DNA of 48,379 bases from assembly GCA_021157965.1 (NCBI GenBank), contig JAGGVO010000039.1, positions 1 through 48,379 on the forward strand. The letters are read 5' to 3'. Positions within the stretch are counted from its first letter, which is position 1; each line of letters starts with the position of its first letter. Both the position numbers and the translations under genes were made by a program. Of this stretch, positions 1-48,379 are shown piece by piece. The notes beneath the pieces were generated by a model. That model made no database searches and had not been told where the DNA came from. It saw nothing but the letters and a program-made list of their open reading frames with translations. The DNA comes from Candidatus Neomarinimicrobiota bacterium. GTDB lineage: Bacteria > Fidelibacterota > Fidelibacteria > Fidelibacterales > Fidelibacteraceae.

Positions 1-73
1 AGAAAGAAAAAAGTGTACTTTTTTACGGCATCTTATCACAATAAGGCTATATGCCGTAGATCTTACGATCTGT

Positions 74-101
74 TTCCCCGCTTCGGCGGGGATTCTTCTT
101 T
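74..101 (+). terminator. Probable rho-independent terminator of an upstream gene outside the window
   Basis: A six-base-pair stem CCCCGC/GCGGGG (76-81 and 86-91) closes a TTCG tetraloop and is followed by the T-rich run ATTCTTCTTT. The very stable UUCG-type loop and trailing T residues fit an intrinsic terminator reading rightwards. The T-run is interrupted by C, so strength is uncertain, and the gene it would serve lies left of the window. Confidence 0.55.
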
Positions 102-251
102 GAACAGGTAATATTGAACGATCCTCATGATAATTAATCTATTACAGGACCTAAAAACCCTGAATTGCTGCATTATTCGACTTCTGCCACTGAGGAGAAT
201 ATCAATATGCAGCTGTATCGAAATGCAACTTAAACCTCAACCTTAATTCTC

Positions 252-279
252 AATTATCCATTCTTAATTATCCATTCAT
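252..279. repeat. 14-base tandem duplication (2 x 7-base phasing) upstream of the M16 peptidase gene
   Basis: AATTATCCATTCTT is followed directly by AATTATCCATTCAT. The 14-base period is two heptamers, so this may belong to the same class of heptanucleotide arrays seen at 3328-3375, 25272-25320, 44310-44358 and 48120-48175. It sits about 45 bases before the start codon of the next gene. Confidence 0.5.
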
Positions 280-283
280 TTCG

Positions 284-291
284 TATCTTTC
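284..291 (+). promoter_or_regulatory. Possible Bacteroidota-type -7 promoter element for the M16 peptidase
   Basis: TATCTTTC resembles the Bacteroidota -7 consensus TAnnTTTG with one mismatch (final C). A TTC rather than the expected TTG lies 20 bases upstream (261-263). Transcription starting near 298 would leave an untranslated leader of about 25 bases before the ATG at 324. The match is weak and rests on comparison with the better examples at 6254-6285 and 6571-6600. Confidence 0.3.
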
Positions 292-323
292 CCTTTATTG
301 AATTGAAAACAGAGGAGAAAAGC

Positions 324-3251
324 ATGATGTATAAAATCGGCCGGACGTATCACGGATTTACCCTTCACACAATAGAAAAACTGCAGGATATTAACAGTAC
401 GGGATATCATTTCCGTCACGATAAAAGCGGCGCGGAGCTGGTGTACCTGGTGAATTCCGATCCCAACAAGGTGTTCAGTATCACCTTTCGCACGCCACCC
501 TGGGATAATACGGGACTTCCCCACATTTTGGAACATTCGGTGTTATGCGGCTCCCGGAAATTTCCGGTAAAAGAACCCTTTGTGGAACTGATCAAAGGTT
601 CTCTGAATACATTTCTCAATGCCATGACCTATCCGGACAAGACCCTCTATCCCGTGGCCAGTATGAATCCCAAAGATTTCATGAATCTGATGGATGTGTA
701 TATGGATGCCGTCCTGTATCCTCAAATAGACAATGTCCCGGAAATTTTTTACCAGGAAGGCTGGCACTATCACCTGGAAAAGCCGGAGGATCCCCTCACG
801 ATTAACGGTGTCGTCTACAACGAAATGCTGGGAGCGTTCTCCACGGCGGAGTCTGTCCTCTACCGCCGGTCCAAACAACTCCTCTTTCCCGATTCCCCCT
901 ATGCCTGGGAATCCGGCGGGGCTCCCGATGAAATTCCGTTGCTGACCTATGAAAAATTTATCCAATTTCATAAAACCTACTACCATCCCTCCAACAGCCG
1001 GATTTTTATCTATGGGGACGGGGATATGGATGCCCATCTCGCCTTTTTAAATCATGAATACCTGGATCATTTTACCGCCATCGATCCCGATTCGGAGATC
1101 CGGGTTCCCATGACTTTCACACGGATGAAGGCAATCGTGGAAACCTACTCCCTCCCTGCCGGCGAAAATCCCGAAGGGAAATCCTATCTGAGCCTCCACT
1201 ACGGATGCGGACAAAATCTGAGTCCAAAAGAATCCATGGAGCGCAGCATTCTCATGCACTATCTGATGAATACGCCCGGTTCTCCCCTGAAAAACAGGCT
1301 CCGGGACGCTTCCCTGGGACAGGATGTCTTCGGCTCTTACGAATCGGATATGCTGTCTCCCTACATGTCCCTGATTGTTAAAAACAGTTCTCCGGACAAA
1401 GAAGAGGAATTTGAAAAGATCGTACGGGAAACGCTGGAAGAACTCCGGGATGGCGGATTGGACCGCAGGCAGTTGGAAGCATCCCTGAATATTACCGAAT
1501 TCAAAACCCGGGAAGGGGATTTCGGGTCCATGCCCACGGGACTCATTTATAACCAGGTGATGATGAACAGTTGGTTATACGGCGGAAATCCTTTTGAATA
1601 TCTGAAATTTGATGCCGCGTTTAAGGAAATCCGTGAAAGTTTAAAAACGAATCGCTTCCATCAACTGATCGATGAGATTTTCCTGAACAACCCCCATACG
1701 TTGAAACTGCGCCTGGATCCGGAGCCGGGGCTCTCGGAACGGAAGATTCGGGCCTTGTCTGAATCTCTGCAGAAAACGAAAGAGTCCATGGATCCGGATG
1801 AACTGAAATCCGTTGTGGAAAACACCCAAAATCTGATACGAAGACAAAACACGCCTGATTCACCGGAAGCTTTGGCCACTATTCCAAACCTTAGCCGGAA
1901 AGATATCCAGAAAAAAGCGAGGACCTTTCCGGTGGAGGAAATCTCCTGGGACGGGGGAAAAATCCTCACCCATCCGGCAGAATCCAAGGGAATTCAGTAT
2001 GCACACTTTTATTTTGATCTCTCTGCCGTACCGGAGGACCTGCTTCCTGTAGCAGGACTTCTTCCTGATTTGCTGGGACAACTCTCCACGGAAAAACGGA
2101 ATTACACAGACCTGTCTAACGACCTGCTTTTTTATACCGGCGGATTTTCGGTTCAGACAAATGCTTTTCTGCCGGTTAATAAACCTGATGCCTTCCTGCC
2201 GAAGCTCACGGTGAGTCTGCGATACCTGTCCACCTTTACAGATAAAGCCCTGGATCTTGCCGGGGAAATTCTCACACAAACCCGTTTTGATGAAAAGAAA
2301 CGGATACACGACCTGATCCGGGAAATACGCTCCGAAACCGAAATCAACCTGGTAAACAACGGTCACAGTTTTGCGGCGGGGCAGGTGAACTCCGTACTAA
2401 AGCATTTCGGAAAATTTGAAGAAATCACCAACGGATATGATTTCTATACCTGGATAGCCGATCTGGATACGCATTTTGAGGAACGGTACGATGCCCTGAA
2501 ACAGAACCTTGAAGAGTTGATGAAAAACATTTTCCGGAAAGAGACAATGATTCCGGCCCTTACAAGCGAAAAAGAGGATATAAAAATCTTTACAAAGCAC
2601 TTAAAATCCTTTGAATCCCGGTTGTATTCAGGATTTCTGCCGACTCAGACATGGGAGCTGCCCCTTAATCCGCCGAACCGGGGTTTTTACACGCCGGGCG
2701 ATGTGAATTATGTGGTTTTCGGGACCTATTTACCGGAGAATATCCTGCAGTTCAATGGAAAATATTATGTGTTGAAACATATCCTTTCCCTGGATTACCT
2801 GTGGAACCGTGTCCGGGTTCAGGGCGGGGCATACGGAGCGTTTTGCGCCTTTTCACGGAACGGACGGGTCCTGTTCAGTTCCTACCGGGATCCCAAACTC
2901 CGGAAAACTCTGGAAACATACCGGATGATTCCCGATTACCTTTCCCGTTTTGATGCAGATGATCAGTTTATGACAAACATTATCATCGGAACAATCGCTC
3001 GTCAGGACACACCCATGAGTATCTCCCAGGAAGGGGCTACGGCCTTTTCACGGTATCTGACCGGACTAAAAGATGACATGATTCAGTCTGAACGGGAAGA
3101 AATCCTCTCCTGCACCGCCGAAGATATCCGGAAATTTGCCGATATCCTCAAAATTGCCGTTACACAGGGCATACATTGCACATTCGGCAATGAAAAAGCA
3201 GTGAAGGAAGAGGAAGAATTATTTTCTGAGATAAGATATGCTTTGAAGTGA
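324..3251 (+). CDS. M16C metallopeptidase, presequence-protease (PreP)-like
   Basis: The 975-residue product is a large zinc peptidase of the pitrilysin/insulinase superfamily; PreP-type members close around and degrade unstructured peptides. Visible signature: the inverted zinc motif HILEH at residues 67-71, with the further glutamate ligand in YNEMLGAF near residue 167. The length matches PreP (about 970-1000 residues), with M16 domains in both halves. No signal peptide is seen, so a cytoplasmic location is inferred. I place the start at ATG 324 because GAGGAG lies at 312-317, six bases upstream; an in-frame TTG at 303 would put that site inside the gene. It is a single gene converging on glnN, with a 113-base gap containing repeats. 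Family assignment is firm; the natural peptide substrate is unknown. Confidence 0.93.
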   Translation: MMYKIGRTYHGFTLHTIEKLQDINSTGYHFRHDKSGAELVYLVNSDPNKVFSITFRTPPWDNTGLPHILEHSVLCGSRKFPVKEPFVELIKGSLNTFLNAMTYPDKTLYPVASMNPKDFMNLMDVYMDAVLYPQIDNVPEIFYQEGWHYHLEKPEDPLTINGVVYNEMLGAFSTAESVLYRRSKQLLFPDSPYAWESGGAPDEIPLLTYEKFIQFHKTYYHPSNSRIFIYGDGDMDAHLAFLNHEYLDHFTAIDPDSEIRVPMTFTRMKAIVETYSLPAGENPEGKSYLSLHYGCGQNLSPKESMERSILMHYLMNTPGSPLKNRLRDASLGQDVFGSYESDMLSPYMSLIVKNSSPDKEEEFEKIVRETLEELRDGGLDRRQLEASLNITEFKTREGDFGSMPTGLIYNQVMMNSWLYGGNPFEYLKFDAAFKEIRESLKTNRFHQLIDEIFLNNPHTLKLRLDPEPGLSERKIRALSESLQKTKESMDPDELKSVVENTQNLIRRQNTPDSPEALATIPNLSRKDIQKKARTFPVEEISWDGGKILTHPAESKGIQYAHFYFDLSAVPEDLLPVAGLLPDLLGQLSTEKRNYTDLSNDLLFYTGGFSVQTNAFLPVNKPDAFLPKLTVSLRYLSTFTDKALDLAGEILTQTRFDEKKRIHDLIREIRSETEINLVNNGHSFAAGQVNSVLKHFGKFEEITNGYDFYTWIADLDTHFEERYDALKQNLEELMKNIFRKETMIPALTSEKEDIKIFTKHLKSFESRLYSGFLPTQTWELPLNPPNRGFYTPGDVNYVVFGTYLPENILQFNGKYYVLKHILSLDYLWNRVRVQGGAYGAFCAFSRNGRVLFSSYRDPKLRKTLETYRMIPDYLSRFDADDQFMTNIIIGTIARQDTPMSISQEGATAFSRYLTGLKDDMIQSEREEILSCTAEDIRKFADILKIAVTQGIHCTFGNEKAVKEEEELFSEIRYALK

Positions 3252-3254
3252 CAA

Positions 3255-3375
3255 GTGACGCGATCTTTGCCCTTCTCTTCTCTCTCCGGACTGAAATCCG
3301 GGGTCGGGGGTCTCTGCGGAACGAATAACTCAAAACTCCAACTCAGCACTCACCACTCACCACTCTACACTCTAT
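3255..3375. repeat. Intergenic repeat copy with ACTC heptamer array overlapping the 3' end of glnN
   Basis: Between the convergent M16 peptidase and glnN lies a hairpin-forming block (CCGGA 3286-3290 with TCCGG 3297-3301), which recurs in weaker form near 5570-5600. After it, ACTC recurs at 3328, 3335, 3341, 3348, 3355, 3362 and 3369, nearly always seven bases apart. The array runs through the glnN stop codon (3365-3367) into its last codons, so the C-terminal residues Tyr-Arg-Val of that protein are written in repeat sequence. It resembles the short tandemly repeated heptamers described in cyanobacteria (comparison by form only). Confidence 0.65.
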
Positions 3376-5485
3376 AAAGGATTTCTCCATAGACCGGAAA
3401 CGGCCATTTCTCTTTCGGTGTATGGCATTCCAACCAGTCTCCTTCATCCCGGAGTGCATTCATCATGGCTCGTAAAGAATCCCGCATGGTCAGGCATTCT
3501 TTAAAATTTTCCGGGTTGCAGACTTGATATTGGGATGCTGCCGATTCAAGGGATTTAAGATTTTTCATAAAGGCGAGGACGTGCCGGCGGTAGTTTTCCA
3601 AGTAGTCTTTTTCACTGCTGTGTGGAATGCCTGTATCACTTTGAATTTTAACAAGTTCCAGAAGCTCTTTTTGATAGAGAAGAACAGCCGGCAGAATCCC
3701 GGTCTGAGCCATACGGATCATGGTATTAACTTCGATCCGCAGTTGTTTCATATAGGTATCAATATAAATTTCAGTCCGCGCTTTGAGTTCTGACAGGTTA
3801 AAAACCTTCTGCCGTTGAAACAGCGCAACATTTTTTTCCGACAGAAGTTCCGGGTAGACATCCAGAGAAGAAGGATATTCAGGGAGTCCCCGTTTTTTCG
3901 CCTCATGTCGCCATTCATCAGCATATCCATTTCCGTTAAAAACAACCCTTTTATGCCTGGAATACGTTTCCCTGACCATGTCCTGAGCTTCTTTCAGAGG
4001 ATTTTTTGAGGATTCAAGACGTGTTGCGAATTCATCCAGCACATCAGCCACTATCGTATTCAGCATTATATTGGGGCGGGCCACGGAAGCCAGGGATGAG
4101 ACCATCCGGAATTCAAATTTATTCCCCGTAAAGGCAAAGGGGGATGTCCGGTTCCGGTCCGTATTATCCCTCAGGACAGGTGGGAGGGTATTTACACCTC
4201 CGCTGAGGGTTTTTGTAAATTTTTTCGTACTGTCCGCACCTTTTTCCAGATTTTCCAGGAGATGGGTCAGAAAATCCCCCAGGAAGACGGAAATAATTGC
4301 CGGAGGAGCCTCATGTTGTCCCAGTCTTTCATCATTATCCGGTGTGGAAGCACCCAGGCGAAGTACATCGGCATGACTATCCACAGCCTTCAGGATAGCC
4401 GTAAGAAAGACGAGAAAACGGAGTTTTTCTTCCGGTGTAAAACCCGGTTCCAGCAAGTTGACACCCTGATCGGTCACTATGGACCAGTTATTGTGTTTTC
4501 CCGATCCGTTGATGCCTTTAAAAGGTTTCGCGTGGAGCAGACAGACCAGGTCATTCCGCTCGGCAATTTTACTGATAGTATCCATGACAAGCTGATTATG
4601 GTCCGTTGCAACATTGCAGTTATTGTGAATGAGCGCCAGTTCATATTGTCCCGGTGCCACTTCATGGTGTTTGGTCTTGGCACTGATGCCCAGTTTCCAG
4701 AGTTCCACGTCCACCTGCCGCATGAAATCGGTAATCCGTTCCTTCATACTGCCAAAATAGTGATCCTCCATCTCCTGTCCCTTGGGCGGCGGCGCACCGA
4801 AAAGGGTGCGTCCTGTAAACTGCAAGTCGGCCCGCTGGTTATATAATGTTTTATCAATAAGAAAATACTCCTGTTCGGCACCGACAGATGCATGAACCCG
4901 TTCTGTATGGGTGTCACCGAAAATCCTGAGAATCCTGAGTGATTGTTCCGACAAAGCCTGCATGGACCTGAGCAGGGGTGTTTTTTTATCCAGTGCTTCT
5001 CCGTGGTATGAGTAAAATGCCGTGGGAATATAGAGTGTCACACCGGTCAGATCCTCCCGGAGAAACGCCGGTGATGTGGCATCCCACACGGAATAGCCCC
5101 GGGCTTCAAAGGTAGACCGGATTCCGCCTGACGGAAAGGAAGAGGCATCCGGTTCACCCTGAACGAGTTCCTTTCCGGAGAATTCCATGACAATCCGTCC
5201 CGGCCCTGCATTTTCTATAAACGACTCATGCTTTTCGGCCGTGATTCCGTTCATCGGTTGAAACCAGTGTGTATAGTGGGTTGCGCCTTTTTCCAATGCC
5301 CACTCCTTCATGGCATTTGCCACATGGTCCGCAATATCACGGTCCAAAGGACGTCCTTTTTCGATGGTATCCTTTAACTTCAGGTAGATATGCTCCGGCA
5401 GGCGCTGTTGCATCACCTCGTCACTGAAGACATTGGATGCAAAAATCTCCGTAACCGGTTGGGATGATATGGGTTTGGTGTTCAT
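3365..5485 (-). CDS. glnN: Glutamine synthetase type III (GSIII)
   Basis: The 706-residue enzyme makes glutamine from glutamate, ammonia and ATP in the cytoplasm. The length is typical of the large GSIII class (about 690-730 residues) found in Bacteroidota, cyanobacteria and some Firmicutes, not of the ~450-residue GSI. Visible motifs include [11 protein letters not shown] (metal and glutamate site), [10 protein letters not shown] (substrate and ATP loop) and [17 protein letters not shown]. The ATG at 5485 has a weak upstream AAAGGAC. It lies downstream of and on the same strand as an Lrp/AsnC regulator, 141 bases away across a repeat copy, so regulation by that protein or joint transcription is plausible but inferred. 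The final codons overlap a heptamer array, which may have altered the original C-terminus. Confidence 0.96.
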
Positions 5486-5499
5486 TTGAGTCCTTTATT

Positions 5500-5625
5500 T
5501 TAAAAATTGGAAGTTAGCATCGCTGTGCTCCAATGCTATCTCGCTACCCGAACCTCGTGCCTCGTATCCTCTGGATTGAAGTCCGGGACTATCCATCGTC
5601 CAATCAACTTATCGTCCCTCTCTCC
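5500..5625. repeat. Intergenic repeat copy between the Lrp/AsnC gene and glnN
   Basis: GGAAGTTAGCATCGCTGTGCT (from 5510) matches the GGAAGTTAGTGCCGCTGT module of the copies near 44239 and 48049. It is followed by phased heptamers CCTCGTG, CCTCGTA and TCCTCTG (5553-5573) and by TGGATTGAAGTCCGGGA, which recalls the hairpin at 3286-3301. It occupies most of the gap between two same-strand genes. Confidence 0.55.
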
Positions 5626-5626
5626 C

Positions 5627-6088
5627 TTATTTCTCCAATTCCGTCTCATCAGGCTCAGTAAAGGTGTTTTCCTTGAAGGTACTGAGCACCACATGGGTCT
5701 CGGTCCCTTTGACACCCGGCCAACATTGGATTTTGCTTAAGAGTTTTTCGAGGGAGTTGGTATTTTTGGTGCGAACTTTAATGAGATGGGAACCTCCGCC
5801 GGTGATGGAGTGACATTCCTGAATGGCCGGTTCCTGGCGCGCATAATCAATGAGATCCCGGTAGTGAATCGCAACACTTTCTATCATGATGAATGCTGTG
5901 ATATCTTTGTTCAATAGTTTTGCATCCACAACGGCATGGAAGCCCCGGATGATTCCCCGTTCTTTAAGCTTAATAATCCTGTCCCGAACCGCGGGAACAG
6001 TCAATCCGGTCTTTTCCGCCAGTTCGTGATACGTAATCCTGCCGTTTTCCTGAAGAGCCCGCAAGAGTATCTTATCTGTCTGATCCAT
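5627..6088 (-). CDS. Lrp/AsnC family transcriptional regulator
   Basis: The 153-residue protein has the family layout: an N-terminal winged helix-turn-helix (MDQTDKILLRALQENGRI, then LTVPAVRDRIIKLKERGII) and a C-terminal RAM/ACT-like ligand-binding domain (from about residue 65, with ITGGGSHLIKV and the PGVKGTETHVVLS strand). Such proteins sense amino acids as dimers to octamers and regulate amino-acid and nitrogen metabolism. The ATG at 6088 is chosen because GGAGGG lies just upstream (6092-6097); an in-frame TTG at 6109 would bury that site. The next gene downstream is glnN, so control of glutamine synthesis is a reasonable inference. No specific effector can be read from the sequence. Confidence 0.92.
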   Translation of the reverse strand: MDQTDKILLRALQENGRITYHELAEKTGLTVPAVRDRIIKLKERGIIRGFHAVVDAKLLNKDITAFIMIESVAIHYRDLIDYARQEPAIQECHSITGGGSHLIKVRTKNTNSLEKLLSKIQCWPGVKGTETHVVLSTFKENTFTEPDETELEK

Positions 6089-6111
6089 ATTCCCTCCAGA
6101 TTTTATCAAAA

Positions 6112-6117
6112 ATTATA
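6112..6117 (-). promoter_or_regulatory. Possible -10 element for the Lrp/AsnC gene
   Basis: On the minus strand TATAAT matches the sigma-70 -10 consensus about 23 bases before the start codon. No good -35 is seen at normal spacing (TTTGCA lies 15 bases upstream). The surrounding 6110-6240 region is very AT-rich and shows no gene. Confidence 0.3.
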
Positions 6118-6253
6118 ATATATCAGGCAAAATGCAAATTTATTTTAAATTTTTCAGATATTCTTCTCATTTATTTTATTTATTAAAGTGCCTCATCAAA
6201 TAATGGAGTTCCGAAAAGATAGAAATAACAGGCGGACAGACTGAAATTATCCA

Positions 6254-6285
6254 TTGCAGTTTTTTCAGGAACTTATGTATATTTG
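6254..6285 (+). promoter_or_regulatory. Bacteroidota-type promoter of the tRNA cluster
   Basis: TTG at 6254-6256 and TATATTTG at 6278-6285 are separated by 21 bases. This fits the Bacteroidota housekeeping promoter (TTG near -33, TAnnTTTG near -7) exactly. Transcription would start near 6292, about 12 bases before the first tRNA at 6304. Confidence 0.6.
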
Positions 6286-6303
6286 CAAGCTTTGTTGAGA
6301 TAG

Positions 6304-6374
6304 TGGGTTGTCGTCCAATGGCAGGACATGCGGCTCTGGACCGTAGAATCGGGGTTCGAATCCCTGCAACCCAG
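6304..6374 (+). tRNA. tRNA-Gln (anticodon CTG)
   Basis: Acceptor arm TGGGTTG (6304-6310) pairs with CAACCCA (6367-6373) and the discriminator is G. The anticodon stem TGCGG/CCGTA closes a seven-base loop CTCTGGA, giving anticodon CTG (reads CAG). The T arm has the GGTTCGAATCC pattern. CCA is not encoded. It is the first of three closely spaced tRNAs, probably one transcript. Confidence 0.95.
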
Positions 6375-6383
6375 CACGGATAT

Positions 6384-6455
6384 GGCGCGTTCGTCTAGCG
6401 GTTAGGACGCTGGCCTCTCACGTCGGTAACACGGGTTCGAGTCCCGTACGCGCTA
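6384..6455 (+). tRNA. tRNA-Glu (anticodon CTC)
   Basis: Acceptor arm GGCGCGT (6384-6390) pairs with ACGCGCT (6448-6454), discriminator A. The anticodon stem CTGGC/GTCGG closes loop CTCTCAC, giving CTC, which reads GAG. The T arm contains GGGTTCGAGTCCC. It starts 9 bases after tRNA-Gln; CCA is not encoded. Confidence 0.95.
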
Positions 6456-6466
6456 CGCGTTCACAT

Positions 6467-6540
6467 GCGCCCTTAGCTCAATTGGATAGAGCGTCTGGCT
6501 ACGGACCAGAAGGTTGGGGGTTCGACTCCTCCAGGGCGTA
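6467..6540 (+). tRNA. tRNA-Arg (anticodon ACG)
   Basis: Acceptor arm GCGCCCT (6467-6473) pairs with AGGGCGT (6533-6539; first pair G-U), discriminator A. The anticodon stem TCTGG/CCAGA closes loop CTACGGA, giving ACG. The first anticodon base is expected to be modified to inosine (family knowledge), reading CGU, CGC and CGA. The T arm contains GGTTCGACTCC. It is followed within ten bases by a terminator. Confidence 0.95.
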
Positions 6541-6546
6541 CATAGA

Positions 6547-6573
6547 AGACCGGCGAAGCTCCGGTCTTTTTTG
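6547..6573 (+). terminator. Rho-independent terminator of the tRNA cluster
   Basis: AGACCGG (6547-6553) and CCGGTCT (6561-6567) form a seven-pair stem with a seven-base loop, followed by TTTTTT. It ends the tRNA transcript; its T-tract leads into the TTG that may serve as the -33 element of the next promoter. Confidence 0.85.
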
Positions 6574-6600
6574 TTTCCTGTCTTTTTTTTTGTACCTTTC
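6571..6600 (+). promoter_or_regulatory. Bacteroidota-type promoter of the metallophosphoesterase gene
   Basis: TTG (6571-6573), 19 bases, then TACCTTTC (6593-6600) fits the -33/-7 pattern TTG-N19-21-TAnnTTTG with one mismatch in the last base. A start near 6607 would leave a leader of about 33 bases before the ATG at 6640. Confidence 0.45.
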
Positions 6601-6639
6601 TTGAACTTTCAAGCTAAAGGAGAAAACAAGGAGAAAACA

Positions 6640-8523
6640 ATGATCCGAAAAGCCGTATTCGTATTCCTCTTCATACCCCTGTTTCTGATGGGAGAAAATC
6701 TTCATGGACATTTGCCGAAGTTACCCGGTACTCCTGTATCTGGAAGAACTCATCGGATTGTGACTGATGGCCCGGAGATTGATATCGTCCGGAATGACGA
6801 AGACGGCCGTTTGGCCCGCATACGCTTTACAACCCTCATCCCGTCCCCGGCTGTCCGGGTGTATTACGGCATTATCATCCCGGATGATCTGCTCCAGGCT
6901 CCCCGTTACCGGTGGTCGGCAACAGAAAAAAGCGATACAATATCCACACAGCATACCGTATATCTGAACCTTGAGAATCTCTTTTCAAAATATGCGGATA
7001 TTGACAGTATCTTCAGAAAACACGATGGCGGTGTTGTTGTCTACCGTCTGGAAATCCGCAATCCCGGGACTGCCAGTGCACATTATTATGACAACCGGTT
7101 CCGTTTTAAGGGAAACGAGCGCATTGCATGCATTTCAGAAGGCCCCTTTATTGATCTGGTGAAAACGAACAGTGCTGTTTTCAGCTGGAAAACAGACTAT
7201 CCGGCAGTTAGCGCCCTTTATGTTGACGGAAAACGATATGTGGCCAAAAGCACACCAAATACGGAACATCAGGTCCGGGTTACCGGTTTAAAAGGAACAG
7301 AGCATCGTTATGATATAGAAATCACGTACCACAATATTTCATACAGGACACCCACAAGACCTTTCAGCACACCGGATAACAACAATCATGTTCTTTTTGC
7401 CGTGATGAGTGATTCCCGGGCGGCAGCCGGCGGTGGAGCCAGTGATTACAATGCCGTCAACATTGATGCTTTATCCGCCTTATTGAATCACGCCTATTTC
7501 AGAGGAAGCGAGTTTGTGCTTTTCAGCGGGGATCTTATTGGAGGGTTCTGTAGTGATCCGGATGATTACCGAAGCCAGATGAAGTCCTGGAAAACAATCA
7601 CAGCACAAACCGGATCCATGATTCCTGTTTACGAAGGAATGGGAAATCACGATGTTTCCATTGATATTTACCGAAATGAAAAGGGATACCGGTATTATCT
7701 GGACAAAAAAGGAAACGAAAATTCTGAGGCTCTTTTTGCTGAAGCCTTTGTCAATCCTGAGGATGCGTATCCGGCCCCGGAACATCCGGAAGCGCCGTCG
7801 TACCGTGAAAATGTCTACTTTTTTGACCGGGAGAATATCCGGATTATCTCCGTGAATACCAATTACTGGTACAGTTCGCGGCCGGAAGAAATTGGTGGTA
7901 ATCTCATCGGTTACATCATGGATAAGCAACTGGCCTGGGTAGATAGTATTGTGGCGGACGCAGATAAAAATCCTGAAATAGATCACATCTTTTTATTTGC
8001 TCACAGTCCGGCCTTCCCAACCGGCGGCCATGTGAGTTCAGGTATGTGGTGGTCCGGCGGTGATTCCCTGAAAAACCGGTATTCCGACGGCACACCCCTT
8101 GACCGCTCCTATGTTGTAAAACGCCGGAATGAATTCTGGAAAACCATCGCTTCATCATCCAAAACCCGGGCCGTGTTTTTTGGTGACGAACACAATTATT
8201 CGCGCCTTTTGGTGGACAAGGATTTCCCCGCAAATCCCGACGGTTCTCCTGCTGATTTCAAACATCCTGTATATCAAATAATTACGGGCGGGGCCGGTGC
8301 ACCCTTTTATGCAAAAGATCCTGGAACTCCCTGGCATGATCAGGTAGGTGCTTTCAGTGGACTCAAACATTATATCCTGGTTGAAACACATAAAAAGAGT
8401 GCCTGGATTTACGTGTACGCCAAATCAGGACAGCTGATTGAAAAACTTCAGATTGCACAAAACGGGAATACCATTTGCCGGGAAACGATGCGACCCGCCC
8501 CGACCCGGATTGGTCATTTCTGA
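6640..8523 (+). CDS. Secreted calcineurin-like metallophosphoesterase
   Basis: The 627-residue protein begins with a signal peptide (MIRKAVFVFLFIPLFLMG), so export is expected. After a mainly beta N-terminal part resembling the fibronectin-like domain of purple acid phosphatases (to about residue 245), a metallophosphatase fold shows GDL (Asp298), GNHD (336-338), HSPAF (His455) and GDEHNYS (His518), all expected metal ligands. The first motif, normally DxH, reads DSR at residues 258-260: the aspartate is present but the histidine is not. The ATG at 6640 is supported by AAGGAG at 6628-6633; longer in-frame extensions run into tRNA-Arg. It has its own promoter and stands alone. It may hydrolyse phosphate esters in the periplasm or outside; the substrate is unknown. 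No type IX sorting domain is present. Confidence 0.85.
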   Translation: MIRKAVFVFLFIPLFLMGENLHGHLPKLPGTPVSGRTHRIVTDGPEIDIVRNDEDGRLARIRFTTLIPSPAVRVYYGIIIPDDLLQAPRYRWSATEKSDTISTQHTVYLNLENLFSKYADIDSIFRKHDGGVVVYRLEIRNPGTASAHYYDNRFRFKGNERIACISEGPFIDLVKTNSAVFSWKTDYPAVSALYVDGKRYVAKSTPNTEHQVRVTGLKGTEHRYDIEITYHNISYRTPTRPFSTPDNNNHVLFAVMSDSRAAAGGGASDYNAVNIDALSALLNHAYFRGSEFVLFSGDLIGGFCSDPDDYRSQMKSWKTITAQTGSMIPVYEGMGNHDVSIDIYRNEKGYRYYLDKKGNENSEALFAEAFVNPEDAYPAPEHPEAPSYRENVYFFDRENIRIISVNTNYWYSSRPEEIGGNLIGYIMDKQLAWVDSIVADADKNPEIDHIFLFAHSPAFPTGGHVSSGMWWSGGDSLKNRYSDGTPLDRSYVVKRRNEFWKTIASSSKTRAVFFGDEHNYSRLLVDKDFPANPDGSPADFKHPVYQIITGGAGAPFYAKDPGTPWHDQVGAFSGLKHYILVETHKKSAWIYVYAKSGQLIEKLQIAQNGNTICRETMRPAPTRIGHF

Positions 8524-8543
8524 AACTATATCAAAGGTCAATT

Positions 8544-8583
8544 CATCACCGTACCGTTTGATGGCTTCTCCGTGATGTTTTTT
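8544..8583 (+). terminator. Possible terminator after the metallophosphoesterase
   Basis: CATCAC (8544-8549) pairs with GTGATG (8572-8577), followed by TTTTTT. The 22-base loop is long for an intrinsic terminator, so the call is tentative. The remainder of 8524-8688 shows no gene. Confidence 0.4.
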
Positions 8584-8688
8584 CATCAGGTAAAGAGTGT
8601 TATTGGGTATTTAACGCATTGTGGAATATATTTCCACCGCGCATTCCTCAGGGCCAGGGCATAATACACCCTTCCAAATCCCTTCTTA

Positions 8689-8937
8689 TTAAAAATCATC
8701 CCCCATCAGGATTTTCAATCGAGCCAGGACTTCATCTTTCACCGTTTCAGGGAGTTCATCAGCAATCAATCCGTAATGTTCATTGATTTGAAAACGGACT
8801 CCGGCATAGAGATTATTTCCTGTCCCGGCGATATAGGACCAGCGCCTGCCGAAAATCTCACAAACCGCGAGGGAGATGCCATAGGTTTCATGTATCTCCC
8901 GGCATATTTCATTCAGTTTTTTTTCAGATATAGACAT
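8689..8937 (-). CDS. Small protein overlapping the 3' end of hydG
   Basis: I do not recognise this 82-residue protein. It starts MSISEKKLNEICREIHE and looks like a compact alpha/beta protein with a central strand region (RRWSYIAGTGNNLYAGVRF) and a C-terminal helix; no signal peptide, membrane helix or cysteine pair is visible. The ATG at 8937 lies 14 bases inside the end of hydG (stop 8924-8926) and has GGAG just upstream, so its translation is probably coupled to hydG. Longer versions starting further inside hydG are possible but less likely. The overlap suggests a role linked to hydrogenase maturation or its operon (inference only). Confidence 0.65.
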   Translation of the reverse strand: MSISEKKLNEICREIHETYGISLAVCEIFGRRWSYIAGTGNNLYAGVRFQINEHYGLIADELPETVKDEVLARLKILMGDDF

Positions 8938-10444
8938 CCCGTTCTCCGGCCGAGATACGCTTGTAATAGTTTTCAAAATTCTCCAGGAGTTTTCCCTGTT
9001 TGAAAAAAGGAATTGTCCGGATTTCCGTCATCTCTTTTTCCAGGAGTTTTTCACCGACGGCTTTTGTTTCCGGTGATGCGTAATCTTCAAGATATTCTTT
9101 AAATGTGAGAACGGCATTCAACTTACAAAATTTCCCTTCGGTACAGCTTTTCAACAGGCCCATAATTTTGTCGCCGGTCCGTCCGCAGCGGTACCCTGCC
9201 GTACAGAAACTGGTTATCATACCCATTTCCGCCAATTCACGGACCACATCATCCAGGCGCCGGGTATCACCAAGCATAAACTGCTGAGCGTTTTTGTCCT
9301 GATCTCCCTTCTGCACATTTTTCAGAATTTTCAGGGCTTCCGTATAGCCGCCGATCCCGATTTTTGTAGAGGCATCGGTTTGGGTGCAACCTACTTTAAT
9401 CACCTCCCGGCGGAGTTCCGCCCGTTCACGGGCCGTGATGATAAGTCCTGTATAGGGGACGGAAAGCCGTAAAATCGTGACCAGTTTTTTGAAGGTGTCA
9501 TCATCCACCTTCCAGGGGGAATGGGTGGTCAGCCATGATCCGCTGGCCGGGGTCATACGGGGGAAACTGATGGTGTGGGGACCGATACCGAACTGTTGTT
9601 CCAGATCCATGGTATGATAAAGGAGTCCCATGACTTCAAAACGCCAGTCGTACAGTCCAAACAGCGCCCCGGCGGCCACATCGTCAATTCCGGAATCCAT
9701 GGCCCTGTGCAGGGCATACAAACGCCAGCGGTAATTTGCCTTTAAACCTTTCGGATGAACCTGTGCATAGGTTTTTTTATGATATGTCTCCTGAAATACC
9801 TGATATGTGCCAATCCCCGCTTCCCATAGTTTTTTCAAATTCCCGATGCTCATGGGGGCGGCATTGACATTCACACGGCGGATTTCACCGTAACCGCTCC
9901 GGGCCGGGACTTTCACTTTATAGATATTTTTAATGGCATCGGCCATATAATCTGCGTCAGACAGGGGATGTTCGCCAAACACAACAATCATCCGTTTGTG
10001 TCCCTCAGAAACCACAGCCCGTGTTTCATCCCGGACCTCATCCATGTTCAGAATACGGCGCTTTTCCCGGGTATTATCCGTCCTGAAACCGCAATACACA
10101 CAACTGTTCACACACAAATTGCTGCAGTAAAGAGGGGCAAAAAAGACAATCCGGTTATCATAAACCTTCCGCTTAACTTCCAGTCCGGTGGCATACATCT
10201 CTTCCAACAAACCGGGATCTTTTACATGAATGAGCGCTGCCGTTTCTTCGGGCTCCAGACGTTCAACAGCCAGTGATTTCTGCAGGATTTCCCGGATTTT
10301 TGCCGGATCAGGATTACTACCCTCTTCCAGCTTTTTCAGAATTTTCCCTTCGTCAATGAAATCTTTCCCATTGATCAGGTATTTGTCAATTTCTTCCTGT
10401 CTGATAACCTGATCCATCCAGGCAGCAGTAGATTGTACGGCCAT
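8924..10444 (-). CDS. hydG: [FeFe]-hydrogenase maturase HydG, radical SAM tyrosine lyase, with a variant C-terminal cluster motif
   Basis: HydG cleaves tyrosine by radical SAM chemistry to give the CO and cyanide ligands of the hydrogenase H-cluster. The 506-residue protein has the radical SAM triad CVNSCVYC (Cys111, Cys115, Cys118) and the HydG-type C-terminal region with GRTGD and KLNAVLTFKEYLEDY. Known HydG proteins carry CX2CX22C for an auxiliary iron-sulfur cluster. Here the first and third cysteines keep their exact spacing (Cys414 and Cys440), but the middle position is Gly417; a cysteine lies three residues later (Cys420). The ATG at 10444 has AGGAG five bases upstream and follows the TM1266-type gene by eight bases. 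HydE, HydF and a hydrogenase are not in this window. A HydG-like paralogue with another role cannot be excluded. Confidence 0.88.
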   Translation of the reverse strand: MAVQSTAAWMDQVIRQEEIDKYLINGKDFIDEGKILKKLEEGSNPDPAKIREILQKSLAVERLEPEETAALIHVKDPGLLEEMYATGLEVKRKVYDNRIVFFAPLYCSNLCVNSCVYCGFRTDNTREKRRILNMDEVRDETRAVVSEGHKRMIVVFGEHPLSDADYMADAIKNIYKVKVPARSGYGEIRRVNVNAAPMSIGNLKKLWEAGIGTYQVFQETYHKKTYAQVHPKGLKANYRWRLYALHRAMDSGIDDVAAGALFGLYDWRFEVMGLLYHTMDLEQQFGIGPHTISFPRMTPASGSWLTTHSPWKVDDDTFKKLVTILRLSVPYTGLIITARERAELRREVIKVGCTQTDASTKIGIGGYTEALKILKNVQKGDQDKNAQQFMLGDTRRLDDVVRELAEMGMITSFCTAGYRCGRTGDKIMGLLKSCTEGKFCKLNAVLTFKEYLEDYASPETKAVGEKLLEKEMTEIRTIPFFKQGKLLENFENYYKRISAGERDVYI

Positions 10445-10452
10445 ATCAACTC

Positions 10453-10707
10453 CTATAATTTTAAAGTGGATACTTTAACATTGATGGATTCCAACTGTCC
10501 CAAACGCCCGGACAAGGCACCAACCTCATCGCCTGTCATCTTTAAAATCAGAAAAATAATGGCGGCGTTTTCGTTTTCAATAGGATATCCTACCCGGAGA
10601 AGGATGGCATCGGCAAAATCATGCAATAATTCACCAACCTTCCGGTATACCCTGTCCCTGTCATAAACCGTGATACTTAATGTGTGGTATCGCTGTTGTG
10701 TATCCAT
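10453..10707 (-). CDS. TM1266-type iron-only hydrogenase system putative regulator
   Basis: The 84-residue protein (MDTQQRYHTLSITVYDRD to VKVSTLKL) matches the small ACT-like family named after Thermotoga TM1266, which sits beside hydrogenase maturation genes. Visible family traits are the N-terminal strand, the helix with LLHDFADAILLRVGYP, and the strand ENENAAIIFLILKMT. Members resemble the nickel-responsive C-terminal domain of NikR and are thought to regulate, though the mechanism is unproven. I place the start at ATG 10707 with GGGAG upstream; an extension to 10818 is open but adds an unlike segment. It lies eight bases before hydG, supporting a shared function. Confidence 0.8.
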   Translation of the reverse strand: MDTQQRYHTLSITVYDRDRVYRKVGELLHDFADAILLRVGYPIENENAAIIFLILKMTGDEVGALSGRLGQLESINVKVSTLKL

Positions 10708-10872
10708 TTGCGGCTCCCGTCGTTTGTCCATCAGAAGACGAGATACCGCACCCTGCAGCACGACAGTCCCGATCCCCTGACGGCAGATGAACTCCCCCAT
10801 CTCAGGATGGCGGTTCAATATAAATAAAGACTCAGATAAAAGTCAACAGAATATCGTGAAATTTTTCTTTAT

Positions 10873-13800
10873 TTAATCTGTGTCCTCTTTCCTGCACAGA
10901 TAGGCAAATTCACAATGGGTACATGCTTTGGAAAAACGGTCCCGGGTTGTGTGTGGAAATGTCCCGCTTTTTAAATGTTCAACAGCCTCTTTAAACCAGC
11001 CGGTGATTTTTTCAGTCCATTCGTCGGTTTCGATATTGAGGGGATTTGAAGCCGGAACGAATAATCCCTTTTTTCCCGTATCCCCGATTTCTTTGGACAT
11101 GTTGTATGCCTGATGGTTTTTGGGGATACTCTCGTAGACAAAAACAGTCCGGTATCCGGGAAATGCTTCTTTCACTTTCAGATAATAGACCAGCGGTTGA
11201 ATATTGAAACCGGCGGTAACATTATTTACCGAATAGGATGAACCGGTTTTATAATCTGAGATCAGGATTTGCTTTTTTTTATGATCCACAAAGACTTTAT
11301 CAATCTTCCCTTTGAGTTCCAATTCTGCAAATTCCTTATGTTTCAAAAGAGGCCAGCACATACCATCAGATTTGGATTTTTCATCATCAAATTTTTGTTC
11401 AAAAAAGCTGTCAAGATCATCAAAAGCACGGAGAATTTCCAGATTCTTCCGGACAAGATCGGCCATTTTTCCTTTCGGGGGATTTTCATCAAGACCCCGA
11501 ATCAGAAAGCGAAAGCGTTGTTTGGCCCAGATATCCGTTTCCGTGTTATGATCCCGCTTTTTCAGTTCCTCATTCACCACCTGTTTCATGAGAGAGAGGG
11601 CTTTTGGTTCCGGGAGTGTAAATCCCCCTTCCTCACCGAAACGATGGAGGATAGCGTGAACAAATCCGCCCACTTCCATATTTTCCTTCCCCTGTTTATC
11701 GGCATCGGTTTGCCGGAGTTTGAGGATTGCACTGAACCAGTACCGCATGGGACACACAATTAAATGTTCCACCTGAGTGGCCGATGTCCTGTAGGGTAAA
11801 TCAACCGGCCTTGCCAATCCGTGATAGGGTCCCGGCAATGCGTTCGAAGCCTTATCCGGGGAAGTTTGCCTTTTCATCCATTCATTATGTCGACGGATGG
11901 CAGGCAGTTCCGGAGAGGGGTGAATCACGGCTGAGAAAAAATTGCGGTAAAATGAGCGCCGGCCGGGATACACACTGATATCTGCCGGAGGCGGAACCTG
12001 TTCAAAGGCTTCCAGCAGTGCGGAAGGTTCCGTTGTCGCACTGTTGGATAGTGTTTTCGAAGCCAGAAAGCGGACCTGTTTCAGTCGACACCAATGACTG
12101 AGCATGCGCCTGTTCAGATACCAGGGATTGTAAGGTGCTTCACTGAAAAAGGGATTGCGAAGCATCCGAACCGGAAAATCGGTCTGATTCAATCCCAACA
12201 ACCACAGACAATCAGGTTCCAGATTCATGGTATCCAAAAAACCGGTGACGGGAATACCCTGTGTCCAATCCCTTCGGGGGATTTCCTCACGGTTGATCCA
12301 TTCCCTGAGGAGTATCAGTCCCTCCTGTTTCATCTCCCTATCATCCACACCCACCAACTGCAGCGATGGAATGGTTTTTCGGATCAGGCGGGCCAATGTA
12401 TCCCTGACCTTTTGATTAAAAACCCCTTCCCGGCCGGAAGATGCATTGCCCGGTATCTCATCCAACGTATGTTTCAGGTAATCGAGACAGCGGGAGATAC
12501 TCTTCAAAGATGCCATATCCTCCAGGAGGCGATTCACATACCGGTCATAGATTCCACGGAAAAACTCATGCCTTTGATTCCCCTTTCTCTCCAGAAACAG
12601 TTTGATGGCATCCGGTGATTCCAGGGCATTCTGCCGGAGATACACATCCAGATCGTAGAGGTATGGGGGAGCCTGGACTATCGGATCCAGAAGGACACCG
12701 GCGATTATAATCCACTCTGCCTGGTGGATATTCTCCATCAGTGTCATCAGATTCAGGAAGAAGTTCCCCAAAGGTGTTTGTTTCAGGGGTATCCGTGTGG
12801 AAAAGGAGACGGGAATGCCATATTCACCGGCAATCCGCCGAATCAGGGGTTCATATTCGGACGGATTGGAAACAGCAATGTGGCAGGATTGAAGATTGAC
12901 AGGTTCACGGGCGACGATTTCCCGGAAAACCAACCGGACTTCATCTTCTGACCGGTTACACACCACAACTTTATGACCCCTGCCATCGAGTTCACCCAGC
13001 TTTTTCCATGCATGGATATCGGGGATATCCCGGGAACCGGGCATTCTGAACCGGCGGGCATCCCGGGCAATCGTTTCCATCAGACTATGACGTAAAGGGG
13101 ATGGCTGATACCATCCTGTAAGGTAAACATCCATTCCTTTGAAAGGATGCTTCTCTTTTAAATAATTCAGAATATCTCCGTCCGTTGTCAAATCTCGTTC
13201 ACGGATTGCCTGAAAAGCCGATTGAATCAGGGATTCGCTTACCGCATCCCCTGTCAGTCCGTAAAGTTCCGCCTGACTCAGGGCTTCTGACAGTTTCCGG
13301 GCAGTACCGGGCATTGGGGATATTTCCTGCTGTTCTTTCAGGATATGACGGCATAGAAGCATCCTCACACCCGGATCAAGTCCTTTACCGGGGACATTCC
13401 GAACGCGCTGTAGATCCTGCCAGGAAAGAATACGGATTTCAGGTGAAGCCTTTTTCCGCCAGACAAGATTTTTCCGGATTTCTTCCGCCTCTGTCTTAGT
13501 TGAACACAGGACCAGCGTGGGGTGTCCATCCAGGAATTCCACCAAATCATCCATGATGGCTGCATCGGCTTTCCCCTTTTCGGGTGCCGGAACGACGGGA
13601 CTTCCATCAGGTGAGAGACGATTTAATACACCGGGATCCCGCCTGACAGTTTCCACATGGTTTTGTGACACAAACCATATCAAGCCTTTTGGGGTGATGC
13701 CAAATGCCTGAAACAGCATCTCCTGATAAAGATTCATTTGTACTCTGTATTGTGAAAGTCCATTCAGATCACGGTCTGTTTTGTAATCCAAAATTGTCCA

Positions 13801-16800
13801 GGACTCTCCGGTCCGGTAGAGCAGATCCACCACACCCCGGAGGAGAAACCGTTCTTTTTCCGTTTCATAAACAGCAGAAACGGGCAATTCAAAAAAAGCA
13901 TCTCCTGGCTGAAGCCGGTTGATTTCCTGAAAGAGGGGATTGGATATCAGCCTGGACAAATCTTTATTCAGCCGCTGTAAAGCCTCCGGGGAGGAGAGTG
14001 AAGAAAAATCGGTAATATTGTCTTTCAGCCATTTTTCAGCCGAATCGGGAGCATTCCACCACTGTTCTTCCATGACTTTGTGGAAAAATACTCCGTACTG
14101 ACGATTCATCTCCGAATCTCCCCTTTGTCCTTCCCTCCTGTTATCGCCAACAGTCATCTGTTCCATGATATCATGAGGAGTTACTATGCAGAGGGGTTTC
14201 CAGCGCCTTTTGACAGCCGGAGGTAAAACCCAGGCTTTTTCGACGGTTTTTGCAGCAGGAAGACATGTCAGGGCATCATCCCAGGTGCGATTCAAGAGAC
14301 TCATGCCACTTATAGGATCATCCGTATTTCTCCAGTCCGGACCGGCAGGATTTGAGGGATTATCCACCAGCAAACCCCGGGCGATATAGCGTTGCCAGGG
14401 TGTATTTTGAGACGGTTTACGGTTTGAGTCGGTAAATTCGGCCAGAAAGGCCACATGGAACATAGCCCGGGTGACCGCCACATAAAAAACACGGAGTTCT
14501 TCTGCTTCTTCCCGGGCTTTTTGTCCGTTGTGGATAGAACGAAAAACCCCGGAACGGAGATTTTCATCACCCTCGTCTAAAATATTAATGGCAACATCCG
14601 TATCATCTTGCCTGGCAGCATGTGTAACATGAATTTTATCGCTTTTCTCTTTCCGATTCATATCCCCAAGAATAACCATGGGGAATTCCAGTCCCTTTGC
14701 CTTGTGAATGGTCATAAGGCAAACACGGGCTTCTCCTTCAGGACCTGCCTCCTCCCGACTGCTTTTACGGTCTCTCTGGGATATAAACCAGGCCAGGGAT
14801 TCCCGCAGAGACATCCCGTTGAGCATCATGCCCCGCAAAAGATGGATGGTCAAATCCAGATTGGCCAGGTAACGTTCTCCTTCCTCATCGCTAAGACAGG
14901 CCAGTTCCCGTTCCTGTTCCGCCAGGATATCCTCCATCAAATCCGGCAGAAAAAGGGTTCTGCTGCGATTCAGCCAGTCCTGCAAAACATCTTTTATAGT
15001 TTGAAGAGATGCATTTCGCTGAATAAAAGACCAGATTGATTCGTGCTCATTCCTGTCCCGGAAAGCATCCACCTGTTCATCGGTGAGCATAAGCCAGGGA
15101 CTCCGTCCGAGGGCTGTTAAAGCCAAATCATCATGGGGATTGGCGAAAAAAGCCAGAAGATAGCAAAAATCAAAGATTTCCTGACGTTGAAAAAAACCGT
15201 TTCCGGCCACAATTTCCAGGGGGATATTGAAACGTTTAAAAATGGCCGCAAAAGCTCCAACGCGGGTAAAGGAGCGGAGAAGGATACCAAGCACCGGACC
15301 CTTCGTGTGGATATTTGTCTCCTTAAGCTTCTCTTCCATTTTTTCATCATCCCACCATGTCAGCATCTCCCGGGCTGTGAGGGCTGCATTAACGGCACAG
15401 GCCCTTTCCATATCATTTGACGGAACCTGTGTAATCGTGCGGACCAATACGGGAAATTTGGGGACCTGATCCACTTCAGGAGGAAAGATACCGGCAGGCC
15501 GGGTAGGTGTAAACACCGCCTGCCATGGGGATTCTTCATCAGGAAAAAGCTTTGGGAAAAGAGTATTCACCACTTTATCAATAAAACGCCCTGTGGACCG
15601 GTAATTGTTACTGAGTATAATTTCGGCCGGTTCTACAGAGGCTTTTGCCAGGTCATCCTTCGCTTGTTTCATCACGGTAACATCGGCCTGCTGGAAACCA
15701 TAAATGGACTGTTTTTTATCCCCCACAATAAAGAGTCCGGAAGGACGCAGGGTTCCCTCTTCATCGGAGGCAATCATCCGGATAATATCCCAGCGGGGAT
15801 CGTTGGTATCCTGGAACTCATCCACCATAATATGAACATACCGGCCGGACAGACTTTTCCGGATGCTTTCGTGTTTTTTAAGGAGGGCTTGTGTTTTGAG
15901 AATTACATCATCAAAGGTCAGATAACCCATGCGGGCCTGAAATCCATCCATGTGTTTCTGAAAGTCAACAAAGAGCTTGTACATGGCAATGAGAACCTGA
16001 AGACCCATCCGGTCCAGATTGTTCGGTGCTTCACACACCTGCGCCGCTTCCAACCTCAGGGAGACCGTTATTTCTTTCAGGCTGTTTTTAACATCATCGA
16101 GAACCTTCGGGCATTTCCAGTTCACTTTGTTGCCGTGATACCGGGACAAGAATTTGTCCTTTTTCTTCGTCATAAGCAGAGGCAACACAGATACACACAG
16201 TATTCTCCGGAGTTCGGTGTCGGATATACCGGATGGAATGGCATCGAGAGCACTTTGAAGATTACGTAGCAACCGGCGAGCCGCATCCGATTCATCATAG
16301 ACAGGACTATCCAATGCTTTAATCACCTGATGGAGTTCACGGAGGATATATTCTTCGTCAAAATCGGGAGTATAGGCCTGAACCCAGTCATGCCACATCT
16401 CTTCTTTCAGCTGTTCTGTCGGTTTGCTGCCCATCTTTTGCAGCCAATCCTGAAGGAAAAGGCGGTGGTTATAAAGATACTCCATAACCTGTTTCACCTG
16501 ATCCACTGTTATCACATCGAAGACAATCGAGAGATCGGAATCGGATTGGGAGGCTTTTTTTCGCAGGAAACGGTCCAGTTCCTTTTCAAAGAAAAGAGTA
16601 CTCAGAACCTCCTCTTCCACCTTAAAATCAGGATCCAGACCGGCGGTGAATGCGTAATCTTTCAGGACCTGCATACAAAAGCTGTCAATGGTGGAAATTG
16701 CGTGCCGGGAGAAGGCGCCTTCCAGCCAAAGTCTATACTCCGGGGTAGTCCGGCGCAAGTATTGACCCAGTTCGGGAAGGTTAGCATCTATGGACCTGCC

Positions 16801-17055
16801 TGCCAGGAGCATCTTCAGGTCCCTGAAGATTTTCACCGTCATTTCATTGGCTGCTTTCCGGGTAAAGGTGATGACCAGGATATTGGACGGATCGTAACGG
16901 GGCGCCCCGGGATTTTCGAGGACCTGGCGTGCAAAATCATCCAAAATGGCACAATAGCGCTTTGTGAGGGTATAAGTTTTACCTGTCCCTGCACTGGCCT
17001 CAATGAATAAATTCCTGTCCATAAACATTGCTTTTTGCAATTCACTTTGAATCAT
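10873..17055 (-). CDS. Single-chain AddA-AddB fusion: UvrD-type helicase with two PD-(D/E)XK nuclease domains
   Basis: The 2060-residue protein appears to join both subunits of the AddAB double-strand-break resection enzyme. Residues 1 to about 1150 look like AddA: Walker A EASAGTGKT (19-27), VITFTRKAANEM, VDEFQDT (near 410), GDKKQSIYGFQQ, NNYRST, TIHKAKGLEFP (near 780), FYVAVTRA, then a RecB-type nuclease with GVVDLLY and DYKTDRD (near 1088). From about residue 1167 (MDDLVEFLDGHPTLVLC) the rest looks like AddB: an inactive helicase-like region without Walker A, a second nuclease with KGKIDKV and DYKTG (near 1932), and four cysteines (near 1766, then CTHCEFAYLC at 2044-2053) placed as in the AddB iron-sulfur cluster. 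The ATG at 17055 lies 15 bases after the response regulator stop. Partner genes are normally separate. Confidence 0.88.
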   Translation of the reverse strand: MIQSELQKAMFMDRNLFIEASAGTGKTYTLTKRYCAILDDFARQVLENPGAPRYDPSNILVITFTRKAANEMTVKIFRDLKMLLAGRSIDANLPELGQYLRRTTPEYRLWLEGAFSRHAISTIDSFCMQVLKDYAFTAGLDPDFKVEEEVLSTLFFEKELDRFLRKKASQSDSDLSIVFDVITVDQVKQVMEYLYNHRLFLQDWLQKMGSKPTEQLKEEMWHDWVQAYTPDFDEEYILRELHQVIKALDSPVYDESDAARRLLRNLQSALDAIPSGISDTELRRILCVSVLPLLMTKKKDKFLSRYHGNKVNWKCPKVLDDVKNSLKEITVSLRLEAAQVCEAPNNLDRMGLQVLIAMYKLFVDFQKHMDGFQARMGYLTFDDVILKTQALLKKHESIRKSLSGRYVHIMVDEFQDTNDPRWDIIRMIASDEEGTLRPSGLFIVGDKKQSIYGFQQADVTVMKQAKDDLAKASVEPAEIILSNNYRSTGRFIDKVVNTLFPKLFPDEESPWQAVFTPTRPAGIFPPEVDQVPKFPVLVRTITQVPSNDMERACAVNAALTAREMLTWWDDEKMEEKLKETNIHTKGPVLGILLRSFTRVGAFAAIFKRFNIPLEIVAGNGFFQRQEIFDFCYLLAFFANPHDDLALTALGRSPWLMLTDEQVDAFRDRNEHESIWSFIQRNASLQTIKDVLQDWLNRSRTLFLPDLMEDILAEQERELACLSDEEGERYLANLDLTIHLLRGMMLNGMSLRESLAWFISQRDRKSSREEAGPEGEARVCLMTIHKAKGLEFPMVILGDMNRKEKSDKIHVTHAARQDDTDVAINILDEGDENLRSGVFRSIHNGQKAREEAEELRVFYVAVTRAMFHVAFLAEFTDSNRKPSQNTPWQRYIARGLLVDNPSNPAGPDWRNTDDPISGMSLLNRTWDDALTCLPAAKTVEKAWVLPPAVKRRWKPLCIVTPHDIMEQMTVGDNRREGQRGDSEMNRQYGVFFHKVMEEQWWNAPDSAEKWLKDNITDFSSLSSPEALQRLNKDLSRLISNPLFQEINRLQPGDAFFELPVSAVYETEKERFLLRGVVDLLYRTGESWTILDYKTDRDLNGLSQYRVQMNLYQEMLFQAFGITPKGLIWFVSQNHVETVRRDPGVLNRLSPDGSPVVPAPEKGKADAAIMDDLVEFLDGHPTLVLCSTKTEAEEIRKNLVWRKKASPEIRILSWQDLQRVRNVPGKGLDPGVRMLLCRHILKEQQEISPMPGTARKLSEALSQAELYGLTGDAVSESLIQSAFQAIRERDLTTDGDILNYLKEKHPFKGMDVYLTGWYQPSPLRHSLMETIARDARRFRMPGSRDIPDIHAWKKLGELDGRGHKVVVCNRSEDEVRLVFREIVAREPVNLQSCHIAVSNPSEYEPLIRRIAGEYGIPVSFSTRIPLKQTPLGNFFLNLMTLMENIHQAEWIIIAGVLLDPIVQAPPYLYDLDVYLRQNALESPDAIKLFLERKGNQRHEFFRGIYDRYVNRLLEDMASLKSISRCLDYLKHTLDEIPGNASSGREGVFNQKVRDTLARLIRKTIPSLQLVGVDDREMKQEGLILLREWINREEIPRRDWTQGIPVTGFLDTMNLEPDCLWLLGLNQTDFPVRMLRNPFFSEAPYNPWYLNRRMLSHWCRLKQVRFLASKTLSNSATTEPSALLEAFEQVPPPADISVYPGRRSFYRNFFSAVIHPSPELPAIRRHNEWMKRQTSPDKASNALPGPYHGLARPVDLPYRTSATQVEHLIVCPMRYWFSAILKLRQTDADKQGKENMEVGGFVHAILHRFGEEGGFTLPEPKALSLMKQVVNEELKKRDHNTETDIWAKQRFRFLIRGLDENPPKGKMADLVRKNLEILRAFDDLDSFFEQKFDDEKSKSDGMCWPLLKHKEFAELELKGKIDKVFVDHKKKQILISDYKTGSSYSVNNVTAGFNIQPLVYYLKVKEAFPGYRTVFVYESIPKNHQAYNMSKEIGDTGKKGLFVPASNPLNIETDEWTEKITGWFKEAVEHLKSGTFPHTTRDRFSKACTHCEFAYLCRKEDTD

Positions 17056-17070
17056 ATATCATCCTGAAGT

Positions 17071-18036
17071 TTAGAAATTGGCAAGAAACGTGGCCAGATT
17101 CACATATTTTCCAATGCCCAGTTTTTTCCGGAGACGGTACCGGGCAATTTCAACACTTTTTACAGAACGGAGAGTGAGATTGGAAATATCCTTTGTTGTG
17201 AAATTAAGCTTAATCAGTTCACACAGGCGGATTTCATTGGGGGTCAGATTGGGAAAATTTTTTAACAGGCGCTCATTGAAACCGTGGTAAATATCACTGA
17301 AGCGGATTTCGAACTCATCGAGGGTATGTTCTTCAAAATGGTTTTGCAGATCCCGGATTATCTTTACAATTTCCGGATTTATCACCTTTTTTTCCTTATC
17401 TCTCTTTTCCAGGAGAGATTTGGTAAGCTTTTTCAATAACTGGTCTTTTTGATACAGTTTCAGGGTTTTAGTCATGATTTGCTGATTTTTCAGCTTTAGT
17501 TCTTTATTCAGTGCGACCAATTCTTCATTTTGCCTGACCAGAGAGGATTCCACTGTTTTCCGCCGTTCAATTTCACGCTGCAGGTCATAGGTTTTTTCAT
17601 TTACCATTTCTTCCAGGCGTTTTTGATACCGGAGCAATTGCTTATCTGTCTCGATTTTACGAAAAGCCATATTCAGGGTAATCTGGAGTTGTTTCGGATC
17701 AAAGGGTTTGATGATATACCCCAGTGGAGCCGTACTTTTGGCCCGTTTCAGCTTTGTTTCGTCGGAATGTCCGGTAATATAGATAATAGGAATATGTATC
17801 CGCCGGTTGATTTCCCGGGCCAGTCCGATACCATCCATAGAACCGTTGAGAACGATATCCATGAGGATAAGATCGGGTGGCCCGGAGGAGAAACATGTCA
17901 GAGCCTCATCGGCATTTCCAAAGGGACCCACAACCTGGTAACCATATTGTTCGACCAGTTTTTTCAGTGTCATGCTGATTATTGCCGAATCTTCAACAAT
18001 ACCGATTTTAAAAGGTTCAACAGTTGTGGAAATCAT
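17071..18036 (-). CDS. Response regulator: REC domain, coiled coil and LuxR-like helix-turn-helix
   Basis: The 321-residue protein starts with a receiver domain: acidic pair Glu15-Asp16, phospho-acceptor Asp60 in LILMDIV, YITGHSD, and the conserved lysine in YIIKPFD. A long charged coiled coil follows (about residues 125-225, MVNEKTYDLQREIERR and repeats), probably for dimerisation. The C-terminus (about 255-321) has a LuxR/GerE-like helix-turn-helix, LTPNEIRLCELIKLNFTTKDI then SVEIARYRLRKKLGI. It should bind DNA when phosphorylated by an unseen histidine kinase. I prefer ATG 18036 over ATG 18075, which lacks a ribosome binding site. It is the first gene of the run leading into the AddAB fusion 15 bases downstream; whether it controls that gene is unknown. 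Confidence 0.88.
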   Translation of the reverse strand: MISTTVEPFKIGIVEDSAIISMTLKKLVEQYGYQVVGPFGNADEALTCFSSGPPDLILMDIVLNGSMDGIGLAREINRRIHIPIIYITGHSDETKLKRAKSTAPLGYIIKPFDPKQLQITLNMAFRKIETDKQLLRYQKRLEEMVNEKTYDLQREIERRKTVESSLVRQNEELVALNKELKLKNQQIMTKTLKLYQKDQLLKKLTKSLLEKRDKEKKVINPEIVKIIRDLQNHFEEHTLDEFEIRFSDIYHGFNERLLKNFPNLTPNEIRLCELIKLNFTTKDISNLTLRSVKSVEIARYRLRKKLGIGKYVNLATFLANF

Positions 18037-18102
18037 GATTAACCTGTGTTTACGTTTCGATGAAAACCTAAACATTTATAAAACTAAAGGGAAGAAAATT
18101 GT

Positions 18103-18133
18103 ATAAAAAAAAGCCCGCGATTACACGGGCTTT
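18103..18133 (-). terminator. Rho-independent terminator after bioY
   Basis: On the minus strand AAAGCCCG (18133-18126) pairs with CGGGCTTT (18117-18110), eight base pairs with an eight-base loop, followed by a run of T. It lies about 20 bases after the bioY stop and separates bioY from the response regulator operon. A-residues on the other side give some bidirectional potential. Confidence 0.85.
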
Positions 18134-18154
18134 CAGATTACTTAAGAAATCCCT

Positions 18155-18724
18155 TCAGATATCCCTGGTATGGGATACCCGGCTGATGATTCCGGCCAGA
18201 ATGACCGATTTGAACACGGCACCGGGAACGAAGGGAACGATACCCTGCATAATAGCCGGTTCCCAGGTAACAAAGCGGCTGAGCCACAGGGCGCCTAAGA
18301 ACAGAATCGCCGCATGGGTTATAAAACCGGCGACACACACATTCAGGAAGCGGCGTTCCAGAGACCATTCAAGCCAGCGTCCGAAGAGAAAGCCAACAGG
18401 GAGAAAAGCCAGCAAGTATCCTCCTGTAGGTCCCGTCAGATGGTAAAAACCCCCGGCTCCCATAGCAAAGACAGGCAGACCTGCCAGTCCTTCGGACAGA
18501 TACAAGAGAACGCTCAGGGTTCCTCTTTTTGAACCTAATAGTGCCATCACAATGAGGACAGCCAGAGTCTGAAGGGTCACGGGAACCATGGAAAAGGGTA
18601 CGGGAACAGCTACCCGGGCGCTCAGAGCAATAAAAAGCGATCCGACGGCAACCAGAGCAAGATTCATGGTGTAGGTTTTAAATCCCTGCTGAACGGTTCG
18701 TAACTGATTTGCTTTAATATGCAC
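18155..18724 (-). CDS. bioY: BioY biotin transporter substrate-binding subunit
   Basis: The 189-residue membrane protein is the S component of an energy-coupling-factor biotin importer. Family features are visible: about six hydrophobic segments, VPVPFSMVPVTLQTLAVLI, the LSEGLAGLPVFA region, and GPTGGYLLAF. No EcfA or EcfT genes are in the window, so it either shares a distant module or works alone, as some BioY proteins are reported to do. The start is a GTG at 18724, chosen because a perfect AGGAGG lies five bases upstream; that site overlaps the region just after the stop codon of the upstream protease (stop 18736-18738), so the two genes are probably cotranscribed. No biotin-repressor site is evident. 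A strong terminator follows. Confidence 0.93.
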   Translation of the reverse strand: MHIKANQLRTVQQGFKTYTMNLALVAVGSLFIALSARVAVPVPFSMVPVTLQTLAVLIVMALLGSKRGTLSVLLYLSEGLAGLPVFAMGAGGFYHLTGPTGGYLLAFLPVGFLFGRWLEWSLERRFLNVCVAGFITHAAILFLGALWLSRFVTWEPAIMQGIVPFVPGAVFKSVILAGIISRVSHTRDI

Positions 18725-18735
18725 TGTTACCTCCT

Positions 18736-21678
18736 CTATTTCATATAGATCATTTTATGACTTTTCAACATACCCGAAGGAGTTGAAAGAGTATAAATAT
18801 ACACACCGGAACTTACCGGGACACCCCATTGATTCTGTCCGTTCCAGACGGCCTGATACCAACCGGCCCGGTGATTACGGTTGACCAGGGAGGTTACAAA
18901 TTCTCCCCGGATGTTATAGATATTCAATTGAACGGGACCGGCTTCGGGTACGCCATATCGAATGCTTGTTTCCGGATTGAAGGGATTGGGGTAATTCTGG
19001 TCCAGTTCCCAGGTTTCCGGTATGGACGCAAGGGATTTATCAACAGAGGAAACATGTTCCAGATAGATGCCCACATTATCCAGAAGTACACCAATTAACT
19101 GGTTGCTGTCGTTGGAAACAAAACGGAAACGAATCCAGACTTTCTTCTCACCTGCATAATCATCCAGATTAACGGCCCGTTCTTTCCAGTTATTGTCAAT
19201 ACCGGAGAGGGAATCTTCCACTATCCAGTTAACGGAATCCGTACTGGCTTCCACATACAGAATATCCTGACCGGCCTCCGTCACATACCAGGCCCAGTAT
19301 TTCAGAGCGACCACATCGGTCATACTCAAATCAAACCCCGGCTTGAATGTCAGTGTTGCATCCATATTCGGAAAGTACGGAGAGGTTCCACCGTTCACAT
19401 GAGCTGTCCAGTATCCTTCATGGGCAGGAAATGTACGTGTCGTTCCCCAACCGCCGACGGTATCCCAGAAGGTTTTGACGGTTTCAAAATCATCCACCAG
19501 ATTTCCCACACGCACCGTAGTTTTCAAAGTATCATTGTAATCATTGTAATCTTCAGTCAGATCCAGGGGATAGACGATAAAATCAAGAACGCCTGTTTCC
19601 ATGGGTGTAATGGGTTTAAAGGTCACAACCTGAGACTCGCCGGGAGCTATGGATGCCAGTGTGGATGTATCGGCATAAAAGGGTTCCCCTGCCTTGGTGG
19701 CATAACAAACCATACTCATATCCGTTTCCGTGTTAAGGCCTATATTGCTCACCACTGTTCCGATTGTAATGGGAAAAAGGATGGATAATTCTTCCCCGGG
19801 AAGGGACAGGTCTTCCACAAAAATATCATGAGGCGGTTCAATCATATTGATATTGAGGTTGACAGCCCTGTAAAAATTGAGGGAATCATTTAAAAGTACC
19901 TCAATCTGTCCGTTATAAACCCCTGCCTTGAGTCCTCTCGAATCAACCGTCAGAATCACATCCCGTGATTCCCCGGGGTATAGCACACCATTCGCTCCCT
20001 GAGCGGTGATCCAGTTCACTTCTATCATCGTACCGGCAAAGCCTTTAGGAACAAATCCTTCCGCTTCTTCGCCTGTATTAATCAGGAGGGTGTTCCTGCC
20101 GTCGCTGATTTCGATATTATCAACCAGAAATCCCGTCAAAGACGGATCATCCGGTGTGGAATAAGCCTTATCAGAGGCAAAAGCAAAACGGATCATCACA
20201 TTGGATGATTTATAGGCGGAGAGGTCAAATTCCACGGGGACCCATCCGTTGCTGGAACCGGCCCAACCGGCGATACCGGGACCCATCTTCCAGCCCTGAT
20301 CGGGATGACCGAAACTCCACAGGCTTTCACAGGTGTAGGCTGGTGTTACAGGCTCCAGAACCTGCCAGGTGGCACCGCTATCAATCGATATCCATACATT
20401 GAGTCCATCCCAGCCGTCATAATCCGGATCATCGTTACCGGGTGCTTCCACATCCCATTTCCCCATAAACGTGAGTTTTGGGGTTGTGGTTGCGCTTAAA
20501 TCCACGGAAGGAACATACAGGTACTGGAGAACACCATCTGTATACCCTCCAACGGTTTCGTCACCACACCACCAGGATGTGCCTTCATAGGCGTTAAAAG
20601 AGCTCACATGAAAATAGGGATCTGCGTTTTTACCACCGTAGATGAGTGAATAAAATTCTGCTACGTCACTGCTGATATTGGTGAATGTAATGGTATCACT
20701 CAACACATCCCCCACCGTCATATCGAGTTCAATTTCGTTTTCCGAAATTGCCAGAGCGTCTTCCGTCATACCGTTGTATACATACACGCCATTATATCCA
20801 AATTCCATATCATCCCAGGTGATGCGGAAATAACCGTCTTCCCCCCAGTTGGGGCCCCAACTGTTTTTCACAATCCAGTACTGTTCGGCATCATCCCAGC
20901 CGACAATCACCACGGCATGGCCTCCTTCATTGGTTTCGGAGACCCGTTTGTACACACCGCTCGTGTAATTATAAAAATCCGAATAGACCTGCATAGATAC
21001 ACTGAGGGGATGCTGATAAACCGCCTGTTTGATGTTGTCGATCAAGGGTTTTGAACCGGTCACATAGCCCCATCCCGGAAAGGTGAGAGCTTCACTTTGC
21101 CAATCCTCACAGGCATTGCTGCAGGGTGAATCATCGGCTTTATAGGGGAAACAGCTTTCAGAGGGAACTCCTCCCACATCCAGAATAAAATCAAGAGTAT
21201 ATCCCGTAAAGTACCCCTCGTTAGCCGTTGCTTCATCGTTGCAGGATATAAGAAACTGTTCTGAAAGGTCGATCATGGTGTCGGGATCGTTGGTTGTAAT
21301 CCGATACCAGGATTCCAACTGACCTGCCGCCGAAAAGGCCCAGCAGCTACCTGCAGGATTCTGGTTCTTAACGGGTGTTACCCAGTTCCCGTTGTTATCC
21401 CGCCAGTCAAAATGAGACGGGAGATTTTCCACCTCAGGCAGATCTATTATTTGATCATCGATATTTTTTTCCCGCGGACCTGTTTCTCCCAGGAGTTGCC
21501 GTCGGGCTTCAGGACTCATTTTCGAGATTTCCGTTTCGCCGGCTTTCCAGTTGTAACCTGCTTCATCAATCGCTTTCTGAATTGCTTCCACAGACATTCC
21601 CTGTCCAAAAGCCAGGGACGTAAGGACCACAAGAAGCATGAAGGGTACAAAATGCCGGAAACTTGTGGAGTGCTTCAT
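18736..21678 (-). CDS. Secreted papain-family (C1A) cysteine protease with type IX sorting domain
   Basis: The 980-residue protein has a signal peptide (MKHSTSFRHFVPFMLLVVLTSLAFG), a short pro-region (about 28-80) and a papain-type catalytic domain (about 88-310). The active site is visible: Gln106 (oxyanion hole), Cys112 in GSCWAFSA, His254 in GGHAVVIVGWD and Asn272 in VKNSWG. The middle holds beta-rich domains, two resembling MAM/jelly-roll modules (about 370-540 and 730-870). Residues 892-980 form a YPNPFNP-type C-terminal domain ending KMIYMK, the signal for type IX secretion and surface attachment. It is predicted to act outside the cell on protein substrates. Start ATG 21678 has AGGTG upstream. 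It precedes bioY with a ten-base gap, an odd pairing with no evident functional link. Confidence 0.93.
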   Translation of the reverse strand: MKHSTSFRHFVPFMLLVVLTSLAFGQGMSVEAIQKAIDEAGYNWKAGETEISKMSPEARRQLLGETGPREKNIDDQIIDLPEVENLPSHFDWRDNNGNWVTPVKNQNPAGSCWAFSAAGQLESWYRITTNDPDTMIDLSEQFLISCNDEATANEGYFTGYTLDFILDVGGVPSESCFPYKADDSPCSNACEDWQSEALTFPGWGYVTGSKPLIDNIKQAVYQHPLSVSMQVYSDFYNYTSGVYKRVSETNEGGHAVVIVGWDDAEQYWIVKNSWGPNWGEDGYFRITWDDMEFGYNGVYVYNGMTEDALAISENEIELDMTVGDVLSDTITFTNISSDVAEFYSLIYGGKNADPYFHVSSFNAYEGTSWWCGDETVGGYTDGVLQYLYVPSVDLSATTTPKLTFMGKWDVEAPGNDDPDYDGWDGLNVWISIDSGATWQVLEPVTPAYTCESLWSFGHPDQGWKMGPGIAGWAGSSNGWVPVEFDLSAYKSSNVMIRFAFASDKAYSTPDDPSLTGFLVDNIEISDGRNTLLINTGEEAEGFVPKGFAGTMIEVNWITAQGANGVLYPGESRDVILTVDSRGLKAGVYNGQIEVLLNDSLNFYRAVNLNINMIEPPHDIFVEDLSLPGEELSILFPITIGTVVSNIGLNTETDMSMVCYATKAGEPFYADTSTLASIAPGESQVVTFKPITPMETGVLDFIVYPLDLTEDYNDYNDTLKTTVRVGNLVDDFETVKTFWDTVGGWGTTRTFPAHEGYWTAHVNGGTSPYFPNMDATLTFKPGFDLSMTDVVALKYWAWYVTEAGQDILYVEASTDSVNWIVEDSLSGIDNNWKERAVNLDDYAGEKKVWIRFRFVSNDSNQLIGVLLDNVGIYLEHVSSVDKSLASIPETWELDQNYPNPFNPETSIRYGVPEAGPVQLNIYNIRGEFVTSLVNRNHRAGWYQAVWNGQNQWGVPVSSGVYIYTLSTPSGMLKSHKMIYMK

Positions 21679-21834
21679 CGTTTCACCTCGTGTATTATCT
21701 TGGATACTTTGAGAATGTAAAAATTTTATACCGTGTTTGTCATCTTAAAAAGCGTTCAACTGTTTCAATTCATGCTTTTAGTGGGATAAACCCTGAAAAA
21801 ATGATAATTTCCGGCAAATTGACAGGAGAAATCT

Positions 21835-23142
21835 ATGGCAGCAACCGTTGCAATTGTGGGACGGCCGAATGTGGGAAAATCAACGCTTTTCAACCGGATT
21901 CTTCAGGAACGGAAGGCGATTGTGGATAAAACAGACGGGGTAACCCGGGACAGGGTCTACGCAAATGTGGAGTGGAGCGGAAAACATTTCACTCTGATCG
22001 ATACGGGGGGGATTATGATTCATCCCAAAGATCAGATTGAAAACAACATCCGCAAACAGGCCCTCATCGCCATTGAAGAAGCGGATCTTATCCTCTTTTT
22101 GCTGGACGGCCCCACAGGAATTACTCATATAGACCATGAAATCGCACAGATTTTAAAACGTTCCGACAAAAAAATCCTACCGGTCGTAAATAAAATTGAC
22201 GATGCAAAACATGAATCCATGATTTGGGAATTTCACAATCTCGGACTGGGTGAACCGCTCATGGTCAGTGCCCTTCTGGGTCGGGCAACCGGTGATGTAC
22301 TGGATGAAGTGATCAAACATCTTCCTGATGAACTGCCCAGACAGGATCATGAACCGGATATCAAATTAGCCCTTCTGGGAATGCCTAATGCGGGAAAATC
22401 CACCATGGCCAACGCTTTTTTGGGCATGGAACGACACATTGTCACCGACATCCCCGGTACCACGCGTGACAGTGTTGACAGCACGTTCAAATATCACGGG
22501 AAATTGATACAGATTGTGGATACGGCAGGACTCCGGAAACGGACCCGCATCAGTGATTCCATTGAATATTACAGTCTGGTCCGCTCCAAAAAAACCATTG
22601 AGCACAGTGATGTCTGTATACTGATTGTGGATATTTCCAAAGGATTTTCCCGGCAGGATGTGCAGATTATCCGGGAAATTCAGGAACGGGGAAAGGGACT
22701 GGTTATTGCCCTGAACAAGTGGGATTTGATTGAAAAAGAGACCAACACGGCAGCGATGTATATAAAATCTCTCCATTTTGAATATCCCGTCTTAAAACAT
22801 TACCCGATCTTTTTTATCTCTGCCCTGGAACGGAAGCGCCTGCTGAAGGTTCTGGATGAAGCCCTGGCCGTCAGGGAACGGTTAAATATCCGAATTCCCA
22901 CATCGAATCTGAATGATGTCTTTGGCCGCATCATTGCCGGCAATCCGCCGCCGTCCGTCCGGAGTAAATACGGAAAAATCAAATATATCGCCCAGGTCCG
23001 TACCCGTCCTCCCCACATCGTTTTCTTTTGCAATGAGCCTTCCTGGATACAGGATCATTACAAACGCTTTCTGGAATCCAAACTCCGGGAGCTGTATGAT
23101 CTCTCCGGCGTCCCCCTGAAGGTATCCTTTAAAAAGAAGTAA
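21835..23142 (+). CDS. der: Ribosome biogenesis GTPase Der (EngA)
   Basis: The 435-residue protein has the diagnostic tandem GTPase layout: first G domain with GRPNVGKST (P-loop), DTGG and NKID; second G domain with GMPNAGKST, DTAG and NKWD; then the KH-like C-terminal domain (from about residue 350). Der is needed for 50S subunit assembly. ATG 21835 has AGGAG six bases upstream. Its stop shares one base with the start of the next gene (TAATG at 23140-23144), and that gene overlaps yigZ, so the three form an operon. The 156-base gap to the divergent protease gene must hold promoters for both directions, but I see no clear consensus. Confidence 0.97.
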   Translation: MAATVAIVGRPNVGKSTLFNRILQERKAIVDKTDGVTRDRVYANVEWSGKHFTLIDTGGIMIHPKDQIENNIRKQALIAIEEADLILFLLDGPTGITHIDHEIAQILKRSDKKILPVVNKIDDAKHESMIWEFHNLGLGEPLMVSALLGRATGDVLDEVIKHLPDELPRQDHEPDIKLALLGMPNAGKSTMANAFLGMERHIVTDIPGTTRDSVDSTFKYHGKLIQIVDTAGLRKRTRISDSIEYYSLVRSKKTIEHSDVCILIVDISKGFSRQDVQIIREIQERGKGLVIALNKWDLIEKETNTAAMYIKSLHFEYPVLKHYPIFFISALERKRLLKVLDEALAVRERLNIRIPTSNLNDVFGRIIAGNPPPSVRSKYGKIKYIAQVRTRPPHIVFFCNEPSWIQDHYKRFLESKLRELYDLSGVPLKVSFKKK

Positions 23143-24662
23143 TGCGGTACATCAGTAAACTTATCTTGATTTTTCTTCTGGCAGCGGCCCTCTACGGCGG
23201 TCCGGGACGATTGATTCCTCCTGCAAAAAGCGGTGTGAATCTGCGGCCGGACGGACTGAATCAGACATACAATTCACCGGCAGGACTTTTTGTCCTTCAT
23301 TACACAAACACCGGAAACGACTCAGTACCCCAGGTTTACTCTACAGATACGGGTGTGCCGGATTATATACTCTACGCTGCCACTTACCTGGAAAGAGGTT
23401 ACCGTTTGCTCAAAGATACTCTTAATTTGCCCTTGCCTCCGGTGGATGATATCCGGAATCCGGAAATTGATATCTACTTTCGCCACCTGGGGTATGGGGT
23501 ATATGGGCAGACAACAGCAGAACTGTCTAAAGCATTGCCGGGACGCCCCAAAGCTTATACCGCTTTCTCAGAAATTCACCACACACTCACAGGTCCCGGA
23601 TTTTTTACCGAGGGACTTGATGCTCTGAAAGTGACCTGCGTACACGAGCTTTTTCATGTATTTCAGGTGGGAATCGGCATCTGGAATTTAAACGAGGACA
23701 TGTGGTTTTATGAAACCTCGGCCACTTGGATTGAAGAGCTTGCCTATCCGGATGTCAATGACTATTTCCAATATGTTGACCGGTATGTGAATAATTGGGG
23801 AAAATCTATCCATGATTACATATACGATAATGTCACCTGGCTCATCTTTTTAAATAACATTTACAAAGGAGAGGCTTCATCTGCCATCTGGAACGCCATT
23901 GCGGAACAATCTGTATGGCCTTCCATCACCGATTTTCTGATGGAAAAAAACAGTTCGCAGGGCTGGGCCGGTCATTTGGCTGCATGGGGCATGGAACATC
24001 TGTATGCCGATTATCTTCCCGAGTTATCTCACTTTGAGGATGGCGAAGCTTATTCCCCGCTCCTTTTCCCTGCAGGCAGTTTCAGAGCTTATTCCGTGAT
24101 TGATTCGTTTACAATAGTGACCTATGGGGAGCCCTTCAGTTCTAGTTTCTACAAAATCCAGCATATTACAACACCCAGCATTCAACTGAGAATACTGAGT
24201 CCGGGAAACGTCTCGGGAAAAGCCTGGAGCTCCGGATCACACACCCGGTCGGTGGATCTTTCCCGGGAGTTTACAACTATCAGCGGTGCCGGTGAACCAT
24301 GGGATCTGCTGATTGCCCTGGGAACGGATGAGGCTTACACGATCGGTGAACCTCTGCGAATTACCCTTGATATCCGGGAAGGAGAATCCTCCCTGTTATC
24401 CCTTTACCCCAATCCTGTCACAGATTCCCGGTTTGTGACAATCCGCTATCATCTCAAAGACGATTCTGAAAAAGGTATCCTGGATATGTATGATATTCTG
24501 GGACGGGAAATAAACAGTCTGAAGCTTTATCCGGAGGAAACCCGTGCCGGACTTCACACTGTGACAAGAAACATTCCGGAGACTCTTGCATCCGGTGTAT
24601 ATATCATGGTATTACGCTTTGACAATCATACTTTCCCGGCAAAAGTCACGCTGCTGAAATGA
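23142..24662 (+). CDS. Secreted MXAN_6640-type metalloprotease with C-terminal sorting domain
   Basis: The 506-residue protein has a signal peptide (MRYISKLILIFLLAAALYGG) and a zinc protease domain with HELFH at residues 168-172. Glutamates in YETSATWIEEL (191-199) are candidates for the third ligand. This fits the MXAN_6640 family of putative metalloproteases. The C-terminal 85 residues (YPNPVTDSRFVTIRYHL to VTLLK) form a type IX-like sorting domain. The start overlaps the der stop by one base, and its end overlaps the yigZ start by four (ATGA), so translation is coupled on both sides. A surface protease locked between two cytoplasmic housekeeping genes is unexpected; transport and substrate are inferred. 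Confidence 0.85.
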   Translation: MRYISKLILIFLLAAALYGGPGRLIPPAKSGVNLRPDGLNQTYNSPAGLFVLHYTNTGNDSVPQVYSTDTGVPDYILYAATYLERGYRLLKDTLNLPLPPVDDIRNPEIDIYFRHLGYGVYGQTTAELSKALPGRPKAYTAFSEIHHTLTGPGFFTEGLDALKVTCVHELFHVFQVGIGIWNLNEDMWFYETSATWIEELAYPDVNDYFQYVDRYVNNWGKSIHDYIYDNVTWLIFLNNIYKGEASSAIWNAIAEQSVWPSITDFLMEKNSSQGWAGHLAAWGMEHLYADYLPELSHFEDGEAYSPLLFPAGSFRAYSVIDSFTIVTYGEPFSSSFYKIQHITTPSIQLRILSPGNVSGKAWSSGSHTRSVDLSREFTTISGAGEPWDLLIALGTDEAYTIGEPLRITLDIREGESSLLSLYPNPVTDSRFVTIRYHLKDDSEKGILDMYDILGREINSLKLYPEETRAGLHTVTRNIPETLASGVYIMVLRFDNHTFPAKVTLLK

Positions 24663-25264
24663 AATTCAAAACCATTAAAAAAAAAGTCCACACAAAATTC
24701 ACGGAAAAGGGCAGCAAATTTATAGGACACGCTTTCCCCGTTTCATCGGAGGACGAGGCAGAAAGGGTTTTAAAAGAAGTCCGGAAAACGTATTACGATG
24801 CAACCCATAACTGTTATGCCTGGCGTGTGGGGACGGGCAAAGATGAGCTTTTTCGGTACAGTGATGACGGAGAGCCGTCGGGTACGGCGGGAAAACCTAT
24901 TTTTGATATGCTGGATAAACACGGAGTCACCAACCTTCTTGTGGTGGTAACCCGGTATTTCGGCGGGACTAAATTAGGGACTGGCGGATTGGTGAAAGCC
25001 TATTCACAGTCGGCGGATCTCACCTTATCTGAAGCCCGGATCATCACCCGGGAAATTGGAATAAAAGCTCAAATTACCTGCACATACGAGGAACATCCCC
25101 ACATCATGCGGATACTGAGCACATATCCTGTAATCCGCCTGAATCAGGAATTTACAGAAACGGTCCTGATAACGGTGGAAATTGACAAAACTCACCTGCC
25201 AAATCTTCAGCAGGATATTATAAATGCAACAGCGGGTAAAAGAGATTTGTTGGAAATTGGATGA
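24659..25264 (+). CDS. yigZ: YigZ/IMPACT family protein
   Basis: The 201-residue protein has the IMPACT N-terminal domain (residues 1 to about 115) with the family stretch YDATHNCYAWRVG, SDDGEPSGTAGKPI and TRYFGGTKLGTGGLVKAYS, followed by a DUF1949-like ACT-type domain (about 135-195). IMPACT proteins are linked to translation and nutrient stress in eukaryotes; the bacterial role is not settled. The ATG overlaps the preceding stop by four bases, making it the last gene of the der operon. A repeat copy begins directly downstream, and no separate terminator is seen. Confidence 0.93.
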   Translation: MKFKTIKKKVHTKFTEKGSKFIGHAFPVSSEDEAERVLKEVRKTYYDATHNCYAWRVGTGKDELFRYSDDGEPSGTAGKPIFDMLDKHGVTNLLVVVTRYFGGTKLGTGGLVKAYSQSADLTLSEARIITREIGIKAQITCTYEEHPHIMRILSTYPVIRLNQEFTETVLITVEIDKTHLPNLQQDIINATAGKRDLLEIG

Positions 25265-25396
25265 TTGGGGTGTTGTCAGTTGTCAGTTGTCAGTTCTCAG
25301 TTGTCAGTCACCAGTTCCCAAGTTCCAACGCCCGTTAATCAACGCAAACACCCCAGCCTCGAAGCGGCGCCAATTTTTAACTTCCAGCTTCCAACT
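25265..25396 (-). repeat. Intergenic repeat copy in inverted orientation with GTTGTCA heptamer array
   Basis: Seven consecutive seven-base units occupy 25272-25320: GTTGTCA three times, GTTCTCA, GTTGTCA, GTCACCA, GTTCCCA. On the minus strand the flanking sequence reads GATTAACGGGCGTTG and GGGAACT, matching the copies at 44276-44303 and 48086-48113, so this is the same element reversed. A GC-rich stem part (GCC...GGC) also occurs. It fills the gap between the convergent yigZ and patatin-like genes. Confidence 0.8.
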
Positions 25397-25449
25397 GCTT
25401 AAAAATGTGAGATTGTACTGTAATTGTCTGCTTTAATCCAATTTCTCAT

Positions 25450-26220
25450 TCAGAATTCAGCATTCAAAATTTCCTTTGCCGTTTCATATCCAATTTCAAT
25501 CAATTCCGGTATTTGGTTCATGTTCACCCGGCTGGCACCGGAGAGGTTGGGAGTGATAAGAATATCAGCTTGATTCGTGTACATTCTGGAGGCATTGGTA
25601 ATCATAAAATCAAAGGTATTCAAGAGGACTTCCACAATATTGTCCGGTTCCTGGATATAATGATGGGCAATCAGGTCCACGGCGATAATCATATCGGCTC
25701 CGAAATCCTGAAGGGGGGTAATGGGGACATTTTCCAGAACGCCACCATCCACAAGAAGGTGTCCTTCCCGTTTCACCGGAGCAAAAATTCCCGGAATGCA
25801 GGTGCTGGCCATCACGGCGGAGGCAATATCTCCCTCTTTCAAAATCACCTTTTCTCCATTGACAATATCGGTAGCGATCATAGCGGCCGGAATTTGAGCC
25901 TTTTCAAACGTGATATCCCCCAATGTTTCTTTTAAAAGTTTGCCCATCTTCTTATTGGACAGGAGTCCCATCTGGGGCAGGGAGATGCCGGAGACATCCA
26001 GCCATTTTAATCTTTTGGCAATCTCTTCAATTTCTTCCCAGGTTTTTCCGGCAGCGACAAATGCAGCAATAAAAGCACCGATACTGGTGCCGGATACAAA
26101 ATCCACGGAAATATCATGTTCTTGCAAAGCCCTTAAAACACCGACATGTGCAGCACCCAGAACCGCCCCGCCACTCAGAGCAAGACCGATACGCTTTTTG
26201 CGTTTCTTAAAAATCCTCAT
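25450..26220 (-). CDS. Patatin-like phospholipase, RssA type
   Basis: The 256-residue protein has the patatin catalytic layout: oxyanion loop SGGAVLGAAH (16-25), nucleophile Ser46 in GTSIG and Asp158 in DGG. Length and the VENVPI-like end of the motif (VLENVPITPL) match bacterial RssA-type lipid acyl hydrolases, which act in the cytoplasm or at the membrane; substrate unknown. No signal peptide is seen; the N-terminus is very basic (RIFKKRKKR). ATG 26220 has GGGGAG upstream. It lies 22 bases after the EncFtn-like gene and is the last gene of a three-gene run. Confidence 0.92.
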   Translation of the reverse strand: MRIFKKRKKRIGLALSGGAVLGAAHVGVLRALQEHDISVDFVSGTSIGAFIAAFVAAGKTWEEIEEIAKRLKWLDVSGISLPQMGLLSNKKMGKLLKETLGDITFEKAQIPAAMIATDIVNGEKVILKEGDIASAVMASTCIPGIFAPVKREGHLLVDGGVLENVPITPLQDFGADMIIAVDLIAHHYIQEPDNIVEVLLNTFDFMITNASRMYTNQADILITPNLSGASRVNMNQIPELIEIGYETAKEILNAEF

Positions 26221-26242
26221 GGTGCATCTCCCCTGTGTTTAA

Positions 26243-26521
26243 CTAATGAGAGATTTCTCCATCAGTAAACAGGTAATTTTTCAGTTCTTCATCCCAGGCA
26301 TCCATATTTCGCCGGAGCCATTCCAGCGTCATACATGCATGTTCAATTTCTTCATCCCGGTTATGTACCAAGATGTTTTTCAGACTTTCATCCTTTTCCA
26401 CATCCACCCGCTGGTTGTACCAGTCCACCGCCTCAATTTCTTCTTTCAGACTGTTCAAAGCCCGGGTAATGGATTTTGCTTTTTCACTCAGTTTGCCTTC
26501 CGGTTCATGGTAATTGCTCAT
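26243..26521 (-). CDS. EncFtn-type ferritin-like protein without a targeting tail
   Basis: The 92-residue protein matches the encapsulated-ferritin (EncFtn) family, whose members form a ring of dimers with iron-oxidising sites at subunit interfaces. Family blocks visible: EEIEAVDWYNQRVD (27-40) and HNRDEEIEHACMTLEWLRR (53-71). By analogy with the Rhodospirillum rubrum protein the iron ligands are Glu28, Glu58 and His61, with Glu27, Glu30 and Trp34 as outer-site candidates; all are present. Known EncFtn proteins go into encapsulin shells through a C-terminal LxIGxLxxG-like tail; this one stops at GEISH soon after the second helix, and no encapsulin gene is nearby. ATG 26521 has GAGGAG five bases upstream. 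It lies between a coiled-coil stress protein and a patatin-like protein. Confidence 0.88.
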   Translation of the reverse strand: MSNYHEPEGKLSEKAKSITRALNSLKEEIEAVDWYNQRVDVEKDESLKNILVHNRDEEIEHACMTLEWLRRNMDAWDEELKNYLFTDGEISH

Positions 26522-26584
26522 AATTACTCCTCTCTTGGGGTAAACTTAAATGATTTAGATACACACTTATCATTCTTTGATAAG

Positions 26585-26875
26585 TTAACCTTTTAAACTC
26601 TTAAAAATCCCGTCAAATGTATTGCCCAACGTTTTCCAGCTCTTTTCCAGTCCGTCTTTCAAATCATCCCAGGCGTTATCGCCGGATTCGCGGAGCTTAC
26701 GAATTTTACCCTGGACCTTATCCCGCTGGTTTTTCATTTCCCGGATTTGTTTATCGTACTCCTTCCCGGCATCTGCTTTGACATTGCGAGCTTTTGCCTC
26801 CAGCTTTTCAATTTTGGCATCCCACTCTTTCAATTTGGCTGCCATTTTTTCGATGTAAACTTCCCGATCACTCAT
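26585..26875 (-). CDS. Small coiled-coil stress protein (sll1863-like)
   Basis: The 96-residue protein is highly charged and helical throughout (MSDREVYIEKMAAKLKEWD, IEKLEAKARNVKADAGKEY, QIREMKNQRDKVQGKIRKL) with an amphipathic end (GDNAWDDLKDGLEKSWKTLG). This pattern resembles small coiled-coil proteins annotated as sll1863-type stress response proteins. ATG 26875 has GAGGGG six bases upstream. It is first in the run with the EncFtn-like and patatin-like genes (63 and 22 base gaps), which hints at a stress or iron-storage context. The precise function is unknown. Confidence 0.75.
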   Translation of the reverse strand: MSDREVYIEKMAAKLKEWDAKIEKLEAKARNVKADAGKEYDKQIREMKNQRDKVQGKIRKLRESGDNAWDDLKDGLEKSWKTLGNTFDGIFKSLKG

Positions 26876-27112
26876 GGCATTCCCCTCTGTTTATACCTTT
26901 ATAAAGTTTGTGCTTTTTAAAGGGGATTGGTTGCAATATAAAGTTTAAGAGTTGGGTAGTGTAATTTTCTTTCTGTAAAAAGGCTCAAAGTTTTTCAAAT
27001 TCAGGAAAATATGATCATGAATGGTAGATGCTCCCTTTTTCAAAACATGCCAGGCTATTTAGCAATGACAGATGCAAACCTCCCTGAAAAAATGAGTTCC
27101 CCATAAGATTCA

Positions 27113-30100
27113 TTATTTAACAACCATCATCTTTATCCCGGAAGAAAATGCTCCGGACTTTAAATGACAAACATAGAATCCGGAACTCACCGGAGTTCCG
27201 GACTGGGACCGGCCGTCCCATTGGACCGTATAAGTCCCTTCGGATTGAAATTCATTAATCAGGACGGCAATCCTGTTCCCCCGAAGATCGAAAATTTCCA
27301 GCTTCACATGATTGCCACGGGGAATCCCATAGCGGATAGATGTACTGGGATTGAAGGGGTTTGGATAATTTTGTGCAAGAAAATAATTCGAGGGAAGCCC
27401 TGCCTCCGTATCATCGACGGCCGACGGTTCAGCCTGAAGAAATGAAAGAATCTTTTCCATGAGGATGTTCCGCATGTTTGCAGGATACACCGTTTCGAAA
27501 GGAAATCCCATATATACAAGCTTACCAGGTACCGATCCTCCCGGAAAGAGTCCTTCAAAACTGACCCCGCCGATGGTATGTGTACTGACGTTTTTATACC
27601 GGATTACGTTTTCTCCCCCATTCACACCCGTCACTGCATCCGCCCATTTCACATTCAGCGTTCCATGGGTTCCGTTATCAAAAGTGATATTATGGATCCC
27701 ATCAAATAATCCTCCCTCAATCCCTTCGGCACTGTAGTATGTCCCGGACACATTCCCCGGTGCATCAGCGGTATATTGGGCTTTCAAAAAATTCCGGAAA
27801 AAATCTTTATCGGTGGAAGAACCTTTGTAATCCAGGTCCCAGGCAATTTCCGCACCGGAAACAAAGAGCCTGCCCCCCGCCTGTAAGAAAGTCTTCACTT
27901 TTGCCTGTTCACCCGTTGAAAAGGTTTCATCCACCGTGGATTCATCCCCCAGAATATAATCCACCACCGTATATTCCCCCAGGTGGATAAGATCTCCCGT
28001 GACAGCCTCATTCGTGGCGGATACAAACGGCAATCCCAGTTCTTTGACGGCATGGGCATGATAACGGATAAAATCGCAGGTATTGCCTGTGGATGCCCGG
28101 TCAAACCCATCGATCAGGAAAATATCCGGTTCCAAACCGGGCACCGTGTACACGGCCAGGACCTCCGTTTCACCTGAGAGACCGGCACTGTTTTCAGCCT
28201 GAAGTTTAAAAAAAAGCAGGGTGTCCTGATTTCCCGTATTCAGAAGATACTCCGATGAACCAAATGATGCTGCGGACTGAAAGGAGAGTCCGTCCGGACT
28301 GCTATACAGGCGGTAGGAATCCACGGCCGGATCGGGTTTTACCCGAATTTTCACCATACCATCGGAATCTGTTGTGACTCCCCAGGATTTGGGTTTAGCC
28401 GGCAGGAATGCATCGGCGATATAGGTGGGCTGAAACATGGGACCCGTTTCATCGCTGAGAATTTTATAGAGAACCGGATCCCGAAGCACGGTTTTTATCT
28501 CCGTTGCTTCTCCATCAATGAGGACATTCCCATGAAGCAGCCGGATACCGTGACTGTAATCCACATAGGAGGCAATATGTCCGTTATAGAGGGGTTGCCA
28601 GGGCGTGCCGTCCGGTTTGTGCCAGCCGTAAATAACTACATGATTGGGACGGGATGGATCGGTAATCAGATTGCTGATCACCACATCCTTCTTCAAACCG
28701 CCCATAAGCTGTCCCAATTCCCCACCGGCAGCCAGGCGCAACGCTTCAATATCTTCGTTATGTTCAATAAAGCGTGAGACTTTCACACTCTCTTCGGACC
28801 ATGGATAGGTCACCGGTTCCAATTTGACGTCCGCATTGACATAAATATGATCCACAAGCTTCCGTGTGGGCATGGAACCGCCAAAATGGTCAGCAATCCT
28901 CTGGGCGGTTATGGGTCCCATGGGAATCCGGCAAAAATCCTCATCCGACCCGATAGCCAGGTAATCGGGCATCACCTGATAAGAAACATCGTGACTGACG
29001 CCATTGGCATCGGTAAATATTGTTTCCACGGTTTTCAAACCCCGGAGGAAGTGGGGGATATTTCCCGTGAATATTTCATCCCGGATAGCTTGTTCCCGAT
29101 CTTCAAAAGACATATTCAGGATTGATTGCATAAATTCCGAACCGGTTTTGGCATCCTCGGACCGGAGGGGAATTTGGAGTCCGGTGAATTGGTATTCCTC
29201 AGTCTGAATCCAATCCGTATAGGCCCTGTCCCCATAGTAGATATAATCCTGATTTTCCTCCGCCGTCCCCGTCAGCATCCCGTGGATAAATCCGTTTTTT
29301 TCCACCTGGACCGTATGGAGTATGGCCTGTGCGGGATTCTTTTTGAGAATAAAGCGAAGGCGGCCGTCCAATGCCGAATGACGGATAAAATCCTCATCTT
29401 CGGAAGTCGTAAAAGAAAAGGAATCCGCCATATACCGCTGCATGATGCGGCTCCGGTACCAGGTGCCGCCTGTGGGCGAAACAATGGGTTCACCGTTGTA
29501 CAGGGCCACGCTGTCGTTATAAGCGATTACGGTTAAATAACGGTCCGGTGCCGAATTCAGCCATTCAATCATTTTATCACCGTAACTGTGTTCATAGCCA
29601 TAATTGCTGTCCAGAAAGAGAATCCGTTTTACATCACCGGGGATTGCTGATACACCATCCATAAATGAGAACGTAAAGCGTCCGCCGCCGCTGTGTCCCG
29701 TCAGGATAATAAATGGATCCATGGATTTAAAACAGGTTTTCAGATAATCTGTCAGATTCATTATGATGTCCGCATGGTTGGGGTGCAGACTTTTCCAGGC
29801 AGGCCAGCTTTTTTGGGATGTTTCCAGATAGACCACCACAAGATTGTAGCCGGAGATTTTCCGGCGGAGAAAACGGGTCTGGGCGCCGATGTGCTGAATA
29901 TCATAATGCCAGTCGTCCCCGGCCTCCATCTGTTTTCCCACCGTTTGTTCAATCGTATTTCCGTTGGGCAAAGCATAGAGTACCAGTCCCACCGGTTTAT
30001 TCGTATCAAAACTGTCCGGACAGGCAGCATTGATGTGGACGCGGATATCGGGGGCATAGGAAAAAGTGATCACCTGTTCGTTAAAAGCAGGACTGGGGAA

Positions 30101-30196
30101 AAAGCCCGGGAGAAGTCCATTGACCGACTGTCCGACCAAAGGTCCTCCCACGAACATCAAACAAAAAATAAAAAAGACCCGCCGATTCATTCTCAT
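27113..30196 (-). CDS. Large secreted alpha/beta-hydrolase protein with type IX sorting domain
   Basis: The 1027-residue protein has a signal peptide (MRMNRRVFFIFCLMFVGGPLVG) and an N-terminal alpha/beta-hydrolase-like domain (about 45-330): ALPNGNT, nucleophile elbow GHSGGG with Ser169, and a possible catalytic histidine in FIHGML (near 305). The middle includes a fibronectin-like domain (about 620-690) and a GATase-like or Rossmann-like domain (about 690-900, VVDYILGDES and GGRLFVSGAEIAWDLD) of the kind found in xanthan-lyase-type surface proteins. Residues 940-1027 are the YPNPFNPSTSIRY sorting domain. It probably hydrolyses esters or glycan-linked substrates outside the cell (inference). 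ATG 30196 has GGAG seven bases upstream. It appears monocistronic. Confidence 0.82.
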   Translation of the reverse strand: MRMNRRVFFIFCLMFVGGPLVGQSVNGLLPGFFPSPAFNEQVITFSYAPDIRVHINAACPDSFDTNKPVGLVLYALPNGNTIEQTVGKQMEAGDDWHYDIQHIGAQTRFLRRKISGYNLVVVYLETSQKSWPAWKSLHPNHADIIMNLTDYLKTCFKSMDPFIILTGHSGGGRFTFSFMDGVSAIPGDVKRILFLDSNYGYEHSYGDKMIEWLNSAPDRYLTVIAYNDSVALYNGEPIVSPTGGTWYRSRIMQRYMADSFSFTTSEDEDFIRHSALDGRLRFILKKNPAQAILHTVQVEKNGFIHGMLTGTAEENQDYIYYGDRAYTDWIQTEEYQFTGLQIPLRSEDAKTGSEFMQSILNMSFEDREQAIRDEIFTGNIPHFLRGLKTVETIFTDANGVSHDVSYQVMPDYLAIGSDEDFCRIPMGPITAQRIADHFGGSMPTRKLVDHIYVNADVKLEPVTYPWSEESVKVSRFIEHNEDIEALRLAAGGELGQLMGGLKKDVVISNLITDPSRPNHVVIYGWHKPDGTPWQPLYNGHIASYVDYSHGIRLLHGNVLIDGEATEIKTVLRDPVLYKILSDETGPMFQPTYIADAFLPAKPKSWGVTTDSDGMVKIRVKPDPAVDSYRLYSSPDGLSFQSAASFGSSEYLLNTGNQDTLLFFKLQAENSAGLSGETEVLAVYTVPGLEPDIFLIDGFDRASTGNTCDFIRYHAHAVKELGLPFVSATNEAVTGDLIHLGEYTVVDYILGDESTVDETFSTGEQAKVKTFLQAGGRLFVSGAEIAWDLDYKGSSTDKDFFRNFLKAQYTADAPGNVSGTYYSAEGIEGGLFDGIHNITFDNGTHGTLNVKWADAVTGVNGGENVIRYKNVSTHTIGGVSFEGLFPGGSVPGKLVYMGFPFETVYPANMRNILMEKILSFLQAEPSAVDDTEAGLPSNYFLAQNYPNPFNPSTSIRYGIPRGNHVKLEIFDLRGNRIAVLINEFQSEGTYTVQWDGRSQSGTPVSSGFYVCHLKSGAFSSGIKMMVVK

Positions 30197-30304
30197 TGTT
30201 TTACTCCATTCTGACTATTTCAAAAGGTATACTATTAATTTATAGACTTATTAGCACCTTTGCTAAGTGATTCATGGGATTACAGGTTCATGTACATTTA
30301 TAAT

Positions 30305-30865
30305 TTAAAATGCGATATCAAAGTCCCGTTCCGGCATAAAATTTTCCCAAAGCCAGTGGTATATTTTTTTATTTCCACGAATGTATAATGTATCCGGCGA
30401 AATGGAAAATTCCCGGATGGAGAACTCGGTATCTGTGATCAGGGTAAATGACGCTTTTTTCAGGGGCTTATGCCAGGATTGTGTGCTTGTAAGGATGTAT
30501 CGTGCCTGATTGGACTGAAGTTCCTGGGAATAGGCAATAAGGACGGGGGTTTTATCGCTGATATACACTGGAATGAGAACCGAAGCAGAATCTTTAACCC
30601 AGCGATATTCCAAAGATGTGTGATTACGGAGTTCTGAAACATGGACATCCGTTACCTTTCCGTAAATCACAGGATCGGGAAAGGGGTACCGGATTAAATA
30701 GGTTCCGGCTTTGTCTGCACTGAAATAATAAATCCCCTGTACGGAGAATTTTCCCTCCCGAAGTTCGAAAGTCAGATCTTCTTCCACAAACGAAAGTCCC
30801 CCCTGCCCTGAACATAGCGCATATATCCAACATAAAAGAAAGACAGTACGACAAAAAACGGTCAT
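30305..30865 (-). CDS. Exported protein of unknown function
   Basis: I do not recognise this 186-residue protein. It has a signal peptide (TVFCRTVFLLCWIYALCSG) and a body rich in beta strands (YYFSADKAGTYLIRYPFPD, VLIPVYISDKTPVLIAYSQ), suggesting one beta-sandwich domain exposed outside the inner membrane. Its ATG overlaps the stop codon of the preceding gene by four bases (ATGA at 30862-30865), so it is translationally coupled to that sorting-domain protein and probably works with it. Confidence 0.75.
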   Translation of the reverse strand: MTVFCRTVFLLCWIYALCSGQGGLSFVEEDLTFELREGKFSVQGIYYFSADKAGTYLIRYPFPDPVIYGKVTDVHVSELRNHTSLEYRWVKDSASVLIPVYISDKTPVLIAYSQELQSNQARYILTSTQSWHKPLKKASFTLITDTEFSIREFSISPDTLYIRGNKKIYHWLWENFMPERDFDIAF

Positions 30866-31878
30866 TTAATGATCTGCAGTTTATGTGTAGACACAATGCG
30901 GGAAGCCCGGTTCAAAACCAGCAAATACACACCCTGAGACAAATGGGCACAATCATAGGGAAAAATCCCTGAGCGGGGTGTAAGGACATCCACTCGTTGG
31001 CCACGGATGTTATAGACGAAGAGGGATAAACCGGAAAGATTATCTTCACAGGGATCAATGGATAAGGTGGTCGTGTTCCGGGCGGGATTGGGATAGGATT
31101 TCAGGGTTATGGCAAAGGGCATGGCGAACTGCGGGCGGCCTTCTGTTGATGCCGGGGCCTGAATGAAATCCACCCGAAGACTGTCACCTTCCTCAATATC
31201 AAAAACCCGCTCCTGGAAAGTCACTTTTTCAACATGGCTGGTTGAATCAAAAAGAAATAATTCATTGATCACATAAGTTCTGGCCAGAAGATTCCCTTCA
31301 AAAAATCCCAACTCGTCAGTCTCAATAAAACCCTGACTTCCGTAATAAATCCTGAAATTCCGTTTTGCTATCGGTTCCTGATCTTTATTATACATGTAAC
31401 CGTAAATTTTACCCAGGGCACCGGCATAATCATTCTCGTAACCCAATGTCGGTGAATTGTCCTTATAACAGATGGACGTACCAATCCAACTGTTGATTGA
31501 CTGTCCCTGACGAAGATTGTAGACTGTTGAACCGGGGTAATCACCAAAGACAATGCTATCTGTCATGGAATAACCAGATACGTAGTAGTAAATGCTGAGA
31601 TAATCTCCTGATCTGTTAATGTCAAGGGGTCTGTCCAGACTATCCTTTGTTACTATAAAATAACGTGTCGTATCATACTGTGTAATTTTTGCCATACCAT
31701 CTGAGGAATGAAGGAAAATGCTGTCCGGCGGCATGCCATGGATTTCCTGATAAATCTCCAGAACCCAGTCCCCCGATTCATCAAAATAAAGTTCTGAAGG
31801 TATGGCACCTACCCAGATGGGATTCGCGGAAAGGAACACGGCAGCCAACAACCATATAATAAAAAACGTTCGTTTCAT
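30862..31878 (-). CDS. Secreted protein with sorting domain, function unknown
   Basis: The 338-residue product has a signal peptide (MKRTFFIIWLLAAVFLSANP), a central region with a carboxypeptidase-regulatory-like motif (GKIYGYMYNKDQEPIAKRNF followed by TDELGFFEGNL), and a C-terminal type IX-like domain (YPNPARNTTTLSI to LQIIK). No catalytic motif is visible; it may be a surface adhesin or structural protein. I choose ATG 31878, which leaves a standard signal peptide and has GAGGG upstream; in-frame upstream ATGs exist at 31893 and further out. It is coupled to the following unknown exported protein by a four-base overlap. Confidence 0.8.
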   Translation of the reverse strand: MKRTFFIIWLLAAVFLSANPIWVGAIPSELYFDESGDWVLEIYQEIHGMPPDSIFLHSSDGMAKITQYDTTRYFIVTKDSLDRPLDINRSGDYLSIYYYVSGYSMTDSIVFGDYPGSTVYNLRQGQSINSWIGTSICYKDNSPTLGYENDYAGALGKIYGYMYNKDQEPIAKRNFRIYYGSQGFIETDELGFFEGNLLARTYVINELFLFDSTSHVEKVTFQERVFDIEEGDSLRVDFIQAPASTEGRPQFAMPFAITLKSYPNPARNTTTLSIDPCEDNLSGLSLFVYNIRGQRVDVLTPRSGIFPYDCAHLSQGVYLLVLNRASRIVSTHKLQIIK

Positions 31879-32022
31879 GGTATCAACCCTCATAATCTCA
31901 TACCCTGTATAATCAAAGTACATGGAAAACAATCTTAATTCAAGGGGGTTTTTATTTTCTTTCCTACCGGCCGGATGAAGCAAAAAATTTGCCTGTTCCG
32001 ACTATGATTTCAATAATAAGAC

Positions 32023-32265
32023 TTATACGAGGATTAATAGGGCGATATAGGGAAACAGGCAAAAAACGATAAAGAGTGTTTTGTAAAAGACCATAACGGC
32101 ATAGATGATACTGTTAAAAGATTCCCGGGACAACGAATACCAGCAGTTGTGCAATTGATAGACCCAATCCCCCAGAAACCTGAAAATCAACGCTGCAAAA
32201 ATCAGTCCCCCCGCGTTAAGGATCGTACACCACATAAAAAAATCCCTGAGCATCAACAGATCCAT
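32023..32265 (-). CDS. Small membrane protein, DUF6868-like
   Basis: The 80-residue protein has two predicted membrane helices (WCTILNAGGLIFAALIFRFL and YKTLFIVFCLFPYIALLILV) around a loop YQLHNCWYSLSRESFNSIIY. The pattern LRDFFMWCTILN, then LHxxWxxLSRExFNxIxYAxMxFYK matches what I recall of DUF6868, a family of small membrane proteins of unknown function. ATG 32265 has GGGGGA five bases upstream. It stands alone. Confidence 0.75.
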   Translation of the reverse strand: MDLLMLRDFFMWCTILNAGGLIFAALIFRFLGDWVYQLHNCWYSLSRESFNSIIYAVMVFYKTLFIVFCLFPYIALLILV

Positions 32266-32500
32266 GGCTGTCCCCCTTTTTTAATGATTCTGTTTTATAA
32301 TACGGACCTGCAGGGTGTTATTCAATTCTTTTCATCATTGGATCCTTTTATAAATCTCAGATCCGCCATAATCGTGAAAAATTCTCACTTGTATGAATCA
32401 CCCTTCAGGTATACCCCATTGAAAAACATCCAAAAATTCATTTTTCAATTTTCTGATATGAGTCATTGAATTATCCCCATCAGAAAAATATACAGGGTAA
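32266..32500. other. Gene-free gap
   Basis: No convincing gene, RNA or terminator is seen. The open reading frames here are short and lack ribosome binding sites. A loose inverted repeat (AATTATCCC near 32470 with GGGTAATT near 32496) flanks the end of the transposase fragment but is imperfect. Confidence 0.5.
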
Positions 32501-32788
32501 TTATTTTTGATACCGAGAGGTTTCTTTTAACGGGTTGTTTAAAATGTATTTGCGGGCATATTCCAAACCATGTTTATTACGGATAATGCATTCATAATAA
32601 TTGCGTTGCCATAATTTTTTATCAAACGGCGGCCAATTATTAATTTTTACATTTTTAATATAATCATTGATTGACATCGTTTTAAACCATTGAATAACAC
32701 GATGTGGGGGTAAACTTTCATAAAATATATTTTTGATACAATGTATGGTATAAAAATCTGGCAAACATTTCGCAAGTCCATATTTCAA
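32501..32788 (-). pseudogene. C-terminal fragment of a REP-associated tyrosine transposase (Y1_Tnp/RAYT)
   Basis: The 95-residue frame contains the RAYT C-terminal block IQWFKTMSINDYIKNVK, WPPFDKKLWQRNYYECIIRN and ARKYILNNPLKE. Full-length members are about 150-200 residues with an upstream HUH metal-binding motif, which is absent here. The first 30 residues (MKYGLAKCLPDFYTIHCIKN) do not fit the family and probably read out of frame. RAYTs move or maintain REP hairpins, so this is a dead copy in a genome full of hairpin-bearing intergenic repeats. Confidence 0.72.
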
Positions 32789-32862
32789 CCTTTTAGATAT
32801 GAATAATTATGTTAAATTTTATGTAATGATAATATTCAATCCCAAAAGCCATAAATTCTGAT

Positions 32863-35208
32863 ATGAGAAGAATTTTACTTATCCGGAGTCTTTTTCTATT
32901 CATGGTGGGATCCCTTCAGGCGGCCAATATCAGCGGGTATATCACGGCAGTTAAAACAGGTGAGCCGCTGAGCTATGCGAATATTATTCTTGTGAGAACG
33001 GATTACGGTGCGGCCACATCAGTCCACGGATATTACGTAATAACGGGGATCCCCCCTGGAGAATACACCCTTCGGGCAATGATGATGGGATATGCCACAC
33101 GGGAGATACCTGTTCGCCTGACTCCGGATGAGAATCTCCGTATTGATTTAAGTCTGGATGTGTCGGTGATTCAGGGTGAAACGGTAACGGTCACGGCAGA
33201 ACGGACCCGTTTTGAAAACAAGGTGGATGTGAGCCGGCTGAACCTGAATCTCCGGGAGATAAAATCCGCACCGGCTTTTATTGAAAGTGATGTCTTTCGC
33301 AGTCTTCAGCTTCTGCCGGGAATTACTTCCCGGAACGATTTCAGCGCCGCCCTGATTGTCCGCGGGGGGAGTCCCGATGAAAATCTCATTCTCCTGGACG
33401 GCAGCGAAGTGTATAACCCTTATCATATTGGAGGAATTTTCAGCACCTTCAATGCCGATGCCATCGCCGGTGCCGAATTCACGGCAGGAGGTTTCACACC
33501 GGAATTCGGTGGAAGACTGAGCTCGGTCCTGGAAATCAACACCCGGGAAGGTGATTCAAAGAACGGCCGTTTTTTCAAAAACACCATCCTGGGACCCTAT
33601 TTCGATATCAGTCATATCAGGGGTGAAGTGAACATTCTCAGTTCTAAAATCCTTCTGGAAGGTCCTCTTTACAAGGGGAGCTGGCTTCTCAGCGGACGAC
33701 GTACCTATTTTGACGTACTTGCCGGACTCTATAACCGGATAAAAAACGATCCTCAGAACTGGCAGTATTACTTCGGAGATCTGCAACTCAAAATCACCCG
33801 GAAACTCAATGACACAAACCATTTGACCTTCAACAGTTTCGGCGGACATGACGTACTGGCATTCACACTGGAACCCGGTTCCGACAACGAGATCAATTTT
33901 GACTGGGACTGGGGAAATCGGACAAACAGTCTGAACTGGCGATGGGTACCTAATGCCTTGATCTATAACGAGCTCATTCTCAGTCGTACCGATTATCTTT
34001 TTGATGTGGACCTGTCATTTACCCAAATAGACAGTGCCGGACGGAAGGCTGAAACCCGGATTTTGGTGGACAACTCCGTCTATGATTTTACACTTCACAA
34101 TAATCTGACTCTTTTTGCAGGACCGGCACACCAGGTAAAAACCGGGATCAGTCTGAAATTTCTGGAAATGGGCCTGGATTTCAACCTGGATGGAACATCC
34201 CTGCTGCAGGTGGGGAACAAACCTTATATTATAGAAGCCTACCTTCAGGATCAGTGGAAAATCAACGTACGCCTGACATTTCAAGGAGGAATCCGTCTGA
34301 GTAAATATGAACCCCATGACCGTCTATATTTTCAACCCCGGTTCGGTTTTAAATATAATCTGACGGAAAACTGCAAATTCAAATTCAGTACCGGGCGGTA
34401 TCATCAGTTTATTTTTACAACCAATGATGACAATGAAATTCTTCGGGTCGTGGATTTTTGGGAACCGGTCCCGGCGAATCTTCCTGTCCAGGAGAGTCTG
34501 CACACTATTGCGGGACTTGAGCAGTGGCTGGGTGAAGGTTTTACCTTTTCATTGGAGGGATACTACAAAGCCTATCCATCCGTTTTGGACGGGAATCCCA
34601 ACAACGATCCGTCCGATGATACCGATGATTTCATTGCCGGATCAGGATATGCCTACGGCGGTGAAATCCTCCTGAAACGGGAACGGGGCAGACTCACAGG
34701 CTGGATCGGATATGCCTATTCACGGGTCTATAAGCACATCGATCTGAACCAGGACGGCATCATCTCCCGGCAGGACGGCGAAAAATTCCCCCTGAAGTAC
34801 GATACACCTCACCGTGTAAATATCCTCCTGAATTACCGTCTGAGCGACAAAAGCAATCTTTCCTTCAATTATGTATTCCAGAACGGCCAGCGATATACAC
34901 CGGTTGTGGCAAAAGTCTTTCACCGAAGCGGATTTACAGATCTCCTGAATCCCTATGGAAATCTGAGTACACTCAACGGAAAAACCAATACTGCCACATT
35001 TCCCAACTACATCCGGGCAGACCTGGGCTATGCGCGGGATATAAATTTTTGTGGAATATCCGGCACATTCAAAATCCAGATTATCAATGTCAGTAATCAT
35101 TTCAATATCCTCATGTACAACTGGGATCACGGTGAGAGTCCCAGCCGGGTAACAGCTTTGGGAATGTTCCCGTTAATCCCTTCCATGGGGCTGGAGTTTG
35201 AATTATGA
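32863..35208 (+). CDS. TonB-dependent outer-membrane receptor with carboxypeptidase-regulatory-like N-domain
   Basis: The 781-residue protein has a signal peptide (MRRILLIRSLFLFMVGSLQA), an N-terminal beta-sandwich (GYITAVKTGEPLSYANIILV, about 23-105), a TonB plug (about 115-220: LRSLQLLPGIT-like segment, VRGGSPDENLILLDG) and a beta-barrel to the C-terminus. It imports or binds a ligand at the outer membrane using TonB energy; the ligand cannot be read from sequence. The start codon lacks a clear Shine-Dalgarno sequence, as is common in Bacteroidota. Its stop overlaps the start of a DUF4249 lipoprotein gene by four bases, the pairing known from Bacteroidota receptor loci. Confidence 0.93.
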   Translation: MRRILLIRSLFLFMVGSLQAANISGYITAVKTGEPLSYANIILVRTDYGAATSVHGYYVITGIPPGEYTLRAMMMGYATREIPVRLTPDENLRIDLSLDVSVIQGETVTVTAERTRFENKVDVSRLNLNLREIKSAPAFIESDVFRSLQLLPGITSRNDFSAALIVRGGSPDENLILLDGSEVYNPYHIGGIFSTFNADAIAGAEFTAGGFTPEFGGRLSSVLEINTREGDSKNGRFFKNTILGPYFDISHIRGEVNILSSKILLEGPLYKGSWLLSGRRTYFDVLAGLYNRIKNDPQNWQYYFGDLQLKITRKLNDTNHLTFNSFGGHDVLAFTLEPGSDNEINFDWDWGNRTNSLNWRWVPNALIYNELILSRTDYLFDVDLSFTQIDSAGRKAETRILVDNSVYDFTLHNNLTLFAGPAHQVKTGISLKFLEMGLDFNLDGTSLLQVGNKPYIIEAYLQDQWKINVRLTFQGGIRLSKYEPHDRLYFQPRFGFKYNLTENCKFKFSTGRYHQFIFTTNDDNEILRVVDFWEPVPANLPVQESLHTIAGLEQWLGEGFTFSLEGYYKAYPSVLDGNPNNDPSDDTDDFIAGSGYAYGGEILLKRERGRLTGWIGYAYSRVYKHIDLNQDGIISRQDGEKFPLKYDTPHRVNILLNYRLSDKSNLSFNYVFQNGQRYTPVVAKVFHRSGFTDLLNPYGNLSTLNGKTNTATFPNYIRADLGYARDINFCGISGTFKIQIINVSNHFNILMYNWDHGESPSRVTALGMFPLIPSMGLEFEL

Positions 35209-36155
35209 AGAAGCTCATTCTGCTGATCACTATGCTGACTCTGTTCACCGCCTGTGAAAAACAAATCAGCATCACGGAGTTTTCCGAATTTTACGAAAAT
35301 TATGAACCCGAACTCCGGGTTGAAGCCTTTCTGGATGCAAGTACTCCCATGAGCAGTCTCGTCATGGTGGATCGGAGCATTCGCATAGACGACACGGAAA
35401 TCTTCAGCGATATTGACGAAGAAGCCACCTGGCAGGATTCGATTGAACGGATCAGCAGGCAACTGGCAGACAGCACGGCATTGGTGTCCATAAAAAATCT
35501 TAAAACCGGAGATATCATTCCTTTTTTATGGGTATGCAGTGCCGATTCTTTTCAATATAGTTTCTGGAAAGATGAAACATCAATTCTTCCGGACAGCTTT
35601 GTGACGCACCATTATGGCGGATTTAAACCGGCTGTTCCTTTTCAGGTGGATTTGAACAGCGAGTATGAATTATCAGTGATCAGTACTGCTTATGGAAAAA
35701 CAATCACAGCCCGGACCCGTCCTGTCCCGCCGGTTCAACTATTAAACCTGGATTTCACACAACATACGGGGGATACCCTGTATTATACCTTTGGAGAGGA
35801 AAATACTTTGTACTGGCTTTCGGACACCAGCGCTACATCTTATTATATCACTCTGTACGGATATATCCCCGACGGGCGGGTTCTTATCAATTCCAATTCG
35901 GGATTTTCACTGGAAACAGACGACATTAACTATCCCGGTTATACTCTTGGATTTACCTTTTTCCCGCCCTTTTTAACGGAAGGCCGGTATGAATTCACCA
36001 TCCGTGCCCTGAATGCTGATCTGTCCCGATATTATGTTTCTTCCCTGCCTGTAAACAACTCAAAAGTCAGCAATCTTCGGGACCAGAACGGCAACCCGGT
36101 CATGGGAATATTCGGAAGTTACAGCTCGGTTGAGAAGGTCCTGATTATCCGCTGA
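35205..36155 (+). CDS. DUF4249 family outer-membrane lipoprotein
   Basis: The 316-residue product has a lipoprotein signal ending at LFTAC (Cys17 as lipid anchor) and matches DUF4249 in length and opening (ELRVEAFLDASTPMSSLVMV). Such lipoproteins follow TonB receptors of the same type and probably act as the surface partner that captures ligand (inference from context). The ATG overlaps the receptor stop (ATGA), so the two are coupled. Confidence 0.85.
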   Translation: MKKLILLITMLTLFTACEKQISITEFSEFYENYEPELRVEAFLDASTPMSSLVMVDRSIRIDDTEIFSDIDEEATWQDSIERISRQLADSTALVSIKNLKTGDIIPFLWVCSADSFQYSFWKDETSILPDSFVTHHYGGFKPAVPFQVDLNSEYELSVISTAYGKTITARTRPVPPVQLLNLDFTQHTGDTLYYTFGEENTLYWLSDTSATSYYITLYGYIPDGRVLINSNSGFSLETDDINYPGYTLGFTFFPPFLTEGRYEFTIRALNADLSRYYVSSLPVNNSKVSNLRDQNGNPVMGIFGSYSSVEKVLIIR

Positions 36156-36175
36156 ATCGCCTCTCAGGATATGAA

Positions 36176-36193
36176 TTGTAATTTGGATTACAA
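36176..36193. promoter_or_regulatory. Perfect 7-7 palindrome upstream of the MBL/DUF89 pair
   Basis: TTGTAATTTGGATTACAA is a perfect inverted repeat with four central bases. It lies 52 bases before the MBL-fold gene start and just after the DUF4249 gene. The half-site shape recalls CRP/FNR-type or metalloregulator operators, but the identity is unknown. The stem is AT-rich and not followed by a clean T-run, so a terminator is less likely. A small hairpin TGCCT/AGGCA follows at 36201-36218. Confidence 0.4.
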
Positions 36194-36244
36194 GTTATAT
36201 TGCCTAGATTTAAAGGCATTTAAAAATACAGGACACATAATCTC

Positions 36245-36916
36245 ATGAAACACGTTTCATTATACATTGTATACGACAATACCAGCCGGCAAAAAGATTT
36301 GACAGCCGATTGGGGATTTTCTGCAATCATCGAAGCAGGGAAAAAACATATTTTGTTTGATACGGGATCGGACGGACAGATCCTGCTGCAAAACATGGAA
36401 CGGATGGGGATAGATCCGAAACAAATTGACACCGTATTTATCTCCCACCACCATTTCGACCATACCGGCGGACTGGCAACCTTTTTACATGAAAACCCCG
36501 ATGTCCGGGTGTTTGTCCCTAAATCCCTCCGCGGTGTAAAGCGTGCAAAGGAAGTTATCCATATCGATGAAGCCTGTACCATTGATGACGGGCTCCATTC
36601 CACCGGCGAGTTAATGGGCATCGAACAATCCCTGATTATTGAAACGGACGCCGGTTTACTACTGATTGCAGGCTGTTCCCATCCCGGACTTGAACATATT
36701 ATACCGGTTGCGGAAAAATATGGCCACATCCATGCCTTAGTTGGGGGATTTCACGGTTTTAAACAGTATGAGGTACTGAAAAACATCGACTTCTTATGTC
36801 CTACACATTGTACACAACATATCGCAGAAATAGCCGGCCGGTATCCGAAGAAATATATTGAAGGCGGAGCCGGCACCCGGTTAATATTTCCCATGAAAAC
36901 AGGATTGCAAACATGA
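36245..36916 (+). CDS. MBL-fold metallo-hydrolase
   Basis: The 223-residue cytoplasmic protein has the metallo-beta-lactamase motif HHHFDH (68-73) preceded by LFDTGSDG, then CSHPGLE and GGFHGF as later metal-site segments. It resembles the group that includes archaeal-type dihydropterin-linked phosphate synthases, so a small-molecule phosphoester or cyclic substrate is possible; this is not established. Its stop overlaps the DUF89 gene start by four bases, suggesting the two enzymes act in one pathway. The ribosome binding site is weak (AGGAC twelve bases upstream). Confidence 0.87.
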   Translation: MKHVSLYIVYDNTSRQKDLTADWGFSAIIEAGKKHILFDTGSDGQILLQNMERMGIDPKQIDTVFISHHHFDHTGGLATFLHENPDVRVFVPKSLRGVKRAKEVIHIDEACTIDDGLHSTGELMGIEQSLIIETDAGLLLIAGCSHPGLEHIIPVAEKYGHIHALVGGFHGFKQYEVLKNIDFLCPTHCTQHIAEIAGRYPKKYIEGGAGTRLIFPMKTGLQT

Positions 36917-37770
36917 AGACTTTTTTAAACTGCATCCCGTGTTTTGTCAACCAGGCTCTGCGGGCCGGGCAGATGATCACGGACGATGAAACAAAACTCA
37001 AGGCACTTCTGGACCGTATCGGGTGCCGGATTAAAGATATCCCCATGGATCACACCCCGCCGGAAATGGGTTTAATCATTTATGATGAAATCAGCAAAAT
37101 CACAGGAATTGATGATCCCTATAAAGAGCAAAAAAAAACGCATATCGCCGAGGCAAAGCGCCTTTATCCTGAGTTAAAGGATCTACTGGAAAATTCTGAG
37201 GATCCGTTACTGACGGCTGTACGAATCGCCATTGCCGGCAATGTGATTGATCTGGGTATGGACAAAGATTTTCATATTGAAAGGGATTTGAATATCATCC
37301 TGGAACAGGATTTTGCCATCTGTGACATGGATGCTTTCAGAAATGTTCTGGAGAAGGCAAAGCATATTTTGTATCTGGGAGATAATGCCGGTGAATCGGT
37401 TTTTGACAGACTTTTAATTGAAACGTTGCAGAAACCAGTCATCTATGTAGTCCGGGGGCGCCCCATAATCAACGATGTGACCGAGGAAGATGCTATTGCC
37501 TCCGGATTACACAAAGTGGCGGAAATCATGTCATCCGGATCGCCTGCTCCATCCACAATATTGCCATTGTGTACTCCTGATTTTATCCGGCGATTCAATG
37601 AAGCAGATATGATCATCAGCAAAGGACAGGGAAATTATGAAGGCCTTTCCGAAACAGACCGTCCCGTCTTTTTTCTTCTGAAAGCCAAATGTCCAGTCAT
37701 TGCCCGCGATATAGGCGTCCGGGAAGATGATATTGTGTTGAAATATGCGCTAAAAGAGTCCTACATGTAA
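36913..37770 (+). CDS. DUF89/ARMT1-like metal-dependent phosphatase, CxxC subfamily
   Basis: The 285-residue protein starts with CIPCF (Cys7, Cys10), the mark of the prokaryotic DUF89 subfamily I, and contains DNAGE (near residue 158) for metal binding and KGQGNYEGL (near 238) in the active-site region. DUF89 proteins are proposed damage-control phosphatases that remove harmful sugar phosphates or altered metabolites (family knowledge). Translational coupling to the MBL-fold hydrolase suggests consecutive or related reactions. It is the last gene of the pair. Confidence 0.88.
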   Translation: MKTFLNCIPCFVNQALRAGQMITDDETKLKALLDRIGCRIKDIPMDHTPPEMGLIIYDEISKITGIDDPYKEQKKTHIAEAKRLYPELKDLLENSEDPLLTAVRIAIAGNVIDLGMDKDFHIERDLNIILEQDFAICDMDAFRNVLEKAKHILYLGDNAGESVFDRLLIETLQKPVIYVVRGRPIINDVTEEDAIASGLHKVAEIMSSGSPAPSTILPLCTPDFIRRFNEADMIISKGQGNYEGLSETDRPVFFLLKAKCPVIARDIGVREDDIVLKYALKESYM

Positions 37771-37830
37771 AATTCCAGTGAAACCAGGACCAATCATAAA
37801 TAACCGAATTGCTGATTCGTCCAATTCAAT

Positions 37831-37857
37831 ATTTTCTTTATTAAAAGCAAAGAAAAT
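37831..37857. promoter_or_regulatory. AT-rich inverted repeat upstream of the MATE gene
   Basis: ATTTTCTTT (37831-37839) is repeated inverted as AAAGAAAAT (37849-37857) around a nine-base loop. It lies after the DUF89 gene and about 27 bases before a promoter-like sequence, so it could be a weak terminator or an operator. There is no direct support for either. Confidence 0.3.
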
Positions 37858-37883
37858 TGCATAAAATTCCCGGAATTTTTAGT

Positions 37884-37912
37884 TTGAATTTAAAAATTTT
37901 TACTTATATACT
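37884..37912 (+). promoter_or_regulatory. Possible sigma-70-like promoter of the MATE gene
   Basis: TTGAAT (37884-37889), 17 bases, then TATACT (37907-37912) is a reasonable sigma-70 arrangement. Transcription near 37919 would leave a leader of about 44 bases before the ATG at 37963. Confidence 0.4.
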
Positions 37913-37962
37913 GGACAGAATTCAGCATCATGTTTAAACAGAGACAGAAATACTGAGGCAGC

Positions 37963-39327
37963 ATGAAACGGCGGAATAAAGATCTCAGCGAAGGCAATAT
38001 CAAAAAACAGCTTTTCAATCTGGTATGGCCCATGCTTTTCGGGATGGCGGGCATGGTCATTTTCAATCTTGCAGATACTTATTTTATCGGCAGGCTGGGG
38101 GTACAGGAACTGGCTGCCATCAGCTTTACTTTCCCTGTCGTTATGTTTATTAACAGTCTGTCTCAGGGCATTGGCATCGGGACCAGTTCACTTATATCCA
38201 GACATATCATTGTCGCAGAGCGTCATGCTGTAAAAATGATGGCCAGTCGGGCATTGTTGCTTGGTTTTCTGATTGTGCTGCTTTTTGTCATCCCAGGACT
38301 CTTTACTATCCGTCCCCTTTTCACGGTTCTGGGAGCAAAAAACATCATTCTTGGCTATGTAGGTGATTATATGAAAATCTGGTATCTGGGCGTGCCTTTC
38401 GTGGTTTTCCCGATGATCGGAAACAATATTGTCCGTGCCACCGGCGACACCTTTATGCCGGGTATGTTGATGTTGAATTCTGCCATTATCAATGTAATTC
38501 TGGATCCACTTTTGATCTTTGGATACGGCTTTTTCCCCCGGATGGGCATCCGTGGAGCCGCCCTGGCCACGGTCATTGCCCGGAGTGTGAGCTTTGTATT
38601 CATCCTGATTATTTTGATCAGACGAGAAAAACTTTTAACTGTTCGATTGGGACGATTAAGAGAAATTCTGGCGACCTGGAAAAAAGTCTTGTATGTAGCC
38701 GGACCCGCATCTTTGGGCATGTTAATCACACCCCTTTCCATCGGTTTGATCACCCGTATCCTGTCCGGATTCGGCAAGGAAGCCGTAGCGGCTTTCGGTG
38801 TTGCATCCCGGGTTGAAATGTTTGCCCTGACGGTCATTGCCGCCCTGGGATCGGTGTTGATTATATTTATCGGACAAAATTACAGTAAACATAAATTCAA
38901 CAGAATCTTTTCAGCCCTTCGCTATGCCTTGGGATTCTCTATGATCTGGGGAATCCTGATTTTCCTGATTCTGCTTCTTTTCGGCCGGAATATAGCCGGT
39001 ATCTTTACAGACGACCCCCGGGTTATTGCCATTGCCGCCAGCTTTTTTTTCATCGTGGGTTCCAGCTACGGCTTTCAAGGACTGGTTATGCTGAGTACTT
39101 CCAGTTACAACGGATTGAACCGTCCCTATCCCGCAGTTTTCTTTTCTATGCTGCGGATGCTCTTTCTCTATGTCCCCCTCGCCTGGATCGGGGCAACTTT
39201 CTATGCATTGAAAGGGGTTTTCTGGGCAGGATTTACAGCAAATATCATTGCCGGCACCTTATCCTATGCCTTCCTGTATCACTGCGTAAAAAGAATTGAA
39301 AGACAGATTGACGGATCATGCTTTTAA
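37963..39327 (+). CDS. MATE family multidrug/sodium exporter
   Basis: The 454-residue membrane protein has about twelve hydrophobic segments in two similar halves, typical of MATE antiporters that expel cationic drugs or metabolites using sodium or proton gradients. Family stretches include LFNLVWPMLFGMAGMVIFNL, DTYFIGRLG and RATGDTFMPGMLMLNSAIIN. The ATG has GAGG a few bases upstream. It appears monocistronic, with its own promoter-like sequence. Substrate cannot be inferred. Confidence 0.93.
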   Translation: MKRRNKDLSEGNIKKQLFNLVWPMLFGMAGMVIFNLADTYFIGRLGVQELAAISFTFPVVMFINSLSQGIGIGTSSLISRHIIVAERHAVKMMASRALLLGFLIVLLFVIPGLFTIRPLFTVLGAKNIILGYVGDYMKIWYLGVPFVVFPMIGNNIVRATGDTFMPGMLMLNSAIINVILDPLLIFGYGFFPRMGIRGAALATVIARSVSFVFILIILIRREKLLTVRLGRLREILATWKKVLYVAGPASLGMLITPLSIGLITRILSGFGKEAVAAFGVASRVEMFALTVIAALGSVLIIFIGQNYSKHKFNRIFSALRYALGFSMIWGILIFLILLLFGRNIAGIFTDDPRVIAIAASFFFIVGSSYGFQGLVMLSTSSYNGLNRPYPAVFFSMLRMLFLYVPLAWIGATFYALKGVFWAGFTANIIAGTLSYAFLYHCVKRIERQIDGSCF

Positions 39328-39488
39328 AAACATTATAAAGTGAAAAGAATTCCATCTATAACAGATCAAACAATCTTTATTGTACCGACTTTATGTTACC
39401 CGATTCCGCCATTTTTTTTCATTTATTTTGTTTCCTGAGAAATTTCCTTAAATTTTTTAATTAAATAATCAGGGAAAGGGAAAGCCTC

Positions 39489-42209
39489 ATGATAAAAAAA
39501 TATCTTATTCTGCTTCTTTTATTCTTTGGAATTCTGTATCCTGGGTCCGCGTCGGAAAAGGGAAAGGTTTATTTGGTGATCGGATCGGACACATCCATCT
39601 GGGAAGGTCTCAGTATTTCGGTATATGACAATCGTTATTTCCGGGGCGCTCTATATGCCGATCCTGCGAGAAACGGATATGCGGTGATGGATACATCCTT
39701 CCGGTATCAATTGCGGGATTCGTATGGAACCCCCATGAAAATGACATGGTGGATGATGGCCGGCAATGTCTTTCACCTCTCCAGAAACTGTAATATCCCC
39801 ATCCGGAACAATATCACGCTCTACCTGATGAAAAAGTACCATCAGGAGGCTATTGATCACTATGATGACCAACTAACTCTTCACTATCACAATTATCATT
39901 GGTCCGATGTGGACGGCGATGGCATTTACTACTACAATCAGGGGCTGGATTTTAACCTGAATCTGGATGATTATGAACACACTCTGAATACATTTCTTAT
40001 TGAGGATGACGTTTTCCCAATCTCTTTCCGAAGTGGCTGGCACTATATGGACAATGCCTGGCAGGCCTATCAGGAACGGTTCATTCCCTTCGACATGTCC
40101 AACGCTTATCCCGCCAAAGGCGGGGACTACAACGAGCCAACCAACAACATTATCGACTGGTCCGAATCCCCTTCCGCATTTGTGCCCTATCACCCCAACG
40201 CAGACAATTATCAGATCGAGGGAGACCTGAATCAGTGGCGTCTCCGGTCTGTATGTTTCACCAGTATAGACAGAACACGGCAGGAGATGGAAACCATGTT
40301 TCAGGAAGCGGCCAACGGGAATGATCAGATGGTCTGCCTCTGGTCCCACCTGCCTCAAACCGATTTCCTGTACGGGTTGGAAAAACTGAATGAATTTGCC
40401 CATGAATTTGCCGATCAGTACGGTGTGGAATTCAAATACTGTAAAGATACCGAGGCCATGCGCCTGTGGATCAATCCCGACGACACCGTCCCGCCTGTTT
40501 TGACTGTTGATGAAATTGTTGAACCGGACGGAATCAGGTTCGCCATTGAAACTGACGGTCCCGTCTTTCAGGTTGAGGAACCCTATATCGCTATAAAGAC
40601 GATTTACGAAACCTATAAACGCCTGTCCTGTACAATTACGGGTGAAAACCAGTGGGAAACCATTGACCCCATCCCAGCCCATCATCTTGCCAAAGTCTCT
40701 GTTGCCGTCTGTGATAGTGTGGGAAATCAGTCCAAGGTCCATCTGAATTATGTCCCCGATGATCTTTTCATCGATAACGAAGATCCGGTCTTCCAGGAAA
40801 TATCCGGTACCTGGACAAACCACGTCAGCGGCGAATTGTGGGACCTCTCCGCCCGGAAAGTCCAGGGTCCCGGTTCGGTGCAAATTATACCGGATATTAA
40901 AGAATCCCGTATGTACAGCATCTTTTTCCATGGCCCCGGCAGTGATACGGATTCGGCACGGTGTATTGTACAAACCGGCACCGTTGCAGACACGATTCTT
41001 TTTACAACCCCGCTGAAAGGTACGGATGCCTGGCAACATGCAGGTTTTTTTGAACTGAATGAAGGGACAGGTAATACCATTACCTTCGAAAATTTGTCAA
41101 CAAACAAGACACTGGGACTGGACGTTGTAAGAATTACTCCTTTGGTCGCGGATAAATTTTTCAAAACAGACCACGAAGTACTCACATTTGGAGAAATCAG
41201 CGCACAGGACTCGGTTGAAAAGGTGATTACGTTAATCAATGCAGGCAAAGATGTCATGACTGTTTTATCGGCTTCATGGGATGGAGATAAAATTTCCCTT
41301 CCGCTTAGCTTCCCCCTCACACTGGGACCCATGGAAAGCCGTGAAGTCCCGGTGATTTTCTATACGGACGAATTTTGCAGCTACTCTGATACCATTACAA
41401 TTAAAACCGATGATCCACTGCATCCGATGGTGAAAATTCCCGTCAGTGCCAATGCCATGTCTTTTTTCAAACTGGTGGATAATGAAGATCCCGACGGATA
41501 TGCTGAATACGGAAACGGCTGGTTTACGAGTGTTGCCACAGCTTACGGCCCCACCAGTCGATGTGTTTATATTTCATCCAATGGGAATGCCAGCTATAAA
41601 CATGCCGATTTCACCAAAACCCTTTCCTTCAGTGGAACCTATGATATCCAGTATATTGTTCCCCGAACCGTCAATGCCCACAACCGGGCGGATTATATCA
41701 TCATGGTTGACGGTGCTCCCCGGGATACCTTTGTCGTGGATCAGAATCAGGGCAGTGGATCCTTTGTATCCATTGGTGAATATGATCTGCCCAAAGACCT
41801 TTCCATCACCCTTCGTATTCAGGATAACGGAGGAAACACAAACCCGAACAGTGTTCTCCGGGCTGATGCTGTCAAATTTCTTCTTGTGGAAGAAAAATAT
41901 GTTTCAGGAACGGAGGATCCTGAAATTCCCCGTGAATTCAGTCTGTATCAGAATTATCCCAATCCCTTCAACCCTTCAACCCACATTACCTTTGATCTGC
42001 CGGTCCGTTCACCGCTTCGTCTGACGGTTTACGACATTACCGGCCGGATTGTGAAGGAATGGCATTTCATCGATCATGAAGCAGGTCGTCATGAAATCCT
42101 CTGGAATGGAACAAACCAGTTGGGGCAATCCATTTCCACGGGCGTTTACATTCTCCGGATGAAAACGGATGGGTTTACGGATACCCGGAAGATGATTTAC
42201 ATGAAATAG
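39489..42209 (+). CDS. Secreted polysaccharide-deacetylase-like/golvesin-like protein with type IX sorting domain
   Basis: The 906-residue protein has a signal peptide (MIKKYLILLLLFFGILYPGSAS). Residues 25 to about 340 resemble a divergent NodB-type carbohydrate deacetylase fold (HYHNYHWSDVDGDG, SFRSGWHYMDN, CLWSHLPQTD). An ASH/HYDIN-like beta domain follows (about 555-655, TFGEISAQDSVEKVITLINA), then a golvesin C-terminal-like domain (about 660-800, RADYIIMVDG) and the sorting domain (NYPNPFNPSTHITFDLP to KMIYMK, last 85 residues). The enzyme activity is unproven; binding or modification of surface polysaccharide is inferred. The ribosome binding site is weak (AGGGAAAG). The upstream gap 39328-39488 shows no clear promoter. 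Confidence 0.78.
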   Translation: MIKKYLILLLLFFGILYPGSASEKGKVYLVIGSDTSIWEGLSISVYDNRYFRGALYADPARNGYAVMDTSFRYQLRDSYGTPMKMTWWMMAGNVFHLSRNCNIPIRNNITLYLMKKYHQEAIDHYDDQLTLHYHNYHWSDVDGDGIYYYNQGLDFNLNLDDYEHTLNTFLIEDDVFPISFRSGWHYMDNAWQAYQERFIPFDMSNAYPAKGGDYNEPTNNIIDWSESPSAFVPYHPNADNYQIEGDLNQWRLRSVCFTSIDRTRQEMETMFQEAANGNDQMVCLWSHLPQTDFLYGLEKLNEFAHEFADQYGVEFKYCKDTEAMRLWINPDDTVPPVLTVDEIVEPDGIRFAIETDGPVFQVEEPYIAIKTIYETYKRLSCTITGENQWETIDPIPAHHLAKVSVAVCDSVGNQSKVHLNYVPDDLFIDNEDPVFQEISGTWTNHVSGELWDLSARKVQGPGSVQIIPDIKESRMYSIFFHGPGSDTDSARCIVQTGTVADTILFTTPLKGTDAWQHAGFFELNEGTGNTITFENLSTNKTLGLDVVRITPLVADKFFKTDHEVLTFGEISAQDSVEKVITLINAGKDVMTVLSASWDGDKISLPLSFPLTLGPMESREVPVIFYTDEFCSYSDTITIKTDDPLHPMVKIPVSANAMSFFKLVDNEDPDGYAEYGNGWFTSVATAYGPTSRCVYISSNGNASYKHADFTKTLSFSGTYDIQYIVPRTVNAHNRADYIIMVDGAPRDTFVVDQNQGSGSFVSIGEYDLPKDLSITLRIQDNGGNTNPNSVLRADAVKFLLVEEKYVSGTEDPEIPREFSLYQNYPNPFNPSTHITFDLPVRSPLRLTVYDITGRIVKEWHFIDHEAGRHEILWNGTNQLGQSISTGVYILRMKTDGFTDTRKMIYMK

Positions 42210-42300
42210 AAGCTGGATGCTGGCATCCCGATACGTCCGCTTTGCGACCTACTCGGTGACCGGGAACTGGTGACTGTCAACTTTGAACTTCCCTGTAGCA
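42210..42300 (+). repeat. Intergenic repeat copy (CGATACGTCC hairpin module)
   Basis: GAAGCTGGATGCTGGCATC, CGATACGTCC, a short stem CGC-TTT-GCG and CCTACTCGGTGACCGG follow the same order as in the copies at 44180-44240 and 47990-48050. The hairpin between the constant arms differs in sequence yet still pairs. A brief heptamer-like GGTGACTGTCAACT follows. It starts directly after the stop of the golvesin-like gene. Confidence 0.75.
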
Positions 42301-42320
42301 AAATCAAACGAAAGGATATC

Positions 42321-43703
42321 ATGGATCTCGTTATTATTACTCTCTATCTCGTCGGAATTTTACTTTTCGGACTCTGGTACGGGCGGGGTATTAAAGATTT
42401 GGGTGATTATGCTGTTGCCGGGAAAGCCTATTCGGCACCGATTATTTTTGCCACCCTGAGTGCTTCCTTTATCGGCGGCGGATTTTCCATGGGGAATGCA
42501 GAAAAGGTCTTCCGGTTCGGTATCATGAACATTGTAGCTCTTTTTGGATTCAGTCTGAGCCAGATTCTCATCGCCCTTTTTATTGCTCCCCGGATGGGAC
42601 GATATGAAGAGGCTATCTCCGTAGGTGATATCATGGAGAAAAGTTACGGGACAAAGGCAAAGGTCTTTACGGGCTTTTTTGCCCTTATTGCCTGTGCCGG
42701 GATCCTGGGGGCCCAAATCGGTGCCATGGGACATATTTTCAATGTTTTTCTTGGAATCCCCAAATTTCACGGGATCCTGATCGGTATCGGTATCGTGCTG
42801 ATTTACGTGACAGCCGGCGGAATGAAAAGCGTAGTGGGGACGGACATCGTGCAGTTCGTTTTCCTTATCATCGGCATTCCCCTGACATTGATTTTGGCTG
42901 TCCGCCATGCAGGCGGTATCCCGGGCATCATCCAATCTGTCCCGGCTCAACACTTTTCCATTCCCGCTGCCGGTTTTACCTGGACGACTTTCATATCCCT
43001 CTTCATGGTCTTTGTCGTTGGTGAAACCCTGGTCCCGCCTTATGTGCAACGCCTTCTCCTGGCCAGAGATGTGAAAACCGTATCCAAAGGGACTCTCTGG
43101 AGCGGGATTATTTCCATTCCTTTCTTTATAACAAGCGGACTTATTGGTCTTACGGCCCTGGTATTGAATCCGGGACTGGATGCCAATCTGGCCATGCCTT
43201 TTGTCGTTCGGACCGTTCTGCCGGTGGGTATCCGGGCGGTCATGATCTCCGCCGTGATTGCCATCATCATGTCCTCGGCCGATTCATTCCTCAATGCCGC
43301 CACGGTCTCCTTTGTCAATGATATCATCAAACCCATAAAATTCATCAACCTGCATCAAGACCAGGAACTGAGAGTCGCCCGCTGTTTCACCGTCTTCCTG
43401 GGCATTGCCAGTGTGATCTTTGCCGTGAAAATTGAAAGCGTCCTGGATATACTCCTCTTTACCTACAATTTCTGGGCTCCGGTGATTCTTATTCCTCTTA
43501 TCGCTGCCATTCTGGGGAAAAAGGCCATACCAAGGGATTTCTCCGTATCCGCCGCCTGCGGAATCAGTGGCATGATCCTGTGGAACTACATCCTGAATCA
43601 ACCTTGGGGCTTTGACGGACTTGTAGTGGGTGTGTTCAGCAGCGCATTGGGATATGCGGTTTCGAACCGGTTAAATCGAATAAAATTAAGAATTGAAAAT
43701 TGA
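42321..43703 (+). CDS. Sodium:solute symporter (SSS family)
   Basis: The 460-residue membrane protein has about thirteen hydrophobic helices and SSS family stretches near the start (LFGLWYGRGIKDLGDYAVAG, SASFIGGGFSMGNAEKVF) and middle (LIYVTAGGMKSVVGTDIVQF; MSSADSFLNAATVSFVNDI). It imports a solute with sodium; the substrate is unknown. I place the start at ATG 42321 with AAAGGA four bases upstream; the longer frame begins at a GTG inside the repeat copy. No neighbour gives a substrate hint. Confidence 0.92.
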   Translation: MDLVIITLYLVGILLFGLWYGRGIKDLGDYAVAGKAYSAPIIFATLSASFIGGGFSMGNAEKVFRFGIMNIVALFGFSLSQILIALFIAPRMGRYEEAISVGDIMEKSYGTKAKVFTGFFALIACAGILGAQIGAMGHIFNVFLGIPKFHGILIGIGIVLIYVTAGGMKSVVGTDIVQFVFLIIGIPLTLILAVRHAGGIPGIIQSVPAQHFSIPAAGFTWTTFISLFMVFVVGETLVPPYVQRLLLARDVKTVSKGTLWSGIISIPFFITSGLIGLTALVLNPGLDANLAMPFVVRTVLPVGIRAVMISAVIAIIMSSADSFLNAATVSFVNDIIKPIKFINLHQDQELRVARCFTVFLGIASVIFAVKIESVLDILLFTYNFWAPVILIPLIAAILGKKAIPRDFSVSAACGISGMILWNYILNQPWGFDGLVVGVFSSALGYAVSNRLNRIKLRIEN

Positions 43704-43732
43704 GTCCGGCACCTAAAGACATTTGTTTCTAT

Positions 43733-43825
43733 TGAAGTTGGAAATCAGCACTTAGATATGTCTGCTTTGTGTACTACCCGGTGATCCGAAGTTGGCGACA
43801 CTGTATGACTGTGCCATTCCGGAAT
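43733..43825 (+). repeat. Degenerate intergenic repeat copy
   Basis: GAAGTTGGAAATCAGCAC, ATATGTCTGCTTTGTG, TACTACCCGGTGA and GAAGTTGGCGACACTGTATG follow the module order of the clearer copies but with many changes. It begins about 30 bases after the symporter stop. The stretch from 43826 to 43960 is AT-rich, with no gene seen. Confidence 0.5.
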
Positions 43826-43966
43826 TTCAGTTTTGAAGGACACTATATATTAAAAATAATATAATCTTGCATTTGATCGCGTGTGGGATTATTTTATCCG
43901 CGGGGGTTTATAAACATAAGCATCTTTCTATATAGTGAGATGGAAATTTTATTTATCAGCTTGGCT

Positions 43967-44132
43967 TCAAGTATTAAGTGCAACATGACTCTCTCCAAAA
44001 AATACTTCGGCAGGCGTTTTAAATCCAAGACATTTTCGGAATCTGTTATTCAGTATTTTTCATAGCTGAGATAATTTCCCGGGGTATGATGCTTGCAAAG
44101 TCCCTGTCTTTAGGGAAATATTGTCTGATTAA
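43967..44132 (-). pseudogene. IS30-family transposase C-terminal remnant, copy 1
   Basis: Read on the minus strand, LIRQYFPKDRDFASIIPREI leads to a frameshift, then ILNNRFRKCLGFKTP and AEVFFGESHVALNT end the protein. The RKCLGFKTP block and the VALxx end are typical of the IS30 transposase C-terminus. One extra A in a five-A run (plus-strand 44056-44060) explains the frameshift. Only about 55 codons remain, and the right end of the element (TTGCACTTAATACTTGAA) seems kept. Confidence 0.8.
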
Positions 44133-44158
44133 TGTGAATACAGAAGCTGAAAGTTAGT

Positions 44159-44177
44159 GGCACTTTGTGCCTTTTTT
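44159..44177 (+). terminator. Terminator-like hairpin in repeat copy 1
   Basis: GGCAC-TTT-GTGCC followed by six T has the form of an intrinsic terminator reading rightwards. The nearest plus-strand gene (symporter) ends 450 bases upstream, and the hairpin recurs at 47973-47990 with no plus-strand gene before it. It may simply be part of the repeat. Confidence 0.45.
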
Positions 44178-44357
44178 GGAAGTTGGAAGCTGGCACCTCG
44201 ATACGTCCCCGCCATAGGCGGGGCCTACTCGGTGACCGGAAGTTAGTGCCGCTGTACGGCTGGTGTGTTTTCGTGGATTAACGGGCGTTGGGGCTTGGGA
44301 ACTGTCGATTGACAACTGACAACTGCCGACTGACAACTGACGACTGACGACTGATGC

Positions 44358-45478
44358 CTATTTCATCAACACCATCTTTTGCGTCTTCACAAAATTTCCG
44401 GTCACTGTGTAAATGGTGAGAATCACGCCGGATTCTGCCGGGAGACCGAAGGTTATATGCGTCACGGGATTAAAGGGGTTTGGATAAATTGATTTTATAT
44501 CAAATGATTCCGGAGCATTTGACATACAATCTTCAGATATTTCATTATTACCTTTTTCTATAATGATTGATTCGGATTCTTTTATACTTGCTGTGTTTGA
44601 ATAATCAGGTGAAGATAACAGTCCATCCCCAGACCGTGCTCTAATCTTGTAATAATAATAACTGGAAGGATTTAAATAACTTGGATAAGAAATATTATAA
44701 TCTATATATTCATTTGTTGACAGTCCTGAAGCTATACACGAAAAAGTACCGTTGATTCCTTTTCTTCGATAAACATCATATATTGCTGCTTCAGACGGCT
44801 CAGACAAGTCCCAGACTAATTTGGGATTGCCCTGATAATAATAAATACTAAGATTAGTGGGTGTGGTTGGCTGAAATTTAGAATAATCATTAATTCCATT
44901 TGTTATATTGAAGATTTCGCTAAGAGTAATTGTACTTTGATTTGGTATCTGAATACAAGAATTATTCACTCCTAGCAATTTATAATAATATATTCCATTA
45001 TCATAATACTAATAGAAATCATTATATTCATAAAATTCACCTGTCCATGGATACCGGGATTCTCTTAAATCAAGACAGATATAAATACTATCTATATATG
45101 GATAATTTTGATTATCTAATGAACAACTGATTTTATATATTCCAGCACTAAGATTCGCATAATTGCTATTGCTAATGCATTGTGAATTCTTCCATGTTCA
45201 ATATCGGCAAACCAGTTTGGCGTTTTGTACGCGTCCCACTGGTATGATAATCCTGCGGATAATGATTCGAACGCATATAATGCTGCCGGATTCACACTAT
45301 TCATATTTGCCGGATGATTGATTCCTGAACTCTGAAAGCCCTTGCTGCTGATCGATTCCAGGACAAAGCCCTGGGGTATGTTTAAACAGAAAACTGCAGT
45401 CGGAATTCTCTCAAGGTTTTGGGCAGACAAGGATTCCGTGATAAACAAAAGAATTAATAGCAATACAGAATTTCTCAT
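44358..45478 (-). pseudogene. Chimeric broken secreted-protein gene
   Basis: The upstream part (45478 back to about 45165) encodes a signal peptide (MRNSVLLLILLFITESLSAQ) and the start of what looks like an outer-membrane protein (NPAALYAFESLSAGLSYQW). Near 45165 the frame changes, and the following frame reads LSAGIYKISCSLDNQNYPYI, from a different kind of protein. An in-frame TAG lies at 45009-45011. After it, 206 codons give a fibronectin-like stretch and a YPNPFNPVTHITF sorting domain. That domain is itself damaged: ILTIYTVTG joins directly to NFVKTQKMVLMK, missing about 37 residues present in the homologous end at 48175-48379. The sequence is AT-rich compared with neighbours. It is unlikely to make a functional exported protein. 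Confidence 0.75.
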
Positions 45479-45543
45479 ATTATGACATCTCTGTATTTAT
45501 TATCTCTACACACAAAATAATTAATAAATTTATCTCTTTTTAA

Positions 45544-45551
45544 CAAAGATA
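45544..45551 (-). promoter_or_regulatory. Possible Bacteroidota-type -7 element upstream of the broken gene
   Basis: On the minus strand TATCTTTG matches TAnnTTTG exactly, about 65 bases before the ATG at 45478. No TTG lies 19-21 bases upstream, so support is partial. The rest of 45479-45624 is AT-rich with no gene. Confidence 0.3.
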
Positions 45552-45624
45552 ATATCTATAAAACCCTGCTTTCACTCTTCCCAAAGATGTGGATCAACTC
45601 ATTGAGAATATGATCGCATCGTGC

Positions 45625-47616
45625 TCATTGTAATTTTTTCATGCGTGCAATCAGATCATCGGCCAGTTGGCTCTTGGTGCGGATGTGCTCATCAATATCC
45701 TTCACAAAGCTGTTCTCATCGAAGACACCGCGTACGGCCAGAAAATCCTCTTCCCGGGTTGTTCGATCCCCATCGATACCGAAACCTGTCTGTGAACGCA
45801 GACTGAATTCCTTACGGGCATCCTCACGCAGCATGTGGTCTAACTTGATGACGGCCGAGATCCATTGTTCCGTAAATCCGATGATATCTTCCGGCGTGAA
45901 AGCGTTGACACTTTTGCCGAGATGATTTTCCAGATGCTGGATGGTCCAATTCCATTCATAGATCGGGTAATTTTCATGAATGTGTCGCAGAGCTTTCATA
46001 ACGCCGTCAAGACTGTCGATACGCCCCGATTCGATGTCGGTTAATAAGGCATGGATAACCTTATTCGGCGCGATCAAGCCCACCAAATCCAACCATTTGC
46101 CTTTTCCGATGTCGGATTCGGCCTTTAAAACCCGTCGCAGTTCCGCCACGGAAGCGAACTCCCGATCCTTCAATCGTCTGATCAGTGTATTCCCCAGGAA
46201 TTTGATAATCCCGATTTCATAAAATGTAATTCCATTGATCAACGAAGAATTCTTGATTTTTACGTTGTTGTAGCTGTAAAAATCGGATGTTTCTCCGGAT
46301 GTGTGTGTCAATTCCTGAAGAATCCGCCGACCAGTGATCATTTTCTGAATGGTGAACGGGCTCAGCAGGTAGTAATTGATAAAATCGAGTTGGTCAGGAT
46401 CCTTGCGTTTATCGCGTTTAGGCCATTTGCGGGCATCACGTACGGTACCTACGCTGCGCAAATTAACGCCCGGGATGAGTACACTTTCGTCGTTGGATTC
46501 AATCAGGTAGGAAAAGGGCAAATCCGAGGTATCGGAATTGCGGTAGTGCCGGCCCATGACCAAGGTAAAAGGCCCGACATGCGCCGGCCATAACATGTAC
46601 GAATCGCTGGTCGTCTTGGAACCCCGTTCCACGATCCCCTGGTGCAATGGTCCCAATTTGTACATATGGTTGCTCTGATTCGATCCGCTCCCGGCATTCA
46701 GAAAAGAAAAGAGTCCGGCGATGAGCAATGTGGATTTATGATGTGTCACGGTGAAAGGTCCGGCAAAAATGGAGCATGCCTCGCCATGAACCCCGGCACA
46801 ATTAGCGAAGAAAACCGAATTTTCGGCCGAATAGTGCTTGTTCAATTCACATCCCTGGCCTACAAAACATTCGGCAATGAGAGTGTTGTCGCTGATTTTC
46901 GATCCCGAGCAAACGATGAAATTCTCGGCAATCACCCCCGGCCCGATGTACACCGGATCATCGACGCAACTGTTAATACTGCCGCTTTCCAAACGGGTTG
47001 CGCCTTCGATGACCGCTGCGGGGCCAATTTTCACATTCTTGATGAGATGTGCATGGCAAATGCGCGCACCGGCCCCCACCCTGCCATAACGTGCTTGCAC
47101 TGAAGCTACATACTTTTCGATCATCGCCTCCAACTGCTCGATTGCCGCCTTGCGGTGACGATACAACGCCAGAAAATAGGCAATTTGGGCATTCAGATGG
47201 TCGTAAATCGGAATTTTCCGGCCGCCGGACTCATTCAGTACAGCTACCTCGGTGCCGTTTCCGAAGGTACTCTCGCCATCCACGGCCATCAGATCGACGG
47301 TATCGATGATGACATTTTCTTCGATGATATAATTGGCGATATAATTTTCAACCCGATGAATCAACACGTTGTCACCCACATGACAATTGTGCAGAGTCGC
47401 CGAGTAAATCCCGGTGGGACGCTTTAATCCGCCGAACAACGTGCGCTCCCCATCGTATCGGCCAAGTCGGATGGTTCCTGAAAAATTGACCGCGCGAACG
47501 CGACTCGGATCGAAGCCGTCTTTCACTTGAATCTGCCCCCATTCTTCACACGTGCATCCATTAGATTTAAGATGCTTAATTTCCGCATCAGTCATTGCGC
47601 GAAATGGTGTTTCCAT
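45625..47616 (-). CDS. DUF4954 family left-handed beta-helix protein
   Basis: The 663-residue protein matches DUF4954, a family known mainly from Bacteroidota and of unknown function. The middle (about residues 60-370) has hexapeptide-like turns (NCHVGDNVLIHRVENYIANY, AHLIKNVKIGPAAVIEGATR, DNTLIAECFVGQGCELNKHY), indicating a left-handed beta-helix as in acyl- and nucleotidyl-sugar transferases; the C-terminal ~230 residues are helical. A sugar-nucleotide or acyl transfer role is possible but unproven. ATG 47616 has AGGAGG eight bases upstream. Arginine is often CGC or CGA and alanine often GCG, whereas neighbours favour CGG and GCC. Flanking IS30 scars and this codon choice suggest acquisition by transfer. 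No signal peptide is seen. Confidence 0.85.
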   Translation of the reverse strand: METPFRAMTDAEIKHLKSNGCTCEEWGQIQVKDGFDPSRVRAVNFSGTIRLGRYDGERTLFGGLKRPTGIYSATLHNCHVGDNVLIHRVENYIANYIIEENVIIDTVDLMAVDGESTFGNGTEVAVLNESGGRKIPIYDHLNAQIAYFLALYRHRKAAIEQLEAMIEKYVASVQARYGRVGAGARICHAHLIKNVKIGPAAVIEGATRLESGSINSCVDDPVYIGPGVIAENFIVCSGSKISDNTLIAECFVGQGCELNKHYSAENSVFFANCAGVHGEACSIFAGPFTVTHHKSTLLIAGLFSFLNAGSGSNQSNHMYKLGPLHQGIVERGSKTTSDSYMLWPAHVGPFTLVMGRHYRNSDTSDLPFSYLIESNDESVLIPGVNLRSVGTVRDARKWPKRDKRKDPDQLDFINYYLLSPFTIQKMITGRRILQELTHTSGETSDFYSYNNVKIKNSSLINGITFYEIGIIKFLGNTLIRRLKDREFASVAELRRVLKAESDIGKGKWLDLVGLIAPNKVIHALLTDIESGRIDSLDGVMKALRHIHENYPIYEWNWTIQHLENHLGKSVNAFTPEDIIGFTEQWISAVIKLDHMLREDARKEFSLRSQTGFGIDGDRTTREEDFLAVRGVFDENSFVKDIDEHIRTKSQLADDLIARMKKLQ

Positions 47617-47707
47617 GACTCAATCCTCCTGTGCTTTCAGTATTTGGAGTTTCTGCCCCAAAAAGACATCCGGATAAGCTTTATGCAGCATACTTTTTTT
47701 TTCTTTT

Positions 47708-47735
47708 TTTATAGTATTAAGACAGACACTGTCCA
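47708..47735 (-). promoter_or_regulatory. Sigma-70-like promoter of the DUF4954 gene with an embedded palindrome
   Basis: On the minus strand TGGACA (47735-47730), 16 bases, then TATAAA (47713-47708) matches the sigma-70 pattern at five of six bases in each box. GACAG-ACA-CTGTC (47721-47733) is a perfect palindrome overlapping the -35 box and spacer, in a good position for a repressor. The leader to the ATG at 47616 is about 85 bases. Confidence 0.5.
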
Positions 47736-47774
47736 GGTAATAGATATGTTTAGAATTGAAGATTTTCTGTTACT

Positions 47775-48175
47775 TTGGCTTTAAGTATTAAGTGCAACAT
47801 GATTTTCTCTGAAAAATACTTCGATTGGCGTTTTAAATCCAAGACATTTTCGGAATCTGTTATTCAGTATTTTTCATAGCTGAGATAATTTCCCGGGATA
47901 TGATGCTTGCAAAGTCCCTGTCTTTAAGGAAATATTGTCTGATTAATGTGAATACAGAAGCTGAAAGTTAGTGGCACTTTGTGCCTTTTTGGAAGTTGGA
48001 AGCTGGCATCTCGATACGTCCGCCTGTTGGCGGCCTACTCGGTGACCGGAAGTTAGTGCCGCTGTGCGGCTGGTGTGTTTTCGTGGATTAGCGGGCGTTG
48101 GGGCTTGGGAACTGTCGACTGACAACTGCCGACTGTTGACTGTTGACTGATGACTGTTGACTGTTGACTGCCGCC
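47775..48175. repeat. Long direct repeat copy 2: IS30 remnant plus hairpin modules plus heptamer array
   Basis: Same order as 43961-44358: IS30 scar (47781-47946), GGCAC/GTGCC hairpin with five T (47973-47990), CGATACGT with a shorter hairpin CCGCC-TGTT-GGCGG (48020-48033), CCTACTCGGTGACCGG, GCCGC-TGT-GCGGC hairpin (near 48058-48070), GCGGGCGTTGGGGCTTGGG, then eight heptamers (48120-48175, mostly TGTTGAC) reaching the stop codon of the next gene. The hairpin stems differ from copy 1 but still pair. Confidence 0.88.
47781..47946 (-). pseudogene. IS30-family transposase C-terminal remnant, copy 2
   Basis: The minus strand encodes the same truncated end as copy 1: LIRQYFPKDRDF, a frameshift at the same A-run, then ILNNRFRKCLGFKTP, IEVFFRENHVALNT and a stop. 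It shares the truncation point and the frameshift with copy 1 but differs at about three residues, so the two arose by duplication after the element had decayed. Confidence 0.8.
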
Positions 48176-48379
48176 TATTTCATCAACACCATCTTCTTTG
48201 TCTGCATAAAATCCCCCGCCTGCATCCGGGCAAAATAAATTCCCGAACTGTATCGCGACGCATTCCAGGAGACAGTATGATATCCGGCGGCTGTGTTTTG
48301 ATTTATGAGTTGTTCCACCAAACGGCCGGTGATGTCGTAAATATTCAGGGTGATCTGTGCAGGTTCCGGCAGGGAAAAT
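48175..48379 (-). CDS. 3' end of a secreted protein with type IX sorting domain (runs off the window)
   Basis: Only the last 67 codons are present. They read LPEPAQITLNIYDITGRLVE, SWNASRYSSGIYFARMQAGD and end QTKKMVLMK, the standard end of a YPNPFNP-type sorting domain. The start and catalytic part lie beyond the right edge. Its stop codon (48175-48177) abuts the heptamer array, as in the broken gene at 44358. Confidence 0.85.
   Translation of the reverse strand, partial: FSLPEPAQITLNIYDITGRLVEQLINQNTAAGYHTVSWNASRYSSGIYFARMQAGDFMQTKKMVLMK

Follow-up and report, generated by a model that had tools for sequence, protein, structure and literature searches.

What becomes of the auxiliary cluster of the hydrogenase maturase HydG when the middle cysteine of its binding site is missing? 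An auxiliary site of the form CX2CX22C often serves to recognise HydG and to frame discussion of its chemistry. On the stretch of Candidatus Neomarinimicrobiota DNA analysed here (contig JAGGVO010000039.1, positions 1 to 48,379; the window), a hydG gene has glycine at the middle position, residue 417, and a cysteine three residues further along. The original prediction left two options, that Cys420 substitutes to give CX5CX19C or that the cluster is altered, and suggested that the change could mark a HydG subclass or a different product. We infer with good confidence that Cys420 takes the place of Cys417 as a ligand of the auxiliary cluster, with the product unchanged.

Results

The hydG gene (8924-10444, minus strand, as are all window features given here) encodes a protein of 506 aa that scores 446 bits against the NCBIfam HydG equivalog model TIGR03955, above the cut-off of 312. 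An identity as ThiH was rejected, with 254.8 bits against TIGR02351 falling under the cut-off of 380. It is the only full HydG in its own genome. The radical-SAM CX3CX2C motif is intact (C111, C115 and C118; 10091-10114, codons checked), and its positions are Cys in every HydG row of our alignment that covers the site. Toward the C-terminus, the translation and a codon check agree with the residues originally described: Cys414 (TGT, 9203-9205) and Cys440 (TGT, 9125-9127) keep their spacing, the usual middle-cysteine position is Gly417 (GGG, 9194-9196), and a cysteine, the candidate replacement ligand, stands at position 420 (TGC, 9185-9187). The classical CX2CX22C spacing is absent, and C414, C420 and C440 instead follow the C-x(5)-C-x(19)-C type described in the literature (PMC9431212). 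Spacing is treated there as variable, and CX2CX22C is not taken here as defining HydG. A degenerate pattern for the motif matches the window once and has no match in 100 shuffles of the window. An extra cysteine, Cys434 (9143-9145), was considered as an alternative cluster ligand and rejected; it is not conserved, being Cys in just 30 of the 130 GYRC sequences, which makes a required role as a ligand unlikely.

The AlphaFold model of the protein (pLDDT 94.6) matches chain A of PDB 4WCX, the HydG of Thermoanaerobacter italicus, with a TM-score of 0.97 (target-normalised) and an rmsd of 1.7 Å. In structural alignment the window protein is 44% identical to this HydG and 33% identical to that of Carboxydothermus hydrogenoformans (PDB 4RTB). 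It shares with both the fold, the radical-SAM site, the dangler histidine and the equivalents of Cys414 and Cys440, but has CX5CX19C where they have CX2CX22C, and Ala and Asp at positions 338 and 357 where they have Thr and Ser. His277 (9614-9616), the predicted ligand of the dangler iron, aligns with the histidine of the LYH motif in 4WCX, and we take it to be equivalent to His265 of T. italicus, the dangler-iron histidine. The aligned histidine is kept in all 138 alignment rows that are without Cys417 (the variants). With ThiH (PDB 7PD1), the tyrosine lyase of thiamine synthesis, the window HydG has the radical-SAM tyrosine-lyase core in common; the structural match is largely confined to that core (TMq 0.66) and leaves out the C-terminal cluster domain. 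Residues 416-419 of the model form one helical turn with Cys420 directly after it, an arrangement in which the ligand could plausibly have shifted by three residues.

The HydG alignment comprises 243 rows, 105 with Cys417 and 138 without, and Cys414 and Cys440 are invariant throughout. Only Cys417 is found in 105 rows, only Cys420 in 134, neither in four, and both in none. Where Cys417 is present, position 420 is filled by 13 residue types; where it is absent, position 420 is Cys in 134 of 138 rows (with Gly417 in 130 and Asp417 in four) and Ala in the remaining four. In an 80% non-redundant set, the corresponding counts for Cys417 only, Cys420 only and neither are 83, 90 and 3 (Fisher p = 2e-47, with rows treated as independent though they are not). 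Because the two cysteines are mutually exclusive, and because position 420 is unconstrained in the presence of Cys417 but nearly always Cys in its absence, substitution by Cys420 is strongly supported.

On a careful tree of 57 rows, built with the motif columns left out, Cys417 changes at least three times on supported branches, and thus the exchange of Cys417 for Cys420 was repeated, or took place once with reversal. Two Cys417 changes were needed on a quick tree made earlier, which included fewer canonical relatives of the variants, and a pair-based independence test on that tree was non-significant, with too few independent pairs. Most variants form one supported clade of the 57-row tree and further variant lineages lie outside it, which supports the proposal that the residue change marks a subclass of HydG.

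The variant is not confined to the window. HydG is present in 33 of the 245 genomes of the window's phylum, and of the 29 with a readable motif, 16 carry CTAGYRCGRTG and 13 carry CT[AG]CYR. A scan of genome contigs for C[TS][AG]GYRCGRTG returned at least 118 loci, and all 118 of the matches listed, from many phyla, sit in HydG-like frames. Among the matches listed are loci from Omnitrophota, Kiritimatiellota, Lentisphaerota, Verrucomicrobiota, Bacteroidota, Spirochaetota, Planctomycetota and others, with Desulfosarcina widdelii, Peptoclostridium litorale and an Archaeoglobaceae archaeon as further carriers. Four other genomes of the window's genus have the identical CTAGYRCGRTG (L017, L018, L021 and L022). 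A sequencing error at the Gly417 site, a possibility raised together with the original prediction, is excluded because the motif recurs in these congeners and in more than 100 other loci. The open frame is full-length, which speaks against a decaying gene as well, and we give error or decay next to no probability. Judged from these sequences, CX5CX19C is a widespread form of HydG, neither an error nor a loss.

Partner genes were surveyed in 30 variant-carrying genomes, many of them incomplete metagenome bins. HydF was found in all 30, HydE in 26 (E <= 1e-50) and a strong HydA in 25 (E <= 1e-60), and 28 have no canonical HydG. Both HydG types occur in P. litorale and in one Bacteroidales bin; in P. 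litorale, the variant HydG (L284) lies apart from the other hyd genes, and the canonical HydG adjoins HydF. At 70 of the 118 listed loci, at least one gene for HydE, HydF, HydA, the TM1266 regulator or the ammonia-lyase is present in the same stretch, many stretches being short. In the window, the gene just upstream of hydG (10453-10716) encodes a TM1266-family putative regulator of the iron-only hydrogenase system (TIGR03959, 76 bits; cut-off 60.8). The window's genome encodes HydE, HydF and [FeFe]-hydrogenase alongside its single HydG: one HydE on contig 27, one HydF on contig 44, where its gene follows a putative aspartate ammonia-lyase gene, and, on contigs 19 and 36, two HydA proteins with H-cluster motifs. 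Two further HydA-like proteins, of 484 and 590 aa, are encoded close together on contig C41 of this genome (L275:3121-7769, minus strand); partial or no H-cluster motifs were found in them, and they are perhaps sensory-type relatives.

A comparison of related genera points to exchange of HydG types. Between the window's genus (g1, with the variant) and another genus of the same family (g2, with canonical HydG), HydF is 59-62% identical, against 42-52% for other families, and HydA is 73% identical, but HydG is only 41-44% identical. The window HydG instead shares 70-71% identity with the variant HydG of a different family, f29; between f29 and the window's genome, HydF identity is only 47-49%. 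Since g1 and g2 share HydF and HydA but not HydG, and the window HydG is closer to that of f29, HydG was probably swapped between types as a unit while HydF and HydA were inherited, a reading based on identities and not on a formal reconciliation. This apparent exchange, resting on the same identities, would be the strongest sign in our data that the product of the two types is equivalent.

The tyrosine pocket also differs from that of the solved HydGs. ThiH residues T299, S318, S321 and R306 are stated to be strictly conserved in HydG (PMC9046217). By pairwise alignment, T299 and S318 correspond to window positions 338 and 357, where all variants have Ala, Asn, Cys or Val at 338 and D357. Twenty-five CX2C HydGs are likewise without the Thr and Ser, all 25 having Ala338 together with D357; both Thr and Ser are found in 80 canonical sequences, the two solved HydGs included. 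The tree shows a single change here, which preceded the cysteine exchange, and the aligned sequences identify it as a deep split of the HydG family. The changed pocket residues count against the reading favoured below, although they arose before the cysteines were exchanged.

The end of hydG overlaps orf81 (8689-8934), which encodes an undescribed protein of 81 aa. Members of the orf81 family, with the motif G[RK]RWS[YF][IV]AG, directly follow hydG at 47 of 132 testable variant loci and at none of 64 canonical loci (Fisher p = 4e-10, uncorrected for phylogeny). In one instance a member of the family is fused to the N-terminus of HydE (L062:640-2013, plus strand); an apparent fusion with HydF in L026 was rejected, its frame passing through an N-run. 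No Pfam or NCBIfam family was found for orf81, and a profile search against PDB sequences gave nothing convincing. Its model (pLDDT 87) consists of a helix, four strands and a helix, and a fold search returned no significant match (best E 0.055).

Discussion

In the explanation we favour, the gene encodes the H-cluster maturase HydG, and Cys414, Cys420 and Cys440 would hold the C-terminal auxiliary [4Fe-4S] cluster that bears the dangler iron. Relative to the usual set of Cys414, Cys417 and Cys440, the middle ligand would have shifted three residues along. Tyrosine would still be cleaved at the radical-SAM site, and an Fe(CO)2CN-type synthon would be built at His277 and the auxiliary cluster. 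The variant very probably does the same job as the usual HydG.

The chief argument against Cys420 being strictly required comes from four HydGs with CTAGYRAGRTG, which have neither Cys417 nor Cys420 and fall into two lineages on the tree (L196, L219, L223 and L229; wider stretches of these loci are L277-L280). In three of the four genomes this is the sole HydG found, with HydE, HydF and HydA present, and two of these genes sit in a hydA-TM1266-hydG-hydE cluster. No conserved cysteine that could replace C420 is shared by both lineages. Either two cysteines suffice in these proteins or another ligand serves, and the third cysteine may not be indispensable. Such natural Gly417/Ala420 proteins with full partner sets, along with the Asp417 of some variants, favour a model in which the cluster sits on Cys414, Cys440 and a non-cysteine ligand or free cysteine, while Cys420 contributes, for example, to stability or cluster loading. 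This model is difficult to reconcile with the retention of Cys420 in nearly all rows that are without Cys417, and its absence from every row that has it. The C-terminal cluster of HydG is also required for maturation (King et al., 2006, as cited in PMC9431212), and we regard a non-ligand role for Cys420 as improbable.

Less probable again, and in our view very unlikely, is that the variant is functionally different, its altered site making another product, such as free cyanide or a different iron complex, or taking another substrate. A338 and D357 do differ at two tyrosine phenolate contacts defined in ThiH, and an extra small protein is encoded beside many variants. However, the pocket change is common to the 25 CX2C HydGs, and the variant is usually the sole HydG beside HydE, HydF and HydA. 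The different product envisaged in the original prediction thus finds no support, given that the dangler histidine, the radical-SAM site, the fold and the partner genes are all kept, and it is further opposed by the exchange of HydG types beside the same HydF and HydA lineages.

The subclass part of that prediction stands, with a spacing that had already been published. The CX5CX19C motif itself is not new: CLAU_RS03260, proposed as the HydG of Clostridium autoethanogenum, has C-x(5)-C-x(19)-C (Di Leonardo et al., 2022; PMC9431212) and, as known from the published motif, shares with the window HydG both this C-terminal spacing and the radical-SAM motif. The same study describes five acetogens in which HydG could not be called by motif, cites Duffus et al. 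(2012) for variability of the C-terminal motif, and contains no analysis of the distribution or evolution of C-x(5)-C-x(19)-C. In the literature searched, with Duffus et al. (2012) lying outside it, we found no account of how broadly the type is distributed, of the strict mutual exclusion of Cys417 and Cys420, of repeated exchange, of two-cysteine forms or of the companion protein. The window HydG appears to be a functional member of a known but little-studied type.

Searches that rely on the motif can overlook the many natural HydGs that are without CX2CX22C. In the cluster that builds the synthon, the second ligand position appears to be movable, and the natural two-cysteine HydGs offer a direct route to asking how many protein ligands the cluster needs. 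As a tentative and rather doubtful extension, this branch might tolerate a plastic auxiliary site (CX2C, CX5C, Asp with CX5C, or two cysteines), with many HydGs working alongside a dedicated orf81 partner that assists in loading, holding or transferring the cluster or synthon. The small protein gives a specific candidate for a maturation factor that has so far gone unrecognised.

Elsewhere in the window, Pfam places UvrD helicase domains and a PD-(D/E)XK nuclease domain at opposite ends of a frame of 2060 aa (10873-17055), and the Cas4 model gives a second, weak nuclease-like region near residue 1100. The frame resembles a fusion of AddA and AddB into a single gene.
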